From positions 62,001 to 126,000 of the forward strand of contig JAKQNP010000032.1 of NCBI GenBank assembly GCA_029565675.1: a DNA stretch of 64,000 bases, given 5' to 3'. A model generated the notes under the pieces. That model saw only the letters and a program-made list of their open reading frames with translations, had not been told where the DNA came from and searched no databases. A program made the position numbers and the translations under genes. The stretch comes from a bacterium (GTDB lineage Bacteria; Zhuqueibacterota; Zhuqueibacteria; Residuimicrobiales; Oceaniaggregativiventaceae). How positions within the stretch are numbered: position 1 is the first letter of the stretch; every line of letters begins with the position of its first letter. Positions 1 through 64,000 of this stretch are shown in pieces.

Positions 1-1023
1 GACTCTCTCCGCATCGGTCTGGGTGAATTGCGTCGCAAGAATGGTGCAACTGCGACCGCAGTGCTCCGCACCGATCGCGATCTGCCCATGGTTGTCGTGG
101 CTATCGGCGCCTTGGCGGTGGTATTGGCGATCGTCTTTACCCCGCATGTTCTTGGAATCGGTTCCCATATCCTGGTCAGAATAATCGGCGCTCTGTGTAT
201 CGCTGTCTTTTCGTTCATGTTCGTCACCGTGTCCTCGCGCATCGTTGGTCTGGTCGGTGTTTCCTCGAATCCGACTTCAGGAATGACGATCGTGACTTTG
301 TTGGGAACCAGCCTCATTTTTTACGCTTTGGGCTGGACCGATGACTTCGGCAAAGCCGCCGCCCTCACAGTCGGGACGGTGGTCTGTGTTGCCTCATCCA
401 TCGCTGGTGACATCTCACAGGACCTCAAATGCGGCTACATCATCGGCGCCACACCGCGCAAGCAGCAGCTGGCCGAAATCATCGGTGCCACCACTTCAGC
501 TTTTTTTATCGCCGCCGCAGTGTGGCTGTTGGGCCGGGCATTTTCTTTTGGTTCACAAGAACTGCCGGCGCCGCAGGCAACCCTGATGAAGACCGTGATC
601 GAAGGGGTATTGCAAGCCGACCTGCCGTGGGGCCTGGTGCTCACCGGTGCGGCACTGGCAGGCACATCGGAGTTGCTCGGCATACCGTCTTTGCCATTCG
701 CCGTCGGCATTTATCTGCCCCTGTCGACCATGACCCCGGTTTTTATCGGCGGCACGATTCGCTATTTCATCGAAAAAAAGGCTCGCCCGGATGAGGAAAT
801 GGTGCGAAAACGCAACGAGCAGGGTATCCTCCTCGGATCCGGATTGATCGCCGGCGAGGGCATCATCGGCGTGCTGATCGCTGCCTATGCCTTTTTTGCC
901 GGCCTGCCAAAAGGCATCGGACTGCACTGGGGCGAGGTCAGCGGTCAGCTCGTTTCCCTGGCGGTTTTTGCCCTGCTGGCGCTCTTTTTGGTGCGAAAGA
1001 CCAGATTAAAGGGGGGTGTATAA
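1..1023 (+). CDS. OPT-family oligopeptide transporter, C-terminal part
   Basis: The reading frame is open from base 1, so the gene begins before the window; the TTG at 28 is not a credible start. About 340 residues are visible, roughly the last half of a bacterial OPT-family protein (usually 600-700 aa). It is very hydrophobic, with about eight membrane segments. The stretch SSNPTSGMTIVTLLGTSLI and the following AGDISQDLKCGYIIGATP are hallmark OPT blocks. The family imports oligopeptides or metal chelates across the inner membrane, driven by proton symport; the substrate cannot be read from sequence. The stop codon lies 2 bases before the next ATG, so the two genes are probably cotranscribed. 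Family call is firm, substrate unknown. Confidence 0.88.
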   Translation, partial: DSLRIGLGELRRKNGATATAVLRTDRDLPMVVVAIGALAVVLAIVFTPHVLGIGSHILVRIIGALCIAVFSFMFVTVSSRIVGLVGVSSNPTSGMTIVTLLGTSLIFYALGWTDDFGKAAALTVGTVVCVASSIAGDISQDLKCGYIIGATPRKQQLAEIIGATTSAFFIAAAVWLLGRAFSFGSQELPAPQATLMKTVIEGVLQADLPWGLVLTGAALAGTSELLGIPSLPFAVGIYLPLSTMTPVFIGGTIRYFIEKKARPDEEMVRKRNEQGILLGSGLIAGEGIIGVLIAAYAFFAGLPKGIGLHWGEVSGQLVSLAVFALLALFLVRKTRLKGGV

Positions 1024-1025
1024 CC

Positions 1026-2414
1026 ATGAATGCAAAACCTTTTGTGCTGCTGATATTGGTCGCACTTTGCCTGCCCTTGGCCGGCATCAGTCAAACAACG
1101 CCGTGGAAACAACAGAACATTTTAATCGGCGGCGTCGGCATTGGCAATGTCAACAATGCGGAATTCTACCTGCAAATCGATCGTGCGGACATCGACTTTG
1201 TGATCAACTTCGACCGCGGCAGCCGCTATGAGGCAAGCCGAATGCGCCAGATGCTCGACAGTCTGCGCGCTGCCAGGCAAATCAATCTGCAGGCCATCCT
1301 GCATTATGAGGGTTGGCCAACCCCGGCCAACGACCGCACATTTAAAAATCTGGCGGCCAAGAATCAACAGCATGCGATTATCCGCACACTGCGAGAAATG
1401 GAGCAACCAGAGATCATCGGCTACTTTGTCTGGGATGAACCGTGCAGCGATGACGAGTTTGCCAATATCAAAGAGATGAGCAAGATGATCCGCACGCAAT
1501 TCCCGGACAAATTGGCCTATGTCAATCTTTTTCCCCTCTATGCCGCAGACGACAGTCCATGCTTTATAGAAAAGTATGGCAGTGACGAGCAATCTTACGA
1601 ACGCTATCTCGATCGCTATCTATCGATGGTCGACGATCAGGTGCTCAGCGTCGATTTTTATCCGTTCATTCACCGCGGCGTGCGCAACAATTTCTATCAC
1701 AACCTGCAGATGCTCAAAAACAAGATCGACCAATACAGCACCCCGCAACACCGCATTCCATTCTGGCTGATCGTTCAAATGTCCGAATCACGGAGTTTTA
1801 AAATAAAAAAACCGACCATGCCGGAAATCAGCTGGCAGGTCTATTCGGCAATTGCTTACGGCGCCAAAGGCATTGTCTATTACACCCTGGTGGAAACCCC
1901 AGCCCTGGAGTGCCAGGAGGGAATTCTCAATGCTGCCGCCCAACCAACATCGATCTTTACCAAAGTTCGCTCCCTCAATCTGACGCTGCATCGTCTGGGA
2001 CCGCTGCTGATGCAGCTCGAACCGATCGCGATCCTGCACCCTGCCGACAGCCAACAGCGCATTTGGCCAAACAATCAAAAGGGTCTGCAAGCCTTTAAGC
2101 GCAGAGCGACAACAGAAGAATACAACAGCAGCCGAGCTGGCGAACAAATTGTCCGAGATATCCAGGGGACGCACAGCGAGCGCGCATTGGTCAGCGTGAT
2201 GGCTCCAAAACAAGGCCGGGAACGCTATCTTTTGGTGGTGAACAAAAGCGTTGATTCAGCCGAATCTTTTACCTTGCAGTTGACCTTCAACGCTCAGAGG
2301 ATCGCGCGAATTTTTGATCCTGACCTCAGCCGCACACTCGGCCTGAATACCAACACATTGAACACCGGTCGCATCGAACCGGGCGTTGGCAAACTTTTTT
2401 TGATCGAGCCCTGA
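1026..2414 (+). CDS. Secreted TIM-barrel glycoside-hydrolase-like protein
   Basis: 462 aa with a cleavable signal peptide (hydrophobic residues 6-20, cleavage near AGISQ), so periplasmic or exported. No named family was recognised with certainty, but the strand-like blocks, GYFVWDEP (about residues 135-142) and later QVYSAIAYGAKGIVYYT, fit a (beta/alpha)8 glycosidase fold of clan GH-A type, in which the Glu of WDEP would be the acid/base. The C-terminal 130 residues look like a small beta domain. A paralogue lies at 27815-29065 on the opposite strand and shares the later block but not WDEP. It follows the OPT gene by 2 bases. Substrate unknown; a carbohydrate-active role is inference. Confidence 0.6.
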   Translation: MNAKPFVLLILVALCLPLAGISQTTPWKQQNILIGGVGIGNVNNAEFYLQIDRADIDFVINFDRGSRYEASRMRQMLDSLRAARQINLQAILHYEGWPTPANDRTFKNLAAKNQQHAIIRTLREMEQPEIIGYFVWDEPCSDDEFANIKEMSKMIRTQFPDKLAYVNLFPLYAADDSPCFIEKYGSDEQSYERYLDRYLSMVDDQVLSVDFYPFIHRGVRNNFYHNLQMLKNKIDQYSTPQHRIPFWLIVQMSESRSFKIKKPTMPEISWQVYSAIAYGAKGIVYYTLVETPALECQEGILNAAAQPTSIFTKVRSLNLTLHRLGPLLMQLEPIAILHPADSQQRIWPNNQKGLQAFKRRATTEEYNSSRAGEQIVRDIQGTHSERALVSVMAPKQGRERYLLVVNKSVDSAESFTLQLTFNAQRIARIFDPDLSRTLGLNTNTLNTGRIEPGVGKLFLIEP

Positions 2415-2684
2415 ATGGGCGATTGATGCTGCGTTCACCGGTTGAAACACCCATTGAACAGCTGGTTCGTCGAACCTTCTGCCCAAATAAACAGACAAAG
2501 CATTTGACTTTAGCAGAAAAAATATTGACATTGAAGGTCGGCCAATGTGCAAGTCTGCTGCTGATCAGGGCATTTACTCATGCAGACACCGTGTCCAATG
2601 CAGTCGAAAATCATCGGCCTAAACCAAATCCACTATCCAGCGCAAATATTGTGGTGATCTTGTACTCTAATTCGGAACCCCGCA
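2415..2684. other. Intergenic region ahead of the polysaccharide cluster
   Basis: 270 bases with no convincing gene. A 103-codon open frame at 2423-2734 runs into the next gene in another frame and has no protein-like character. TTGAC motifs occur near 2506 and 2527, but neither has a good -10 element at 16-18 bases, so I do not call a promoter. Transcription of the downstream glycan cluster presumably starts here. Confidence 0.4.
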
Positions 2685-3926
2685 ATGGCAAACACTCAGG
2701 CCAATCTTTTAGATTACTTGGCTGTTCTGGTTAAATGGCGCAAACTGATCGCGATCAACTTTTTTATCGTCTGCCTTATCGCAGCCGCCTTTAGCCTGAT
2801 TATGCCGCAAACTTATACCGCCCACACAACGATCCTGCCACCGAAAGAAGAAGGGGCGATGGGCATCTCCTCGTTTCTGCGCAATCTGCCAATAGGGGGA
2901 ATGGGAATCGGCAATGTCAGCGATGAAGCGAATCTCTTTCTCGCGATCCTGAATTCTCGCACCATGATGGAATCGGTGGTCGAAAAGTTCGACCTCGTCA
3001 ATCGTTATAAAGTCAAAAACATCGAAAAAGCAATCCTGACCTTGCGCGACCACGTCACCTTCGAGATCACCAAAGAAGAGACTATCACGCTTTCTGCTTC
3101 GGCGACCACCAAAACCTTTCCCACATCAGCAAAAAGAGAAGAAGCCCGTACGACATCGCGCGATATGGCCAATTTTTTTATTCGCCGCCTGGATGAAATC
3201 AATCGGCAGCTTAAAAGCGAGAAAGCGCGCAATGACCGTCTGTTTATCGAGAACCGCTATCACCAGAACCTGGAGGATTTGCATCGTGCGGAAGAAGCGA
3301 TGAAAGCTTTCAGTCAGAAAAACGGTGCAGTTGCTCTCGAGGCACAAATCAAAGCGGTCATCGAAGTGCTGGCCGAGATGAAAGCGCGAATCATCAGCAA
3401 AGAGATCGATCTGAAGCTGCAGCGCTCCTATTTGGATGAAACCCACCCGGACTATTTGCGCAGCAAGCGCGAACTGGAAGAAATGAACCAGAAATATGCG
3501 CAGATCAAACGCGGCAGTTTTGACGCCGACGATGACCTAAAAAATGCTGATGTTTTGTTGCCGATCGAAAAAGTACCGGATTTGGTCACTCAGTATGGCA
3601 GGTTGTTGCGCGAGTTCAGCCTGCAGATGAAATTGATGGAATTCCTTCTGCCGGAATATGAAACCGCAAAAATTGAAGAGGCGAAAAACACACCGACTGT
3701 CCAGGTGCTGGATGAAGCGGTGGCGCCGATCAAGCGGTCGAAACCGAAACGCGCTATTTTTGTTCTGCTCTGGGGCGCCGTCAGTTTGATCATAACCTCG
3801 GCTTATGCATTCGGCAAAGAGTATCTTGAACGCCTGAAAAACGAGGATGCGCAAAGCCATCGACAACTCTCCCAACTTTTTTCAACTGTTAGACGGGATT
3901 TTCAGCGCAAGAAGACACGAGGCTGA
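2685..3926 (+). CDS. Wzz/GNVR-type polysaccharide chain-length or export protein
   Basis: 413 aa with the layout of polysaccharide co-polymerases: a cytoplasmic N-terminus, a membrane segment at about residues 21-40, PQTYTA right after it (the usual start of the Wzz periplasmic domain), a long helical coiled-coil-rich periplasmic part (about 150-300, many Glu/Lys/Arg), and a second membrane segment at about 356-377 preceded by the Pro-rich VAPIKRSKPKR. There is no Walker motif, so no fused tyrosine kinase. It would control the length of, or help export, the glycan made by the genes just downstream, with which it is co-directional and almost contiguous. First gene of the cluster. Confidence 0.82.
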   Translation: MANTQANLLDYLAVLVKWRKLIAINFFIVCLIAAAFSLIMPQTYTAHTTILPPKEEGAMGISSFLRNLPIGGMGIGNVSDEANLFLAILNSRTMMESVVEKFDLVNRYKVKNIEKAILTLRDHVTFEITKEETITLSASATTKTFPTSAKREEARTTSRDMANFFIRRLDEINRQLKSEKARNDRLFIENRYHQNLEDLHRAEEAMKAFSQKNGAVALEAQIKAVIEVLAEMKARIISKEIDLKLQRSYLDETHPDYLRSKRELEEMNQKYAQIKRGSFDADDDLKNADVLLPIEKVPDLVTQYGRLLREFSLQMKLMEFLLPEYETAKIEEAKNTPTVQVLDEAVAPIKRSKPKRAIFVLLWGAVSLIITSAYAFGKEYLERLKNEDAQSHRQLSQLFSTVRRDFQRKKTRG

Positions 3927-3932
3927 TTTGCA

Positions 3933-5327
3933 ATGTCAGCAAATCTCGGACAAACCGCAGCGCCGGCAACATGGAACAAGCGTGTTTTCTGGCGTCTGAT
4001 CCTGGTGCAGGCGGGGCTGATGGTGCTCACTATCATCCGCCAGGAATGGCTGCTCCTTCTGCTGATGCCGGTTGTTTTTCTCCTGCTTTTTGCGCTGATC
4101 GAGCGCAATCCGTTGCACGCGATTTTTCTGATCTTGTTCAGTATTTTTTTTGGTTCGATTTCAAACCTGCCCCTGGCCAGCAAAATACCCCAGCTTTTCG
4201 TCGTTGACCTGATCTTTTTTGTGGTCGTGGTGTCGCTTGTGCTGCGGGCGATTATGCGCAGCGATCTGCTGCACATTTCTCTGGCGACCGTGGAAAAGTG
4301 GTTCCTGATCTTTCTTGGATTTTGTCTCCTGACCGTCTTCAAAGCCGTAGATCCCCTGCGCGGCCTGGCGCTGTTTAAAAATCTGTTGGCCGGTTTGCTG
4401 GTGTTCGAGATCGTTCTCCGCTTTGTCAAGACTCGCGAACAGATCATCAACTTGGTGCAACTGCTCATGTTTTGGGGAACGGTGCTTGCCGTTATCCAGC
4501 TCATCACGATGTTCAATCAGGGCGATCTGCTCGAAACCATCCGCCGCAAAAATATCCACCTCAGTTTCGGCAGCTCGAATTATATCGCCGCTTTTTACGT
4601 CGTCCTGATCGGTCTGGGATTGCCGCGACTATTTACTCCGTCCCTGTCGACCAATAAGAGGCTCTCACTGGGCGCCGTGATCTTTCTCATGTTGACTTGT
4701 CTGTTTCTGACCGGATCGCGCGGCGGCGTGGTGGCTTTGTTTGTCGGTTTTCTGGTTGTCCTTTTCCGCTTTCGCAGCCTGAAAAAACTGTTGCTCATTT
4801 TGCCGTTTTCCCTCCTTGTCGCCATCGCCATCTATCTGAATCCATCCAGCCGCATTGTTTTTGCCGGGCTGGTCGATTTTCGAACCAGCGCTTCGGTTCT
4901 CACCCGGCTGGAACTGTGGCTGGAGAGTTGGCGGCTGTTCCGCGAAAATCCTTGGTTTGGCGTCGGACTGGGCAACGTCGATTTTCATATCCATTTAAAA
5001 CTGTCGCCGGTCTTTTATACCAAAGCCCACAACCTGGTTTTGGAATTGTTGTCGGAAATCGGTCTGCCAGGGTTTTTGCTCTTTGCTGGATTCTTTGCCG
5101 CTGTTCTGATGCTGCAAATCCGTTCATGCCGCCGTATTGAAAATCCGACGAGCAATCTCCTGGCTTGGGGATTTCTCTGCGCCACCCTGGCCGCTTTTGT
5201 CCATTCGCTGTTCGAACCGACCATTACCACTTATTTTTTTGGCATTGTCTTCTGGATCATCATCGGACTCTCGGTGGTGCTCAATCGCCTGGCCCAAAAT
5301 CCACAACAAGGAGCAGTTAACGAGTAG
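3933..5327 (+). CDS. O-antigen ligase / Wzy-like polymerase, integral membrane
   Basis: 464 aa, about 11-12 membrane segments. The conserved Wzy_C/O-antigen ligase region is recognisable: TGSRGG near residue 263, then a large external loop with the GVGLGN and KAHNLVLELLSEIGLPG blocks (about residues 343-378), the His of AHN being the residue conserved in ligases and polymerases. The family joins undecaprenyl-linked glycan units, either to each other or to an acceptor, at the periplasmic face of the inner membrane. Beside Wzz-like and Wzx-like genes, the polymerase role is more likely than ligation, but sequence alone does not decide. GAGG lies about 10 bases before the ATG. Confidence 0.82.
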   Translation: MSANLGQTAAPATWNKRVFWRLILVQAGLMVLTIIRQEWLLLLLMPVVFLLLFALIERNPLHAIFLILFSIFFGSISNLPLASKIPQLFVVDLIFFVVVVSLVLRAIMRSDLLHISLATVEKWFLIFLGFCLLTVFKAVDPLRGLALFKNLLAGLLVFEIVLRFVKTREQIINLVQLLMFWGTVLAVIQLITMFNQGDLLETIRRKNIHLSFGSSNYIAAFYVVLIGLGLPRLFTPSLSTNKRLSLGAVIFLMLTCLFLTGSRGGVVALFVGFLVVLFRFRSLKKLLLILPFSLLVAIAIYLNPSSRIVFAGLVDFRTSASVLTRLELWLESWRLFRENPWFGVGLGNVDFHIHLKLSPVFYTKAHNLVLELLSEIGLPGFLLFAGFFAAVLMLQIRSCRRIENPTSNLLAWGFLCATLAAFVHSLFEPTITTYFFGIVFWIIIGLSVVLNRLAQNPQQGAVNE

Positions 5328-5367
5328 GCTTGCAACCCAGTTGTTCAATTAATCAACGGAATCACTC

Positions 5368-6852
5368 GTGACTCTGATCGCGCGCAAGGTAACGCAAAAT
5401 TCCTTCTATATCCTCGCCGGCCGCATCGCCGCCCTGGGTTTTAACATGATCACTATCGTGGTGCTGGCCCGCTATTGGGGCAAGGAAACCTTTGGCGTGT
5501 TCTCTTATGCCCTGGTTTTTGTCGGTTTTTTTGCCTTGCTGCCCGATTTCGGCATGCAGCCCGTGTTGGTGCGCGAAATATCCAAAAACCGCAGCCGACT
5601 TGATGCCGTGTGGTCCAATGCCCTGACGATTAAAGTCGTGTTCGCGTTAATCGCTTTTATCGCCGCCAACCTATACGCTGGCCTGGCGTTTGACGACCCT
5701 CTTCTGCGCTCGGCCATCTTGATTCTATCGCTGACCCTCTTTGTCACCACCAAATCCAGCACTGTGCGCGTCGCTTTTGAATCGGTTTTTTATGCCGATA
5801 TGCAGATTAAATACCCTGTGCTCTTTCAACTGATCGACGGCGTGGTCCAGACAGCAATCGTCCTGTTGCTGGTTTGGCTGAGAGCCGATACCGTCTGGAT
5901 ACTCGCCTGCTACGTGCTGGCCAATCTGCCCGGCCTCTTGGCCACCCTGGTCGTGTTTTTCCGCCATAACCGCATCTCCTTTAGCCCCGACCGCAAGGTT
6001 TTGCAGTGGCTGATGCGCGAATCCTTTCCTTTGGCGCTCTATCTCGCAATGATGCTCGTCTATGATCGACTTGACGTGCTCTTCCTTCAGCATTTCTGGG
6101 GTGAGGAAGCGGTCGGCCTCTATTCCGCCGCATTCCGCCTCACCGCACCCATGGCTTTTATCCCTTTTGCCATCACAACCACGATCTATCCTTTGCTGGC
6201 GCGTGGCAATCAGGCCGGCTCACCGGATCTCGACCAGCTGTTCGGCCTGGGATTGAAAATCCTTTTGCTCATCGGGATTTCAATCGGCATGGTGAGCACC
6301 CTGTTCGCGCCGCTGCTCATCAATTTGCTGTACGGAGCAGATTTCGCCGCCAGCGGTCGCCCTTTCGAAATTTTGATCTGGAGCCAGAGCGTTTTTTTCC
6401 TCGCGTTCTTTCTCATTGATTACAACAATTCACAACAGCGACAGCGGCGCAACACCCTCTATATCCTGCTGATGCTGGTCATCGGCTTTGTCGTTCAGCA
6501 CGGTTTGATCAGCCGATTCATGATCCACGGTGCGGCATGGGCCAAATTGTTGCTCAACACGCTCGGCGTTTTTCTCCTCGCCGCCTTGACCTGGAAATCC
6601 CTGAGTGGTCGACAACATCGAGCGTTCATGAAAATAGTTCTGTTTTTGCTGGCGTTCATCGGGATCGAGATGATTCACCTTCTCGGTTGGATCGGCCCGC
6701 TTGCAGCGCTGGTGGGATTCCTGGCGCTGGCGTTGGCCATCAACCGCATGTTGTTCGACCCTGTCGAAAAACAGCAGATCGGTCAGGCATTTCGCGCGGT
6801 GCTGTCGCGGCGCCAACGCGAAAGGAAAGAGTCGATTTCATCAGATGGATAA
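5368..6852 (+). CDS. Wzx-like polysaccharide flippase (MOP superfamily)
   Basis: 494 aa, about 14 hydrophobic segments, starting at GTG. The N-terminal ARKVTQNSFYILAGRIAAL and the LARYWGKETFGVFSYALVF block that follows are typical of the polysaccharide-synthase/oligosaccharide-flippase family within MOP. It would move lipid-linked sugar repeat units from the cytoplasmic to the periplasmic side of the inner membrane, feeding the Wzy-like protein encoded upstream. The neighbours (Wzz-like, Wzy-like and glycosyltransferases) fit a Wzy-dependent pathway. The gene ends 3 bases before the next start, so the two are probably translated from one message. Confidence 0.85.
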   Translation: MTLIARKVTQNSFYILAGRIAALGFNMITIVVLARYWGKETFGVFSYALVFVGFFALLPDFGMQPVLVREISKNRSRLDAVWSNALTIKVVFALIAFIAANLYAGLAFDDPLLRSAILILSLTLFVTTKSSTVRVAFESVFYADMQIKYPVLFQLIDGVVQTAIVLLLVWLRADTVWILACYVLANLPGLLATLVVFFRHNRISFSPDRKVLQWLMRESFPLALYLAMMLVYDRLDVLFLQHFWGEEAVGLYSAAFRLTAPMAFIPFAITTTIYPLLARGNQAGSPDLDQLFGLGLKILLLIGISIGMVSTLFAPLLINLLYGADFAASGRPFEILIWSQSVFFLAFFLIDYNNSQQRQRRNTLYILLMLVIGFVVQHGLISRFMIHGAAWAKLLLNTLGVFLLAALTWKSLSGRQHRAFMKIVLFLLAFIGIEMIHLLGWIGPLAALVGFLALALAINRMLFDPVEKQQIGQAFRAVLSRRQRERKESISSDG

Positions 6853-6855
6853 ACC

Positions 6856-7818
6856 ATGAACCAACGTCCAGAACTCTCCATCGGTATTGTCAATTACAAT
6901 ACGCGCGACCTTCTGCAGGGCTGTCTGAAATCGATCGCAGCTGAACCGCGCTTTGGCGAATACGAAGTGATCGTTGTCGACAACGCTTCCAGCGACGGCT
7001 CACTGGCCATGTTGGCCAGCGACTTTCCGGCCGTGCATGTGGTCGCCAATGAACAGAATCGCGGCTACGCAGCCGCCGTCAATCAATTCATAAAAATCTG
7101 CCGCGGAGCGGTTCTTCTCGTGCTGAATGCAGATATTGCAGCGCTGGACGGTGCGATCGACAAGACATTGAATTTTCTACACCACCACGAGGATGCCGGC
7201 TTTGTTGGCTGCCGGGTGCTCAATCCTGACCGCTCCCTGCAGCGTTCCTGCCGCGGTTTTCCCAACTGGATCAATTTTTTATCCGAGAATTTTTATCTCT
7301 ATGCGTTGTTTCCCAAAGTCCCGTTGTTCGGTGCGGTCTTTATGACTCATTTCAACTACCAGAGCGAGCGGGAGGTCGACGTCATCCTCGGCGCTTTTTT
7401 GATGGTCAGACGCAGGGTGATCGAGCAAATCGGCGCGATGGATGATCAATTTTTTATGTATGCCGAGGAAACCGATTGGTGTTATCGCGCCAAACAGGCC
7501 GGCTACCGCAATCTTTTTTTCCCGGGCGCGGAAATTATTCATTATGGAGAACAGAGCACCAGACAGAATTCTGTCGCCATGTTCATCGAGCTGCACAAAA
7601 GCCACCACAAATACATCCGCAAGTATCACGGCGCTGCTTATCGAATGCTGGTAAAAATCATCCTTGTATTCGGCGTAATCCTGCGCCTGCTGTTCGGTAC
7701 TGTCGGCGTTGCTCTTGCCCGATTGGGTTTTCGGCGGTTCGCCGGCGCCGCCGAATTCAGAAACCGTTACCTTCAGACTTTGCTCTGGTATTTCACATCT
7801 GCCACAGGAAGTCATTAG
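6856..7818 (+). CDS. Family 2 glycosyltransferase (rhamnosyltransferase-like)
   Basis: 320 aa. N-terminal GT-A nucleotide-sugar domain: SIGIVNYNTRDLL at the start, VVDNASSDGS (about residues 41-50), the metal-binding LNADI (about 90-94, in place of a strict DXD), and EETDWCYRAKQAG (about 206-218) typical of the rhamnosyltransferase/WbbL-like subgroup. A C-terminal hydrophobic segment (about 265-290) would anchor it to the inner membrane. It adds one sugar to the growing lipid-linked repeat unit; donor and linkage cannot be read. The ATG lies 3 bases after the flippase stop. Confidence 0.85.
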   Translation: MNQRPELSIGIVNYNTRDLLQGCLKSIAAEPRFGEYEVIVVDNASSDGSLAMLASDFPAVHVVANEQNRGYAAAVNQFIKICRGAVLLVLNADIAALDGAIDKTLNFLHHHEDAGFVGCRVLNPDRSLQRSCRGFPNWINFLSENFYLYALFPKVPLFGAVFMTHFNYQSEREVDVILGAFLMVRRRVIEQIGAMDDQFFMYAEETDWCYRAKQAGYRNLFFPGAEIIHYGEQSTRQNSVAMFIELHKSHHKYIRKYHGAAYRMLVKIILVFGVILRLLFGTVGVALARLGFRRFAGAAEFRNRYLQTLLWYFTSATGSH

Positions 7819-7819
7819 C

Positions 7820-8677
7820 ATGGCAAACCGAAATTGTGACATCGCAATCGTTTATCGCATACACCCAAAGGTATCAAAAACACCGTTGGTGTTTGCAGAC
7901 GACAAATACCGGCTGGCGGAAACCTGTCTGCGTTCTCTAAAGGCTGGGCTGAACGGACTCGAGGTCAAAATCTGGGCTCTTTTGGACAACTGCCCTCCTC
8001 GCTATCAAAAACTCTTCGAGTCGCTCTTTTCGCCCGAAGAGCTGGTGTGTGAATCCTTGCCGGGAGTCGGCAACACCGGCACCTTCGCACGGCAGATCGA
8101 GATACTCTGCACCCAGACTGACAGCGAGCTGGTGTATTTTGCCGAAGACGACTATTTCTACCTGCCCGATCGTCTTGTCGAACTCGTCGGGCTGATGCGA
8201 GAAAACCAGGAGATCGATTTTGTCTCCCCTTATGACCATTTGGATTATTATACACTTGCTTTTCACCAGCATCCTGTCAAGGTGCGTGCAACCGCTCAAC
8301 GCCATTGGCGGCAAGCCAACTCCACCTGCATGACTTTTATGACTCGCCGCCATGTGCTGCAAAAAACACGGCCGCTTTTTATGTCCTATATCAACGGCAA
8401 TTATGATGTCAGTATCTGGATGGCTTTGACCAAGATGCGCGCCTTCGATTTTACGTTTTTCCTTCACTGCGGTCTGACAGACCGTCTGCTGCGAACCGCT
8501 TACGCCAAGGCCTGGTGGTATGGGTGGCGGCAGCTGCTCTGCGGTCGGCGTTACCAACTGTGGACACCCATCCCCTCCATCGCCACCCACATGGAGAGCA
8601 CTGCCATCGCTCCGATCATCGACTGGAAGACAGAAATCAGCAAACTGCAGAGGCAAATCAAAAAGGATCGCAATTGA
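7820..8677 (+). CDS. Glycosyltransferase-like protein (GT2-type fold), unusual
   Basis: 285 aa. I start at 7820 (MANRNCDIAIVYRIHP) because AGGAAG lies 9 bases upstream and the ATG follows the previous stop by one base; the longer frame from 7709 overlaps the upstream gene. VYFAEDDYFYLPDRLVEL (about residues 99-116) carries an acidic EDD where GT-A enzymes keep their metal-binding DXD, and the N-terminal RIHPKVSKTP resembles nucleotide-sugar-binding strands. Otherwise it is not close to a family I can name. Its position between two glycosyltransferases of the same strand argues that it acts on the same glycan. Donor and acceptor unknown. Confidence 0.6.
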   Translation: MANRNCDIAIVYRIHPKVSKTPLVFADDKYRLAETCLRSLKAGLNGLEVKIWALLDNCPPRYQKLFESLFSPEELVCESLPGVGNTGTFARQIEILCTQTDSELVYFAEDDYFYLPDRLVELVGLMRENQEIDFVSPYDHLDYYTLAFHQHPVKVRATAQRHWRQANSTCMTFMTRRHVLQKTRPLFMSYINGNYDVSIWMALTKMRAFDFTFFLHCGLTDRLLRTAYAKAWWYGWRQLLCGRRYQLWTPIPSIATHMESTAIAPIIDWKTEISKLQRQIKKDRN

Positions 8678-8678
8678 G

Positions 8679-9818
8679 ATGAAGGTCCTGCAATTCGACA
8701 CCAGCGGCCGCGGCGGCATCGCTCACTTTATCTTTTTTCTCAGCAAATCTCTGGCGCAACGCGGCATCGATATCGAATTGCTGACCACAGGCGAGAATGA
8801 GATGATCGGAGAGATGGATTTTACGGTTCACCCTGTGCTCAAGCCCCATTATCGCATCAAATCATTTTACGGCAAAGGCTTTGTGTATTTACACACGCTT
8901 TGGCGATTGGCAAAAACAATTCGCACCCGCCGGCCTGACATCGTTCATTGGCACGAGATTAAAATCCCGACAGTCGAACTGTGTTTGCTGCGTTTTTTTC
9001 AAAAACGAGATGTCCGTTTCGTGCTGTCGGCCCATGATGTAATGCATTTCGAGCGCGGAAGAGTGACTCGGGCGTTGCTGGAGCTCTATCAGCAATTCGA
9101 TTTTATCATCGCACACGCGGAAAACAACAGGCAGATCTTTTTGCAAAAGTTTAACTGCGATTCAAAACGAACGGTCGTCATTCCGCACGGCGAGTATTCC
9201 GATCTGGCTGGCAGCATGCCGGATAAAACCAGCGCACGCCGTCAACTCGGCGTTGCGATCGAAAACCGCGTTGTGCTGTTTTGCGGTTATATTCGCAGGT
9301 ACAAGGGCCTCGATCTGCTGCTTAAAGCTGTTGCACAAGCAAGGGAAAAGCTGCCCGATCTTTTTTTGCTGATTGCCGGAGAAGCCAAAGAAGACTTTGC
9401 CCTCTATCAGGAGTTGATCGATCAGCTCGGTCTACAAGAGTCCATACTCGCCGATATCCGCTACATCCCCCTCGATCGCTTGCCGCTCTACCTGGCGGCG
9501 GCGGATCTGGTCGCCCTGCCCTATCGGCAGATCTATCAAAGCGGCATTCTCTATCTCGCTTTTGGCGCCCGGCGGCCTGTGCTGGCGACCCGAGTCGGCG
9601 GTTTACAGGAAGTGGTTCAACCCGGCAAAAACGGTTTTCTATGCGAGCCGGAAAATATCGACGATCTGGTCAAGAATCTTGTTGTTGCCATGCAAAATAT
9701 CGAAGTGCTTGAAAAAATGGGAGAATACGCGTATATTCAGAGCAAAGAAGCATTTTCCTGGGAATCGATTGCCGAGCAAATCGATCGAGTCTATCAAAAG
9801 CTGTTCACTCTTGAGTAA
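8679..9818 (+). CDS. Family 4 glycosyltransferase
   Basis: 379 aa from ATG 8679 (MKVLQFDTSGRGGIAHF), one base after the previous stop; a longer frame from 8520 would overlap the upstream gene by 150 bases. The GT-B fold is clear: an N-terminal Gly-rich TSGRGG loop, HWHEIKIPT near residue 90, and a C-terminal half with VVLFCGYIRRYKGLDLLLKA, LPLYLAAADLVALPYR and the QSGILYLAFGARRPVLATR block, which holds the expected donor-binding region of GT4. It is probably a retaining transferase using a nucleotide sugar, acting in the cytoplasm on the lipid-linked repeat unit. Part of the cluster running from 2685 to 12386. Confidence 0.85.
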   Translation: MKVLQFDTSGRGGIAHFIFFLSKSLAQRGIDIELLTTGENEMIGEMDFTVHPVLKPHYRIKSFYGKGFVYLHTLWRLAKTIRTRRPDIVHWHEIKIPTVELCLLRFFQKRDVRFVLSAHDVMHFERGRVTRALLELYQQFDFIIAHAENNRQIFLQKFNCDSKRTVVIPHGEYSDLAGSMPDKTSARRQLGVAIENRVVLFCGYIRRYKGLDLLLKAVAQAREKLPDLFLLIAGEAKEDFALYQELIDQLGLQESILADIRYIPLDRLPLYLAAADLVALPYRQIYQSGILYLAFGARRPVLATRVGGLQEVVQPGKNGFLCEPENIDDLVKNLVVAMQNIEVLEKMGEYAYIQSKEAFSWESIAEQIDRVYQKLFTLE

Positions 9819-9831
9819 CCAAGGCCGGTAA

Positions 9832-10977
9832 ATGTTCGCTGTCGTGCTGTTCTGGATCACTGTCTTTTTAATATTTTACACCTATTGCGGTTATTTCTTG
9901 CTGCTGCTCATCTGGCATCGACTGGCACGCCGGAAGTCTTTAACCGAGCGGAGCGATTTGCCCACTGTTACCATGGTCATCTCGGCACATAACGAACAAG
10001 CCGTCATCAGGAAAAAAATCGAAAACTGCCGTTCCATCGACTATCCGCGCGGGCGCATCGAATTTCTCTTCGGCACTGACGGTTGTACAGACGGCACCGA
10101 TCGAGTCTTGCAACAGAACGATGACCTGCGCGTCATTGCTTTCAGCGAAAGATCAGGCAAGGCCGGCGTTCTCAATAGGTTGGTGCCGCAAGCGACAGGA
10201 GAAATCCTCTGTTTCTCCGACGCCAACACCATCTACGAACCGGACGCCATTCGAAAACTGGTGCGCCACCTGTCCGATGAGCGCATAGGCGGTGTTTGCG
10301 GCAATCTTTTGCTCACCGATCGAGAAAACCCGGCCGCCAAAGAAGGCGAAGCGCGCTATTGGCATTACGAAAACCGCATCAAAAAGCTCGAAGGCGATAT
10401 CCGCACTGTCTTTGGTGCCAGCGGCGGGATCTATGTCATCCGCAGAGAACTTTATCAACCGCTGCCAGCTGACCGCATGATCAATGACGACTTTCTGCTC
10501 TCCATGCGGGTGGTTCAGCAAGGCTATGATGTGATCTATGACGGCGAAGCTGTGGCCTACGAGACGCCATCCAGCGACGTCAAGGGCGAATTCCGCCGCA
10601 AAGTCCGCATCGGGGCAGCCAATTTTGCAGTGTTGCCCCAAATCGCTGACCTTTTGCATCCCAATAAAGGCTTTATCGCCTTTGGCTTGTGGTCGCATAA
10701 AATCGTGCGTTGGCTGGTTCCTTTCTTGTTGCTCATCGCTTTAATCGCGAGTGCTTGTGCGCTGGACAGACCATTTTTTCAATGGATATTTGCTGCACAA
10801 TTGCTATTTTATGGCACTGCCTTGGTCGGCTGTTTGGCAGAAAAGCGCTTTTCGCTGCCGGTTTTCGTCTTGTATCCCTATTACTTCACTGCCGTCAATC
10901 TGGCGTTGGCCGTCGGTTTTTTCCGTTTTCTCTTTCGCCTGCAAAAGCCGACCTGGCAAAGCATTGAACGCAACTAG
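9832..10977 (+). CDS. Membrane-bound family 2 glycosyltransferase (processive type)
   Basis: 381 aa. One N-terminal membrane segment (about 2-25), a cytoplasmic GT2 domain, and two or three C-terminal membrane segments (about 290-365), the layout of PgaC/IcaA- and hyaluronan-synthase-like enzymes. Motifs seen: TVTMVISAHNEQ, GTDGCTDGTD, the metal-binding FSDANT (about 125-130), GASGGIY and NDDFLLSMRVVQQGYDV, the ED-like acceptor motif appearing here as DD. A QXXRW motif is not obvious; RRKVRIG sits where it is expected. It may extend or decorate the glycan. Co-directional with its neighbours, 13 bases after the preceding gene. Confidence 0.8.
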   Translation: MFAVVLFWITVFLIFYTYCGYFLLLLIWHRLARRKSLTERSDLPTVTMVISAHNEQAVIRKKIENCRSIDYPRGRIEFLFGTDGCTDGTDRVLQQNDDLRVIAFSERSGKAGVLNRLVPQATGEILCFSDANTIYEPDAIRKLVRHLSDERIGGVCGNLLLTDRENPAAKEGEARYWHYENRIKKLEGDIRTVFGASGGIYVIRRELYQPLPADRMINDDFLLSMRVVQQGYDVIYDGEAVAYETPSSDVKGEFRRKVRIGAANFAVLPQIADLLHPNKGFIAFGLWSHKIVRWLVPFLLLIALIASACALDRPFFQWIFAAQLLFYGTALVGCLAEKRFSLPVFVLYPYYFTAVNLALAVGFFRFLFRLQKPTWQSIERN

Positions 10978-10985
10978 AGTTTTGC

Positions 10986-12386
10986 ATGCCCAAACCGATC
11001 GAAAAATTGCTCCTCGCCGTCACGGATCTGATCACCATCAATCTGGCCTTTTTCGGTTTGCTGCAGCTGCGCACGCAAGCGCATCTTTTCGTGGCTGCCG
11101 AGCCCGGAATACTCTTGCGCATTTCTTTGCTCATTTACCTCGTCTGGATGTTCTTGTTCATTTTTTTTGGTCTCTATCAATCGTGGTACACCAAATCGCG
11201 TTTTGATGAGCTGATCACGGTTCTGAAAACCGTTGCCTTTGGTATCGCGTTGATTTTCATCGCCACCTTCGAGCCGGAAACTGATTTTTCGCAGCCGCCC
11301 ACCATCGGCCGGATGATGATCGTGAGTTATTTTGCGCTGATGCTCATCTTTGTCGGCGGAGGTCGGCTGCTGCTTCACACGGTACAGCGCAAGCTCCTCG
11401 AGGCTGGCATCGGCCAGCGCAACACCTTGATCATCGGCTGGAACAACAACGCCCGCAAACTGGCGGGAAAAATCCGCCAATTCCCGGCTCTCGGCTATCG
11501 AGTGGTCGGTTTTGTCAGTTTGGAAGACGATCACCGGGGCGAAAAGCACGAACAGGTTCCGGTCCTCGGCGAGCTGAAGAATCTGCAACACCTGGTGACA
11601 AAACACCGGGTCGAAGAGGTCATTCTCTCGCTCGGCCGCTTGCCGCAGAAAAAAGTGCTGCAGGTGATCAGCCAGCTGGAAGAACTGCCGGTGCAGATCA
11701 AGATCGAACCCGATCTCTACGGCATCGTGATGGGACAGGCACGCACTCAACAGATTTATGGATTTCCGCTGATCGAAATTCAGCCCCAGCTGCTTTCCTC
11801 CTGGGAGCGCAAAACCAAACGGATCATCGATATCGCTGTTTCGCTGGTCAGCCTGGTCATTCTCTCGCCGCTTTTTCTCATCACGGCGATCGCAATCAAG
11901 TTGACCTCAGCCGGACCGATTTTTTACAAACAAAAACGGGTGGGCAAAAACGGGCGCATTTTCACCATTTATAAATTTCGCACCATGGTCAGAAATGCGG
12001 AAAAACTCACCGGGCCGGTTTGGGCGGGAGAAAAGGATCCCCGTGTCACGCCGGTGGGCCGCTTTTTGCGCAAAACGCGCATCGATGAATTTCCACAGCT
12101 CCTCAATGTGCTCGACGGCGATATGAGTCTGGTCGGTCCGCGGCCCGAACGGCCTTATTTTGTCGACCGTCTGAAACGCGAATACCCGTTTTACACCCGC
12201 CGGCTAAAGGTGCAACCGGGCATCACCGGCTGGGCGCAGGTCAAAGGCGAATACGACACCACCATCGAAGGGGTAAAAGAAAAACTCGAATATGATCTCT
12301 ATTATATCGAAAATATGTCTCTGCGCATGGACTTTCGCATCATTTTTTATACCCTGGCAACCATATTGCGCTTCAAAGGCCAATAG
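10986..12386 (+). CDS. Undecaprenyl-phosphate sugar-1-phosphate transferase (WbaP/WcaJ type)
   Basis: 466 aa with the standard architecture of polyprenyl glycosylphosphotransferases: four N-terminal membrane segments (about 8-125), a central CoA-binding-like domain ([15 protein letters not shown], about 145-160), one further membrane segment (about 280-305), and the C-terminal catalytic domain with [53 protein letters not shown] and [12 protein letters not shown]. It loads the first sugar-phosphate onto undecaprenyl phosphate and so starts repeat-unit synthesis for the cluster. It closes the gene cluster, 8 bases after the preceding gene. Confidence 0.92.
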
Positions 12387-12437
12387 CGCAGCACTGCTTA
12401 AATCGGTGCCCACCAATGCGGAAAGGTTAAATCAGTT

Positions 12438-13703
12438 ATGCTGGATTTAAAATTCATTCGTGAAAACGCCGAACTGGTCCGACAGGCCATTGCCAACAAA
12501 CATGAAAAAGCCGATCTCGATGCGTTGCTGCAACTCGACAACCGCCGTCGGGAATTAATCGCCCAGGTTGAAAATGGCCGCGCCGAACAAAACCGCATCA
12601 CTCTGCAAATCGCTGAACTTAAAAAAACCAAGCAGGATGCCTCGCCGATCATTGCCCGGATGCGCCAGTTCTCCGAGAGTATCAAACAACTGGACGCGGA
12701 ACTGGACAGCGTGCAGGAGCAGATCCATGCCATTCAGATCCGTATTCCCAATATTCCGCACGCCAGCGCGCCGATCGGCGATGCCAGTCACAATACCATC
12801 GTCAAAACCTGGAGTGACCCGGTGACCCTCGATTTCCCGGCCAAACCGCATTGGGAAATCGCCGAGAATTTGGACATCATCGATTTCGGCCGTGCCGCCA
12901 AGGTCTCGGGTGCCAACTTTGTCTGCTACAAAGGCGCCGGTGCACGTCTGGAGCGCGCGTTGGTCAATTTTATGCTCGATCTGCATGTGCAGAAACAGGG
13001 CTATACGGAAATTTTTCCGCCGTTTGTCACCCGGCGACAGGCGATGTTCGGGACCGGCCAACTTCCCAAGCTCGAAGAGGATATGTACCATATACCCGGT
13101 GATGATCTTTTTCTCATCCCCACTGCCGAAGTGCCGGTGACCAATCTGCACAGTGACGAGATCATCGACAGTGTCCGGCTGCCGATCCGCTATACCGCCT
13201 ATTCGCCCTGTTTTCGTCGCGAGGCCGGGGCATACGGCAAGGATACCCGCGGTCTGATGCGCGTGCATCAATTCAATAAAGTCGAGATGGTGAAATTCGT
13301 CACGCCGGAATCGTCCTATGACGAGCATGAAAAACTTTTGCAGAATGCCGAAGAAGTTTTACAGCTGCTCAAACTGCCCTATCGCGTGCTGAATTTGGCC
13401 ACCGGCGATCTGAGCTTCGCCGCCGCCAAATGTTACGATATCGAGATCTGGGCCGCCGGCATCCAAAAATGGCTGGAAGTGTCGTCGTGCAGCAATTTCG
13501 AGGATTTTCAGGCAAGGCGCGCCAACATTCGCTTTCGCAGACAAAAAGGCGACAAACCGGAATTCGTTCATACCTTGAACGCCTCCGGAGTGGCCATGCC
13601 GCGCACAATGATCGCGATTTTGGAAAACAACCAACTCCCAGACGGCAGCGTGGTCGTGCCGGAAGTGCTGCGCCCGTTTATGGGTTGCGACAAAATTCAA
13701 TAG
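12438..13703 (+). CDS. serS: Seryl-tRNA synthetase
   Basis: 421 aa, the usual length. It starts MLDLKFIREN and has the N-terminal two-helix coiled-coil arm that holds tRNA-Ser (about 30-100), followed by a class II catalytic core: TAEVPVTNLHSDEI (serine pocket), motif 2 YTAYSPCFRREAGAYGKDTR, and motif 3 with NASGVAMPRTMIAILENNQ. It charges tRNA-Ser in the cytoplasm. It lies 51 bases after the glycan cluster on the same strand, so read-through is possible. No T-box-like leader is visible in that gap. Call is secure. Confidence 0.98.
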   Translation: MLDLKFIRENAELVRQAIANKHEKADLDALLQLDNRRRELIAQVENGRAEQNRITLQIAELKKTKQDASPIIARMRQFSESIKQLDAELDSVQEQIHAIQIRIPNIPHASAPIGDASHNTIVKTWSDPVTLDFPAKPHWEIAENLDIIDFGRAAKVSGANFVCYKGAGARLERALVNFMLDLHVQKQGYTEIFPPFVTRRQAMFGTGQLPKLEEDMYHIPGDDLFLIPTAEVPVTNLHSDEIIDSVRLPIRYTAYSPCFRREAGAYGKDTRGLMRVHQFNKVEMVKFVTPESSYDEHEKLLQNAEEVLQLLKLPYRVLNLATGDLSFAAAKCYDIEIWAAGIQKWLEVSSCSNFEDFQARRANIRFRRQKGDKPEFVHTLNASGVAMPRTMIAILENNQLPDGSVVVPEVLRPFMGCDKIQ

Positions 13704-13721
13704 GTAGAGACTGGACACTGC

Positions 13722-15140
13722 ATGACCACTACACCAGGCTGGACATCGATCCTGCCGCCGCTGATCGCCATCGTCCTGGCAGTGCGGACCAAACAGGTGG
13801 TTTTATCGCTCTTTATCGGTATCTGGCTGGGCTGGACGATTCTATCCGGCTGGAACCCGATCGCCGGTTTTGCCGCTGCTCTGGAAGGCTGTGTAATGGT
13901 GTTCGCCGATGCCGGGAATACCCGCGTCATCCTGTTCAGCACCCTGGTCGGCGCGTTGATCGCCTTTACCCAGGTTTCCGGCGGCATGGAAGGTTTTGTC
14001 CAACTGCTGACCCGACGAGGCTGGATCCGCAGCCGCCGCAGCGCGGCACTGCTTGCCTGGATTACCGGCATGGTGATTTTTGTTGAAGCCAACATGAGCA
14101 TTCTCATCGCCGGCACCCTGGCGCGGCCGATCTTTGACAAACTTCGCCTGTCGCGGGAAAAACTGGCCTATATCTGCGATTCAACCTCGGCGCCGAAATG
14201 CATCCTTATTCCGCTCAACGCCTGGGGCGCATTCGTCATCGGCCTGCTCACCGAGCAAGACATCGAACGTCCGGTGGAAGCCTTTGTCGCCTCGATGCCG
14301 TATAACTTTTACGCCTTTTTTGCCATCCTTTTGGTTTTCCTCAGCGTCCTGTTGCAGCGCGATATCGGCCCGATGCGCCGGGCCGAACGCCGAAGCCGGG
14401 AAACCGGCCAGGTGCTCAATGACGGCGCCGAGCCTGTGATCGACACCGATCTTCTGCAGATGAGCAGCAAACCCGGTGTGACACCAAAGGCTGTCAACAT
14501 GCTTATTCCGGTTCTCACGATGGTGGTCATGATGCCGCTGAGCCTGTGGATCACCGGCAACGGCAATCTGATGCAAGGAGAAGGGTCAACGTCGGTGTTG
14601 TGGTCAGTGGTCAGCGGATTGCTCGCCGGTGCGGTCGCCTATCGGGCGCAAAAAATCCTCAAGCTCAAGGAAATCATGCAGGTCTTGATGAGCAGCATCG
14701 GTGGCATGGTACCGCTCGCCTCGCTGATGCTGTTTGCTTTTGCAATCGGCAATGTCTGCAAAACGCTGGGAACTGGACCGTTTGTGGCTTCACTATCGAA
14801 TGCTTTTGTCTCGCCAGTCTGGGTACCGGCACTGTTGTTTATCATTTCCTGCATCATCGCCTTTGCCACTGGCACATCCTGGGGCACTTTTGCCATCATG
14901 ATTCCGATCGCGGTGCCGATGATTGGTCTGATGGGGCTGAATTCAGGTGCAGTGATCGCCGCTGTTTTAGGCGGCGGCGTTTTCGGCGATCATTGTTCCC
15001 CGATATCGGATACAACCATCATCTCGTCGATGGCCGCAGCGACCGATCATATCGATCATATCCGCACTCAAATGCCCTATGCGATGATCGCCGCCGCCAT
15101 AGCTTTGCTGGGCTATATCTGGGTGGGTTTCGCTTCATGA
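13722..15140 (+). CDS. NhaC-family Na+/H+ antiporter
   Basis: 472 aa, about 11-12 membrane segments. The order of blocks fits the NhaC family: WTSILPPLIAIVLAVRTKQV at the N-terminus, FVEANMSILIAGTLARPIFD (about 122-141), CDSTSAPKCILIPLNAWGAF (about 154-173), and near the C-terminus FATGTSWGTFAIMIPIAVP and VLGGGVFGDHCSPISDTTI. It exchanges Na+ for protons (some relatives exchange other organic ions) at the inner membrane. Its stop codon overlaps an ATG (ATGA at 15137-15140) in the frame of the phosphoesterase downstream, suggesting coupling. Confidence 0.87.
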   Translation: MTTTPGWTSILPPLIAIVLAVRTKQVVLSLFIGIWLGWTILSGWNPIAGFAAALEGCVMVFADAGNTRVILFSTLVGALIAFTQVSGGMEGFVQLLTRRGWIRSRRSAALLAWITGMVIFVEANMSILIAGTLARPIFDKLRLSREKLAYICDSTSAPKCILIPLNAWGAFVIGLLTEQDIERPVEAFVASMPYNFYAFFAILLVFLSVLLQRDIGPMRRAERRSRETGQVLNDGAEPVIDTDLLQMSSKPGVTPKAVNMLIPVLTMVVMMPLSLWITGNGNLMQGEGSTSVLWSVVSGLLAGAVAYRAQKILKLKEIMQVLMSSIGGMVPLASLMLFAFAIGNVCKTLGTGPFVASLSNAFVSPVWVPALLFIISCIIAFATGTSWGTFAIMIPIAVPMIGLMGLNSGAVIAAVLGGGVFGDHCSPISDTTIISSMAAATDHIDHIRTQMPYAMIAAAIALLGYIWVGFAS

Positions 15141-15160
15141 CCGTTTGCAATGGCGAAACT

Positions 15161-15625
15161 ATGAAAATAGGAATTCTTGCCGATACCCACGGGAACCTGC
15201 CGCAGCAACTTTTTTCGGTTTTTTCCGGTATGGATCATTTGATCCATGCCGGGGACGTCGGGTCCATGGATGTCCTGGCCGAGTTGACCGCGATTGCGCC
15301 GGTTACAGCGGTATATGGCAACTGTGATGATTTCAGCGTGCGCCGCCATCTGCAATCCACTGCTGTTCTCGAACTGTGCGGATTTCACTTGCAGATATAC
15401 CACTATGTGGATGTCTTCAGGGAATACGCTGATCCTGCGCATGAGATCATTATTTTTGGCCATACCCATCATTCGGAAATCCGCAAGAGCCCATACGGAC
15501 TGCTTATCAATCCAGGATCAGCCAGCAAACCGCGCGGCCAGGCAAATCCGACAGTCGCCGTGTTGTCGCTGGCGGTCGGTAAAACGCCCAAAGTTCAGCT
15601 TGTCACCCTGAATCTAAACCATTGA
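15161..15625 (+). CDS. YfcE/MJ0936-type metallophosphoesterase
   Basis: 154 aa from the ATG at 15161 (MKIGILADTHGNLP), the usual first residues of this family; an in-frame ATG at 15137 overlaps the antiporter stop and would add eight residues. Metal-binding motifs of the calcineurin-like fold are complete: DTHGN (9-13), HAGDVGS (34-40), VYGNCD (58-63) and FGHTHHSEI (about 103-111), with a final NPGSASKPRG. Small enzymes of this kind are Mn-dependent phosphodiesterases; the physiological substrate is rarely known. It lies between the antiporter and pyrF. Confidence 0.88.
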   Translation: MKIGILADTHGNLPQQLFSVFSGMDHLIHAGDVGSMDVLAELTAIAPVTAVYGNCDDFSVRRHLQSTAVLELCGFHLQIYHYVDVFREYADPAHEIIIFGHTHHSEIRKSPYGLLINPGSASKPRGQANPTVAVLSLAVGKTPKVQLVTLNLNH

Positions 15626-15663
15626 TCGTTCGCCGGCGATCAGCACCCAGGTGGGAGAACCCT

Positions 15664-16494
15664 ATGGCCTTTGCACAAATGCTGCACAACACGATCGAGC
15701 GCAAACAGACTCTGCTGTGCATTGGGCTGGACAGCGACCCTGACCGGTTGCCGGCCCATCTCAAAAACGAAGCTGATCCGATCCTGACATTCAATCGGGC
15801 CATCATCGAGGCGACCGCCGATTTGGCAGCGGCATTCAAGATCAACACTGCTTTTTATGAATCGCTCGGCAGCCAGGGATGGGAGACTCTGCAGGCCACT
15901 TTCGCCAGCCTGCCAGCGGACACCATCAAGATTGCCGATGCCAAACGCGGCGATATTGGCAACACGTCACAACAGTATGCATCCGCCTTTTTCCATCAGC
16001 TCAACGCCGACGCGCTCACTGTCAACCCCTATATGGGATTCGACTCGGTGGCACCGTTTTTACAGGATCCGGAGAAAGGTGTATTTTTTCTCTGCCTGAC
16101 CTCCAACCCCGGAGCGCAGGATTTTCAATATTTCAGCAACAGCAAACAGCGCTTGTATGAACGCATCGCAGCAGCGGTGCAAAAATGGAACAACAAGGAA
16201 AATTGTGGCCTGGTGGTCGGTGCGACCCATCCGGATGAATTGGGCGGTGTGCGAGCCATAGCCCCTGATTTGCCGTTTCTCATCCCGGGAATCGGCGCCC
16301 AGGGCGGCGATCTGGAGCAAGCCGTGCTACAGGGCACTGATCGCTACGGCGGTGCGGCGATCTTTAATTCGAGCCGAGCGATCCTCTATGCATCGAACGG
16401 CAGAGATTTCGCAGAGGCAGCGCGTCGGACCGCCGAAGCAACCCGCCATGCCCTTGAGCGGGCGCGGGAGAAAAAACTGAGTGGCAACTGTTAA
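15664..16494 (+). CDS. pyrF: Orotidine 5'-phosphate decarboxylase
   Basis: 276 aa from ATG 15664 (MAFAQMLHNTIERKQT), preceded by GTGGGAG at good spacing; the longer frame from 15622 starts inside the previous gene. Catalytic signature ADAKRGDIGNTSQQYA, substrate blocks CIGLDSDPDRLP, FKINTAFYESLG and PGIGAQGGD. The length and motif order match the longer type-2 PyrF. It performs the last step of UMP synthesis and sits 39 bases ahead of pyrE, whose product makes its substrate. A short inverted repeat, TGATCG/CGATCA, at 15622-15641 lies in the upstream gap. No PyrR-type hairpin is visible here, unlike the pyrR operon. Confidence 0.97.
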   Translation: MAFAQMLHNTIERKQTLLCIGLDSDPDRLPAHLKNEADPILTFNRAIIEATADLAAAFKINTAFYESLGSQGWETLQATFASLPADTIKIADAKRGDIGNTSQQYASAFFHQLNADALTVNPYMGFDSVAPFLQDPEKGVFFLCLTSNPGAQDFQYFSNSKQRLYERIAAAVQKWNNKENCGLVVGATHPDELGGVRAIAPDLPFLIPGIGAQGGDLEQAVLQGTDRYGGAAIFNSSRAILYASNGRDFAEAARRTAEATRHALERAREKKLSGNC

Positions 16495-16533
16495 GCCATC
16501 GTGTTCTGGTCATTTTTCATCGGTGAGGTAAAA

Positions 16534-17109
16534 ATGGATTCTCAAACTGCACTCGATTTGTTCAGAAAAACGGGCGCGCTTCTGGATGGCCATTTTGTGC
16601 TGACTTCCGGATTGCACAGTCCCAATTACTTTCAGTGCGCCCGGGTCCTGCAATACCCATGGTACGCCGAACAGTTGTGCACAGTGATTGCAGATCATTT
16701 TCAATCGGCCAAAATCGATGTGGTCGCGTCACCTGCCGTCGGCGGAATCGTCGTCGGCCAGGAAGTCGCCCGCCTCTTGGGCTGCCGTGCGGTTTTTGCC
16801 GAAAGGGTTGACGGCCGTATGGTTTTGCGGCGAGGCTTTGAATTCGACAAAGGGGATAAAGTCCTTTGTGTGGAAGATGTGGTCACCACCGGCGGTTCGA
16901 TCGGTGAAATCATCGACCTGGCAAGAACCATCGCAGAAGTGGCCGGGGTGGCCTGTATCGTCGATCGCAGCGGCGGTAAAGCAGAGTTTCCGCTGCCCTT
17001 TTTCGCGGTGCTGCGCATGAATATCGAGACCTACAACCCAGCTGATTGTCCATTATGCAAACGGGGCATTCCAGCGTACAAACCCGGCAGTCGAAATCTG
17101 CAAAAATAA
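16534..17109 (+). CDS. pyrE: Orotate phosphoribosyltransferase
   Basis: 191 aa from ATG 16534 (MDSQTALDLFRKTGALLDG), with GGTGAGG 8 bases upstream; an earlier GTG at 16501 has no comparable ribosome site. PRPP-binding motif VLCVEDVVTTGGSIGE (about 111-126) and the flexible-loop region ERVDGRMVLRRGFEFD are present. FVLTSGLHSPNYFQCARV marks the orotate side. A C-terminal CPLCKRGIPA is seen in the longer bacterial branch. It converts orotate and PRPP to OMP, which PyrF decarboxylates. Organised as pyrF-pyrE, separate from pyrR-pyrB-pyrC at 54-57 kb. Confidence 0.97.
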   Translation: MDSQTALDLFRKTGALLDGHFVLTSGLHSPNYFQCARVLQYPWYAEQLCTVIADHFQSAKIDVVASPAVGGIVVGQEVARLLGCRAVFAERVDGRMVLRRGFEFDKGDKVLCVEDVVTTGGSIGEIIDLARTIAEVAGVACIVDRSGGKAEFPLPFFAVLRMNIETYNPADCPLCKRGIPAYKPGSRNLQK

Positions 17110-17122
17110 AGGATCTGGCGCG

Positions 17123-18088
17123 ATGTTAAGTGTGGTTCTAATCTTGCTTTTTGGTGTCGTTATGCTCTACTTCGGTGCAGAGTGGTTGGTTCGCGGTTCC
17201 TCACAGCTGGCCCTGAGCATGGGAATCAAACCGTTGATCGTCGGATTGACCGTGGTCGCAATGGGAACCTCATCACCCGAGATGATGGTCAGCGTCATAG
17301 CGGCCGTCAATCATACCAAGGATATCGCTCTGGGCAACATCATTGGCAGCAATATCGCCAATCTGGCGCTGGTGATCGGCTTGTCTGCACTAATCCGGCC
17401 GTTGCCGATTCAACAGAATACCGCCAAAAAACAGATGCCGTTTCTGCTCCTGGCCTCCCTGTTGTTTTATCTGCTCAGCCTCGACGGCATTCTCGACCGT
17501 CGAGATGGGTTTGTGCTGTTCTTGGGATTCGTGCTGTTCATCGCCCTCATGTTGCGAAAAATTGCCCGCGACCGCAGCACAGACAAACTCCTTGCCAGTG
17601 AGGTTAAAATCCCCAAAACCGATAAATCCCGGCGGTGGATGCATATCGGGCTGACTGTTGCAGGACTGCTGGTTCTGGTTTTAGGTTCAACGCTGATCGT
17701 GCGCTCGGCTACGACCATTGCAGCAGCATTGGGAGTGAGCGAAATCCTGATCGGTGTCACCATGGTAGCCGTTGGGACATCACTTCCCGAACTGGCGATC
17801 TCTACCATCGGCGCTTTGCGCGGTGAAACGGACATTGCGGTGGGGAATGCGGTAGGCAGCAATATCTTTAATACGCTGTGTGTTCTTGGAATAGTCGCGC
17901 TGATCCTGCCTATTCCAGTAGAAACGGCGATTTTGACTTTCCACTTTCCCGTGATGTTGGGAGTGACTTTGCTCTTCTGGCCGATATGTTGGGTCGGCTT
18001 GAAAATCAATCGAGCGGAAGGTGTCTTATTGCTGCTGCTCTATGCGGTCTTTATCTATTTTCTCTTCAACTCGGGGATAGGGATCTGA
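17123..18088 (+). CDS. CaCA-family calcium/sodium antiporter (YrbG-like)
   Basis: 321 aa, about 10 membrane segments, with the internal duplication of the family: alpha-1 repeat VVAMGTSSPEMMVSVIAAV followed by GNIIGSNIANLALVIG (about 45-95) and alpha-2 repeat MVAVGTSLPELAISTIGAL followed by GNAVGSNIFNTLCVLG (about 213-260). The paired Glu of SPE/LPE line the ion site. It exchanges Na+ or H+ for Ca2+ at the inner membrane. Last gene of this plus-strand run; a bidirectional terminator follows. Confidence 0.92.
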   Translation: MLSVVLILLFGVVMLYFGAEWLVRGSSQLALSMGIKPLIVGLTVVAMGTSSPEMMVSVIAAVNHTKDIALGNIIGSNIANLALVIGLSALIRPLPIQQNTAKKQMPFLLLASLLFYLLSLDGILDRRDGFVLFLGFVLFIALMLRKIARDRSTDKLLASEVKIPKTDKSRRWMHIGLTVAGLLVLVLGSTLIVRSATTIAAALGVSEILIGVTMVAVGTSLPELAISTIGALRGETDIAVGNAVGSNIFNTLCVLGIVALILPIPVETAILTFHFPVMLGVTLLFWPICWVGLKINRAEGVLLLLLYAVFIYFLFNSGIGI

Positions 18089-18114
18089 AGGAGAAGGCAG
18101 GAGACGAAAAATTT

Positions 18115-18152
18115 AAAAAAAGAGGCTGTCCAAATGGGCAGCCTCTTTTTTT
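18115..18152. terminator. Bidirectional intrinsic terminator
   Basis: Hairpin AGAGGCTG(T)CC-AAAT-GG(G)CAGCCTCT at 18121-18146, flanked by an A-run on the left and a T-run on the right, so it works in both directions. It separates the CaCA exchanger (plus) from the convergent sigma-factor gene (minus), whose stop codon overlaps the T-run. Confidence 0.88.
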
Positions 18153-19014
18153 AACCGAGATACTTGCGCAGCGGCTCGAGCCGTGAGCGGTGGCGCAGCC
18201 GGCGCAGGGCTTTTTCCTTGATCTGGCGCACTCTTTCGCGCGTCAGCTGAAAATACTCGCCGATTTCTTCCAGCGTCAGAGGACGGTCGCCATCGAGTCC
18301 GAAGTAGAGTTTGACGATTTCGGCTTCCCGATCCTTGAGTGTTCCTAAAACCTTGTCGATTTCGTCGCGCAGGGAATCGCGCATCAACTCGCCATCCGGT
18401 GGTTCATAGCGATCGCTTTCGAGCACATCCAAAAGGCTGTTTCCTTCATCCTCTTTGAACGGCTCGTCGAGCGAAAGATGTCGAGCGGATGTTTTGAGCA
18501 CATCGGCGACTTCGAATGACGTCATTTCCATTTTGTCGGCAATTTCATCCATACTGGGTTCGCGGCCGAACTTCTTTTCCAGGCCTTCCAGCGCGCGTCC
18601 GACTTTGTTGATCGCACCAACGCGATTCAAAGGCAGACGGACCACGCGTGACTGCTCGGCAAGTGCCTGAAGAATAGACTGTCGAATCCACCAAACCGCA
18701 TATGAAATGAATTTAAAGCCGCGGGTTTCGTCAAATCGCTGTGCCGCTTTGATGAGCCCCAAGTTCCCTTCGCTGATGAGATCCTGCAGCGGTAACCCCT
18801 GCCCTTGATATTCTTTGGCAACACTGATTACAAATCGCAAATTGGATTTGACCAGCGTGTCCAACGCATCCTCATCGCCTTTGCGGATGCGACGGGCCAA
18901 TTCGATTTCCCGTTCCGGTGGCAGGGGTGAAAAGTTGCCGATCTCTTCGAGGTACTTTTCGATCGACTCTTTGGAACGCGTCTCTCCCCTTTTTTTCTTT
19001 TTTGCAATCGCCAT
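18151..19014 (-). CDS. rpoD: Principal (group 1-type) RNA polymerase sigma factor
   Basis: 287 aa. Regions 1.2 to 4.2 are complete: YLEEIGNFSPLPPEREIELA (1.2), LVKSNLRFVISVAKEYQGQG (2.1), DLISEGNLGLIKAAQRFDE and FKFISYAVWWIRQSILQAL (2.2-2.4, the -10 contacts), region 3, and region 4 ending TRERVRQIKEKALRRLRHRS (4.2, -35 recognition). The long acidic region 1.1 of proteobacterial RpoD is missing, as in Bacteroidota/Chlorobi-type primary sigma factors of similar length. The start follows a basic MAIAKKKKRG tail. Downstream of ltaE on the same strand but behind a 396-base gap, so probably transcribed from its own promoter. Confidence 0.93.
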   Translation of the reverse strand: MAIAKKKKRGETRSKESIEKYLEEIGNFSPLPPEREIELARRIRKGDEDALDTLVKSNLRFVISVAKEYQGQGLPLQDLISEGNLGLIKAAQRFDETRGFKFISYAVWWIRQSILQALAEQSRVVRLPLNRVGAINKVGRALEGLEKKFGREPSMDEIADKMEMTSFEVADVLKTSARHLSLDEPFKEDEGNSLLDVLESDRYEPPDGELMRDSLRDEIDKVLGTLKDREAEIVKLYFGLDGDRPLTLEEIGEYFQLTRERVRQIKEKALRRLRHRSRLEPLRKYLG

Positions 19015-19410
19015 TGGTAGAAAGAATCACTTCCTTTGGTTTTGGTTGATCGCCTAAAAGCGCCTATATGAAATAACACTGTATTTTGAAAAATATTTCA
19101 CTTTCTCTTATGCAATCCGTGCAAATATCCTCATCTGACCCGACGTACACAACCGCAGATGAATTCGACACCATTCCAGAGCACTATTTTTAACGATGGA
19201 GAGCTATTTGCGCTTGTGCAAGAAGAATTTTTCAAAAAAAAGGACCTAGCCGATAATTTAAGCAAAAAATCGGTAAAAACAAATGAATTTTCCATTTCCT
19301 TCACTCTGGTAATGGACGCTGATCGTTTTTTCCCGCTTCATCAAACCGGCTCACGATGTTTTCTATTCCTTTAATTATTTCATGCCGTAAAACGACAAAT
19401 GTTTCAACTG
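19015..19410. other. Gene-free region upstream of the sigma-factor gene
   Basis: 396 bases, A/T-rich compared with neighbours. A 71-codon plus-strand frame at 19159-19374 has no ribosome site and no protein-like pattern and is left out. The region must hold the promoter of the minus-strand sigma-factor gene, but I could not choose a convincing -35/-10 pair. AAGGAAGTG lies 17-25 bases before the ATG, farther than usual. Confidence 0.4.
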
Positions 19411-20442
19411 TCACTTAAAGCGGCGCTTGATTGTTTCCACTGTTTTATCGATTTGCAGGTCAGTTAAATTCAGGTGGGTCACCAGGCGCAGGCGAGTGGT
19501 CGAAAATGCCGAAGCCAACACCCCTTCTTCCTGCAAAATGGTCACTGCTTGCGGCGCCGTCCATCGACCAGCGCTGAAATCGACGATCACGATATTGGTC
19601 TGCACCGATTCGAGATCAACCGCAGCGCCTTCGACTGCAGCGAAGGTTTCGGCCAAGAGGCGGGCGCGCTGATGATCTTCCCGCAATCTTTCCACATGAT
19701 TCTGCAAAGCATAGAGCCCGGCTGCCGCCAAGATTCCGGCTTGACGCATGCCGCCGCCGAAGATCTTGCGAAACCGATGGGCGCGTTGGATAAACTGCGA
19801 AGAACCGACCAGCACCGATCCCACCGGTGCACCCAAACCCTTGGAAAGGCATATCGATATGGAATCGACACAATCGCCATAACGGCGCAGCGGCACACCG
19901 CTGCTGATGTGGGCATTAAAGATTCGCGCACCGTCCAGGTGAACGGCCAGTTTGTGTTGGCGGGCAAATAGGGCGATGAGTTCCATCTCATCGATCGGGA
20001 AAATCGTCCCGCCGGCGCGATTGTGAGTGTTTTCCAGAGTGATCAAACGACTGTGTGGAAAATGGTCGTTCGGCATGCGCAACGCGTTTTCGATCTGTTC
20101 GACCGCAATCATACCGCGCCGGCCCGGGAGCGGCCGCATCTGCACCCCTGAAAGCAAGGCGGGACCGCCGCCTTCATAGTTAAAGCAGTGGCAGTCTTGC
20201 TCGCAGATCACTTCATCGCCCGGCTCGGTATGGCTTTTAATGGCAATCTGGTTGCTCATGGTCCCGGAAGGTACGAACAAGGCCATTTCCTTGCCAAACA
20301 GATCGGCAACAGTCTGTTGCAGCGCATTGACTGTTGGATCTTCTCCATAGACATCGTCCCCTACTTTTGCGGTAAAAATTGCCTCGCGCATAGCCGCGGT
20401 CGGTTGGGTGACGGTATCGCTGCGCAAATCAACCCATTGCAT
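19411..20442 (-). CDS. ltaE: Low-specificity L-threonine aldolase
   Basis: 343 aa, PLP-dependent fold type [19 protein letters not shown] (residues 4-21) and [16 protein letters not shown] are diagnostic for threonine aldolase; [19 protein letters not shown] holds the PLP lysine (about 200). [13 protein letters not shown] and [10 protein letters not shown] are the other conserved blocks. It cleaves L-threonine or L-allo-threonine to glycine and acetaldehyde in the cytoplasm. GGAGGAGATCC lies just upstream of the ATG. It lies 111 bases after the helicase gene on the same strand. Confidence 0.94.
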
Positions 20443-20553
20443 GAACGGATCTCCTCCTGAATCAGCCGGTATCGACGAGAGCCGATGTGAACTGCAATCT
20501 GAAATGAATCATACCGGCGTTGTCTGGCAAGTGCAGAAAAATTGTTTGCGATG

Positions 20554-23500
20554 TTAAAATAGCGATAATTGCGTCTGGCGCCGTGCCGGCAAAGCGGCGA
20601 GCTGATGTTCCACAAGATCGCGCGAGATGCGGGCGAGAAAAGGTGAAGGGGTCTGGATCAGTTGCTGACCAAACCAATACCGTTTTCGTGCATGAGTGAG
20701 CAGCAAGATGCTCTGTGCCCGTGTCATGCCGACATAGAGCAATCTGCGTTCTTCCGCCACATCGGTTGGCTTGTCGCCAACTCGCAGGGGCAATATTCCG
20801 TCTTCGCATCCAGGGATAAAGACCACCGGGAATTCCAGCCCTTTGGCGGCATGCAAGGTCAAGAGGTGCACCCGGTCGCTTCGTTTTTCCAGCGCATCAA
20901 TCTCCCGATGGAGAAGCAGTTGATCGCGATACGCAGAGATATTTTTATCGTATGGCCGCGCCAATTCCAAAACCCGCCGATAGATAGAAAGCGCTTCGCG
21001 GTTTTCTTCCGGCAACCGGGTCCGCAGATGCGGCCATATCGTGGCCAGGATTAGCGACAAGGGGGCAGCTGGCGGCAATTGCTGAAGCTGCTCCAGCAAA
21101 GCCAAAAAAAGTGGCCATTCCGGCGAAGAACTGGTTTGCGTTTTCAGGGACGACAACCAGGGGTTCGGGCCAGAGGCGGTGCTGCGAACCTGCTGCAAAA
21201 TCAGCTGGGCTTCAGATTCGGGGAGATAAAAAGTCAGGAGGTCGAGCGGATTTGCTCGACCAGGCTCGGACAGCATCATTGCAGCGGCGCTGAGCGCCCG
21301 CACCAGCGGGTGGTCTGAGAGGCGATGATCGCTGAGTGTTTCAAAGGGAATTCCCGCCCGATTGAGTGCTGTGTAAAGAGGCGGGGCCTGTCGTTTGCTG
21401 CGCAAGAGGATGGCCAAATCTGAGAAGCCATAGTCCTGCGGCAGCCCGCGCTCATCGACCCGTTGGGTATCGATGGAAAAATGGCTGGTGCCGCCGACCA
21501 GCTGTTCGATCTGCTGCACGATAAATTCCGCTTCAGCGTGATCTCTCGGCGCTTGATAAATACGGCATTTGACCAGCGGATCGATCTTTGACCACAGCCG
21601 ATCGCCGTCATCGCGGTCGAGCAGTTGTTGAGAAATGTCGAGGATGTTTTGTGCCGAGCGGTAATTGCGGAAAAGACGAATGACTTTTGCACCAAAATCC
21701 TGTTGAAAACGACTAAAAAAACGTAAATCGGCACCGCGAAAACCATAGATCGCCTGATCCGGATCGCCGATCACACAGACATCTTCGGCAGCCAGGGCAA
21801 AAAGCTTGAACAATTCGTATTGCGCCTGGTTGAGGTCCTGAAATTCGTCCACCGTGACGATTTGGAAACGCCGCACCCAGCGGCGGCGCACATCCGGATC
21901 CTGGCGCAGGATGCGCACCGGCAAACCGATCAGATCATCATAATCGACGGCATTCAGTTCCATCAATACGGTTTCATAGAACCGAAAAAGGTCGGCCACT
22001 TCTGCAGATTGGCTGGAGGCCGATCTCTGGGTCAAATTATCGGGTCCGATCAGATCGGCTTTAAACCGAGAAAAAATTTCAAGGTAAGAGGTGAGCGGTT
22101 TGCCGCTTTTCTGTCGAAAAGCCGCCTGTATCTCTTCATCGTCAACTGGATCAGCAATGCGGAATCCACGTTTTCTTCCTTGAAAGGCGGGGAGCTCGCG
22201 CAGCAATTCAGCCCCCAGAGCATGAAAAGTCTGGATGTGCATGCGCTGGCTCAACTTCGGCCCAATCAATCTGCGCAGCCGTTCTCGCATCTCATCGGCG
22301 GCGCGGTTGGTAAAAGTGACTGACAGCACTCCCTCAGCTACCGCCTCGTTGGCGTGAATCAATCCGGCCAAGCGATAGACAAGGGTGCGAGTCTTTCCGG
22401 TACCCGGACCGGCCTGGATCTCCAGAGGTGTACCGCGATAGGAGACGGCCTGCCACTGTTCCTCGTTGAGTCCATAGGGATTGTTTGCCGTCTCGGCGAC
22501 GATGTCCGTTGCAACGCTCGCCGCCGCAAATCTGGCATCGTTGTCTCTGGGAATCGTTTTTGCCAGCGTTACAGTTGGTTTTAATGTTTCCGGCTTTAAA
22601 TCGAACAAGGCGCCTTGTTGCAGTATCTGTTCGCGCTCGCCGGCTTGAAAAATTCGAATTGCGCCATATTCGCCGTCATATCCCGCTTCAGCAAAGACTT
22701 TTCTCGCCCGCATGCGGCGGATCGCTTCTGCAATCAACACACCGCCTGCGCGCTCGATATCGGTGGTGCTGCAATCGATCAAGATGTTGAGCTCCGGGCC
22801 AAGCGAGTGAAGCAATCGATGGTACTGTTCCTGAACCTTTTTCGAATTCGGCCCCAAGCTCAAAACATCGCCGAGGACCTCGGGCAACGGCACGAGGCTG
22901 AGAAAAGGTTTCGCTCCATCAGGACGAACGTTTTCCGGGCGGTCTGCCATCTGTTCGACCTGGTAGCTGACGCCGAGAACGGCTGGTTTGCCGCAAACCG
23001 GGCAGAGCCCTTGATTGGCCAGCGTCTCTTGCGGATGCATGCGGCAGTTGCATTTGCGGTGGCCGTCAAAATGGTATTTCCCCTCTTCAGGAAAAAATTC
23101 GATGGTGCCGTAAAAAGCAGAGGACAATTTATCCCGCAGCGCTGCGAACAATGCCGTGTAGGAGAGCTCGGTATCAAAAATATTGGCTTCGCGTGCCAGT
23201 TTTTCCGGTGAATGGGCATCGGAATTGGACACCAAATTATAGCGGTCGAGAGCCGTCAACCGCCAGTTCATCGGCGGATCAGAGGACAAGCCGGTTTCCA
23301 AGGCAAAAATGTGCGGAGTGAGGTCTTCAAAGCATTCTTCAACCGAAAGAAATCCGGACTTGGAGCCGAGCAGGGAGAACCATGGCGTCCAGATATGGGC
23401 CGGAATAAGGACCGCCTGTTCATCAGACTCGAGAAGGATTTCGAGCAAGTCGTGTGAATCCAGGCCCAGAATCGGCCGACCATCGGAGCGGATGTTGCCG

Positions 23501-23886
23501 ATTTTTTCCAGCCGGTTTTGAAAGCGCTGTACGGCATCGAAATTGGGCAAAAAGACCACATGATGAACCTTGCGCACGCGGTCGCCTTTTTTATAGATAC
23601 AGCTGATTTCACCGGAAAGAATAAAGCGCACCTGCCCACGGCAAGAGGCGGGTATTTTCTCTTGCAGCATGGCACCGCGATCGGGTTTGAGTTTATACAA
23701 ACCTTCTTGATCGGGTTCGAGTGTGTCGCGCATCTCCTGCAGCCATTGCGGATGGCTCAGATCACCGGTAGCGATCAACTGCAAACCTTTGAGCTGGCCC
23801 CAATAGTTCAAATGTTCAAGATTCAGGCTTTTGCTGGTGGCGCGAGAAAAATGGGAATGAATATGCAGATCCGCAATATAGCGCAT
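20554..23886 (-). CDS. Endonuclease Q-like PHP domain fused to UvrD/PcrA-type helicase
   Basis: 1110 aa in one uninterrupted frame. Residues 1-310 match EndoQ: PHP metal ligands in DLHIHSHFS (6-14), SGEIS (91-95), PAHIWTPW (162-169) and VSNSDAHS (219-226), then a Cys4 zinc motif (C279, C281, C295, C298). After a linker with a helix-hairpin-like segment (about 330-410), a superfamily 1 helicase begins at about 470: NEEQWQAV (Q motif), AGPGTGKTRTL (Walker A), VDEFQDLNQ (II), GDPDQAIYGFRGAD (III), LFRNYRS (IV), LHAAKGLEFPVVF (V), LYVGMTRAQ (VI). EndoQ cleaves 5' of uracil, hypoxanthine or abasic sites; the helicase would unwind from the nick. Combined repair role is inferred. GAAGGAG precedes the ATG. 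Confidence 0.9.
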   Translation of the reverse strand: MRYIADLHIHSHFSRATSKSLNLEHLNYWGQLKGLQLIATGDLSHPQWLQEMRDTLEPDQEGLYKLKPDRGAMLQEKIPASCRGQVRFILSGEISCIYKKGDRVRKVHHVVFLPNFDAVQRFQNRLEKIGNIRSDGRPILGLDSHDLLEILLESDEQAVLIPAHIWTPWFSLLGSKSGFLSVEECFEDLTPHIFALETGLSSDPPMNWRLTALDRYNLVSNSDAHSPEKLAREANIFDTELSYTALFAALRDKLSSAFYGTIEFFPEEGKYHFDGHRKCNCRMHPQETLANQGLCPVCGKPAVLGVSYQVEQMADRPENVRPDGAKPFLSLVPLPEVLGDVLSLGPNSKKVQEQYHRLLHSLGPELNILIDCSTTDIERAGGVLIAEAIRRMRARKVFAEAGYDGEYGAIRIFQAGEREQILQQGALFDLKPETLKPTVTLAKTIPRDNDARFAAASVATDIVAETANNPYGLNEEQWQAVSYRGTPLEIQAGPGTGKTRTLVYRLAGLIHANEAVAEGVLSVTFTNRAADEMRERLRRLIGPKLSQRMHIQTFHALGAELLRELPAFQGRKRGFRIADPVDDEEIQAAFRQKSGKPLTSYLEIFSRFKADLIGPDNLTQRSASSQSAEVADLFRFYETVLMELNAVDYDDLIGLPVRILRQDPDVRRRWVRRFQIVTVDEFQDLNQAQYELFKLFALAAEDVCVIGDPDQAIYGFRGADLRFFSRFQQDFGAKVIRLFRNYRSAQNILDISQQLLDRDDGDRLWSKIDPLVKCRIYQAPRDHAEAEFIVQQIEQLVGGTSHFSIDTQRVDERGLPQDYGFSDLAILLRSKRQAPPLYTALNRAGIPFETLSDHRLSDHPLVRALSAAAMMLSEPGRANPLDLLTFYLPESEAQLILQQVRSTASGPNPWLSSLKTQTSSSPEWPLFLALLEQLQQLPPAAPLSLILATIWPHLRTRLPEENREALSIYRRVLELARPYDKNISAYRDQLLLHREIDALEKRSDRVHLLTLHAAKGLEFPVVFIPGCEDGILPLRVGDKPTDVAEERRLLYVGMTRAQSILLLTHARKRYWFGQQLIQTPSPFLARISRDLVEHQLAALPARRQTQLSLF

Positions 23887-24035
23887 GCTTCTCCTTCGAC
23901 GGCTGTCGGCGTGTGCAGATCATCAGTCGGATTAGCCGTTGCGGCGAGATCGGTATAGGGAAAATCTCTGATGGCAGAGAGCTGGTTCAGCCGAGCCGCA
24001 TGGAGTGACTGATAGAAACACAAAATTTCAATAGA

Positions 24036-24665
24036 CTAAAAAAGAAAGATCAACAGTCCCAGAGCAAAGCGGAAACCGCCGACGCTGAAACCTTCAAAAC
24101 CCGTTCGACCGCGGATGCCGCCGGAGGCGATTTCCATCTCGAAAAATCCAGCTGTTCTGGGATGCAAGAAATACTGCAAACCGAGTTCGAGATAAAAGCC
24201 ACTGCCGGTGTTGCGGTTTTCCTCATTTTGCATGTCAAACAGCGACAGGTTTTCATCCTCTTCAACCCGGTAAAAAACCGCACCAAAGCCATAATAGCTG
24301 TTGCCACGGGATTCAAGCGGCGGTTGAATACGCACGCCGACAGCAATCCATTGCTCATGCCAATCGGCCTGGGAAAGAGAAAGGCCGGAATGCGGGGCGA
24401 TACCGCTTGGCTTGCCATTTTTGTTAAAAGTGCGGTATTTGCCGACCAGGTAATTGTTTTTGTAGACGCGAACACCCGCTGCGCCGCCTGGGCTGACCCC
24501 CCAACGGCTGGTATAAATCGATGTGAAATCATCCAGCGATATGCGGAACAATCCGCCGCTGCCGCCGGCAAAGAATCGGGGCTGCGAAAACGCGCTAAAA
24601 GATTGGGCCTGTAGCCCGACAGCGAGTGAAATCAATAACAAAAAGAACAAAACAATAGGTCGCAT
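24036..24665 (-). CDS. Putative small outer-membrane beta-barrel protein
   Basis: 209 aa from the ATG at 24665 (MRPIVLFFLLLISLAVG), with GGAAAG 7 bases upstream; the frame open to 24878 overlaps the VanZ-like gene. Signal peptide 1-21 ending LQAQ. The mature part alternates polar and hydrophobic residues, has many Gly and aromatic residues, and ends with Phe (GLLIFLF), a typical outer-membrane barrel terminus. No family recognised. The start lies one base after the VanZ-like stop, so it is probably translationally coupled. Barrel assignment is inference from composition. Confidence 0.6.
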   Translation of the reverse strand: MRPIVLFFLLLISLAVGLQAQSFSAFSQPRFFAGGSGGLFRISLDDFTSIYTSRWGVSPGGAAGVRVYKNNYLVGKYRTFNKNGKPSGIAPHSGLSLSQADWHEQWIAVGVRIQPPLESRGNSYYGFGAVFYRVEEDENLSLFDMQNEENRNTGSGFYLELGLQYFLHPRTAGFFEMEIASGGIRGRTGFEGFSVGGFRFALGLLIFLF

Positions 24666-24666
24666 T

Positions 24667-25074
24667 TTATCTTTCCGATGTGTTTGACACCTTTTGTTGA
24701 ATGGTTTTGGTTTTTCGGTGTAGCCAATAGAACAGCCCGGCAGCGAGCAAAATCCCAGCGGCATCAGCCATCCAGTCGCCGATATCAGCGAATCGGCCGG
24801 GGATCCACTCCTGGTGCAGCTCGTCGAAGGCGGCATAGAGAAGGCCTCCGCCGATGACCATCCATACAGTGGGAGCAACCGGCCGGGAATGATCGGCAGT
24901 CAATCCGCGCAACCACAACCAGGCAAAAACGGCGTAAGCGAGCAGATGAAACAATTTGTCTTGTGCATTGAATCCGAGATCCGGTGTCGGCATTTTGGGC
25001 AATGAAGTCAAAACCAACAAGAGCAGCGTCCATACGCCTGCCGGCGCAAACCTTCGCCAACCATACCGTTTCAA
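24667..25074 (-). CDS. VanZ-like membrane protein
   Basis: 135 aa from a TTG at 25074, whose TTGA overlaps the nnrD stop and which has GGGAGACAGG just upstream; an ATG at 25146 in the same frame would overlap nnrD by 76 bases. Hydrophobic segments fit four membrane helices. DKLFHLLAYAVFAWLWL and FDELHQEWIPGR with DIGDWMADAAGILLAAGLF are the VanZ-like signature. In relatives the molecular function is uncertain; the vanZ name comes from a teicoplanin-resistance accessory gene, and no resistance role is implied here. It is sandwiched between nnrD and the outer-membrane protein in an overlapping operon. Confidence 0.78.
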   Translation of the reverse strand: MKRYGWRRFAPAGVWTLLLLVLTSLPKMPTPDLGFNAQDKLFHLLAYAVFAWLWLRGLTADHSRPVAPTVWMVIGGGLLYAAFDELHQEWIPGRFADIGDWMADAAGILLAAGLFYWLHRKTKTIQQKVSNTSER

Positions 25075-26615
25075 TCCTGTCTCCCATCGATCTGCTGCAA
25101 GGCGGCGGGCAGAGCGGCGAGAATATCGCCGGCAAGCATAGACCACTCGCCTTTTTGTTGCGCTGCAATATCACCGGCCAGTCCATGCGCAAAGACACCC
25201 AGGCAAGCCGCTTCCGGTCCACGAAGTCCTTGCGCCAACAAGCCACCGATCACACCGGTGAGAACATCTCCGGAGCCGGCGGTTGCCATGCCCGGATTGC
25301 CAGTAGAGTTGATAAAAACCCGTCCATCCGGCGCAGCGACAACCGTGGGGCCGCCTTTGAGCACCACGGTTTTTTGCCAGTCGGTTGCGGCTTTGCATAC
25401 CGCTTCAATCCGGGTGGGGAGAAAGTCATCGACTGCTCGACCGGTAAGCTGGCTGAATTCTCCGGCATGAGGGGTCAGGACCATCTCCCCCTGGTAGCCA
25501 ATCAATGATTCGAGATGGCGGGCAGCCAAATTTAAGCCATCGGCATCCACCACCATGGGCAGCGACAAGGCGGGAAAAAGCTGACTGAGCAATTCACCGG
25601 TTTCAGGGTGTTGGCCAAGACCAGGGCCCAAAGCGACGGCACTCTGTTTTTCGATTTTGCCGCATATTTCCTGGAAACAGCTGCGGTGCAAAAAGCCTTG
25701 CTCCGCGTCATCAACCGGCCAGGTGATCACTTCGGTCAATTTGGCCGCCAAAATATCATACAGGCTTTGCGGCGCACACAGGTAGCAGAGACCGGCTCCG
25801 GCCCGCAATACAGCTTCAGAAGTCAGGGTAGCGGCGCCGGTAAATCCCGTGGACCCGGCGATTACCGCCACTGTGCCGCAGTGGTTTTTATGCGCATCGC
25901 GGCTGCGGCGCGGCAGCAAGTTTCGCATCGCAGGCTGATCGAGTTCCCAAACTCGGGGTGAACAGCGCTCGACAATTTCCGCCGGCATGCCGATGTCGAT
26001 CACCACCAGCTCACCGGCAAACTCGCGGCCCGGGGAAAAGAGCAGACCCCGTTTTTTCAAAGCCATGACTGCTGTCACATCGGCCAGCACGGCAGGTCCA
26101 TCAACTGCGCCGGTATCGGCATTGACACCGGTCGGCAAGTCAACCGCCAGAATCGGAACATGATAGGTGTTGATCTGCTCAACTGCAGCGGCAATCAGAC
26201 CTTGCAGGGCGCCGCGCACACCGGTGCCCAAAAGAGCATCGATGACCAGATCGGGTTTCTGGGGCGGCAAATCGGCTAGTTCCGCAATCGGCACCACCTG
26301 ATGACCCATATGCCGCAATACTTCAAAATTGATACGCGCATCACCAGCCACTTTGGCCGGATCTGCGAATAAAAAAGTATGGACATCCAGACCGGCGTTC
26401 AACAGATGGCGGGCGATCACAAACCCATCGCCGCCATTGTTCCCCGGACCACAAAAGATAGTGATTCGCCCATCACTGGCGGCGAACAGTTCCAGGGCAA
26501 TTTCAGCAGCGCCGCGGCCGGCGTTTTCCATCAACACGGCACCGGGGACGCCATAAGAGTCGATGGCCAAACGATCCATTTGTGCCATCTGTTGTGCGTT
26601 GACTATGGCTCGCAT
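25071..26615 (-). CDS. nnrD: Bifunctional NAD(P)H-hydrate epimerase / ADP-dependent dehydratase
   Basis: 514 aa from the ATG at 26615 (MRAIVNAQQMAQMDR), with GGAG 8 bases before; an in-frame TTG at 26642 is a weaker choice. The N-terminal YjeF_N epimerase domain (about 1-215) has FCGPGNNGGDGFVIARHL and DALLGTGVRG; the C-terminal dehydratase domain (about 230-510) has HKNHCGTVAVIAGS, LTPHAGEFSQLTG and NPGMATAGSGDVLTGVIGG. It repairs damaged NAD(P)H hydrates. The start overlaps the acpS end by 13 bases; acpS-nnr adjacency is a frequent bacterial arrangement. The epimerase part is also called nnrE. Confidence 0.95.
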   Translation of the reverse strand: MRAIVNAQQMAQMDRLAIDSYGVPGAVLMENAGRGAAEIALELFAASDGRITIFCGPGNNGGDGFVIARHLLNAGLDVHTFLFADPAKVAGDARINFEVLRHMGHQVVPIAELADLPPQKPDLVIDALLGTGVRGALQGLIAAAVEQINTYHVPILAVDLPTGVNADTGAVDGPAVLADVTAVMALKKRGLLFSPGREFAGELVVIDIGMPAEIVERCSPRVWELDQPAMRNLLPRRSRDAHKNHCGTVAVIAGSTGFTGAATLTSEAVLRAGAGLCYLCAPQSLYDILAAKLTEVITWPVDDAEQGFLHRSCFQEICGKIEKQSAVALGPGLGQHPETGELLSQLFPALSLPMVVDADGLNLAARHLESLIGYQGEMVLTPHAGEFSQLTGRAVDDFLPTRIEAVCKAATDWQKTVVLKGGPTVVAAPDGRVFINSTGNPGMATAGSGDVLTGVIGGLLAQGLRGPEAACLGVFAHGLAGDIAAQQKGEWSMLAGDILAALPAALQQIDGRQD

Positions 26616-27028
26616 GCCTGATCTCCGGGTTTCATCTGGCAATCATCTCCGGCAACGCGATGAATACAGACCATCGCAATCGCACATTTTTGGCTGTGCG
26701 ACAAGCTGATCGAAACCACGCGATCAACCAACAACTCGGCCAAACGCCCCTTCAAATAAACAACTGGTTTGCCGCTGGCGCAATTGCGGATTTCGACATC
26801 GTGCCAGCGGAATTCATTTTGCTCCGATTCAGAAAGGGCTTTGATCAGCGCTTCCTTGGCAGCGAAACGCACCGCCATCGATGCCTCAGCCGCGCCGCGC
26901 ACTTTTTTCCGACAATAGGCGATCTCGGTCTCGGTCAGCAGACGCCGTAAAAACCGATCGCCCCAGCGATTCGATGCTTCAACAAACCGGTCGATATCGA
27001 CAATGTCTGCACCAATTGCAAGATCCAT
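26603..27028 (-). CDS. acpS: Holo-[acyl-carrier-protein] synthase
   Basis: 141 aa from the ATG at 27028 (MDLAIGADIVDIDRF); a TTG at 27049 in frame is also possible, and no strong ribosome site settles this. Core motifs: GADIVDIDRF (metal-binding Asp near 11), RFAAKEALIKAL (catalytic Glu-Lys, about 72) and VSISLSHSQKCAIAMV. It transfers phosphopantetheine from CoA to apo-ACP for fatty-acid synthesis. The C-terminal tail after VCIH is about 15 residues longer than usual and overlaps the start of nnrD. First gene of the minus-strand operon. Confidence 0.94.
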   Translation of the reverse strand: MDLAIGADIVDIDRFVEASNRWGDRFLRRLLTETEIAYCRKKVRGAAEASMAVRFAAKEALIKALSESEQNEFRWHDVEIRNCASGKPVVYLKGRLAELLVDRVVSISLSHSQKCAIAMVCIHRVAGDDCQMKPGDQACEP

Positions 27029-27071
27029 AACATTCTCGCTATGATTCAATTCTGGCCAAAGAGAATCTTAT

Positions 27072-27100
27072 CCGGATTCGTTGCTTCACAACGAATCCGG
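27072..27100. repeat. Perfect inverted repeat, 12-bp arms, 5-base loop
   Basis: Arms CCGGATTCGTTG and CAACGAATCCGG around CTTCA, all bases paired. It lies in the 187-base gap between divergent acpS and the ECF sigma gene. There is no T-run on either side, so it is not an intrinsic terminator; it could be a dyad operator or an RNA hairpin at the start of a transcript. Confidence 0.8.
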
Positions 27101-27157
27101 CGGTGAATAAAAACAGGACTAAATTTAACACAATACAACGTCACAGCCAACTTTTTC

Positions 27158-27186
27158 TTGCTTGTTAGCCATTTTTGCGTTAACTT
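27158..27186 (+). promoter_or_regulatory. Candidate promoter of the ECF sigma gene
   Basis: TTGCTT, 17 bases, TAACTT, placing transcription start about 23 bases before the ATG at 27216. The -35 fits better than the -10. No Shine-Dalgarno sequence is visible between it and the start codon. Confidence 0.4.
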
Positions 27187-27215
27187 TTTTAAATTCAACA
27201 AACTCAACCACAGAT

Positions 27216-27791
27216 ATGGACCCATCCAATTCAAATCTCATCCATGCTGCTCTGAATGGCGATCAACAAGCCTATAAAGAGATCGTCAACCGATTTTACG
27301 GAAAAATTTTTGCCCTGGTTTTGCGCATGGTGAAAAACCGCCAGGAAGCTGAGGATTTGACCCAGGAGACTTTTATCAAAGCCTTCAATTCCCTGGCAAC
27401 CTTCAATTCCGAGTATGCTTTTTCCACCTGGTTGTACAAAATCGCTGCCAATACCTGCATTGATCATTTTCGCAAAAAACGGCTGCTCACCTTTCCTCTG
27501 GACAATCCGATCACCATGCAGGACAGCGAGATGCAACGGGAATACCCGGATCAGCAAGAGCCCGAACCTGACAATCGGTTGATCAACAAAGAGCGCACCA
27601 CCATAATCGAGGATGCCATATCATCGCTGCCGGCCAAGTATCGCCAGGTGATCATCCTGCGCCACAAACGCGACAAATCATATGAAGAAATTGCGGAAGA
27701 GTTGGCTTTGCCGTTGGGGACGGTCAAGGTACGCATCTTTCGCGCCCGAGAGATGTTAAAAAAAGCTTTGCGCGACCAATTGCGCGGTTAA
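27216..27791 (+). CDS. ECF-type RNA polymerase sigma factor
   Basis: 191 aa from ATG 27216 (MDPSNSNLIHAALNGDQ); the frame is open to 27162, but that part lies over the candidate promoter. Region 2: EIVNRFYGKIFALVLRMV, EAEDLTQETFIKAF and FSTWLYKIAANTCIDHFRKK. An acidic linker, then region 4: LPAKYRQVIILRHKRDKSYEE and LPLGTVKVRIFRAREML, the helix-turn-helix. No anti-sigma gene is adjacent: the downstream gene converges and is a secreted-lipoprotein gene, the upstream one is acpS. Target promoters unknown. Resembles the general RpoE/SigW-like branch. Confidence 0.93.
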   Translation: MDPSNSNLIHAALNGDQQAYKEIVNRFYGKIFALVLRMVKNRQEAEDLTQETFIKAFNSLATFNSEYAFSTWLYKIAANTCIDHFRKKRLLTFPLDNPITMQDSEMQREYPDQQEPEPDNRLINKERTTIIEDAISSLPAKYRQVIILRHKRDKSYEEIAEELALPLGTVKVRIFRAREMLKKALRDQLRG

Positions 27792-27814
27792 AAATACTCC
27801 GCCCTTTAGTCCTC

Positions 27815-29065
27815 TCATTCGATTTTTAGCAATATGCCATCACCAGCCTTGAAAAGCAAAAAAGTCATCCGCTCATTGCGATTTTGCGCCAAGTTCCAGA
27901 TCGTTTCTTGGGTAAACAGGCCATTTTTGCCGATTTCGATCACTTTTTTTACCGAATGAGCGAAATAAACGCGGATCTTGGCACCTCGGTCAGTGTCCTT
28001 GTTCAACAATAAGGCGTAGCGATCACCGTGTTTTGAGCGAAGGTAGCTGATCAGAATATTTTTGCCATCGATGCGGTAGATCAAAGCATCAGTGGGCAAC
28101 GGCAGGCAACCGTTGGGCAGCGGGTCGGTATGAAAAACCGCTTCCACCTGCAGTTGATTCAACACCGGAGCCAGGTGCTGCAGTTCGCTATTGATGGTCT
28201 TGACCTCATCGTAAAGCCGATTGGGCATGCCATTGTTCTGCTGGAACGCGCTCGCAGCGCGGAAGCTGAGCTTTGGCGGCGCTTGATAGGCATAATAATG
28301 CACTCCGCGAGCGCCATAGGCAAGCGCGCTGTAAATTTGCACGCGCAGATGAGAATGTTGTGGCGGAGGTTGCAGCTCTGGTGCCAAGCATTGCACCACC
28401 CCCCAGAACGGCACTTTGTAGCGGGCGCTGACCCGGTGCAACAAGTCCAGATGGGTATAACCATCTGCTCGCATTCGATAGTCGCTGTCTGACAACAACG
28501 CGCAGGTGAGTACCGCGGGACGAACGATTTCCATAAAAAGTGTCAAATAAGCAGAGTAGGATGCAACAGCGAAATCGAGCGCAACCGCATCTATGTCAGG
28601 GATAAGAAACATGGCCGGGTGGTCAGGATCGGCTTGTGCCAGTTGCTCCTGGATACGGCCGAGGCGGGGGAAATCGCGGCGCTGTGGATTGATCGCAACC
28701 AGATATCCCCAGAGGGAAGAAAACGGTCGATAATCCTGCACCGCTTCGAATACGGCGGTTTCCAAAGGCAGCTCGTCGAGCCCGGCGCGCAGCAGACGCC
28801 TATCGGTAACCAGCAATTGCAAATCGAGCGAGTCAGCCAAGGCTAGCTTTAGGCGATTTTGTTGCTGATCGCCCTCCTCGACATGGGCGATCGTAAATCC
28901 CGCAGCCCGCACCTCATTCAGCCCTTCAAAACCGCGCCCGGGCAAGAGATCGGCATACCAGACCAAAAGTGGCATCTGCGATTCCGGCTCAATAAGAGAA
29001 CAGCTTTGCAAAGTGAGGCAAAGAAACGCCGATGCCAAAACCAGGGCGCGGTGGGTAGGACGCAT
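27815..29065 (-). CDS. Lipoprotein, glycosidase-like paralogue lacking the acidic motif
   Basis: 416 aa. Signal peptide with lipobox LQSC (Cys 22), so a lipoprotein. It is a paralogue of the protein at 1026-2414: PFWGVVQCLAPE matches PFWLIVQMSESR, and VQIYSALAYGARGVHYYAY matches QVYSAIAYGAKGIVYYT, with a similar C-terminal domain (YALLLNKDTD against YLLVVNKSVD). Where the other has GYFVWDEP this one has GYLVAINP, so the presumed catalytic Glu is absent; it may bind rather than cleave glycan. Function unknown. Convergent with the ECF sigma gene, 23 bases apart. Confidence 0.65.
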   Translation of the reverse strand: MRPTHRALVLASAFLCLTLQSCSLIEPESQMPLLVWYADLLPGRGFEGLNEVRAAGFTIAHVEEGDQQQNRLKLALADSLDLQLLVTDRRLLRAGLDELPLETAVFEAVQDYRPFSSLWGYLVAINPQRRDFPRLGRIQEQLAQADPDHPAMFLIPDIDAVALDFAVASYSAYLTLFMEIVRPAVLTCALLSDSDYRMRADGYTHLDLLHRVSARYKVPFWGVVQCLAPELQPPPQHSHLRVQIYSALAYGARGVHYYAYQAPPKLSFRAASAFQQNNGMPNRLYDEVKTINSELQHLAPVLNQLQVEAVFHTDPLPNGCLPLPTDALIYRIDGKNILISYLRSKHGDRYALLLNKDTDRGAKIRVYFAHSVKKVIEIGKNGLFTQETIWNLAQNRNERMTFLLFKAGDGILLKIE

Positions 29066-29259
29066 GCCGAAACAACGCTCCTAATTTGAATGCCTATTCA
29101 GACGATTTTGTCTGTGTTTAGCCGCGGTATCATCAGAACGAAGGATAAAATACCAACGCTGGTTTAGTGTAAGATTTTATCGGGGTAAATGCAAGAAAAA
29201 ATCGGTATCCGCAAGAGTTTTCATCTGTCGCTGAAGGAGCATCTTGACCGAAAAACAAA

Positions 29260-29288
29260 TTGACAATAAAGGACAATTCGGTTACATT
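29260..29288 (+). promoter_or_regulatory. Promoter of the sugar ABC permease operon
   Basis: TTGACA (29260-29265), 17 bases, TACATT (29283-29288): a perfect -35 and a good -10. It lies inside the longest open frame and therefore argues for the later permease start at 29350. Confidence 0.7.
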
Positions 29289-29349
29289 GGTTTGTTTTGC
29301 ACAACTCGATATCACTTCACCCAAGGAAACGCGCAGAACGCGAGTGGTC

Positions 29350-30345
29350 ATGGCTGAAAAACGCAGTTTTGTCCTGGACCGGTTCCTCAAAAAAGCTGCT
29401 CCGTTCATGAGCCTGTTGCTCATGGTGGTCCTGCTCACTTTGCTTTCACCCTATTTTCTCACACTGGACAACCTCACCGCCATCGCATTGCAGATGTCGG
29501 TGGTGGCGATCATGGCTATCGGCCAAATGTTGGTGATTATTTCCGCCGGTATCGATCTGGCGGCCGGTTCGGTCATGGCGTTTTCAGGGGTTGTCGCCGC
29601 GTTGATGATGTCGCAAGGTTTTGGTATATGGCCGGCCATTATCGCCGGACTGCTGGCAGGATTGGCATGTGGTTTGTTTTCCGGTGTGCTCATCGCCAAA
29701 GGCCACCTGCCGCCCTTTATTGCCACTCTGGGGATGATGGGAATCGGCCGGGGATTGGCGTTGTTGTTGACCGGCGGCAAAGCGGTTTTTGGTTTGCCAC
29801 AATCCTTCTCGATTCTCGGCGGCGGCAGGATTGCGGATCTGGCGCCGGGCTGGATCGATCGGTTGGCCGGCGGGGTTCCCATCCCCGTTCTCTTTACCAT
29901 CGTGCTGGCAGTTGTCTTTCACCTGCTCCTGACCCGTTTGCCTTTTGGCCGGCACATCTATGCCATCGGCAGCAATCCGGCCGCTGCGAAACTCTCCGGT
30001 ATCCAGGTACCGCAAAACCTGATAAAAATCTATGCGTTGAACGGTCTGCTGTGCGGCTTTGCCGGCATCGTCAGTGCCTCGCGCCTGAGCACCGGCCAGC
30101 CGACCGCCGGTACAGGCGCCGAACTCGACGTCATCGCTGCCTGTGTCATTGGCGGCGCCAGCCTCAGCGGCGGCGAAGGCACCATCCTCGGCGCCATGAT
30201 CGGCGCCCTGATTATGGGCGTGCTGCGCAACGGCTGCAATCTTTTGGATATCCCCGATTTTTGGCAGCGGATCGCCATCGGTATCATCATCATCGCTGCA
30301 GTCTTTTCCGATCAATATCGCAAGCACCAAAACAAAAAGATCTAA
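29350..30345 (+). CDS. Sugar ABC transporter permease (RbsC/BPD_transp_2 family)
   Basis: 331 aa from ATG 29350 (MAEKRSFVLDRFLKK); the frame from 29260 would include the promoter. About 9-10 membrane segments. Family blocks: MAIGQMLVIISAGIDLAAGSV, GLLAGLACGLFSGVLIA, FGRHIYAIGSNPAAAKLSGI (the EAA-like loop contacting the ATPase), and AACVIGGASLSGGEGTILG. These permeases import pentoses, galactose or autoinducer-2-like sugars as homodimers. The binding protein follows at once. No ATPase gene is here; a fitting one lies at 38682-40202. Confidence 0.92.
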   Translation: MAEKRSFVLDRFLKKAAPFMSLLLMVVLLTLLSPYFLTLDNLTAIALQMSVVAIMAIGQMLVIISAGIDLAAGSVMAFSGVVAALMMSQGFGIWPAIIAGLLAGLACGLFSGVLIAKGHLPPFIATLGMMGIGRGLALLLTGGKAVFGLPQSFSILGGGRIADLAPGWIDRLAGGVPIPVLFTIVLAVVFHLLLTRLPFGRHIYAIGSNPAAAKLSGIQVPQNLIKIYALNGLLCGFAGIVSASRLSTGQPTAGTGAELDVIAACVIGGASLSGGEGTILGAMIGALIMGVLRNGCNLLDIPDFWQRIAIGIIIIAAVFSDQYRKHQNKKI

Positions 30346-30360
30346 GTGCGGAGAATGGCA

Positions 30361-31305
30361 ATGAAACGAATCGCTTTGCTCTTCCTTTTGCTGGCCGTGC
30401 TTTGGCTCGGCTGCGTTCAAACCACTGATCAGGTGCAAATCCTCGTTTCGCCCAAAGGACTGGTGCATTCATTCTGGTTGACCGTCAAGGCAGGCGCCGA
30501 ACAGGCCGGAAAAGAAGAAGGCGCCCGGGTGATCTGGAAAGGGCCGGCCCTGGAAACGGACATCGCCACCCAGATCAGCATTCTCGAGGATTATATCAAC
30601 AAAAAAGTCGACGCCATCGTGCTGGCCGCCTGCGACGCCAATGCCCTGATTCCGACGATCGAAAAAGCCGACGCCGCCGGCATTCCGGTCATCATCATCG
30701 ACTCGGGTGTCAACTCGGATGTGCCCAAATCGCTGGTGGCCACCGATAACATCCTGGCGGCACAGAAAGGCGCGGATGCCCTGGCCGGGTTGATCGGCGA
30801 AAAAGGCAAGGTGGCGCTGATTCCCTTTGTGCCTGGAGCGGGAACATCGGTGATGCGCGAAGAGGGATTCAAGCAGGGACTGGCAAAATATCCGAAGATC
30901 GAACTCGTGGCCGTGCAGTATTCACAAAGCGAGGTTGAACGCGCCATGTCGGTTACCGAAAACATCCTCACCGCCCACCAGGACCTGAGCGGCATCTTTG
31001 CCGCCAATGAAGCGGGAACCATCGGCTGCGCCCAGGCCGTCAAGAGCCGCGGCATGGCCGGCAAAATCAAGCTGGTCGGATTCGATGCGTCGCCGAATGA
31101 AGTGCAGGCGCTGCAAGAAGGGGTCGTGGATGCACTGATCGTGCAGAATCCCTATCAGATGGGCTACCAGGGTGTTAAAGCCGCTCTTGCTGTGCTCAAC
31201 GGCCAGAAGGTCGAACCTGTGATCGACACCGGTGTCACCGTCGTCACCCGCGACAACCTCGAGACGCCCGCAATCCAGCAGCTGCTGGCCAGCATGAATG
31301 AGTAA
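30361..31305 (+). CDS. Sugar ABC transporter periplasmic-binding lipoprotein (RbsB-like)
   Basis: 314 aa from ATG 30361 (MKRIALLFLLLAVLWLGC), with GGAG 8 bases before; ATG 30355 and GTG 30346 are in frame but closer to the ribosome site. Lipobox LWLGC, Cys 18. Type-1 periplasmic-binding fold (Peripla_BP_4): NKKVDAIVLAACDANAL, GIPVIIIDSGVNSD, IFAANEAGTIGCAQAV, KLVGFDASPNEVQAL. The ligand is probably a monosaccharide; it is not predictable here. It lies 15 bases after the permease and shares its promoter. Confidence 0.9.
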   Translation: MKRIALLFLLLAVLWLGCVQTTDQVQILVSPKGLVHSFWLTVKAGAEQAGKEEGARVIWKGPALETDIATQISILEDYINKKVDAIVLAACDANALIPTIEKADAAGIPVIIIDSGVNSDVPKSLVATDNILAAQKGADALAGLIGEKGKVALIPFVPGAGTSVMREEGFKQGLAKYPKIELVAVQYSQSEVERAMSVTENILTAHQDLSGIFAANEAGTIGCAQAVKSRGMAGKIKLVGFDASPNEVQALQEGVVDALIVQNPYQMGYQGVKAALAVLNGQKVEPVIDTGVTVVTRDNLETPAIQQLLASMNE

Positions 31306-31325
31306 AACGAGACAGGGCGGAACCT

Positions 31326-31342
31326 CGCTCCCTTTTGGAGCG
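31326..31342. repeat. Hairpin after the sugar-binding protein gene
   Basis: CGCTCC-CTTTT-GGAGCG. It is followed by TTAAAAAAA rather than a T-run, so it is not a standard intrinsic terminator on the plus strand. It may stabilise the 3' end of the permease/binding-protein message. Confidence 0.45.
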
Positions 31343-31485
31343 TTAAAAAAACGTTTCAGAACTGTTGCGTTTAAAGAAAAAAAAGGGTATTTTGATCAGG
31401 CTGAATCATTCATAAAAAAGGTAGAATCCCTACTACCCATTCAGTCGGCATCATTTGTTTCAAGTCAGGCTTTAGAACGTGTTTT

Positions 31486-31651
31486 ACCACAAAGGGTACA
31501 AAGAAAAAATTACTGTAAAAGAAAGAAAATAAAGAAGCGACAAACCAGAGTGTCGTATTTCTTTGCAGGCAATGAAAAAGTGAGTGGTGCGAAAGCAAAA
31601 ATTTAATCCGATCCGTTTTTACTCCACCTCTTTCTTTGCGTCCTTCGTGGT
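31486..31651. repeat. Imperfect inverted repeat, MITE- or REP-like
   Basis: The left arm (31486-31507) begins ACCACAAAGGGTACAAAG; the right arm (31631-31651) is the approximate reverse complement, ending CGTCCTTCGTGGT. About 17 of 21 arm positions can pair, enclosing about 125 bases without a gene. Sequences like 'ACCACGAAGGACGCAAAG' recur as dispersed intergenic repeats in unrelated bacterial genomes; that is recollection, not a search. Confidence 0.5.
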
Positions 31652-31674
31652 TTATGAATCATCAGACTTGATTG

Positions 31675-31996
31675 GTTTCGACAAACCTTTTGCTGCATCA
31701 GCAGCAAAATAAAAAATCCCGGCTCTGGGACGAATAGGGTTTCGACAAACCTTTTGCTGCATCAGCAGCAAAATCGAAAATCCCGGCTCTGGGACAAATA
31801 GGGTTTCGACAAACCTTTTGCTGTATCAGCAGCAAAATCGAAAATCCCGGCTCTGGGACGAATAGGGTTTCGACAAACCTTTTGCTGTATCAGCAGCAAA
31901 ATCAAAAATCCCGGCTCTGGGACGAATAGGGTTTCGACAAACCTTTGCTGCATCAGCAGCAAAATAAAAAAAACCTCCACCTTGGGGACGAACATG
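31675..31996 (+). repeat. Tandem 64-bp repeats resembling the tmRNA 5' end
   Basis: Five units begin with GTTTCGACAAACCTTT at 31675, 31739, 31803, 31867 and 31931. The first four are exactly 64 bp with a few substitutions; the fifth is 66 bp and merges into the tmRNA gene, whose own GTTTCGAC starts at 31997. Each junction reads TGGGACGAATAGGGTTTCGAC, matching the mature tmRNA 5' end (from 31984) at 18 of 21 positions. Each unit also encodes three possible hairpins: GGTTT-CGAC-AAACC, TTTTGCTG-CATCAG-CAGCAAAA and TCCC-GGCTCT-GGGA. Reverse frames are open through the array but are repetitive and not credible genes. Confidence 0.9.
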
Positions 31997-32352
31997 GTTT
32001 CGACGGGTCACGTGGTGGTGGTGGATGCATGCCGAGCGACCCCGGTTGACTCGTAAAAACACCCGGGAATAAACATAATTGCAGACAACTACAATTATGC
32101 CCTGGCTGCCTAACCAACGTTAGGCCGGCCACGTTCCCTGCGGGTTGTGTCTGCTGGACCTGCAGCGGAGCGCCGATCACAGCGGACTGGCCTTCGGCGT
32201 CGCCTTGCCACCGAAGGCGAGACTTTAGAGGCTGGACTCTTTACACCCTGTCTTTCGGGACGAAAGAGTCGAGATACAAAGAAAGACTAAGCATGTAGTA
32301 TTCGCCATGGCCGGTTTCTCGGACGTGGGTTCGACTCCCACCGTCTCCACCA
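31984..32352 (+). ncRNA. ssrA: Transfer-messenger RNA (tmRNA, one-piece)
   Basis: 369 nt. The 5' end GGGGACGAACATGGTTTCGAC and 3' end GTGGGTTCGACTCCCACCGTCTCCACCA form the tRNA-like domain: the GGGGAC and GTCTCC ends pair (one G-U) to make the acceptor stem, GTGGG-TTCGACT-CCCAC is the T arm, and CCA is encoded. The tag frame starts at GCA 32081 and reads ADNYNYALAA before TAA at 32111-32113, with the expected ALAA terminus. tmRNA rescues stalled ribosomes with SmpB and marks the product for proteolysis; no smpB gene is in this window. A terminator follows directly. Boundaries follow from acceptor pairing. Confidence 0.97.
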
Positions 32353-32361
32353 ATTAAAAAG

Positions 32362-32407
32362 AAACCCGTTACTTCCGGGAAACGAGCCCGGAGTGACGGG
32401 TTTTTTT
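32362..32407 (+). terminator. Intrinsic terminator of tmRNA
   Basis: AAACCCGT(TA)CTTCCGGG-AAACGAG-CCCGGAGTGACGGGTTT followed by a run of T to 32407. The long stem has a small internal mismatch. It begins 10 bases after the encoded CCA. Confidence 0.9.
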
Positions 32408-32437
32408 ATGTTGTGATGAATTTCCGGATGCAAAAAA

Positions 32438-32453
32438 TTGGCTGGCCAGCCAA
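32438..32453. promoter_or_regulatory. 16-bp perfect palindrome, possible operator
   Basis: TTGGCTGGCCAGCCAA, directly followed by a second dyad AACCG...CGGTT (to about 32473). It lies in the gene-free stretch 32408-32607 between the tmRNA terminator and the end of the UroD-family gene. The symmetric, GC-centred form resembles LacI-family operators, but no such regulator gene is in the window. Confidence 0.35.
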
Positions 32454-32607
32454 CCGACAATCAGCCGGTTTGAAGACACGCCATCAAGAACGAATTTTTA
32501 TCACATCGCAAAGTCTCTGGTAGAAGCGTATTTCGATTCTCCGGTCGGGGTAGTTATGCGCAAAACACCATGGCCAAAATCATGGCAACGCAATTATTGG
32601 GAACAGA

Positions 32608-33633
32608 TCATCCGCGAAGAATCTCTGCAAAGCCCGGCTGCTTCAGCGCCTCGTCGATAAACGCCAGCATGTTTTCCAGGGGCACGTCGCCTTCCACCGC
32701 ATGCGCCGGGGAGAGGATATATCCACCTTCGCGGCCCAGCTCGATCAGCCGGCGGGTCTCGGCCTGAACCTCCGCCGGCGTGGCATAGGGCAGGGTCCGC
32801 TGCGTCGACAATCCGCCAAAAAACGCCAGCCGGCCGCGAAAGCGGCCGATCATTGCGGCAACGTCCATGACCTCGGGTTGAAACGGATTAAAACAATTGA
32901 CGCCGATGTCGATAAGGTCGTCGAACAGTTCCTGCACGTCGCCGCAGGAATGGATGAACACGGCTTTGCCCGCCTGGTGAACAGCGGCATAGGTGCGCTT
33001 GACTTCGGGATAGATAAACTCGTGCCAGATCCGCGGGCCCATCTGCAGCCCGTGCTGCTGGCCCCAGTCGTCACCGAAATAGACCGCGTCGATATCCCAT
33101 TCCAGTGCCCTGTTGACCTGGGCGATGTTGTAATCGGCGATGGCTCGCAACAGGTCGCGGACAAAATCCGGATGGTCGTAAAAGTCGGTCATCAGGTTTT
33201 CCATGCCGCGCAGGGTCCAGGCCCGTTCATAGAGCGAAAAGCCGATCGAAAAGACCCGGTAACGATCCGGCTGCGCCGCAATCTTGCCTGACATGTCGAC
33301 AAAAAAGCGTGCATCCAGCGGATCGGGAAAAGCATATCCACCCAGTATCGGCTCAACCAGCAGCGGGCGTTCGACGTTGCCGATGTCCTTGTCAATGCTG
33401 CGGTCCCAGACGACGCCAAATGCATCCTGGAAACGGTCATCGCCGAGATCGGTAAAAAAATCGATTTCGTTTCCCAGCGACAAAAGATGGTTGTGCAACT
33501 GCAGCTCAGGATCATCGCCACCGAAATGATCGACCAGCTTTTGCCGGGCTTCCAGCGTAAAAGAAAACGACCAAGGCACATAGGGCGGTCTGGCGCCCGC
33601 TACAACTGCCGCAATCACCTCGCGTTTGGTCAT
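32608..33633 (-). CDS. Uroporphyrinogen decarboxylase (URO-D) superfamily protein
   Basis: 341 aa from ATG 33633 (MTKREVIAAVVAGARPPYVP), with AGGAGAG upstream; the frame from 33669 is less likely. Family features: YFGDDWGQQHGLQMGPRIWHEF (about 182-203, split by one helix), AVHQAGKAVFIHSCGDVQ (about 221-238) with the His/Cys of the cobalamin-methyltransferase branch, and GGYILSPAHAVEGDVPLENM near the end. It lacks the N-terminal RQAGR of true HemE, so it is not the haem enzyme. Relatives include corrinoid methyltransferases and many proteins of unknown function, often near sugar-transport genes. Confidence 0.82.
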   Translation of the reverse strand: MTKREVIAAVVAGARPPYVPWSFSFTLEARQKLVDHFGGDDPELQLHNHLLSLGNEIDFFTDLGDDRFQDAFGVVWDRSIDKDIGNVERPLLVEPILGGYAFPDPLDARFFVDMSGKIAAQPDRYRVFSIGFSLYERAWTLRGMENLMTDFYDHPDFVRDLLRAIADYNIAQVNRALEWDIDAVYFGDDWGQQHGLQMGPRIWHEFIYPEVKRTYAAVHQAGKAVFIHSCGDVQELFDDLIDIGVNCFNPFQPEVMDVAAMIGRFRGRLAFFGGLSTQRTLPYATPAEVQAETRRLIELGREGGYILSPAHAVEGDVPLENMLAFIDEALKQPGFAEILRG

Positions 33634-33686
33634 CGCTCTCTCCTGTTTAAAGAGTCGCCGGGTTCGCAATCGCCGCGCACGCGCAA

Positions 33687-33953
33687 TTAAACTGCAGCAT
33701 GGCGCCGACCCTGCTCGCGCAAAGAGGGGGTATCGAAATGAAGAGGATCCCGCGTCAGCTCCTGCTCGCCTGCAGAGTTCACGCTCCGCACCCCCACCCC
33801 CGGGCGCACCAGCGTGTTCTCAGCAGCGATTTCACCGCGCCCCGCCATGTTCGATTGGCCAACGAGCAGAAAAAGCTGGGGATAATGTGTTTTGCCACAG
33901 TGCAGCAAAACAGAAAGAACTGCGAGCACGACAAGATTACGATACTTTGCCAT
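33687..33953 (-). pseudogene. Truncated sialate O-acetylesterase-like (SASA) lipoprotein remnant
   Basis: 88 codons. Signal peptide with lipobox-like LLHC, then LFLLVGQSNMAGRGEI (about 27-42), the catalytic-Ser block of SGNH/SASA carbohydrate esterases, and RDPLHFDTP, which lies near residue 70 in intact enzymes. The frame then runs GGG-poor and stops 14 residues later, where a full protein would continue for about 200 more residues with the Asp-His part of the triad. Neither other frame restores the match between the stop and the UroD start at 33633. Most likely a decayed or deleted gene. Confidence 0.7.
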
Positions 33954-34015
33954 ACAGGGTTATTTCAGAAAATTAAATGTAAAGGTAAAAGGCGAAAGGA
34001 AAAAGGAAAAACTTG

Positions 34016-34070
34016 TTGCATTTTATTTTACAATACTTATATTATCTCCTTCCAATATTATAATAATACA
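34016..34070 (+). promoter_or_regulatory. Promoter and AT-rich dyad upstream of padR
   Basis: TTGCAT (34016-34021), 16 bases, TATATT (34038-34043). Just downstream, AATATTATAATAATA (34054-34068) contains the perfect palindrome ATTATAAT, well placed for a PadR dimer to block its own transcription. AAGGAAG then precedes the ATG at 34084. Autoregulation is typical of PadR-controlled pairs; here it is inferred. Confidence 0.5.
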
Positions 34071-34083
34071 ATAAGGAAGACCC

Positions 34084-34623
34084 ATGACCCTTTCCAATGC
34101 CGAGGCAGCTCTGCTCGGGCTGCTCGCCGAGAAACCCAGACATCCCTATGAGATCGAAAAAGAGGTGGAGCTGCGCGCCATGCGGCAATGGACCGAGCTT
34201 TCCATGTCGTCGATCTACAAACTGCTGCGCAATCTGGAAAAATCGGGAGCCGTGACCAGCCATGCGGAAATCAGCGACAACAACCGCGCCCGACGTATCT
34301 ATCGATTGACCGAGGCCGGCATGGCATTGCTGCAGGACAAGCTGCGGCAGCTCTTGCGCGAGCCCGAGTATCCAAAATGGCGCATCGACATCGCCACATC
34401 CAACATCGCCTTGTTGCCCAAAGCCGAGGCCCTTGCCTGCTTGCAGGAATACCGCGTCAATCTGCAAAAAGCCGAACAGTGCTATCGCGACCTGGCCGAT
34501 TATCTCACCTGCGCCGGCTGTCCGGGCTATCGCCAGAGCCTGGCGCAGCGGCCCATCCATCTCATTCTGGCGGAACTCGCCTGGATCGACGAATTCACCG
34601 CTCAACTCGAGGAAACACCATGA
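34084..34623 (+). CDS. PadR-family transcriptional regulator
   Basis: 179 aa. N-terminal winged helix: LSNAEAALLGLLAEKPRHPY (2-21), IEKEVELRAM, SMSSIYKLLRNLEKSG (recognition helix, about 40-55) and RRIYRLTEAGMALLQ (wing). The C-terminal half (about 85-179) is helical and serves dimerisation, as in the longer PadR-s1/Vir subfamily. These repressors usually respond to a drug or phenolic compound and control an adjacent exporter or detoxifier. The stop overlaps the start of the UvrA-like gene (ATGA), so the pair is one operon. Confidence 0.92.
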   Translation: MTLSNAEAALLGLLAEKPRHPYEIEKEVELRAMRQWTELSMSSIYKLLRNLEKSGAVTSHAEISDNNRARRIYRLTEAGMALLQDKLRQLLREPEYPKWRIDIATSNIALLPKAEALACLQEYRVNLQKAEQCYRDLADYLTCAGCPGYRQSLAQRPIHLILAELAWIDEFTAQLEETP

Positions 34624-36896
34624 CTGTTTCTTCATCGATTCTGATTCGCAATGCCCGCACCCACAACCTCAAGGGCATCGATCTCGACGTTCCAAAGAAC
34701 CGGGTAGTGGTTTTTACCGGCGTCTCGGGATCGGGCAAATCGTCTTTGGTCTTCGATACCCTTTATACGGAAGCCCAGCGCCAATTAATCGAGACGTTCA
34801 GCACGTTTGCCCGGCGGCGGCTGCCCAAGCTTTCGCGGCCGCCGGTGGACGAAATCCACAATCTTTCCACCGCCATCGTTATCGATCAAAAACGCCTCGG
34901 CCGCACGCTGCGCTCCACCGTCGGCACCGCAACCGAGGTCTACACCTATCTGCGCCTGCTCTATGCGCGCTGCGCCGAGCCCTTTGTCGGCTGGTCTTAT
35001 CGCTATAGTTTCAATCATCCAGAAGGAATGTGTCCGGCCTGCAAAGGATTGGGCCGGCGCATCCGCATCGATGTCGACCAGATTGTGGACCGCAACAAAT
35101 CGCTGCTTGAGGGCGGCATCACCCACCCGGATTACAAAATCGGCGGTTATTACTGGCGCGACTTTACCGGCAACGGCCTCTTTGATCCCAATAAAAAACT
35201 AGGCGATTTTAGCGAAGAAGAGCTGCATCGTTTGCTCTATGCGGAAAATTTGGCATTGAAGCGCACACATGCCGGGGTTACCTATTCCAAAAGGTGGGAT
35301 GGACTCATCATTCGTCTCGAACGACTCTACATCAACAAGGCCGAAGACGAGGTGCCGGCAGGTCGCAGGGACGCCTATCAGAGGTATCTGATTTATGACG
35401 ACTGCAAGGTTTGTAACGGCACCAGGTTGAACTCGGAGGTGTTGCAGGCCAAAGTTGCAGGCCGCAACATTGCCGAGCTTTCAGCTCTGGAGCTTTCCGA
35501 ATTGGATGCGTTTCTGGCGACCGTCGACGGCGAGGTCGCCGCACCCATGATCGCCAAGATGCGCCGTATTCTCGGGCACCTGATCGATATCGGGGTCGGC
35601 TATCTCTCCCTCGACCGCGCCGTCTCGACATTGTCGGGAGGCGAGTCGCAGCGCGTCAAGATGGCGCGGCAACTGGACTGCGATCTCACGGGATTGATGT
35701 ATGTGCTGGACGAGCCATCGATCGGGCTGCATCCGCGCGACATTGATTCGCTGATCACCATGTTGCGGCGCTTGCGGGATCAGGGCAACAGCGTGCTGGT
35801 GGTGGAACACGATCCGGCGGTGATCCTGGCTGGTGACCATGTCATCGATATCGGTCCTGCTGCCGGGTCAGGCGGCGGCGAGGTCTGCTTTTGTGGCACC
35901 GTGGCGGAACTCAGATCCTCAGACTGCCTTACCGGCCGTTTTTTGAGCGACAGCCGGATCCGGCCGGCAGTGCAGCGCCGAACCCCGGTAGACTGGTATG
36001 AAATCCACGGCGCCCGGGCGCACAATCTCAAGAACATCGATGTGCGCCTCCCGCGCGGCGTGCTCACCTGCATCACCGGCGTTGCGGGCAGCGGCAAAAG
36101 TTCGCTTATCCACGACGAATTTTGTCGTCTTCAGCCGGACGCAGTGGTTGTCGACCAGAATCCGGTCGGACGCAGCAGCCGTTCCAATCCCCTTACCTAT
36201 ACAGGCATTTTCGACGAGGTACGCGCCTGCTTTGCCCGTGCCTCCGGCGTTCACGCTTCTCTCTTTAGCTTTAATTCTCGAGGTGCCTGCCCGAAATGCA
36301 AGGGGCAAGGGGTTGTCCATGTCGAGATGAATTTTATGGACGACATCAAGATCACCTGCAGCGAATGCAACGGCAAACGCTATACCGAGCAAGTGCTCGG
36401 ATTGAAGTTGAACGGCAAATCGATTCACGATGTCCTGTGTATGACCGCCGATCAGGCGCTCACATTTTTTGTCGAAAAGAAAATTCGCAGCCGGCTCGAA
36501 TTGCTCAACCGCGTCGGTTTGGGCTACCTCGAACTCGGCCAGCCGCTATCCACACTTTCCGGCGGCGAAGCGCAGCGTTTGAAACTGGCGAGCGAACTCG
36601 GCAAATCCGGCCATCTCTATGTCATGGACGAGCCCACCACCGGTCTGCATCCGGCGGATATCGAGCGGCTGTTGACGATCGTCGAACAACTGGTCGACAA
36701 CGGCAACACCGTCGTGATCATCGAGCACAACATCGACGTCATCATCCGCGCCGACTGGGTCATCGATCTCGGTCCCGAGGGCGGCAGCCGCGGCGGCTAT
36801 CTGCTGGCTGCAGGAACACCGGAATCCATAGCCGACAATGCACACAGCATCACCGGCCGCTATCTGCACCGCCGCTTCGTAGAGCCTGTCGAATAG
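34620..36896 (+). CDS. UvrA-like tandem ABC ATPase (short, no UvrB-binding domain)
   Basis: 758 aa against about 940 for repair UvrA. Both ATPase heads are complete: GVSGSGKSSLVFDTLY, LSGGESQRVKMARQ and YVLDEPSIGLHP in the first; GVAGSGKSSL, LSGGEAQRLKLASELG and YVMDEPTTGLHP in the second. Zinc modules: CPACKGLG and CKVCNGTRLN, then CPKCKGQG and CSECNGKR. After LRLLYARC the sequence goes directly to FNHPEGMCP, so the UvrB-binding domain is missing. Start ATG 34620 overlaps the padR stop. Such proteins are found in drug-producing or drug-resistant bacteria (DrrC-like) and are thought to clear intercalators from DNA. Role here inferred. Confidence 0.88.
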   Translation: MTVSSSILIRNARTHNLKGIDLDVPKNRVVVFTGVSGSGKSSLVFDTLYTEAQRQLIETFSTFARRRLPKLSRPPVDEIHNLSTAIVIDQKRLGRTLRSTVGTATEVYTYLRLLYARCAEPFVGWSYRYSFNHPEGMCPACKGLGRRIRIDVDQIVDRNKSLLEGGITHPDYKIGGYYWRDFTGNGLFDPNKKLGDFSEEELHRLLYAENLALKRTHAGVTYSKRWDGLIIRLERLYINKAEDEVPAGRRDAYQRYLIYDDCKVCNGTRLNSEVLQAKVAGRNIAELSALELSELDAFLATVDGEVAAPMIAKMRRILGHLIDIGVGYLSLDRAVSTLSGGESQRVKMARQLDCDLTGLMYVLDEPSIGLHPRDIDSLITMLRRLRDQGNSVLVVEHDPAVILAGDHVIDIGPAAGSGGGEVCFCGTVAELRSSDCLTGRFLSDSRIRPAVQRRTPVDWYEIHGARAHNLKNIDVRLPRGVLTCITGVAGSGKSSLIHDEFCRLQPDAVVVDQNPVGRSSRSNPLTYTGIFDEVRACFARASGVHASLFSFNSRGACPKCKGQGVVHVEMNFMDDIKITCSECNGKRYTEQVLGLKLNGKSIHDVLCMTADQALTFFVEKKIRSRLELLNRVGLGYLELGQPLSTLSGGEAQRLKLASELGKSGHLYVMDEPTTGLHPADIERLLTIVEQLVDNGNTVVIIEHNIDVIIRADWVIDLGPEGGSRGGYLLAAGTPESIADNAHSITGRYLHRRFVEPVE

Positions 36897-36996
36897 AGCA
36901 GCCAAACCGGACAAGCCGGCGCAATCCACTGGAAACTCGATGTCGACCCAGAATGCCGACACTTTTTTACCCTGAAACTCCAACCGAGGAGCTGTC

Positions 36997-37287
36997 ATGT
37001 TCATTCTGAATCTGAACTATCTCACACCACTGCCGCAGGTCGAAGAACACCTCGACGACCATCGCGCTTATCTGCGGGAATATTTTGATTGCGGCGTTTT
37101 CATCGCCGCTGGCCGAAAAAATCCGCCTGTCGGCGGCGTCATTCTGCTGAGGGCTGAATCGAAGCAAGAAGCGGAAAGCCTCGCGCAGCAGGACCCCTTT
37201 TATCGCGCCGGGGTGACGGAATACGAAATCATCGAGTTCACTGCGACCAGAGTCGGCAAGGGATTTGAAAAGTTGGCTGGATTTTAA
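36997..37287 (+). CDS. YciI-like protein
   Basis: 96 aa, the usual length of the YCII domain. MFILNLNYLTPLPQVEEHLDDHRAYLREYF places the conserved His (His 22) and downstream Asp of the fold; GVFIAAGRKNPPVGGVILLRA and DPFYRAGVTEYEI follow as in relatives. The alpha+beta ferredoxin-like dimer may be an enzyme (His/Asp pair), but the reaction is unknown for most members. GAGGAGCTGTC lies just before the ATG. It follows the UvrA-like gene by 100 bases. Confidence 0.88.
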   Translation: MFILNLNYLTPLPQVEEHLDDHRAYLREYFDCGVFIAAGRKNPPVGGVILLRAESKQEAESLAQQDPFYRAGVTEYEIIEFTATRVGKGFEKLAGF

Positions 37288-37407
37288 AACAGGCACAGGG
37301 TATCTTGACTCCGTTGCGGAGCGAGACCCTGCAGGCTGCCGATCTTGCAGCCGAGGATCGCAGAGTCGCCGAAGGATTCTGGCTTGCGGTCATTTTGATC
37401 TTTTTAT

Positions 37408-37436
37408 TTGCATCGAGTGTTCAGATTTGCTATACT
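37408..37436 (+). promoter_or_regulatory. Strong sigma-70-type promoter
   Basis: TTGCAT, 17 bases, TATACT. Transcription would begin about 20 bases before the ATG at 37462, which has GGAGG upstream. It drives the epimerase-like lipoprotein and the ABC ATPase behind it, and rules out the longer frame that begins at 37408. Confidence 0.75.
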
Positions 37437-37461
37437 GATTTTTGATAACCGGAGGACACTT

Positions 37462-38685
37462 ATGAAAAACTTGGCTCTAGTCATCCTGGGCTGTGCAATT
37501 GTTATGCTGGCCTGTCAATCATCAAAAAAGGAAAACCAGAACATGACTTTTTCCGATGACCTCGCTTTTTTACAAAAGCATACCGATGTCGTTCTGCTTA
37601 CAGATGCTTCAGGTCAGCGACAAGTGGCGATATGTCCGGCTTATCAAGGCCGGGTTATGACCAGCACCGCTGCCGGGAGCAGCGGCCGGAGTTTCGGCTG
37701 GATCAACCGAGAATTTATTGCCAGCGGCAAGAACAATCCGCATCTCAACGCCTTTGGCGGCGAAGATCGGTTCTGGCTTGGACCGGAGGGCGGGCAATTT
37801 TCGATCTTTTTTAAAAAAGACACTCCATTTGATCTTGACAACTGGTTCACCCCGCCATCCCTCAACGAAGAGCGCTGGGATGCGGCGATGGTTGCGGAAA
37901 CTCGGGTCGATTTCCAGAAAAAGATTGAGCTGGTCAATTACAGCGGCACCGCATTTGACATTCAACTCCAGCGCACCGTGCGTTTGCTGGGCGATGAGGA
38001 AGTGATCGCGCCACTGAAAAATTTGATTTCAGACGAGGTCAGCTGGGTTGGTTTTGCTTCAGAAAATCGGATCACCAATACCGGCAGCAAAGCGTGGACT
38101 AAAGCGAGCGGTCTGTTATCGATCTGGATTCTCGGTATGTTTCCGCCGTCGGACGGCACCACCATCGTGTTGCCCTATGTTGCAGGCCCCGATTCGACGC
38201 TTGGACCGATCGTCAACGACGCCTACTTCGGCAAGGTGCCTGACGACCGTCTCAAAATCGGGCCAAAAGCCATCTTTTTCAGCGGTGACGGACGTTACCG
38301 CAGCAAGATCGGGCTCACACCGCAGCGCAGCAAACCGATTATCGGCAGTTATGACAGCGACAACGGAGTGCTGACTATCGTCACCTTTACCCTGCCGCAA
38401 GGGCTGCGCGACTACGTCAACTCGATGTGGGAACTGCAAGAGGAGCCCTATCGCGGCGATGCAGTGAACAGCTACAACGATGGACCGGCAGCACCCGGAG
38501 GCAAACCGATGGGACCTTTTTATGAACTCGAGACTTCTTCCCCGGCGATTGCACTGCAGCCCGGCCAGAGCCTGATGCATATTCACCGAACCATCCATTT
38601 TCACGGCACTCCGGAGCAGCTCAATCCGTTGGCCCAAAGTCTTTTGGGAGCAACTGTGCAAGAGATCAGCAACACCTTGCGATGA
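37462..38685 (+). CDS. Lipoprotein with aldose-epimerase-like beta-sandwich (DUF6786-like)
   Basis: 407 aa from ATG 37462 (MKNLALVILGCAIVMLAC). Lipobox MLAC, Cys 18. AICPAYQGRVMTSTA (about 55-69), LNAFGGEDRFWLGPEGGQFS (about 96-115) and NRITNTGSKAW resemble the galactose-mutarotase-like sandwich seen in DUF4380/DUF6786-type secreted proteins, in which GGDRFWLGPEGG is a recurrent block. Probably binds or remodels sugars; no catalytic claim is made. The stop overlaps the ATPase start (ATGA), linking it to sugar transport. Confidence 0.65.
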   Translation: MKNLALVILGCAIVMLACQSSKKENQNMTFSDDLAFLQKHTDVVLLTDASGQRQVAICPAYQGRVMTSTAAGSSGRSFGWINREFIASGKNNPHLNAFGGEDRFWLGPEGGQFSIFFKKDTPFDLDNWFTPPSLNEERWDAAMVAETRVDFQKKIELVNYSGTAFDIQLQRTVRLLGDEEVIAPLKNLISDEVSWVGFASENRITNTGSKAWTKASGLLSIWILGMFPPSDGTTIVLPYVAGPDSTLGPIVNDAYFGKVPDDRLKIGPKAIFFSGDGRYRSKIGLTPQRSKPIIGSYDSDNGVLTIVTFTLPQGLRDYVNSMWELQEEPYRGDAVNSYNDGPAAPGGKPMGPFYELETSSPAIALQPGQSLMHIHRTIHFHGTPEQLNPLAQSLLGATVQEISNTLR

Positions 38686-40202
38686 GTCTGCCGGTGGCTG
38701 CGCCATTCTTAGAAATGCACGGTATCTGCAAAGCCTTTCCGGGCGTCCAGGCTTTGGACGGGGTCGACCTGCAGGTTCTGAGCGGTGAGGTACATGCCTT
38801 GCTCGGGGAAAACGGTGCCGGCAAATCGACGCTGATGAATATCCTGAGCGGCGCATCCAGCGCAGACCAGGGTGAAATCCGAATCCAGGGCGAATGTCAT
38901 CCGCTATCTTCCATCCGCGATGCTGAAGCGATTGGCATCACCATGATCCATCAAGAGCTCAATCTCGTCAATCAGCTGACCGTGGCCGAGAACATCGTAC
39001 TCGGCCGCGAGCCGGTATCTCGTCTCGGCTGGATCCGGCGCGGTGCCATGCATCAAATCGCTCGACGGAATCTCGATCATCTCAATGTTGCCATACCGTT
39101 ATCCACTCTTGTCGGCGATCTCAAAGTAGGCGAAAAACAGCTGGTCGAAATCGCCAAAGCTCTTTCACAGCGATCGCGTCTGGTAATTATGGATGAGCCA
39201 ACCTCAGCCTTGAGCGACAAAGAAAAAAAGCGGCTGTTCCAGGTAATCCGCCGCCTCAAGGCGGAAGGGGTAGCTGTGATCTATATCAGCCACCGTCTTG
39301 AAGAAATTTTTGTCATCGCCGATCGGGTGACTGTCTTGCGCGACGGAAAATCCATTGCCACTCGCCAGGTTGCCGAGTGCAACAAAGGCGAATTGATCAA
39401 CCTGATGGTCGGCCGTGAGCTCGATGAGCTTTTCCCCAAGGTTGCAGCCGCGCGCGGTGAACAGCTCTTGGCGGTCGAGAATCTGACCGTAGCACACCCG
39501 GGGCAAAGCGGCAGAAACTTGCTTTCACAGGTGAATCTCGAGCTTTGCCGTGGCGAAATTTTGGGAATAGCCGGCTTGATGGGTGCCGGCCGAACCGAGT
39601 TGCTGCTGACTCTCTTCGGCGTTGCGCCTGGCAGAGTGACATCCGGAACCATCCGCCTGCAAGGCAAACCGCACTGCTGTCATTCGCCAGCTGAGGCCAT
39701 TGCCAAGGGCATTGTTCTGGTCACTGAAGACCGCAAGGCGCACGGCCTATTTTTACCGCTGGATGTATGCAGCAACATAACGATCGCCGCTTTGCGCAAA
39801 ACGATGGCGCATGGAGTGATTCGCCGACCATTGGAAAACCGCCTGGCCATGGGTGCCGTGAAGCAACTGCACATCCGGGTGCCGGGATTGGCGCATGCCG
39901 TCGAAACACTGAGCGGCGGCAACCAGCAAAAAATCATTCTTGCCAAATGGCTGTTGACAGACCCCAAAATTCTCCTGCTCGATGACCCGACGCGTGGTAT
40001 AGACGTCGGCGCCAAAACCGAAATTTATCAGATCATCAACCGCTTGCTCGCAACGGGTATCGGCATCATCCTGGTCTCTTCAGAATTGCCGGAGCTGCTG
40101 GCCATGTCCGATCGCATCGCCGTTCTCTGCGAGGGACGCTTGACAGCAACCCTTGACCGCAGCCAGGCCACCGAACAGGCGGTCATGGCCGCAGCAACCT
40201 GA
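38682..40202 (+). CDS. Sugar ABC transporter ATPase, two domains (RbsA/MglA type)
   Basis: 506 aa, two fused nucleotide-binding domains. First: LLGENGAGKSTLMNIL (Walker A), VGEKQLVEIAKALS (signature), LVIMDEPTSALSD (Walker B). Second, with the degenerate Walker A usual in this family: IAGLMGAGRTELLLTLFG, LSGGNQQKIILAKWL, LLLDDPTRGIDVGAK. EMHGICKAFPGVQALDGVDL at the start is typical of carbohydrate uptake class 2 (CUT2). The matching permease and binding protein lie at 29.3-31.3 kb, 7 kb upstream on the same strand; this window holds no second set. The start overlaps the preceding stop by 4 bases. Confidence 0.94.
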   Translation: MSLPVAAPFLEMHGICKAFPGVQALDGVDLQVLSGEVHALLGENGAGKSTLMNILSGASSADQGEIRIQGECHPLSSIRDAEAIGITMIHQELNLVNQLTVAENIVLGREPVSRLGWIRRGAMHQIARRNLDHLNVAIPLSTLVGDLKVGEKQLVEIAKALSQRSRLVIMDEPTSALSDKEKKRLFQVIRRLKAEGVAVIYISHRLEEIFVIADRVTVLRDGKSIATRQVAECNKGELINLMVGRELDELFPKVAAARGEQLLAVENLTVAHPGQSGRNLLSQVNLELCRGEILGIAGLMGAGRTELLLTLFGVAPGRVTSGTIRLQGKPHCCHSPAEAIAKGIVLVTEDRKAHGLFLPLDVCSNITIAALRKTMAHGVIRRPLENRLAMGAVKQLHIRVPGLAHAVETLSGGNQQKIILAKWLLTDPKILLLDDPTRGIDVGAKTEIYQIINRLLATGIGIILVSSELPELLAMSDRIAVLCEGRLTATLDRSQATEQAVMAAAT

Positions 40203-40223
40203 CAATGGTTCAGGGGTTGTGGA

Positions 40224-40880
40224 TCACGGCCAGTTTTTGCCGTCGACTTTGGCCGATTGCAGTTCACCCTGGCCGGAAATCATCGAATAGCGCACTGGAC
40301 CGACATCGCGCGCAAACCACCAAATCACATCGTTTGCCAGAAAATGGCGTTCCGGAGTTTCCAGATAGAGGATGCTCATACGCATCTTGATGCATTCTGG
40401 AAAGTCACCAGCGGGTATGCGAACCGCTTCAATGGAGTCGATGGCATAGATCACACGCACCCGGCAGGCGGTCGTGGCCGAGTTTTCGCAGATTTCAATT
40501 CCCTGCACGATTTTTTTGGCACCGATTTGATCGCTAAATGGGGTCAGGAGCAAAGGCGGATCGAAGCGAAAGGTCGGCAATAGGTTCGGAAAGGGTTCAA
40601 ACGCAGTCCATTCCACTGCGTCCTTAGCCTGGCGGCAGTGCAGCCAGCTGATCGGGGTGTCTTGCGAATCGACGCTGGCGATGCGGAAAAGCAACACAGG
40701 TGCTGCCTCTTCCTGCTCGGTGATCAACAGTGTTTTCAACGGACCATTGAAAACCCAACGGTTGTTCTGCTGCACGGGAAAATAATTTTGTGGAACAAAA
40801 GGCACGGAACACGAAAGCGAGGCAAACCATATTGCAGCCATGCAGCCTTTAAAGATGCGCACTATCCATCTCCTTTGCAT
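40224..40880 (-). CDS. Putative lipoprotein of unknown function
   Basis: 218 aa from ATG 40880 (MQRRWIVRIFKGCMAAIWF); basic N-terminus, hydrophobic stretch and LSC lipobox near residue 24, so probably membrane-anchored. The mature part begins SVPFVPQNYFPVQQNNRWVF, and this 'YFP...NRW' pattern followed by beta-rich segments recurs in secreted proteins of diverse bacteria. No family named. RVIYAIDSIEAVRIPAGDF and later HFLANDVIWWFARDVGPVRY fit a lipocalin- or LolA-like sheet, but this is only an impression. Convergent with the ABC ATPase gene, 21 bases apart. Confidence 0.6.
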   Translation of the reverse strand: MQRRWIVRIFKGCMAAIWFASLSCSVPFVPQNYFPVQQNNRWVFNGPLKTLLITEQEEAAPVLLFRIASVDSQDTPISWLHCRQAKDAVEWTAFEPFPNLLPTFRFDPPLLLTPFSDQIGAKKIVQGIEICENSATTACRVRVIYAIDSIEAVRIPAGDFPECIKMRMSILYLETPERHFLANDVIWWFARDVGPVRYSMISGQGELQSAKVDGKNWP

Positions 40881-41338
40881 TTTCGGCCGGCATATTGCGG
40901 ACTTGCTGTGAATGGAAAAGTCGCACCCAACTTTTTCTGTCAACTTCGCCAAAGTTCGCAATACCATTTCCGCCCTCCCTCATCTCATGGACTTGCCGGT
41001 TGGAGAAATTGGAACGGCCAGTTTTCTTTCAATATACACGAATTTTTAAAACAGTCCAAGTTCTAGTTTGGCTTCATCGGGCAACAGGCGCTCGAACGAG
41101 GCTCGTGCGACCAACATGGACTGGATCATCGACCAGAAGCGATGCGGCGCATTCATCATTTCCCGGCCTGGAACCTGTTGGAATAGAATGGAGTTGAACT
41201 GTTGTTGTTAGATTCACAACGACAACGATTTACAATTTTCGTCTGCACTTTTTAGCTAAATCAGCTACTATAGTGATCTGAATTACGGTGGTCACCTTGT
41301 GGTGGCTGCCCATTTTTCGCAATAGAAGGGAGAACATC
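40881..41338. other. Gene-free divergent region
   Basis: 458 bases between a minus-strand lipoprotein gene and the plus-strand gene at 41339. An imperfect dyad GTTGTTGTT...ACAACGACAAC lies near 41198-41223 and TAGCT-AAATC-AGCTA near 41252-41266, just before a possible -10 TATAGT with no good -35. No open frame here looks like a protein. It presumably holds both promoters. Confidence 0.4.
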
Positions 41339-42355
41339 ATGAAAAAAATCGCACTTTTGTCATTTTTGCTGGCCGGTTTGGCCTGGTCACAATTGACAAT
41401 CGAAACCACAACGACCAGCGACGGTTTTTTAGGCCAGGGCGCTTTTGAATCCACCAGCAAAACCATGATTCAGGGCGAGATGAAGCGAGATGAGAGCCAA
41501 CTTCGCTTCACCGGCAGCATCATGAAGCACATGAACAAAAAAGGCATGGATATTCAGATCACCCGTTTGGATCGCGAAGTGATTTGGAGCTACAACGATC
41601 AGGACAAAAAATACACCGAGCTCACTTTTGCAGAGATGAAAAGCCAAATGGAAAAGGGCATGCAAGGACAGGGTTATCCAGGCATGGAAACCGACCCGGA
41701 GACGAGCAAATCCGACGATGGAGAATATGAATGGCAGGATCCGGTGATCGAGGTAAAGGAACTCGGCCGTGAAGCGATTTCGGGAGTCGACTGCAAGCAT
41801 CATGTGATCACCGTGACCACTGTCGGCAAACACAAAGCCACCGGCATCCTCGACACTCTGTTGCTCAAATCCGATATTTGGCACAGCAAGGAGTACGGTC
41901 AAGCGCTGGAGATCCAGAAAACTTTTAACCAGAGACTCATGGAAAGCATGGGTGTCGGCCGTGAAACGGACATGGGTCTGGCCCAGTTGGCAAAGATGTA
42001 TGGCGAACAGATGGCTGGCTATGCAGACGAGCTGAAAAAATTGGATGGTTTTCCAATGAAAACGGTTTTCAGAATGAGCTCAACCCAAAACGCCATGGCC
42101 AAGGGCGAGTCCGATGAAAGTGTGGAAGAGGAAGAATCCTCCGAGCAATCGGTGACCGATTTGCGCAAAGGACTAGGCGGGATGTTTGGCAAAAAAGTAG
42201 CCCAGATGGCCAAGAGCAAAGTCCAAAAAGAAAAAGCACAGAGTGGGCCAAAGACGATTCTGTCGACCACGTCGCTGGTGACCGCCATCGAGGTCGGTGA
42301 AATTCAGCCTGCTCTTTTTGAGGTACCGACTGGCTACAAAATAGACAAGAAATAA
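41339..42355 (+). CDS. Exported protein of unknown function (DUF4412-like)
   Basis: 338 aa from ATG 41339 (MKKIALLSFLLAGLAWSQLT), with AAGGGAG before it. Signal peptide 1-18, so periplasmic or exported. The mature sequence is rich in Met, Lys and Glu. IWSYNDQDKKYTELTFAEMK, GREAISGVDCKHHVITV and LLKSDIWHSKEYGQALEIQK follow the course of DUF4412-like proteins (LolA-related sheet), where a 'modified by binding, then measured' role is unproven. A low-complexity acidic insert (about 258-275, EEEE/S-rich) separates two halves. Function unknown. Confidence 0.6.
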   Translation: MKKIALLSFLLAGLAWSQLTIETTTTSDGFLGQGAFESTSKTMIQGEMKRDESQLRFTGSIMKHMNKKGMDIQITRLDREVIWSYNDQDKKYTELTFAEMKSQMEKGMQGQGYPGMETDPETSKSDDGEYEWQDPVIEVKELGREAISGVDCKHHVITVTTVGKHKATGILDTLLLKSDIWHSKEYGQALEIQKTFNQRLMESMGVGRETDMGLAQLAKMYGEQMAGYADELKKLDGFPMKTVFRMSSTQNAMAKGESDESVEEEESSEQSVTDLRKGLGGMFGKKVAQMAKSKVQKEKAQSGPKTILSTTSLVTAIEVGEIQPALFEVPTGYKIDKK

Positions 42356-42378
42356 TGACAAGCTGCAAGAAGCAAAAG

Positions 42379-42418
42379 AAAAGGGGATTCTCTGAAGCGA
42401 ATTCCCTTTTCTTTTTTT
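42379..42418. terminator. Intrinsic terminator between convergent genes
   Basis: AAAAGGGGATTC-TCTGAAGC-GAATTCCCTTTT (12-bp stem, one G-T pair) followed by CTTTTTTT. On the minus strand the hairpin is followed by a T-rich stretch, so it probably serves both the 41339 gene and rocD. Confidence 0.82.
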
Positions 42419-42437
42419 GGACTCTTTCGCAAGAGAC

Positions 42438-43640
42438 TCACAGCGAGGTAAAAACGCGCTCTATCCTTTCCATGGCCCAATCGATCTCTTGACGGCTGAT
42501 GACCAGCGGTGGAGCCAGCCGGATCACGTTTTCATGGGTGTCTTTGGCGAGGATGCCCTGTTCTTTAAGAGCTTCGCAAAAACGTCGGGCGCCGCCGCTC
42601 TCTTTCTTCAAAACAATGCCGATCCACAATCCTTTGCCGCGCACAAAATCGATATGGGGGGTATCAAGAGCCCGCAGTTTTTCCATGAAATAGTTGCCCT
42701 GTTTGCTGGCGTTGTCGAGCAAGTTCTCTTCCACCAACACTTTGAGCGCCTCGCGGGCCACTGCACAGGCCAGTGGATTGCCGCCATAGGTGGAGCCATG
42801 GGTTCCAGGTTCGATAACGCCGAGAATACGGCGGCTGGAAAGAACGGCTGAAACAGGATAGAGACCGCCAGAGAGGGCTTTGCCGATGACGATCATGTCG
42901 GGTTTGACGCCTTCGTGTTCGGAAGCAAGCATTTTGCCGGTTCGTCCCAGACCGCTTTGAATTTCATCAGCAACGAGCAAAACATTGTTTTTACTGCATA
43001 TTTCAGCGGCTTGTTTGAGATATCCCGCCGGCGGCACCACAACCCCCGCCTCACCCTGGATCGGCTCAACCAGAAATGCTGCAGTGTTTCGAGTGATTGC
43101 CTTTTCAAGCGCAGCGATATCGCCATAGGGAATGATTTTAAATCCCGGTGTATAAGGGCCGTAATTTTCAAATGAAGACGGATCGTCAGAAAAAGAAACA
43201 ACGGTAGTGGTGCGACCATGGAAATTGCCGCTGCAGACGAGGATCTCAGCCTGTTTGGGTGGAATGCCTTTGACTTTATATCCCCATTTGCGGCTGGTTT
43301 TGATCGCTGTTTCGACTGCTTCAGCGCCGCTGTTCATTGGCAGCACCATTTCATAACCGAGCAGTTCGCACACCTGTTGGGCGAAAAGCGGCCAAACCTT
43401 GTTGCGAAAAGCCCGGCTGGTCAAGGTGACCAGTTCCACCTGTTCTTTCAGTGCGGCTACAATGCGAGGGTGACAGTGCCCCTGATTGACAGCAGAATAG
43501 GCAGCGAGACAATCCATATATTTTTTCCCATCCACATCCCAAACCCACACTCCTCTGGCTCTCTCGACGACCACATCCAATGGGTGGTAATTGTGCGCGC
43601 CATAGCGATCCTCAATGCGGATGTAATCCTGACTGTCCAT
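42438..43640 (-). CDS. rocD: Ornithine aminotransferase
   Basis: 400 aa from the second ATG (43640); the first, 3 bases upstream, is too close to the AGGAG site. Class III aminotransferase: YHPLDVVVERARGVWVWD and DCLAAYSAVNQGHCHPRI at the N-terminus are characteristic of ornithine-oxo-acid transaminases; MNSGAEAVETAIKTSRKWGY, FHGRTTTVVSFSDDP, VADEIQSGLGRTGKM and IGKALSGGLYPVSA (PLP lysine, about 255) follow. It converts ornithine and 2-oxoglutarate to glutamate semialdehyde and glutamate. Divergent from trpS; no other arginine-degradation gene is nearby. Confidence 0.94.
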   Translation of the reverse strand: MDSQDYIRIEDRYGAHNYHPLDVVVERARGVWVWDVDGKKYMDCLAAYSAVNQGHCHPRIVAALKEQVELVTLTSRAFRNKVWPLFAQQVCELLGYEMVLPMNSGAEAVETAIKTSRKWGYKVKGIPPKQAEILVCSGNFHGRTTTVVSFSDDPSSFENYGPYTPGFKIIPYGDIAALEKAITRNTAAFLVEPIQGEAGVVVPPAGYLKQAAEICSKNNVLLVADEIQSGLGRTGKMLASEHEGVKPDMIVIGKALSGGLYPVSAVLSSRRILGVIEPGTHGSTYGGNPLACAVAREALKVLVEENLLDNASKQGNYFMEKLRALDTPHIDFVRGKGLWIGIVLKKESGGARRFCEALKEQGILAKDTHENVIRLAPPLVISRQEIDWAMERIERVFTSL

Positions 43641-43916
43641 CATGTCTCCTCTTTTTTGTTACCTGTGCAACAGTTTAGTAAATCTACAGATTCATCGATG
43701 AAAAAGCAAGGACATATGGCGAAACGCAACAGTTCTTTTCTCTTGATTGTCGATAATTTTTCTTGTATTTTTTAGATTATTTACGATAACATATTTATTT
43801 ATTAAGAGGTTGAAATCCCTTTTACGCGCTCTGGTGCGCAGCCGCCAACATCGAGTAAAGAGTCAAGGACTCTATACGGGTTCTGTGCGGCACGTAAATT
43901 CTGGAAAGGAGCAGTT

Positions 43917-44882
43917 GTGCGTATTCTTTCTGGCATCCAACCATCGGGACAATTGCATCTGGGCAATTATTTTGCGATGATGAAACGCATGATCGAATAT
44001 CAAGAGGATCATGAGCTCTTTTGTTTTCTGGTCAATTATCATGCGCTGACCACCGTAACCAGCGGCGAGTTGTTGCGCAAGCAGACTCTTGAGGCGGCTT
44101 GTGATTTTCTCGCTCTGGGCATCGATCCAGACAAATCCATTTTTTGGGTACAAGGGGATGTGCCTGAGGTAACAGAGTTGACCTGGATTCTCTCCAATTC
44201 GACACCGATGGGACTGTTGGAACGGGCGCATTCCTACAAAGATAAACTGGCAAAAGGCATCGCCCCCAACCACGGATTGTTCGCCTACCCCGTGCTGATG
44301 GCGGCAGACATTCTGCTCTACGGCGCCGACCGGGTACCGGTAGGAAAAGATCAGAAGCAACATCTTGAAATGACGCGCGACATTGCCATCCGCTTCAACC
44401 AAGCTTACGGCGAAATTTTTATTGTCCCCGAACCTGACATTCCTGATTCTGTGGCAATGGTCCCCGGCATCGACGGCCAGAAAATGTCCAAATCCTACGG
44501 CAATACCATCGATCTTTTCAGCGAGCGGGGTACTTTGAAAAAACAGGTGATGTCAATCGTCACTGACGCCACTCCGATCGAAGAACCCAAAAATCCAGAC
44601 AAATGTGTGCTGTTTGCCATCTATTCCCTGTTTCTGGATGAAAAAGGCCGTCAAGAGCTCAAAGACCGCTATCTCACCCCGGGGTTGAAATATTCCATCG
44701 TGAAGAAGGAATTGATCGACGTGATCTGGAATCATTTTACCCCTTATCGTGAAAATCGCGCAAGTTATGTCGAAAATCCGGACCGGGTACGCCGGATTTT
44801 AGCCAAAGGAGCTGACAAAGCCAGAGCCGTTGCTGCTGATTATTTGCGCAAGGTGCGGCAGGCGGTCGGCTTAAATTACTGA
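43917..44882 (+). CDS. trpS: Tryptophanyl-tRNA synthetase
   Basis: 321 aa from GTG 43917, preceded by AAAGGAGC. Class I signatures: QPSGQLHLGNYF (the HIGH box, 8-19) and GQKMSKSYGN (the KMSKS box, about 186-195); YPVLMAADILLYGADRVPVG and VPGIDGQKMSKS fit bacterial TrpRS. It charges tRNA-Trp. The upstream 276 bases are A/T-rich, with a small hairpin AGAGTC-AAG-GACTCT about 55 bases before the start, and show no T-box core. The next gene starts 32 bases downstream. Confidence 0.97.
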   Translation: MRILSGIQPSGQLHLGNYFAMMKRMIEYQEDHELFCFLVNYHALTTVTSGELLRKQTLEAACDFLALGIDPDKSIFWVQGDVPEVTELTWILSNSTPMGLLERAHSYKDKLAKGIAPNHGLFAYPVLMAADILLYGADRVPVGKDQKQHLEMTRDIAIRFNQAYGEIFIVPEPDIPDSVAMVPGIDGQKMSKSYGNTIDLFSERGTLKKQVMSIVTDATPIEEPKNPDKCVLFAIYSLFLDEKGRQELKDRYLTPGLKYSIVKKELIDVIWNHFTPYRENRASYVENPDRVRRILAKGADKARAVAADYLRKVRQAVGLNY

Positions 44883-44914
44883 GCAATTTTTCACCAGAGA
44901 TGATGAGGTTCACT

Positions 44915-46951
44915 ATGCGCTTGTTTTGCTTTTTACTGACCCTTGTTGGCCTTTTCTGCACTGCCAGCGCCGCAGACAAACGGGCCATGACTGTCGACGA
45001 TCTGTGGGCACTGCAGCGTCTCAGCCAAATCACGCTTTCCCCGGATGGCAAGCTGGCCGCATTTACCGTCAAGTCCTATTCGATGGAAGAGAATTCGAGC
45101 TCATCGGATATCTGGCTGGTCTCCCTGGCTGGAAACGACGCCCGACCGCTGACCACGCATCCTGCAGCGGATTTCTCCCCTGTATGGCGACCGGACGGCC
45201 AGGCTCTGACCTTTCTTTCAGATCGCAGCGGTTCGGTACAGATCCATGTTCTGCCGATTTCCGGCGGTGAAGCTGCTCAGCTGACCCACTCGCCGGTTGA
45301 TATCGATGATTTTATCTGGGCTCCAGACGGAAACCACCTGGCCTTTGCTGCGCGGATTTTCCCCGACTGTGCCACTCTGCAAGCCAGCGCCGACCGAGAT
45401 CGGCAAAAAGCGGATGCGCCGGTAAAAGCCACGGTCACAGAGAAATTGCTCTACCGCCACTGGAACAGCTGGACAGAAGGAAAACGCACACATATCTTTC
45501 TCTGTGACGCAAAAGGCGAAGTGATCCGCGATCTGACGCCTGGTGATTTTGACAGCCCGCCGTTGGCTCTGGGGGGCACACGGGATTTTGCTTTTTCTCC
45601 ACAAGGCGATTACCTGGTCTATGCCAGCAACCACGACACTCTGGTGGCGATATCGACCAACAACGACCTTTTTATGGTTTCCTCAGCCGGCGGCGAAGCC
45701 ATCAATCTTACCGCCACCAACCGCGCAGTCGATGTGCAACCATTTTTTTCCCCGGACGGCAGATCAATCCTCTACAGCGCCATGAGGTGTCCGGGTTTTG
45801 AAGCTGATCAGTTTCGATTGATGCTCTACAATCTCAAAAGTAAAAATCGTCAAATTCTAACAGCTGCTTTTCCGTTCAGTCCGCAGGAAACTTTATGGGC
45901 GCCGGATGGCCAGGCCATCTATTTTACTGCCGCCAAACAAGGCCGCCAACCGGTCTTCAAGCTCGATCGCAAAACCGGAGATGTTGCAGAGCTGATCTCC
46001 GATGCAGTCTATTCAAATCTGTGTATCACCCCGGATGGGAAAATGCTGGTTCTGATGCGACAGGCCATCGACCAACCAGCAGAGATCTTTGCATTTGACT
46101 TGCAAAAAAAGAAATTACAGCAGCTGACTTTTGTAAACCGCGAGATCATGCAATCGATCGAATGTCAGCCGGTCGAGGATTTCTATTTTAGCAGCTTTGA
46201 CGGCAAAACCGTGCATGGATTGCTGGTCAAACCACCCTTTTTCGACGCCACGCGCACCTATCCGCTCATTTACCTGATTCACGGCGGCCCCCAGGGGATG
46301 TGGAGCAACGATTTTCACTACCGCTGGAACAGCACCTTGTTCGCTGCGCCAGGCTATGTGGTGGCGATGGTCAATTTCCGGGGATCGGTCGGTTATGGCC
46401 AGGAATGGACCGATGCGGTCAGCCGCGACTGGGGCGGGGGTCCTTATCAGGATTTGTTGGCGGGCTTGGACTATCTGGCTGCCAATTTTCAGTATATCGA
46501 TACAACCCAAATAGTCGCCGCCGGCGGCAGCTATGGCGGCTTTATGGCCAATTGGCTTTCCACCCACTCCAACCGCTTCAAAGCCCTGGTTTCGCATGCC
46601 GGGGTTTTCGATCAGCGCAGCATGTATGGCGCCACAGAAGAGCTGTGGTTCCCGGAATGGGAATTCGGCGGAACCCCCTATCGCAATCCCGAGTTATATC
46701 AAGAGTGGTCGCCGTCGTTTTATATCGATAATTTCGATTCGTTGCGAACACCAACCCTGGTCATCCATGGCCAGCATGATTATCGTGTTCCGGTTACCCA
46801 GGGTTTTCAGATGTTCACGGCTTTGCAGCGGATGGGTGTCCCATCCCGTTTGGTCTATTTCCCGGACGAAACCCATTTCATTTCCAAGCCGCAGAACGCC
46901 AAACTTTGGTGGAATGAAATTTTTTCCTGGTTTGAAAGATGGCTCGAATAA
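44915..46951 (+). CDS. Exported S9-family peptidase (acylaminoacyl-peptidase-like)
   Basis: 678 aa from ATG 44915 (MRLFCFLLTLVGLFCTASA), with GAGG 6 bases upstream; ATG 44900 is in frame but lacks this. Signal peptide 1-19 (TASA). N-terminal beta-propeller (about 30-420) with repeats such as LSPDGKLAAFTVKSY and WAPDGNHLAFAARIF, then an alpha/beta-hydrolase domain: YLIHGGPQGMW, AAGGSYGGFMANWL (catalytic Ser), HGQHDYRVPV (Asp) and PDETHFI (His). A prolyl-oligopeptidase relative, probably cleaving oligopeptides in the periplasm. The next ATG (46939) overlaps its 3' end. Confidence 0.93.
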   Translation: MRLFCFLLTLVGLFCTASAADKRAMTVDDLWALQRLSQITLSPDGKLAAFTVKSYSMEENSSSSDIWLVSLAGNDARPLTTHPAADFSPVWRPDGQALTFLSDRSGSVQIHVLPISGGEAAQLTHSPVDIDDFIWAPDGNHLAFAARIFPDCATLQASADRDRQKADAPVKATVTEKLLYRHWNSWTEGKRTHIFLCDAKGEVIRDLTPGDFDSPPLALGGTRDFAFSPQGDYLVYASNHDTLVAISTNNDLFMVSSAGGEAINLTATNRAVDVQPFFSPDGRSILYSAMRCPGFEADQFRLMLYNLKSKNRQILTAAFPFSPQETLWAPDGQAIYFTAAKQGRQPVFKLDRKTGDVAELISDAVYSNLCITPDGKMLVLMRQAIDQPAEIFAFDLQKKKLQQLTFVNREIMQSIECQPVEDFYFSSFDGKTVHGLLVKPPFFDATRTYPLIYLIHGGPQGMWSNDFHYRWNSTLFAAPGYVVAMVNFRGSVGYGQEWTDAVSRDWGGGPYQDLLAGLDYLAANFQYIDTTQIVAAGGSYGGFMANWLSTHSNRFKALVSHAGVFDQRSMYGATEELWFPEWEFGGTPYRNPELYQEWSPSFYIDNFDSLRTPTLVIHGQHDYRVPVTQGFQMFTALQRMGVPSRLVYFPDETHFISKPQNAKLWWNEIFSWFERWLE

Positions 46952-47391
46952 GAATTCAGTTGCAGAGGAGCGCTTCGGTGCTCCTCTGCATGCTCACAGG
47001 GGTGTTTTTCTTTTCCACATTTGGCTGCAAGAATCCTTTTGCAGAGGAAAAAAAGAAACCTCTGGTGCGCGAACTGCTGAACGAATACCTGGCCGAGCCA
47101 GGCCGGTATATCGTCTATTGGGACGGCAAGGATAAAAACGGCAAATATGTCGAAATCGGCGAATATATCGTGTTGCTGGAATTCGGCAACCATCAAGAAC
47201 AAGATTTTATTACCGCTCAGGTCGGCGGCAAGCCTGGTTTCAACAACCAGGGCAATTTCATCCCTGCATTTTTTGTCGCAACCCACCTGGAAACTCCCTT
47301 CCCGGATCCTTTTCAACTCCTCTCGGGAGTCAATCTCCCCTTCGCTCTGCATGAACCGGCACAGGTAAAATTGCAGATCTATGCCAATTGA
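46939..47391 (+). CDS. Small lipoprotein with FlgD-Ig-like segment
   Basis: 150 aa. MARIRIQLQRS then a hydrophobic stretch and lipobox TFGC (Cys 30). YIVYWDGKDKNGKYVEIGEYI (split as YWDGKD and VEIGEY) matches the WDGKD...GxxVxxGxY pattern of FlgD-type Ig domains, and the C-terminus (PFALHEPAQVKLQIYAN) matches the beginning of such a domain, as if the order were permuted or the repeat cut off. Its ATG overlaps the S9 gene by 13 bases; a GTG at 46978 has a better ribosome site (GAGGAG) but gives no basic N-terminus. A very strong hairpin covers 46961-46990. Function unknown. Confidence 0.6.
   Translation: MARIRIQLQRSASVLLCMLTGVFFFSTFGCKNPFAEEKKKPLVRELLNEYLAEPGRYIVYWDGKDKNGKYVEIGEYIVLLEFGNHQEQDFITAQVGGKPGFNNQGNFIPAFFVATHLETPFPDPFQLLSGVNLPFALHEPAQVKLQIYAN
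46961..46990 (+). repeat. 13-bp-stem hairpin with TTCG loop inside a gene start
   Basis: TGCAGAGGAGC-GC-TTCG-GT-GCTCCTCTGCA: the arms are fully complementary apart from one G-T pair. It lies just after the S9 stop and overlaps codons 8-17 of the lipoprotein gene. It has no T-run and is not an intrinsic terminator. Confidence 0.8.
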
Positions 47392-47485
47392 GCTTTGATT
47401 ATGTTTCTGGTTCGGCTTTGCGGGATACGGATATCCATTCGTCAAGGGATGGTGCTGTCGCCAGGAGCGATTTCAACAGCAGTGA

Positions 47486-49249
47486 TCAGCGTTTGGCCTG
47501 GCGCAAAAATTCGATGATTCCTTCGACATAATTGGCAGCCAAGCGCTGGCTGAAGCGGTCATCATTGAGCAAAATTTCCTCTTCAGGATGAGATAGGAAG
47601 GCACACTCGATTAAAATCGCCGGCATCTCCGTCAAACGCAGAACAGCGAAACTCGTTTGAAAGCGGCCAAAGAAATCGAGCCCCTGGCGGGTCAGGTAGG
47701 GATAGAGAGTCCAGGCAAGCGCCTGGCTTTGCGGCTGATAGAAATAGACACCGGCGCCGCGCACTCGCAGCGGATCAATAGAAGCAGCGATGGAATTGTG
47801 ATGAACCGAAATAAAGAGATCGCTGTTGCTTTGCCGAGCAAAATCGATGCGCTCCTGCAAACCGAGGTTGCGATCGTCTGTGCGGGTCAGCACCACCCGG
47901 CTGCCGGCTGAGGTCAATTGTTCGGCGAAAACCTGCGCAAACCGCAGATTGATCTCTTTTTCCCGGGTGCCGGCGGGTCCCATTGCACCATTTTCATCCC
48001 CGCCGTGACCGGGATCAACGCAAACCACAAGCCCTTCCAAAGGCCGTGCGCCGGAAAGAGCGAGCTGCAGTGGTCTCTTGATCGTCCAAACCAATCGATT
48101 CGCTTCAAATTCAAGTCCATAGCCCCACTGTTGACCATCGGTCAGGTCAGCATGAATCTTGACCACGCCGTCGGCAACTTGCTCGACTGCCAGATGTTTC
48201 AATTCGGTTTCACTGTTTGGCCAAGCAATAGACTCGCTTTGCAGTCGGGAGTTGAACAGATAGAGATCCAAACCTGCGGGTTCCACGATTTGCCGAACGA
48301 TTGCTGGCACAGCGCGGCCGGCATCAAAGATCAGCTGCAGTTTTTTCCGGTCAAAAGCGATTCTGACGGCATTGATCCAGGTGTCGGAGAGGGCTTCACC
48401 TGCCGACAACAATTGAACCTGGTCGCTGGCCACGTACCCCACATGAGACGGGCTGAGTCGGATTTTGTAGCGATGGCCGATTTTACCGACAACATGAATC
48501 CTGACAAAAGGCGACAGCTTGCCCATTCGGATACCCTGTTCCGTATCGTTCCATAGATCGGTTGCCGCAATCGTTTGGCCAATCAGAGGAAGTTTATCCG
48601 ACATCACATACAATTGGCTGGGCAGAGTCTGTTTTACCGTGCGTCCATCCATCCCCTTCAGCTCTATGTGAATTTGCAGCTTTTTGCCTGTCACTTTGTT
48701 GTCGAGACGAACGAGCCCGTGATAAAGCCCTGGCCATGGAAATTCGGGACTCATTTCGGTCTCAACCATGGGAACATCTTTGATCAATCCCTCGATGGAA
48801 AAACGCGCATGCCCGCCGGGACTTCCTTTGCAGCGCACATGCAAGACATCGCCATCGCACAGCCAAATATCCGAATCGGGAGAGAAGAAACGGCTGTCGA
48901 AGCTGGTCGGGAATATCGGAGTCGCTTCGATGGGCGCCGGTCGATAGATACGCAGCGAATCATCCCGTGTTTGGTTGCTGAGCCGTGCCTGTACCCGTAT
49001 GGTATTCCAACCGAGTTGCAGATCGACACGAGCGACAAAAGCGCCGCTGGAATAGACTCGCACTTGGTCGCGATTAATCGTAACCTTTGCACTTGGATCG
49101 GTATACCCGGAAATGCGCAGTTTGTCGACGTCCAGGGTATCGCCAAAAGAAGGGAAGGTCATCTGCAAGGGCAGAGAACGGCGGATGTTTTGCGCATGCA
49201 GGCTGGAGAGCGCGGCAAGGGTGATCAACAGAAGAAGGGTATGGCGCAT
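47486..49249 (-). CDS. N-acetylmuramoyl-L-alanine amidase (Amidase_3), exported
   Basis: 587 aa from ATG 49249 (MRHTLLLLITLAALSSLHAQ); the frame open to 49444 overlaps the methyltransferase gene. Signal peptide 1-20. The N-terminal 390 residues are beta-rich: an Ig-like/SH3-like region (SGYTDPSAKVTINRDQVRVY, about 47-66) and an AMIN-like segment. The C-terminal zinc amidase domain (about 395-585) is complete: CVDPGHGGDENGA, GTREKEINLRFA, ISVHHNS and ILIECAFLSHPEEE carry the zinc and catalytic residues. It cleaves the amide bond between MurNAc and L-Ala in the periplasm, usually for cell separation. Confidence 0.93.
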   Translation of the reverse strand: MRHTLLLLITLAALSSLHAQNIRRSLPLQMTFPSFGDTLDVDKLRISGYTDPSAKVTINRDQVRVYSSGAFVARVDLQLGWNTIRVQARLSNQTRDDSLRIYRPAPIEATPIFPTSFDSRFFSPDSDIWLCDGDVLHVRCKGSPGGHARFSIEGLIKDVPMVETEMSPEFPWPGLYHGLVRLDNKVTGKKLQIHIELKGMDGRTVKQTLPSQLYVMSDKLPLIGQTIAATDLWNDTEQGIRMGKLSPFVRIHVVGKIGHRYKIRLSPSHVGYVASDQVQLLSAGEALSDTWINAVRIAFDRKKLQLIFDAGRAVPAIVRQIVEPAGLDLYLFNSRLQSESIAWPNSETELKHLAVEQVADGVVKIHADLTDGQQWGYGLEFEANRLVWTIKRPLQLALSGARPLEGLVVCVDPGHGGDENGAMGPAGTREKEINLRFAQVFAEQLTSAGSRVVLTRTDDRNLGLQERIDFARQSNSDLFISVHHNSIAASIDPLRVRGAGVYFYQPQSQALAWTLYPYLTRQGLDFFGRFQTSFAVLRLTEMPAILIECAFLSHPEEEILLNDDRFSQRLAANYVEGIIEFLRQAKR

Positions 49250-49424
49250 AGCGGCATCCGAGTTTTGGTAGGTCCAGCAACGACGCGTCCATGGGCGTCC
49301 AGATCGAGCAAGGCAGCCACTGCAATTAAAAACAAGAACAGATCGCGGAAAAATCCGTCTGTTTGGTGCGCGATTGGAAAGGAAGCTTGAGAGAGTGTTG
49401 CCAGACCACAGGCCAATTGGGGGA

Positions 49425-50180
49425 TCAGCTCTTTTGTGCAACAAAAATCATCGTACCGCTTTGATAATCATATGGACAACGATCAAAACCGCCAAAGACC
49501 TTTAAAAGGCGAAAACCGGCGATTTTCAACAGCGCTTCCATTTCAAAACGAAAAACATAGCGGTAGGTATAGGAACCTTCACCGCTGATTTTCCAGCGGT
49601 TTAGCCGCTTGCGAAAATAGCGATTGCGGACATACAACAACTGGTTAATCGGATCGTGTTGAACTTGGGTTTCCAATCTCAGGCCAGGCGACAAATCCGC
49701 CTGGTCCCATTCATCACGCCAATCGCATTGGGAAACAACCGAATAGAGCGGCACAAAGAGATCCATGACCAGCAAACCTTCTGCAGTCAGATGCCGGTTG
49801 ATGTGCTGCAGAGTTTGCAGCTGGTCATTTTGGTTGAGGTTGTGAAGAAAGGTACGAAAGGGAATAATACAGAGGGGAAAACCTTTGGACAGTTCCAGCT
49901 CGGTCATCTGCTGACAAATCAGGTGCAGTCGCGCTTGTTCTTCGACCGGCAAAGTAGCCAATTTGCGGTGGGCGATCTGCAACATAGACGGCGACGAATC
50001 GATACCGACGACCGAGTGGCCTGCCTGTATGAGCGGCAGGGCAACCCTGCCGGTGCCTACACCGATTTCCAGGATCTGGCAGTTACTGGGTGCAGCAATC
50101 TCGAGATAGAAAGCGAGATCATCCTCTTTTTGCGCATATTCCCGATCGTAAAATCGGGCCAGCGGATCATATTGTGCCAT
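49425..50180 (-). CDS. SAM-dependent methyltransferase
   Basis: 251 aa, class I fold. YDPLARFYDREYA at the N-terminus, then motif I ILEIGVGTGRVALPL (about 36-50), VVGIDSSPSMLQIAHRKL (motif II/post I) and a C-terminal beta-rich half with GSYTYRYVFRFEMEALLKIAGFR, typical of generic Methyltransf_25-type enzymes. The substrate is unknown. It sits downstream of frr on the same strand, with 32 bases between, and could be read through from that operon. Confidence 0.88.
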   Translation of the reverse strand: MAQYDPLARFYDREYAQKEDDLAFYLEIAAPSNCQILEIGVGTGRVALPLIQAGHSVVGIDSSPSMLQIAHRKLATLPVEEQARLHLICQQMTELELSKGFPLCIIPFRTFLHNLNQNDQLQTLQHINRHLTAEGLLVMDLFVPLYSVVSQCDWRDEWDQADLSPGLRLETQVQHDPINQLLYVRNRYFRKRLNRWKISGEGSYTYRYVFRFEMEALLKIAGFRLLKVFGGFDRCPYDYQSGTMIFVAQKS

Positions 50181-50212
50181 AGTGGCCAGATCATCGACAG
50201 TCGGTCAGACTG

Positions 50213-50770
50213 CTAGATTTCCATGATATCTTTTTCTTTGAGCTCGAGAATCTCGTCGATCTTTTTCACGGCCTCATCGGTCAATTTCTGCACGCGTTCT
50301 TGCTCGGTATGCAGCTGATCCTCCGAGATTTCGCTGCTTTTCTCGGCTTTTTTCAATCTTTCGTTGGCATCCCGCCGGATATTGCGCACCGCGACTTTTG
50401 CGTCTTCAGCGATCTTTTTGGCCAATTTGACCAAATCGCGCCGGCGCTCTTCGGTCAGTTGTGGAATGGGAACGCGGATCAGGATGCCGTCGTTGGTCGG
50501 ATTCAAACCGAGATCAGCTTTGAGTATCGCTTTCTCGATTTCGCCGAGCAAACTGCGATCCCAGGGTTGGACCACCAACAAACGCGGTTCCGGTGCGCTG
50601 ACATTGGCCACCTGGCGGATTGGGGTCATGTTGCCGTAGTAATTGACCGAAATCGAATCCAACAGTGCGGGGGAGGCTTTGCCGGTACGGAATTTGGCCA
50701 ATTCGCTGCGGATGTTGTCAATCGCCGAATCCATCCGTCTTTTGACATCCCGTTCAAGTTCATCAATCAT
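50213..50770 (-). CDS. frr: Ribosome recycling factor
   Basis: 185 aa from ATG 50770 ([18 protein letters not shown]), overlapping the pyrH stop (50763-50765); GGTGGTGAG lies upstream. [42 protein letters not shown] and [25 protein letters not shown] are the standard RRF blocks. With EF-G it splits the post-termination ribosome. It belongs to the conserved rpsB-tsf-pyrH-frr run. Confidence 0.98.
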
Positions 50771-51539
50771 AGGGCTCACCACCTACTTTTGTTCCAATGG
50801 CTTCACCAGCAACAATCCGTTCCAGATTGCCGGGTATTTTAAGATTGTAAACCACGATGGGCAACCTGTTTTCCATGCAAAGGGTCACCGCCGTGGTATC
50901 CATGACTTTGAGCTGCTGTTTAACGACCTGCATATAAGTAAGGCTATCGTATTTGATCGCATCGGGATATTTCATCGGATCCTTATCATAGACACCATCG
51001 ACCTTGGTGGCTTTGAGAATGGCATCCGCTTCGATTTCAATCGCCCGCAGAGCGGCCGCGGTATCGGTGGTAAAATAGGGGTTGCCGGTTCCAGCGCCGA
51101 AAATCGTGATCCGACCGTTCTGCAGATGGCTGATCGCTCGTCGGCGAATAAACGGTTCGGCCAATTCTTCCATCTTGATGGCGGTCATCACCCGCGTTTC
51201 GATGTTGTAGCGTTCGAGATAATCCTGAAGCGCCAGGGCATTGATGACCGTGGCCAGCATTCCCATATAATCGGCAGTGACGCGATCCATTCCACGGGCG
51301 CTGGCGGATAGACCGCGGAAAATATTGCCGCCACCGACGATAATGCCGATCTGCACTCCCGACAGTGCCACCCGGCTGATCTCTTGGCAGATGCGGTCAA
51401 CGGTCGGCGGATCGATGCCCAACTTTCCGCTATCTCCCATGAGCGCCTCGCCGCTGAGTTTGAGCAAAATGCGGTGATAGATGGGGGGAGAAGCTTTTGG
51501 GCCGACAGCAGAGACAGATTTTGAGACTGGTTCAGACAT
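50763..51539 (-). CDS. pyrH: UMP kinase
   Basis: 258 aa from ATG 51539 ([17 protein letters not shown]); the 20-residue N-terminal extension before [15 protein letters not shown] is longer than in E. coli. [60 protein letters not shown] and [19 protein letters not shown] are the amino-acid-kinase-fold UMPK motifs. It phosphorylates UMP to UDP and is typically hexameric with GTP/UTP allostery. Its start codon follows directly on the T-run of a terminator-like hairpin, and no ribosome site is visible. Confidence 0.96.
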
Positions 51540-51541
51540 GC

Positions 51542-51574
51542 GCAAAAAAAAAGAGCGGGAGTATTCCCGCTCTT
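51542..51574 (-). terminator. Intrinsic terminator or attenuator between tsf and pyrH
   Basis: AAGAGCGGGA-GTAT-TCCCGCTCTT at 51551-51574, a perfect 10-bp stem overlapping the tsf stop codon. Read on the minus strand it is followed by nine T and then GCGCATG, the ATG being the pyrH start (51539). No room remains for a promoter between hairpin and start, so pyrH depends on read-through or a promoter inside tsf. Confidence 0.88.
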
Positions 51575-52166
51575 AATCTCCCAATTGAAAGCGGACGAAT
51601 CTTCGAATAACCATATTTTCGCCGAGTTTTGCAATCATCTCGTTCAGATAATCCTGGACGCTTTTGCCCGGATCCTTGACAAAAGACTGCTCCAACAGGC
51701 AATTTTCCTGGTAAAATTTGTCCAGTTTGCCATCAACGATTTTGGCTGCAATTGCGTCGGGTTTGCCTTGTTCCTTGACCTGAGCAAAGTAGATTTCCCG
51801 TTCTTTATCGACGACGTTGGTCGGGATCTCTTCCCGCGTCACAGCGATCGGCTTGGACGCCGCAATATGCATGGCGATATCTTTGGTAAAGATCTGAAAA
51901 TCATCGGTGCGGGCGACAAAATCGGTTTCGCAGTTGACTTCAACCAGAACGCCGAGACGGCTGCCCGGATGAATATAGTGCTGGATGATTCCTTCTCGCG
52001 TTTCGCGGCCAGCCTTTTTTTCTACTTTTTGTAAACCTTTTTTGCGCAACCAGTCAATGGCTTTTTCCATGTCGCCATTGCTTTCCTGCAAAGCGTGTTT
52101 GCAATCCATCATACCTGCACCAGTTCGTTCGCGCAGGGTTTTAACATCATTTGCCGAAATGGCCAT
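51573..52166 (-). CDS. tsf: Elongation factor Ts
   Basis: 197 aa from ATG 52166 (MAISANDVKTLRERTGAGMM), with AAGGAGAG upstream. The TGAGMMDCKHALQESNGDME N-terminal domain and VLVEVNCETDFVARTDDFQ (core) are invariant in EF-Ts. It is the short form (about 200 aa), without the coiled-coil-containing second subdomain of the 280-aa E. coli protein, as in many thermophiles and FCB bacteria. It exchanges GDP for GTP on EF-Tu. Its stop lies in the terminator hairpin. Confidence 0.97.
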   Translation of the reverse strand: MAISANDVKTLRERTGAGMMDCKHALQESNGDMEKAIDWLRKKGLQKVEKKAGRETREGIIQHYIHPGSRLGVLVEVNCETDFVARTDDFQIFTKDIAMHIAASKPIAVTREEIPTNVVDKEREIYFAQVKEQGKPDAIAAKIVDGKLDKFYQENCLLEQSFVKDPGKSVQDYLNEMIAKLGENMVIRRFVRFQLGD

Positions 52167-52238
52167 GCAACTCTCTCCTTGGGTTGTCCACCAGTGACTG
52201 CTTGAAAAAAACCAACTCACCAGAGGCGGATCGCGGGA

Positions 52239-53006
52239 CTATTCTTCTTCTTCATTGATCTTGACCTTGATTTCCACCGGCGGTTCAGCTTCCTCTTCCA
52301 TCACGGCAGCGGCAAATTCGCTCCGGCTGGCCTTGCCTTCGATTATCGCATCGGCAACGGCGTGGGTGATCAAATTGATCGACTTGAAAGCATCATCGTT
52401 GCTTGGAATGGGGAAATCAATGAGATCCGGATCGCTGTTGGTGTCGAGCATGGCGAAAATCGGAATACCAAGCCGTCGCGCTTCATTGATGGCGATCGAT
52501 TCTTTCTTGGCATCTACCAGGAAAAGGGCTGAAGGCAGATGGTTCATGTCGACGATGCCGCCTAAAACTTTTTCCAGCTTTTCCTTTTCGCGCTCGATCA
52601 TCAAAATCTCTTTTTTCGCCAATTTATCATAGGTGCCATCTGTGGCTTTCTTTTCAAGATTTTTGAGCCGTTTGATGCTCTTCTTGATGGTGATGAAATT
52701 GGTCAAGGTACCGCCGAGCCAGCGTTCGGTGATAAAGGGCATTCCGCAGCGCTCAGCTTCCACACGCATCAAATCTTTGGCTTGCTTTTTTGTGCCGACG
52801 AACAACACCTGACCGCCGTTTTTGACGATCAGCGTCAGGTGATCCAAAGCCGTGTTCAACGCTTGCAGAGTTTTATTCAGGTCGATGATATGGATGCCGT
52901 TGCGCTCCATAAAGATGAATTTTTTCATCTTGGGATTCCAACGGCGGGTCACATGGCCGAAATGACATCCAGCGAGCAAAAGTTCCTGGATCGTTGTCTT
53001 TTCCAT
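52239..53006 (-). CDS. rpsB: 30S ribosomal protein S2
   Basis: 255 aa from ATG 53006 ([20 protein letters not shown]), with AGGAG 8 bases before. [31 protein letters not shown], split by the usual helices, and the [21 protein letters not shown] and [19 protein letters not shown] blocks are diagnostic. The acidic C-terminus ([19 protein letters not shown]) is longer than in E. coli. The region between rpsI and rpsB holds a GC-rich structured leader. Confidence 0.97.
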
Positions 53007-53103
53007 TGTTGATTCTCCTGATTGGGGTTGTTCCGCCATCCCCGCCTATTCGCACCCCTTTTTGGGGGCACCCCACACCTGCGAGGATGTGTGTGATTAA
53101 AAA
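53007..53103 (-). promoter_or_regulatory. Structured leader upstream of rpsB
   Basis: Read on the minus strand, two copies of GGGGTGC flank CCCCAAAAA, so the C-run can pair with either G-run (mutually exclusive hairpins); CACAC/GTGTG arms lie just before. A translational autoregulation site for S2 is plausible but unproven. Confidence 0.35.
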
Positions 53104-53496
53104 TCAGCGTTTCGAGAACTGGAAGCGTTTGCGCGCCTTGGCTTGGCCGTATTTCTTGCGCTCAACCATGCGCGGATCGCGGGTCAAAAAGCCGTTGCGG
53201 CGCAGCGTTGGTTGCAGCGAATCGTTGGCTTTCACCAGAGCACGAGCAATACCGAGCAGCAGGGCACCGGCTTGACCGGTTAAACCGCCGCCTTTGACAG
53301 TGGCGCGCACATCATAACTTCCGAGTGTGTCGGTCACCGAAAAGGGTTGCTCGATGATCATCTTTAAAGTATCGCGTTTGAAATAATCGAGCAATTCTCG
53401 ATCATTGACCGAAAATTGACCCGAACCGGGCATCAAACGAACACGGGCGACTGCATCTTTCCTGCGACCGGTGGCAATAACCTCATTTCCTTTCAT
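53104..53496 (-). CDS. rpsI: 30S ribosomal protein S9
   Basis: 130 aa, usual length. [19 protein letters not shown] at the start, [21 protein letters not shown] in the middle, [20 protein letters not shown] and the basic [11 protein letters not shown] tail reaching the P site are all present. It pairs with rplM in the conserved rplM-rpsI order, 86 bases downstream of that gene. Confidence 0.98.
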
Positions 53497-53582
53497 CTGA
53501 ACTCCTCATTCATCGACCTGACTTGATTGGTTCCGGGCAAATGCGGCACCATCCGCCCAGCCAATGAGATATTATGATTTGA

Positions 53583-54011
53583 TTATAATTCCATTTTTTC
53601 TGGTTGTTGAGCAGTATGCGGATGCTCAGAAGAAGCATACACCTTGACCTTGCGCAACAACTTGCGTCCCAGGCGGTTGTGGGGCAACATGCCTCGCACC
53701 GCTTCGCGAACCACATATGTCGGCATCTTTTCCATCAACTCCGCATAACGCGTTATATGCAGACCGCCCGGATAGCCGCTGTGGCTGTAATATTTTTTGA
53801 GTTCAGCTTTGCGCCCGCTAACCCTGATCTTGTCCGCATTGATGATCACCACAAAATCGCCGACATCCATATGAGGGACCCAGATGGTTTTATGCTTACC
53901 GCGGACGATTTGTGCGACCTTGCTCGCCAGTCGACCCAGCGGTAGATTTTCCGCGTCGATCACATACCATTTGTGATCAATGTCACTGGGTTTGGGTGAA
54001 AAAGTTTTCAA
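53583..54011 (-). CDS. rplM: 50S ribosomal protein L13 (TTG start)
   Basis: 142 aa. The start is a TTG at 54011: LKTFSPKPSDIDHKWYVIDA aligns with the universal MKTFS...KWYVIDA N-terminus, and AAGGAG lies 7 bases before the TTG. The upstream frame to 54110 is not protein-like. HGLITRYAELMEKMPTYVV-like block (here HITRYAELMEKMPTYV) and AVRGMLPHNRLGRKLLRKVKVY are the L13 core. First gene of the minus-strand ribosomal run; a 40-base hairpin leader lies upstream. Confidence 0.96.
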   Translation of the reverse strand: MKTFSPKPSDIDHKWYVIDAENLPLGRLASKVAQIVRGKHKTIWVPHMDVGDFVVIINADKIRVSGRKAELKKYYSHSGYPGGLHITRYAELMEKMPTYVVREAVRGMLPHNRLGRKLLRKVKVYASSEHPHTAQQPEKMEL

Positions 54012-54183
54012 CTTGTTTCTCCTTCGTTTATCCGTGGCCTTGGCCGGTACGCCAAAACCTTGCTCCAATACGACAACAACGCCACCAATCGAACTGACAT
54101 CGAGCAACATTTGTCGACCTGGGATGCGCCGCTGCTTGCGGAGAGCGGTGACGACATGAAACGCCTGCGCTTGTCGCTGCCCC

Positions 54184-54224
54184 GCAAATATTGCGGTTTT
54201 TCACCGCCTGAAATACAATATTGC
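54184..54224 (-). promoter_or_regulatory. Hairpin in the rplM leader
   Basis: On the minus strand: GCAATATTG ... CGG-TGAAAAA-CCG-CAATATTTGC, a 9-bp outer stem with one bulged T enclosing an inner CGG/CCG stem. It lies about 170 bases upstream of the rplM start inside the probable untranslated leader. It may be the binding site of L13 for feedback; not tested. Confidence 0.4.
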
Positions 54225-54291
54225 TTAAAGTGCAGAAAACCGCCTCGGCAATTTTTCGCGATCGATGCGGTATTTATGGATACAGCCTTTG

Positions 54292-54320
54292 AACATATAA
54301 AAATTTTGCTAAAAATGCAA
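54292..54320 (-). promoter_or_regulatory. Candidate promoter of the rplM operon
   Basis: Minus strand: TTGCAT (54320-54315), 17 bases, TATGTT (54297-54292). The leader would be about 275 nt. The region from 54012 to 54359 (348 bases) otherwise holds no credible gene. Confidence 0.45.
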
Positions 54321-54359
54321 GATATTTTTGGAACTTGTGTTTGACAGTTCAGTGGCTGG

Positions 54360-55649
54360 TTAGAAATTCGGCTGCCAGATCAGGCCTTTATTGACCACTG
54401 CGGTCACAACACCGCGCAGAGTCATGCCATCGTAGGGAGAGTTGCGGCTGCGCGAACGGGTTTTTTTAACATCGACAATCCAGGTATCTTTTGGTTTGAT
54501 GAGGCTGAAATTGGCAGGCTCTCCGGCATGAATCTGCGGAACAGGCAATTTGAGCAGCCGGCGGGGGGCAATCGACAACCGATAAAGAGCCTCTTCCATG
54601 CTGAGGACTTGGCGGTCGACAATCTGGTGCAGGACAACGCCGAGTATGGTTTCCAGGCCGATCACGCCGAACGGCGCAGCGGCAAACTCGACATCTTTCT
54701 CTTCGACCGAATGCGGGGCGTGGTCCGAGGCAATCACATCGATCGTCCCATCCTTTAAACCGTCTTCAAGTGCAGCGATATCTTGGGCGCTTCGCAAAGG
54801 AGGGTTCATTTTTAGATTGGTGTCATAATCGACCAAATCTTGCTCGCAAAAGAGCAGATGATGCGGGGTAACCTCACAGGAAATCGGCACGCCCTCTTGT
54901 TTGGCGCGGCGCACCAACTCGACGCTTTCCCGAGCTGAGATATGGGCGATATGAACTCGGCAGCCGGTCAATCGCGCCAAGCTGATGTCACGGGCGACCT
55001 GGATCTCTTCAGCGGCATTGGGAATACCGGCAACCCCGAGTCGGGTCGACATTTCTCCCTCATTCATATGACCCTCGGCAGCCAGATCCGCATCTTCACA
55101 ATGGTCGATGATCAGCATATCGACCATTCCAGCATACTCCATGGCCCGCCGCATCACTGCATTGTTGCGAACGGGACTGCCGTCATCGGAAAATGCAACC
55201 GCACCGCTGCGCGCCAGATCGACCATCTCGGTTATTTCATTTCCCGCCCGCCCTTTGGTAATGGCGGCAATTGGCAACACGTCCACCAGCTGAGTTTCGG
55301 CGTGTTTTTTGATAAACCGCACCACCTCCTGATTGTCACAACACGGTTCGGTGTTGGGCATCGGGCAGACGCCCGTAAACCCACCCGCCATTGCAGCGGC
55401 ACAGCCGCTCTCTATCGTCTCTTCATCTTCGCGGCCCGGCTCGCGGAGATGAACGTGCATATCGATTAAACCAGGGAGCAACAAATGGTCGGTTGCATCG
55501 ATTATTTGGCCAGCAAAAGTCTCGAAATCGACTTGCCCTATTTTATCGATACGATCGCCGCAGATCACCACATCGGCCTTTTCCCGCTGACGGCCGACAA
55601 GATCCATGATCTCGACATTGCGAATCAACAACTGGTCGATTGGTTTCAT
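54360..55649 (-). CDS. pyrC: Dihydroorotase (class I)
   Basis: 429 aa. Zinc ligands in DMHVHLREPGREDEETIES (about 62-80), then TKGRAGNEITEMVDL, HCEDADLAAEGHMNEG, CRVHIAHISARESVEL (metal His) and ASDHAPHSVEEKD (catalytic Asp, about 310). The 430-residue length and motif order are those of class I (PyrC/allantoinase-like). It closes carbamoyl-aspartate to dihydroorotate. It lies 89 bases after pyrB and shares the pyrR attenuator-controlled transcript. Confidence 0.95.
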   Translation of the reverse strand: MKPIDQLLIRNVEIMDLVGRQREKADVVICGDRIDKIGQVDFETFAGQIIDATDHLLLPGLIDMHVHLREPGREDEETIESGCAAAMAGGFTGVCPMPNTEPCCDNQEVVRFIKKHAETQLVDVLPIAAITKGRAGNEITEMVDLARSGAVAFSDDGSPVRNNAVMRRAMEYAGMVDMLIIDHCEDADLAAEGHMNEGEMSTRLGVAGIPNAAEEIQVARDISLARLTGCRVHIAHISARESVELVRRAKQEGVPISCEVTPHHLLFCEQDLVDYDTNLKMNPPLRSAQDIAALEDGLKDGTIDVIASDHAPHSVEEKDVEFAAAPFGVIGLETILGVVLHQIVDRQVLSMEEALYRLSIAPRRLLKLPVPQIHAGEPANFSLIKPKDTWIVDVKKTRSRSRNSPYDGMTLRGVVTAVVNKGLIWQPNF

Positions 55650-55738
55650 CGCTAAGGAATCCCTCTATTGATCGAGTTCTGCCGAAACCGCTCTTTTCGG
55701 CGGGTTCATGATTTGGTGTTCGGCGCAGCCGCCCGTGC

Positions 55739-56671
55739 TCATTCGATCGACGGATTGCCGCCGCTGAGCAAATAGAGAACAGCCATGCGAACCGCAACGC
55801 CATTGGTCACCTGGTTGAGAATGACCGAATAATCCGAATCGGCCACATCGCTGTCCAGTTCGACACCGCGATTGATCGGCCCGGGGTGCAAGATCACCAC
55901 ATCCCGCTTGGCCTGTTCGAGGCGTTCCAGGGTTATGCCATAAAGTTTGTGATATTCGCGTATCGATGGAAAGAGCCCTTTATCCTGTCGCTCCAGTTGA
56001 ATGCGCAAAACATTGAGACAATCGGCCCATTCCAAAGCTTCTTCCAGATGGAAGGTCACATGCACGCCGAATCGCTCAACAAACATGGGCATGAGAGTCT
56101 TGGGACCGCAAAGCATCACTTCAGCGCCCATGGTGAGCAGACCACGGATATTCGAACCAGCGACCCGGCTGTGCGCGATATCACCGATGAGTGCCACCTT
56201 GAGCCCTGCAATTTTGCCGATCCGCTCGCGGATCGTCAGCATATCGAGCAATGCCTGAGTCGGATGCTCATGCATCCCATCACCAGCGTTGATCACCGCG
56301 GCATCGACACAGCGGGTGAGAAAAAGGGGTGTACCAGCGGCCGAATGGCGGACCACCACCATGTCGATATTCATCGCCTCGATATTGCGGATCGTATCCT
56401 TGAGGGTTTCGCCCTTCTTCACCGAACTGGAGGAAGTTGTAAAATTGACTGTATCTGCGGTCAGCCGTTTTTCAGCCAGTTCAAAAGAGATACGGGTGCG
56501 AGTTGAAGGTTCAAAAAAAAGGTTGACCACAGTTTTACCGCGCAAGGTGGGGACCTTGGGAATCGGCCGCTGCAGGATCTCTTTAAAAGATTCCGAGGTA
56601 TCCAAAATCAGCGTAATTTCTTCCCGGCTGACTCCTTCCAAACCCAATAGATGACGGCTTTGCAGAGTCAT
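55739..56671 (-). CDS. pyrB: Aspartate carbamoyltransferase catalytic subunit
   Basis: 310 aa. [19 protein letters not shown] (about 52-70, carbamoyl-phosphate site), [13 protein letters not shown] (substrate loop), [17 protein letters not shown] and [15 protein letters not shown] are complete. It condenses carbamoyl phosphate with aspartate. No regulatory-chain gene (pyrI) is adjacent. The start codon lies next to the pyrR stop (56672), so the genes are translationally coupled. Confidence 0.96.
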
Positions 56672-57229
56672 TTAAAGTGCCTCCTCCGGTGCTTCAACGA
56701 GCAATACGCAATCTTCGCCATCCTCTTCTTTCAGGCGAACCTGGATTTCTTCGCCAACCGAAGTGGGTATATTTTTGCCTACATAATCGGCGCGGATCGG
56801 CATTTCACGGTGGCCGCGGTCAACCAAAACCACCACTTGAACACTCGCCGGCCTGCCGAGATCCATCAACGCATCCAAAGCGGCGCGCAAAGTGCGTCCC
56901 GTATACAAGACATCATCGACCAAAATGACCTGTTTTTCATCAATGTCAAACGGAATGTCAGAAACCTGCACCACCGGCTGTTTCAACCGCCGGCGGAAAT
57001 CATCGCGGTAGAGTGTCACATCGAGAACGCCAAACGGCACCGAGGTTTTTTCTATCTCTTTGACCTTTTCCACCAATCGCCGGCCAATAGCCACTCCACG
57101 GGTGCGCAAACCGATCACCACAATGTCGCGGACACCGCGATTGCGCTCGATGACTTCATGCGCCAAGCGAACGATCGTGCGCTGCACGCCCTCGGCATCG
57201 ATGATCTTGGCTTTGATTTTTTGCTCCAT
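56672..57229 (-). CDS. pyrR: PyrR: pyr operon attenuation protein / uracil phosphoribosyltransferase
   Basis: 185 aa from ATG 57229 (MEQKIKAKIIDAEGVQRTIV). PRPP-binding motif VILVDDVLYTGRTLRAALDALMD (split; about 99-121), RGVAIGRRLVEKV and DVTLYRDDFRRR (basic RNA-contact region) match PyrR. In the Firmicutes it binds an RNA hairpin in the presence of UMP/UTP and so promotes termination. A matching binding hairpin, antiterminator and terminator lie directly upstream. First gene of pyrR-pyrB-pyrC. Confidence 0.96.
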   Translation of the reverse strand: MEQKIKAKIIDAEGVQRTIVRLAHEVIERNRGVRDIVVIGLRTRGVAIGRRLVEKVKEIEKTSVPFGVLDVTLYRDDFRRRLKQPVVQVSDIPFDIDEKQVILVDDVLYTGRTLRAALDALMDLGRPASVQVVVLVDRGHREMPIRADYVGKNIPTSVGEEIQVRLKEEDGEDCVLLVEAPEEAL

Positions 57230-57248
57230 ATTCAACCTTTCGATTGAC

Positions 57249-57283
57249 AAAAAAAACCCTCCGATAGCAAGGCTCGAAGGGTT
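57249..57283 (-). terminator. Attenuator terminator of the pyrR operon
   Basis: Minus strand: AACCCTTCGA, a 9-base loop, TCGGAGGGTT, then eight T. All ten stem positions pair (one G-U). It ends about 20 bases before the pyrR ATG. Confidence 0.9.
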
Positions 57284-57291
57284 GCAGATTG

Positions 57292-57323
57292 CCCCTTGCT
57301 GCCTCGCTGGACAGCTTTAAGGG
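57292..57323 (-). promoter_or_regulatory. PyrR-binding (anti-antiterminator) hairpin
   Basis: Minus strand: CCCTTAAAGCTGTCCAGCGAGGCAGCAAGGGG read in two pieces: CCCTT..GCTG pairs with CAGC.AAGGG, leaving the loop TCCAGCGAGG, which fits the known UCCNGNGAGGY PyrR-binding loop. The 3' arm GCAAGG can alternatively pair with CCTTGC inside the terminator loop, making an antiterminator. Confidence 0.85.
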
Positions 57324-57338
57324 ATACTCTTTTGTTGA

Positions 57339-57367
57339 ATTTTACAAATAAACCGCCATATTTGCAA
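57339..57367 (-). promoter_or_regulatory. Promoter of the pyrR-pyrB-pyrC operon
   Basis: Minus strand: TTGCAA (57367-57362), 17 bases, TAAAAT (57344-57339). Transcription would start about 10 bases before the PyrR-binding hairpin, giving a leader of about 100 nt. Confidence 0.65.
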
Positions 57368-57488
57368 GGCTTTTATCGGCCGATGCGGGAAACACAGCAT
57401 CCTAACCGCAAATCCGTATTCGGTTCAAAGCACTGAATCTGGCTCGAAACATCCAGAGATCGAGAATCAAGTAAAACAATAAAATGGC

Positions 57489-57517
57489 TTGACAAAATAA
57501 TCCAGAATGATTAGACT
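57489..57517 (+). promoter_or_regulatory. Candidate promoter of the OmpA-like gene
   Basis: TTGACA, 17 bases, TAGACT. The leader would be about 145 nt, with AAGGAGAG close to the ATG at 57667. Divergent from the pyr promoter. Confidence 0.55.
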
Positions 57518-57666
57518 TTCAGTACAGGGTAAAATCCACTTCAACAACACAAGCAGCAGACCAAAAAATATGGCAACAATCTGAGCAAGACAGATCTCAC
57601 TTTGCCCAAAACCAGGCACGAATTATCCAGGTGCAACCGTCGCAGGCGGAGCAAGGAGAGCGCAAC

Positions 57667-59070
57667 ATGAATCGCTATTTCATTTTCATTTCCGTTTTTT
57701 TGCTGCTGATCGGTTCCACGCTTGCCGCCGATCCCGGCATCAGGTGGGAAGCCGGAGTTGGGGCAACCGGCAATCGTTTGCTGGGCGGTGAAAAAGGTTC
57801 GACATGGCGCTCCGGAGTCGGTTTATCGCTGAGCTTTTTTGTCGCACCCTGGGCGGCGATCGCCTGGCAAGGAGATTATTGCAAGGTCACCCCGCGCAAA
57901 GATGAGTGGCTAATGGCTTCTGATCCGGCTTTCCCCTGGCGAACTTTTTTGTTTGAAAACAGCCTTGAAACCCGTCTTTATCTCACTATGGGCAAACGTA
58001 TTTTCCCTTTTTTCAGCATCGGAATGGGGCTGTTGCGGTGGGATGTGCGCGATTACACCAACGGCGAGGCGCTGTTGAGCGATGGTTTTTTCTACGGCCA
58101 GAGTTTGTACAACGGCATAAAAACCAGCGCGACAATGCACGCCGGAATCGGGGTCGAGTATCGCCTGGCACATCATTGGAGCACGAGGTTATCGTTGCGT
58201 TATTCCCATATTTTCGATCAACGTTTTGATAACCTTGGAACAGGCGATATCAATGATCGCATTTTGCGCTTCGGCGTTTCAATCAACTACCTGGGCACCA
58301 AGCAAAAAGACAGCGATGGTGATGGAATAATCGACAGGCATGACGCAGCGCCATTGCAGGCAGAAGATTTCGACGGTTTTCAGGATGAGGATGGAATACC
58401 GGATTACGACAACGATCAAGACGGTGTGCCCGATTCACGCGATGCCGAGCCGCTGATTCCAGAAGACCGCGATGGTTTTGAGGATGATGACGGAATTCCT
58501 GATCCAGACAACGATTGGGACGGTATTCCTGACCACCTTGACCAGGCGCCGAATGAACCCGAAGATTTTGATGGTTTTCAGGATGAGGATGGCAAACCCG
58601 ACCTCGACGATGACAGCGACGGCATCGCTGATTTGCTCGATCAATGTAAAAAAGAGGCGGAGACTTACAACCAATACCGCGATGATGATGGCTGTCCCGA
58701 CGAAGTGCCACCACCGCTTGCCGCACGCGGTGAACGGTTGGTGCTGCAAGGTGTCAATTTTGCTGTCGGCAGTGCAGATTTGACTCCAGATTCCTATGCA
58801 CGTCTCGATCAGGTCTACGAATCGCTCTATTTGCATCCCGATCTTTTGGTCGAAATCCGGGGCCATACCGACAGCAGCGGCAGCGATGCGATCAACGATG
58901 CCTTGTCCCTGGCGCGAGCTGAAACTGTGCGAAAATACCTGATCAACAAAGGTATCGACAGCCATCGCATCAGCGCTGTGGGTATGGGTTCCAAGGAACC
59001 GATCGCCGACAATGCCAGCGAAGCAGGGCGGGCAAAAAATCGGCGCATCGAGTTTGTTCGCCTCAATTGA
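57667..59070 (+). CDS. OmpA-family outer-membrane protein with TSP3 repeats
   Basis: 467 aa from ATG 57667 (MNRYFIFISVFLLLIGSTLA); signal peptide 1-20. Residues about 25-215 form a beta-barrel-like domain. About 218-355 is a run of thrombospondin type-3 calcium-binding repeats: DSDGDGIIDRHDAAP, EDFDGFQDEDGIPDYDNDQ, DRDGFEDDDGIPDPDNDWDG and so on. The C-terminal OmpA/MotB domain (VNFAVGSADLTPDSYARLD, EIRGHTDSSGSDAINDAL, LARAETVRKYL, NRRIEFVRLN) binds peptidoglycan. It ties the outer membrane to the cell wall; calcium binding follows from the repeats. Confidence 0.93.
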   Translation: MNRYFIFISVFLLLIGSTLAADPGIRWEAGVGATGNRLLGGEKGSTWRSGVGLSLSFFVAPWAAIAWQGDYCKVTPRKDEWLMASDPAFPWRTFLFENSLETRLYLTMGKRIFPFFSIGMGLLRWDVRDYTNGEALLSDGFFYGQSLYNGIKTSATMHAGIGVEYRLAHHWSTRLSLRYSHIFDQRFDNLGTGDINDRILRFGVSINYLGTKQKDSDGDGIIDRHDAAPLQAEDFDGFQDEDGIPDYDNDQDGVPDSRDAEPLIPEDRDGFEDDDGIPDPDNDWDGIPDHLDQAPNEPEDFDGFQDEDGKPDLDDDSDGIADLLDQCKKEAETYNQYRDDDGCPDEVPPPLAARGERLVLQGVNFAVGSADLTPDSYARLDQVYESLYLHPDLLVEIRGHTDSSGSDAINDALSLARAETVRKYLINKGIDSHRISAVGMGSKEPIADNASEAGRAKNRRIEFVRLN

Positions 59071-59151
59071 ACGATTGTGAAGAGTCAGCAGAGAGTGCTC
59101 TTATTTAATTCGAATCGACTGATTTCTAGGCTCAAACCAGAAGGAGACCAT

Positions 59152-59382
59152 TGCGGGTGGAATATCTGATTCTTCCCTTTCCGGTAGAAAAAGCTTTATG
59201 GATGCTGGCCAACGAGCGGAGGAGCAGCGATGATCTTGCTGTGGTTGGTTGTTCATTGCCGTTTGCCGAATCGATGAGCAAACCTCTGGCACCGACTTTA
59301 GCGGAGGCACCGCCAGCAAAAATCGAAACGACTCGCGGTCCGAACAAAGCGATTAACGATGCCGCTCACACGGACGGCTGAA
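59152..59382 (+). CDS. Possible small protein of unknown function
   Basis: 76 codons from a TTG at 59152, with AAGGAG 4 bases upstream, or from a GTG 6 bases later with better spacing. LILPFPVEKALWMLANERR is protein-like, the rest less so; no family. It lies between the OmpA-like gene and the end of lysA, which is convergent, and overlaps lysA at its 3' end. It could equally be chance in a 295-base gap. Confidence 0.25.
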
Positions 59383-60616
59383 TCCAATTTTCTCGGGCGC
59401 GGATGATCCGCCAGCCTTCGCCTTCGACACCAACCTCAACTCCACGGCTGCGGCTGTTGTAATTCGAGGCAAGGGTGTAACCGTAAGCACCGGCGGTCAT
59501 GACTGCCAGCAAATCGCCGCGCTGCGGCTCGATCAGATTGCGATCCTTGGCCAAAAAATCGCCGGATTCACAGATCGGGCCAACCACATCGACCAGCTGT
59601 TGCTCTCCTGCTCGTCGTCTGACGGGCACTACCTCATGATGAGCGCCGTAAAGAGACGGCCTGATCAAGTCGTTCATCGCTGCATCGACAACCACAAAAC
59701 GCTTGCCTTTGGTTTCCTTGGCAAATAAAACTCGAGTCAGCAAAATGCCGTTTGGACCGACAATCGAACGCCCGGGCTCGAACAGCAGCTCACAGCCGGT
59801 CGCCTGGATAACCGGCAACACCTCTTTGATCACCGCTTCCGGCTCGAGCATCCAGGGAGAACCCTGGTCTGCCAAAACCGTCTGATAGTCGACACCGAAT
59901 CCCCCGCCGAGATCGATGTGTTCCATTTCGATCCCCATACTCTTGAGGTCTGCGACAAAATGGACAAGGGTTTCAGCGCTCTTGGAAAAGGGCTCGGATT
60001 TGCGGATCATCGATCCCACATGGCAGTGAACACCGACAATTTTGAGAGAGGATTGCTTTGCCGCCCACTGGTAACACGCTTTGGCCTGCTGGATTTCGAT
60101 GCCGAATTTGTTGGCGCTCTTGCCGGTGGTCAGATAAGGGTGTCCTTCTATGTCGATATCAGGATTGATGCGCAAGGCGATTGGAGCAGTGCATCCCATT
60201 TTTCTGGCGATTTCCGCCACCACTTCCAGTTCCTGGGTGGATTCGACATTGAGAGCCAGAATGTTGTTTTCGATCGCCAGACGGATTTCGGCGTCGGTTT
60301 TGCCAACCCCGGCATAGACGATTTTCTTTGCCGGAAAACCCGCTGCCAGTGCCAAGTTCAATTCTCCGCCCGAGACCACATCGGCGCCGCTTCCCAAAGC
60401 CGCCAGATCGCGCAAGATTTCCGGATTCGAATTTGCCTTCAAGGCATAGCAGATCAGGTGGGGGTAAGATTCGAGCGCCCGATCGATCCGGCGGTAGTTT
60501 TCGCGGATGCCGGTGCAACTGTACACATAGGCCGGCGTATCGACAGCTTCGGCGATCGATTGCAGAGGAACAGATTCGCACATCAGTTCGTCGCCTCGAT
60601 AATTGAAGCGATTCAT
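59366..60616 (-). CDS. lysA: Diaminopimelate decarboxylase
   Basis: 416 aa. ICYALKANSNPEILRDLAAL (PLP lysine, about 58) and GSGADVVSGGELNLALAAGF mark the alanine-racemase-like barrel; HVHCHVGSMI-like segment (here VGVHCHVGSMIRKSEPF), LDLGGGFGVDYQ (here HIDLGGGFGVDY), EPGRSIVGPNG and CESGDFLAKDR complete the site. It makes L-lysine from meso-diaminopimelate. GGAGAG lies upstream. No other lysine gene is in the window. Confidence 0.95.
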   Translation of the reverse strand: MNRFNYRGDELMCESVPLQSIAEAVDTPAYVYSCTGIRENYRRIDRALESYPHLICYALKANSNPEILRDLAALGSGADVVSGGELNLALAAGFPAKKIVYAGVGKTDAEIRLAIENNILALNVESTQELEVVAEIARKMGCTAPIALRINPDIDIEGHPYLTTGKSANKFGIEIQQAKACYQWAAKQSSLKIVGVHCHVGSMIRKSEPFSKSAETLVHFVADLKSMGIEMEHIDLGGGFGVDYQTVLADQGSPWMLEPEAVIKEVLPVIQATGCELLFEPGRSIVGPNGILLTRVLFAKETKGKRFVVVDAAMNDLIRPSLYGAHHEVVPVRRRAGEQQLVDVVGPICESGDFLAKDRNLIEPQRGDLLAVMTAGAYGYTLASNYNSRSRGVEVGVEGEGWRIIRARENWIQPSV

Positions 60617-60673
60617 TTGGCTCTCCTTTCTGTTCAGCCTTATCCTGTAAAAATCAATTGTGGTCCTCGGGGT

Positions 60674-62398
60674 TCATCGAGGCAGCCGAATCTCATTGCC
60701 TTCATTGGGCCAGCGGGAACGCAATTGCACCGAATCGGCATAGACAAAAAAACGCTCTGCAGGCAGAAACGGCCAGTGCTGGCCGAGACTATAAACGCCG
60801 TTGCGATCGCTGTCGCGATAAACCTGAATTCGATAGGCGCCCGGGAACAGATTGCCGACGGCGTAGGGCCCGGCCGAATCGACACGAATCTCGCGCGCCT
60901 GGCCCTTGAGTTCCTGGGCTGATATCACAAATGGTCCGGTACGGGTGCTGTCTTCATCAACGATAGTGCCGGAAATGATGGAAAAGGTATCAGGGTTGAC
61001 CGTAAAAAAAACGTGGCAAAAAACCGAGTCTTGCAGGGGATTGCCGAAATAGTCGAACACCGAGTCGACCTGGGCGGTTAAGCAATACCGCATATTGCCT
61101 TGCAACAGTGAATCAGATTGAAAAACCAGAACCGCCGGAGATTGCCAGGACAACCTTCCTTTGACGCTTTGCGCGTTGGAGTCGGCAAGGACAAAGATTC
61201 TTTCCACGCCATCCCGCTGCATCGCTTCAGAAAACAAGATTCGGATCGGCGTTTGCAGATCGACGAGGCGAGCGCTGTCAGGCGGCTGCACATCCAGAAT
61301 ACGCGGACCGATCGTGTCGGGAACGGCGCGACCGACAAATTCCGCAGAGTTGCGCTGCGGATCGAGCGGCAACCCGGCTAAATCTTGTGCCGAGCGCACG
61401 GCAATTCGCCAACTCTTCTCGGCCAACGGCTGGTCCACGACCAGGTGGACAAAAGAGGGATTGCGCAGATCTCCGTACACCAATGTGGCCGATCGTCGGG
61501 AGGAATCGGAGGTCAAATGATAATTATCCATCTGATCGAGGCCGTCGATTTTCAACGGCTCGGAAAAACGCACATCGACATGATGGTCGTCGGCGGCGAT
61601 CGCGCTCAACAGGACCGGCGGAGTTGTATCGCGGCGGGCAACGCGAAAATTGAGATGTTCATAACTCGTGCAGAGAGAGTCGAGTTGAACGTCGCGATGC
61701 GGAACGCCAAGGGCGTCGGTTTCAGGATCATAAAGGCCATTCGCTTCGCGGTCATAGACCGCAAAAACCCGAAAAGGCCGCAACCCCAGATTGCTCAGGC
61801 GAAAAAATCCGTTTTCACCGGCCTGGGTGATATAGATCGGTTTGATGGCAGCGGGATCGGGGTCTGGATTTTCGGAAAGGTCATAGGCCCAGAGCTGGGT
61901 GCCGGCAAGCCGCGTGTCGGAAAATATCCGGCCGCTGATTTCGCCGGTATCCAGATGATCGCCGGTGGAAAAGGAGAGGGTAAAACTCTGCGGCAGCGCG
62001 TTGTTGCGATAATCGCGGGTGGTGGTGCCGATCGTTACGACATAGGTGCGATCCGGCAGCAAACCGTCGATCACCCGCAAACGCAGAGTTCTGCCGCGCC
62101 AGGAGGTGTGGACTCCCTGTGCAGGAAAGGGCGTGATAAAAAGAGAGGCCACACAAGAGTTGTGATCCACCCGCTCACTGAAAGTAATCTCGACATCGGT
62201 GGAGAGCGGGACGCGAGTCGACGATTGCTCAGGAACGGTGCGAACCACGGCAGGCGGCGTTTTGTCTACTGGCCCACCAGACGGGAAACCCTGATTGGCG
62301 CAAGTCGACAAAACCACCAGTCCCACCATGAGTAAAATCGGGATCAGAAAGTGCGGTTTTTCACCCTCAGACCGCGAACCGGGTGTCGGACGATCCAT
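60674..62398 (-). CDS. Ig-like (SbsA/Big_5) lipoprotein
   Basis: 574 aa. Signal peptide with lipobox LSTC (Cys 33), then the FPSGGPVDKTPPAVVRTVPE start and ITFSERVDHNS typical of the 'C-N-GGP-DxTPP' surface lipoproteins of Bacteroidota and relatives. Ig-like Big_5 domain (about 48-150), a carboxypeptidase-regulatory-like segment (GEISGRIF, about 152), then two more 'TPPVLLSAIA' and 'IGPRILDVQPPDSAR' Ig-like repeats. Function unknown; probably surface-exposed. It is divergent from the LD-carboxypeptidase gene. Confidence 0.85.
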   Translation of the reverse strand: MDRPTPGSRSEGEKPHFLIPILLMVGLVVLSTCANQGFPSGGPVDKTPPAVVRTVPEQSSTRVPLSTDVEITFSERVDHNSCVASLFITPFPAQGVHTSWRGRTLRLRVIDGLLPDRTYVVTIGTTTRDYRNNALPQSFTLSFSTGDHLDTGEISGRIFSDTRLAGTQLWAYDLSENPDPDPAAIKPIYITQAGENGFFRLSNLGLRPFRVFAVYDREANGLYDPETDALGVPHRDVQLDSLCTSYEHLNFRVARRDTTPPVLLSAIAADDHHVDVRFSEPLKIDGLDQMDNYHLTSDSSRRSATLVYGDLRNPSFVHLVVDQPLAEKSWRIAVRSAQDLAGLPLDPQRNSAEFVGRAVPDTIGPRILDVQPPDSARLVDLQTPIRILFSEAMQRDGVERIFVLADSNAQSVKGRLSWQSPAVLVFQSDSLLQGNMRYCLTAQVDSVFDYFGNPLQDSVFCHVFFTVNPDTFSIISGTIVDEDSTRTGPFVISAQELKGQAREIRVDSAGPYAVGNLFPGAYRIQVYRDSDRNGVYSLGQHWPFLPAERFFVYADSVQLRSRWPNEGNEIRLPR

Positions 62399-62433
62399 TT
62401 TATTGCCTCGAAAAGAGTTGGTTAAATCGCAAA

Positions 62434-62462
62434 AATTTATTTAATTGTTGCCCCAATCGCAA
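62434..62462 (-). promoter_or_regulatory. Candidate promoter of the Ig-like lipoprotein gene
   Basis: Minus strand: TTGCGA (62462-62457), 17 bases, TAAATT (62439-62434), about 40 bases before the start at 62398. Moderately good match only. The motif AATCGCAA occurs twice here (62425 and 62455 regions). Confidence 0.35.
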
Positions 62463-62623
62463 GGACTTTCTGGATATTGGCTGCATGCGGATAAACCGCG
62501 AGCAGCAAAGCACCCGATTAGATGAATTCTGTTCCCGCACCAAATCGGCTGTTCAGTGGCGTTTGCCGCTGACGAATCAGCCCTTGCGGGGGAAAAAACC
62601 AGCACAAGCACAGGGAGGTAGAG

Positions 62624-63661
62624 GTGAATTCACAAACCTTTTCCCGGCGTGAATTTATCGGCGGCTTGGCGATCGCTGGTGCGACCGCACCGCTCATGGC
62701 CAAAGCAGCAGCGCGAGAAGTGGTCAAACCAAAAGCTCTGCGGCAAGGAGACACCGTCGGTCTGGTCGCTCCGGCCAGTCCAGTCTTTGAGGCAAGAGAG
62801 GTGGATGAAGGGATTCGAGCGTTGGAAAATCTGGGATTTCGGGTCAAAAAGGGCGACCACCTCCATTCCCGGCGCGGATATCTGGCCGGCAGCGATGAAG
62901 AACGGGCGCAAGATCTGCACGGCTTTTTTCAAGACCCGGAGGTCAGGGCGATCGTCGCTTTGCGCGGCGGCTATGGGACATTGCGCCTGCTGCCCCTGCT
63001 TGATTACGAACTCATTCGGCGACATCCGAAAATTGTTCTCGGATACAGCGACCTGACCAGCCTGCATTTGGCCATCCATCGCCAGGCCGGCATCGTGACG
63101 TTTCACGGCGCTGTGGCGTTGTCGACTTTTAACGACTATTCCAAACGCTATCTCTATCGCACCCTGGGAAGTGCATCACCCTGCGGTCAGATTGAAAACC
63201 CGCCGGATATGGTGGTTCGGCTTCTCGGGCGAAGCAACCGACGCGTTCAGGGACCGTTGGTTGGCGGCAACCTAACTTTGGTTTGCGCATCGCTGGGAAC
63301 GCCGCATGAAATCGAAACAGCCGGTAAAATTTTGTTCCTCGAAGAAGTGGGAGAAGAGCCCTACAGCATCGATCGCATGCTCAGCCAGCTGCGCCAGGCC
63401 GGCAAGCTCGAGCAGGCGGCCGGAATTCTGGTCGACCGCTGTGCGCGCTGCAAACCTGCAGATTACAAGCCCGCATTCTACAACAGCCTGAGTGTCGAAG
63501 AGGTGCTCGAAGACTTGCTGGGCGATCTCGATTGTCCGGTGCTGATCGATCTATCGATAGGCCATGTGGCTGATAAGCCGGTTTTACCGCTCGGAATTCG
63601 CGCCGAAATCGATCCGCAGTCGCGCACCTTTTCGCTCGTCGAAGGCGCTGTTTTGGAATAA
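62624..63661 (+). CDS. LD-carboxypeptidase (S66 family), Tat-exported
   Basis: 345 aa from GTG 62624, with GGGAGG upstream. The N-terminus SRREFIGGLAIAGATAPLMA is a twin-arginine signal, unusual for S66 enzymes, most of which are cytoplasmic. Catalytic Ser in VLGYSDLTSLHLA (about 146), Glu in FLEEVGEEPYSIDRM and His in IDLSIGHVADKP make the Ser-Glu-His triad. ALRGGYGTLRLLPLL is the standard substrate block. It would cut the L,D bond of muropeptides, here in the periplasm. Divergent from the Ig-like lipoprotein. Confidence 0.9.
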   Translation: MNSQTFSRREFIGGLAIAGATAPLMAKAAAREVVKPKALRQGDTVGLVAPASPVFEAREVDEGIRALENLGFRVKKGDHLHSRRGYLAGSDEERAQDLHGFFQDPEVRAIVALRGGYGTLRLLPLLDYELIRRHPKIVLGYSDLTSLHLAIHRQAGIVTFHGAVALSTFNDYSKRYLYRTLGSASPCGQIENPPDMVVRLLGRSNRRVQGPLVGGNLTLVCASLGTPHEIETAGKILFLEEVGEEPYSIDRMLSQLRQAGKLEQAAGILVDRCARCKPADYKPAFYNSLSVEEVLEDLLGDLDCPVLIDLSIGHVADKPVLPLGIRAEIDPQSRTFSLVEGAVLE

Positions 63662-63801
63662 ATTTACGCAAACAGACGGTTTTTCTCGTACAGTAGACAG
63701 GAGGTTTGGTGTCCGGTTGAATTGTCATCAGACTCGAGAATCTAAATTAAGAAAAATCTTGCCATTATCGATTTGCTGCGCGATAAAACTGACGAGAAAA
63801 T

Positions 63802-64000
63802 ATGTTCAATTTGGCTTCCTTATCCTTTTTCACGATGGTCTATTTCTGGATCGCTTTCACCCTGCCGACGGCCTTGCTGGCCGACACATTGCGCCTCAGC
63901 TGGCAAGCGGTGACCCAGGACACCTCCGGGCAGGCTGAAAGCGCACCGATCTATTACGCGATCTATGGCGACACCCTGCCGACGTTCATCCCGGATGAAG
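63802..64000 (+). CDS. Start of an exported FnIII-like protein, cut by window end
   Basis: 66 codons, open to the end of the window. MFNLASLSFFTMVYFWIAF then TLPTALLA is a signal peptide (cleavage near LLA). The mature part begins DTLRLSWQAVTQDTSGQ, and the 'PIYYAIYGDTLPTFIP' strand pair is typical of fibronectin type III / FlgD-like modules of secreted proteins. No strong ribosome site. 140 bases after the LD-carboxypeptidase gene. Confidence 0.6.
   Translation, partial: MFNLASLSFFTMVYFWIAFTLPTALLADTLRLSWQAVTQDTSGQAESAPIYYAIYGDTLPTFIPDE

Follow-up and report, generated by a model that had tools for sequence, protein, structure and literature searches.

A tandem array carrying partial copies of the tmRNA 5' end upstream of ssrA, and its counterparts at tRNA-Pro and selC

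Introduction

The ribosome-rescue RNA known as tmRNA is encoded by ssrA. In the genome of the uncultured bacterium considered here, ssrA is preceded by a tandem array whose junctions repeat the 5' end of the mature RNA, which raises the question of how such an array arose and whether it acts on the transcript it precedes. An earlier note on this DNA offered two answers: slippage that duplicated the 5' end together with its leader, or an array that works in cis, either as decoy substrates for RNase P or as tandem hairpins that tune tmRNA maturation. Below, the window denotes the whole 64-kb stretch of DNA that was analysed. It comes from a 64-contig draft genome of 4.43 Mb that is 95% complete, and the array lies within a contig of 356 kb.

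Arrays of the same kind stand at the ends of at least two tRNA genes, a pattern that favours a recurrent process of repeat formation at stable-RNA genes over a control device peculiar to tmRNA. With a probability of roughly 60%, the ssrA array is a minisatellite confined to its locus, derived from the tandem-duplicated tmRNA 5' end and the adjacent hairpin leader, and is one product of a process that recurs in this genome.

The ssrA gene and its surroundings

The ssrA gene occupies positions 31984..32352 of the plus strand (ARAGORN; tag ADNYNYALAA*, CCA encoded). It is intact by the Rfam tmRNA model, with a full-length covariance-model match of 204.9 bits over model positions 1-374 and a tag reading frame, and nothing else in the window reaches the gathering score of an Rfam family. 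A probable intrinsic terminator follows on the same strand at 32363..32406, where an inverted repeat is succeeded by a T run; the terminator scan marked 32384-32403, and the full extent was read from the sequence. Upstream, as is conserved among relatives, lies a plus-strand gene for a sugar ABC transporter substrate-binding protein (30346..31305; Peripla_BP_4, E 2e-67). The gap between this gene and ssrA is 678 nt here and about 75-140 nt in three relatives, namely G002 and G003 from the family, and L050. One other relative, G008, carries two full-length tmRNA genes (C161 and C105).

In most relatives, a sigma-70 type promoter is found 14-60 nt ahead of the mature tmRNA end. The best promoter-like site between the transporter gene and ssrA in this genome, TTGCGT-17-TATTTT at 31365..31393 (plus strand), sits at the position of the relatives' ssrA promoter, and its score of 11.3 is not significant against shuffled maxima with a mean of 10.1 and a 95% point of 13.2. 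If this candidate were the promoter, the pre-tmRNA would begin with a leader of about 590 nt. A promoter within each unit was rejected, as sites in the array score at most 6.9 compared with a median of 14.8 in relatives.

The leader ends in CACCTT directly before GGGG, placing C(-4), U(-1) and G(+1) around position 31984. With these three nucleotides, the genuine cleavage site fits the consensus described for RNase P at pre-tmRNA (PMC10731613). That an ssrA leader can matter in principle is indicated by Streptococcus pyogenes, in which a SNP in the leader was reported to change read-through of the ssrA terminator (PMC9951164).

No gene for SmpB turned up in this bin, which is 95% complete; 26 of the 30 genomes searched have one, including G001 of the same genus. 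The missing smpB probably reflects a gap in the bin, as the intact ssrA argues. Alternatively, trans-translation may have been lost or be in decay, which would relax constraint on ssrA.

Anatomy of the array

Tandem Repeats Finder (TRF) reports an array at 31674-31971 with a period of 64 bp, 4.7 copies and 96% matches. Units begin at 31674, 31738, 31802, 31866 and 31930, and the next equivalent position, 31996, is within ssrA. The plus-strand stretch 31674-31995 is thus divided into four units of 64 bp (31674..31737, 31738..31801, 31802..31865 and 31866..31929) and one of 66 bp (31930..31995), the gene-adjoining leader, whose final 12 nt are the true tmRNA 5' end. The five-unit array described earlier is therefore real, including the exact length of its first four units, and it runs in phase into ssrA as had been claimed, although only to within 2 nt since the last spacing is 66 rather than 64.

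Each of the first four units passes into the next through a partial copy of the tmRNA 5' end. Scored against the 21 nt of the mature end (31984-32004), the plus-strand junctions at 31726..31746, 31854..31874 and 31918..31938 match at 18/21 positions and the one at 31790..31810 at 17/21, so that the figure of 18 originally given for every junction applies to three of the four. On both strands of the 64-kb window, the only sites with at least 16/21 matches are these junctions and ssrA itself. The stretch preceding unit 1 (31662..31682, plus strand) matches at 13/21 and is possibly a decayed copy of the 5' end; apart from the shared GGTTTCGAC, the resemblance could also be due to chance. Compared with L009, a relative whose tmRNA 5' end reads GGGGACGAATATGG..., the junction copies agree at 19/21 positions; with the resident ssrA they agree at 18/21. 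Being one base nearer to L009 is what would be expected if they were copied from an older form of ssrA, before its latest changes.

Within unit 1, the hairpin GGTTT-CGAC-AAACC is followed by a 9-bp hairpin, TTTTGCTGC-ATCA-GCAGCAAAA, an A-run and a third hairpin, TCCCG-GCTC-TGGGA. The units are 61-63/64 identical to one another and differ at several sites, and all five keep their hairpins; the sole stem change among units 1-4, C to T, leaves a G-U pair. Directly before the 5' end, units 1-4 have a derived sequence in common that sets them apart from unit 5, which is consistent with homogenisation. As the earlier note had stated, nothing of the tRNA-like 3' half is present in the array: a lax Rfam scan of 31250-31996 gave hits at chance level only and no tmRNA. 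Nor did Rfam lend any support to the idea that another, decayed tmRNA lies between the array and the transporter gene.

Predicted folding of the array and its leader

As single-stranded DNA or as transcript, the repeated sequence is predicted to fold locally. The array region at ssrA folds far better than its shuffles (z -7.0). In folds of the leader joined to tmRNA, the copied GGGA and GGTTT are paired in local hairpins, the third hairpin of the unit sequestering GGGA, and their predicted pairing with the 3' strand of tmRNA is about 0. The acceptor stem has a predicted probability of 0.97 in mature tmRNA, which falls to 0.43 once the array is included and to 0.15 when transcription is taken from the putative promoter, bearing in mind that long folds are uncertain. 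From these predictions it is possible that a structured, hairpin-rich leader slows or otherwise affects tmRNA maturation. The folding that had been suggested as a check thus yielded the local hairpins and a weakened acceptor stem; the copies themselves are predicted to stay unpaired with the tmRNA 3' strand.

Similar arrays at other genes

Tandem Repeats Finder was run on 2.25 Mb, about half of the genome, and 30 RNA genes were checked for nearby copies of their own ends. Two further clear cases emerged. The tRNA-Pro gene (L205:15149-15225, minus strand) has an upstream array of 56-60 bp that repeats its own 5' end, with copies at -60, -119 and -175 matching 17/18, 14/18 and 15/18; decayed copies reach about -505, and decay grows with distance from the gene. 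The selC gene for tRNA-Sec (L247:1173-1268, minus strand; Rfam RF01852) has a downstream array of 63 bp that repeats its own 3' end, in which three copies, each 28/33, are spaced 63 bp apart. The units differ among ssrA, tRNA-Pro and selC, and none has a hit elsewhere in the 2.25 Mb.

What all three arrays have in common is the design of the unit, which joins a hairpin from the gene end to an abutting extragenic hairpin. At ssrA, these are GGTTT-CGAC-AAACC and the 9-bp hairpin that follows it. At tRNA-Pro, GGGCG-TAG-CGCCC is followed after 2 nt by AAAAAAATC-TGT-GATTTTTTT, and at selC, AAAAGCC-GGA-GGCTTTT is followed by the T-arm hairpin GGGAG..TTCCC. When folded as single-stranded DNA, the three units score from -2.5 to -5.4 as z against shuffles.

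Counting non-coding arrays with a period of 40 or more within 100 nt of a gene, long-period arrays adjoin 4/30 RNA genes as against 7/1429 protein-gene proxies (p = 4e-5, in a comparison made after the cases had been seen). The fourth RNA-gene array is upstream of tRNA-Met (L202) and does not contain the end of that gene. It consists of dispersed palindromic repeats (ACCGCCTTTAGGCGGG / CCCGGCTAAAGCCGG) arrayed upstream of the tRNA-Met promoter (L202:1299-1833; C35). An array of 71 bp x 5.7 with a G+C-rich inverted repeat lies upstream of a thioredoxin-like gene, trxA (L143:12422-12829; C42). It is locus-specific in the 2.25 Mb checked, no gene end was seen in it, and the stretch tested folds no better than shuffles. 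Among other features of the genome are CRISPR-like repeat arrays (L195:36-1982 and L278:5541-6124) and a tadA-like deaminase reading frame that, from its sequence, appears to lie between tRNA-Arg and tRNA-Ser in one cluster (L160:7780-8265, minus strand).

A survey of 388 genomes turned up two others with a doubled tRNA-Pro 5' end, both from other phyla. Each is a single upstream duplication (G232 C20:23678-23750 and G224 C66:28265-28330), and in G232 the hairpin GGATAAA..TTTATCC lies between the two copies. Together they suggest that such events may be scattered through bacteria.

Distribution of the ssrA array

A genome-wide search found no further copy of the ssrA array unit, and its hairpin is limited to the five units plus one match with two mismatches elsewhere in the genome. 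A unit scattered over many unrelated loci, the outcome that would have spoken against the original proposal, was accordingly not seen. A dispersed or mobile unit is ruled out genome-wide for ssrA and within the 2.25 Mb for selC and tRNA-Pro. Origin from a phage or plasmid was likewise rejected, with the region unmatched among phages and plasmids and the unit unmatched in viral contigs; a looser triple pattern was matched by two viral contigs.

The search of related genomes that had been proposed found the array in none of 99 relatives, where only G054 gave a weak match of 63 nt, and the regions upstream of the relatives' ssrA genes lack it too. For G001, the sole genome from the same genus, the bin has no ssrA and the contig ends inside the neighbouring transporter gene. 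A doubled tmRNA 5' end was found nowhere else in the phylum, and a doubled 5' end of the class GGGACG....TGGTTTCGAC in none of about 85,000 species genomes. A looser doubled-end pattern matched 8/388 genomes, including the present one. In the remaining seven it is just the short word TTCGAC that matches, and both of the loci inspected among them (L126 and L131) are tmRNA genes with a single upstream TTCGAC. A literature search returned nothing relevant on tandem repeats at tmRNA.

Comparison with known repeat systems

To our knowledge, tandem repeats carrying a tRNA end have hitherto been a curiosity of E. coli tyrT, and the 178-bp repeats of tyrT/tyrV (rttR / rtT RNA, tpr) are the nearest known case. 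Besides an RNA, the tyrT units also give an ORF. The RNA product of the tyrT repeats is rtT RNA (PMC4986893). In MG1655, exact copies of the terminal 19 nt of tRNA-Tyr were located at +160, +338 and +516 after tyrV and at +157 after tyrT, in the tyrT-tyrV spacer. The arrays described here resemble tyrT/tyrV in that head-to-tail repeats directly adjoin a tRNA or tmRNA gene and each unit copies the terminal nucleotides of that gene (17-18/21 at ssrA, up to 17/18 at tRNA-Pro and 28/33 at selC). While the E. coli repeats copy the 3' end and lie downstream, those at ssrA and tRNA-Pro lie upstream and carry the 5' end; selC alone agrees in side and end and is the nearest match. The E. coli units are also 178 bp long with an RNA and an ORF, whereas those in this genome are 56-66 bp and contain no RNA family or ORF, and the double hairpin sets the latter apart.

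An attL/attR remnant is a single copy that marks the distal end of an element kilobases in size. Such remnants resemble the junction copies in reproducing a short part of a tRNA or tmRNA gene, and prokaryotic tRNA fragments commonly stem from those left by integrase islands (PMC9897764). The arrays differ in that multiple copies, mostly of the 5' end, follow one another head to tail every 56-66 bp and no element separates them; at ssrA, copies 64 bp apart with nothing in between led us to reject an integrase attachment site.

REP/REPIN repeats, which are associated with RAYT transposases, are dispersed and share their sequence. They too have units of two hairpins, and dispersed units of this sort exist in the present genome (L194, L197 and L202). 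The arrays at RNA genes, in contrast, are restricted to their own loci and made from the end of the adjoining gene. Identity with REP/REPIN was rejected because the ssrA unit occurs only at its own locus and the three units have no second home in the sequence checked. A closer likeness is with generic slippage minisatellites, which share the head-to-tail units of about 60 bp, the 4-10 copies and, at tRNA-Pro, greatest similarity near the gene with decay outwards. Even so, generic intergenic minisatellites differ from these arrays, which are concentrated at stable-RNA gene ends and have the double-hairpin design in common.

Origin of the array and its possible effects

Local tandem duplication, the reading favoured here, would take short double-hairpin segments at stable-RNA gene ends and duplicate them head to tail. 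Hairpins would stall or misalign replication so that the segment from the gene end to the hairpin is copied twice, this first duplication occurring where the hairpins abut, through slippage during replication or through template switching. Slippage or unequal exchange would then expand the units and homogenise them. A pre-tmRNA with a long, hairpin-rich leader, cut off by RNase P at 31984, would be the likely consequence, and any effect on RNA maturation is taken as incidental. The earlier suggestion that slippage duplicated the 5' end and leader is supported. The equivalent arrays at tRNA-Pro and selC, one at a 5' end and the other at a 3' end, leave tuning specific to tmRNA unsupported.

Other origins and roles fit less of the evidence. 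An assembly artefact, in which a repeat stuttered in a metagenome-assembled genome, might be suspected in a draft of 64 contigs; it is very unlikely given that the units differ at several sites, that the array is internal to its contig and that other contigs have independent arrays whose sequences differ from it. A single-strand HUH/Y1 REP-associated transposase could in principle have acted on the hairpins to create or spread the double-hairpin units. A Y1_Tnp-like C-terminal remnant is situated directly downstream of ssrA (window ~32583-32627); its homologue in G001 (L044:2-196) has a weak match to Y1_Tnp, and dispersed repeats make up further two-hairpin arrays of this genome (L197 and L202). 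The remnant is itself too short for a Pfam match, however, the units of the three RNA-gene arrays are neither dispersed nor related in sequence, and no intact transposase or target-site tetranucleotide could be tied to them, which makes this origin quite improbable. As for a role in processing, the junction copies were once pictured as decoy substrates of RNase P, or they and the true 5' end might compete for the 3' half of tmRNA. They do reproduce the 5' strand of the acceptor stem and the D-loop region, yet RNase P reads the acceptor/T-stem helix, the T loop, the 3' RCCA and G+1 in pre-tmRNA (PMC10731613). The units hold the 5' strand only, lack a T arm and RCCA, and have T in place of G+1 at every junction. 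Decoy action is unlikely on these grounds and on the near-zero pairing with the 3' strand, the copies being locked in hairpins of their own; as selC copies the opposite end, the idea can hardly be credited.

A cis-acting pre-tmRNA leader is a somewhat more serious contender. According to it, about 15 hairpins would slow or gate maturation by RNase P or protect the transcript, and would be kept by selection. This model draws on the strong folding of the region, the predicted fall in acceptor-stem probability, the hairpins preserved in five units with a G-U pair where one stem changed, and the lack of a normal ssrA promoter near the gene. Against it, relatives with the same gene order manage without the array, the comparable array at selC is on the 3' side, and thermodynamic folding is unreliable for an RNA of 950 nt. 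The four variable sites are also too few to show selection on the hairpins, which was dropped as an argument. On balance such a leader is unlikely as the reason for the array.

Local tandem duplication does leave one feature to account for. The presence of one architecture at three RNA genes exceeds what generic slippage would lead one to expect, which may mean that an enzyme or some selective benefit plays a part. A bolder version, possible but doubtful, envisages an active and perhaps enzyme-driven process of this lineage that captures a hairpin from the end of an RNA gene, couples it with another hairpin and amplifies the two together in head-to-tail order. Such a process would act on either end of several RNA genes, and the resulting hairpin-array leaders and trailers would alter RNA maturation or termination. 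The recurrence of one double-hairpin design at three RNA genes, on the 5' side of two and the 3' side of the third, suggests that a general mutational route operates at genes for stable RNAs, and array formation would explain why this tmRNA gene sits far from the usual position of its promoter.
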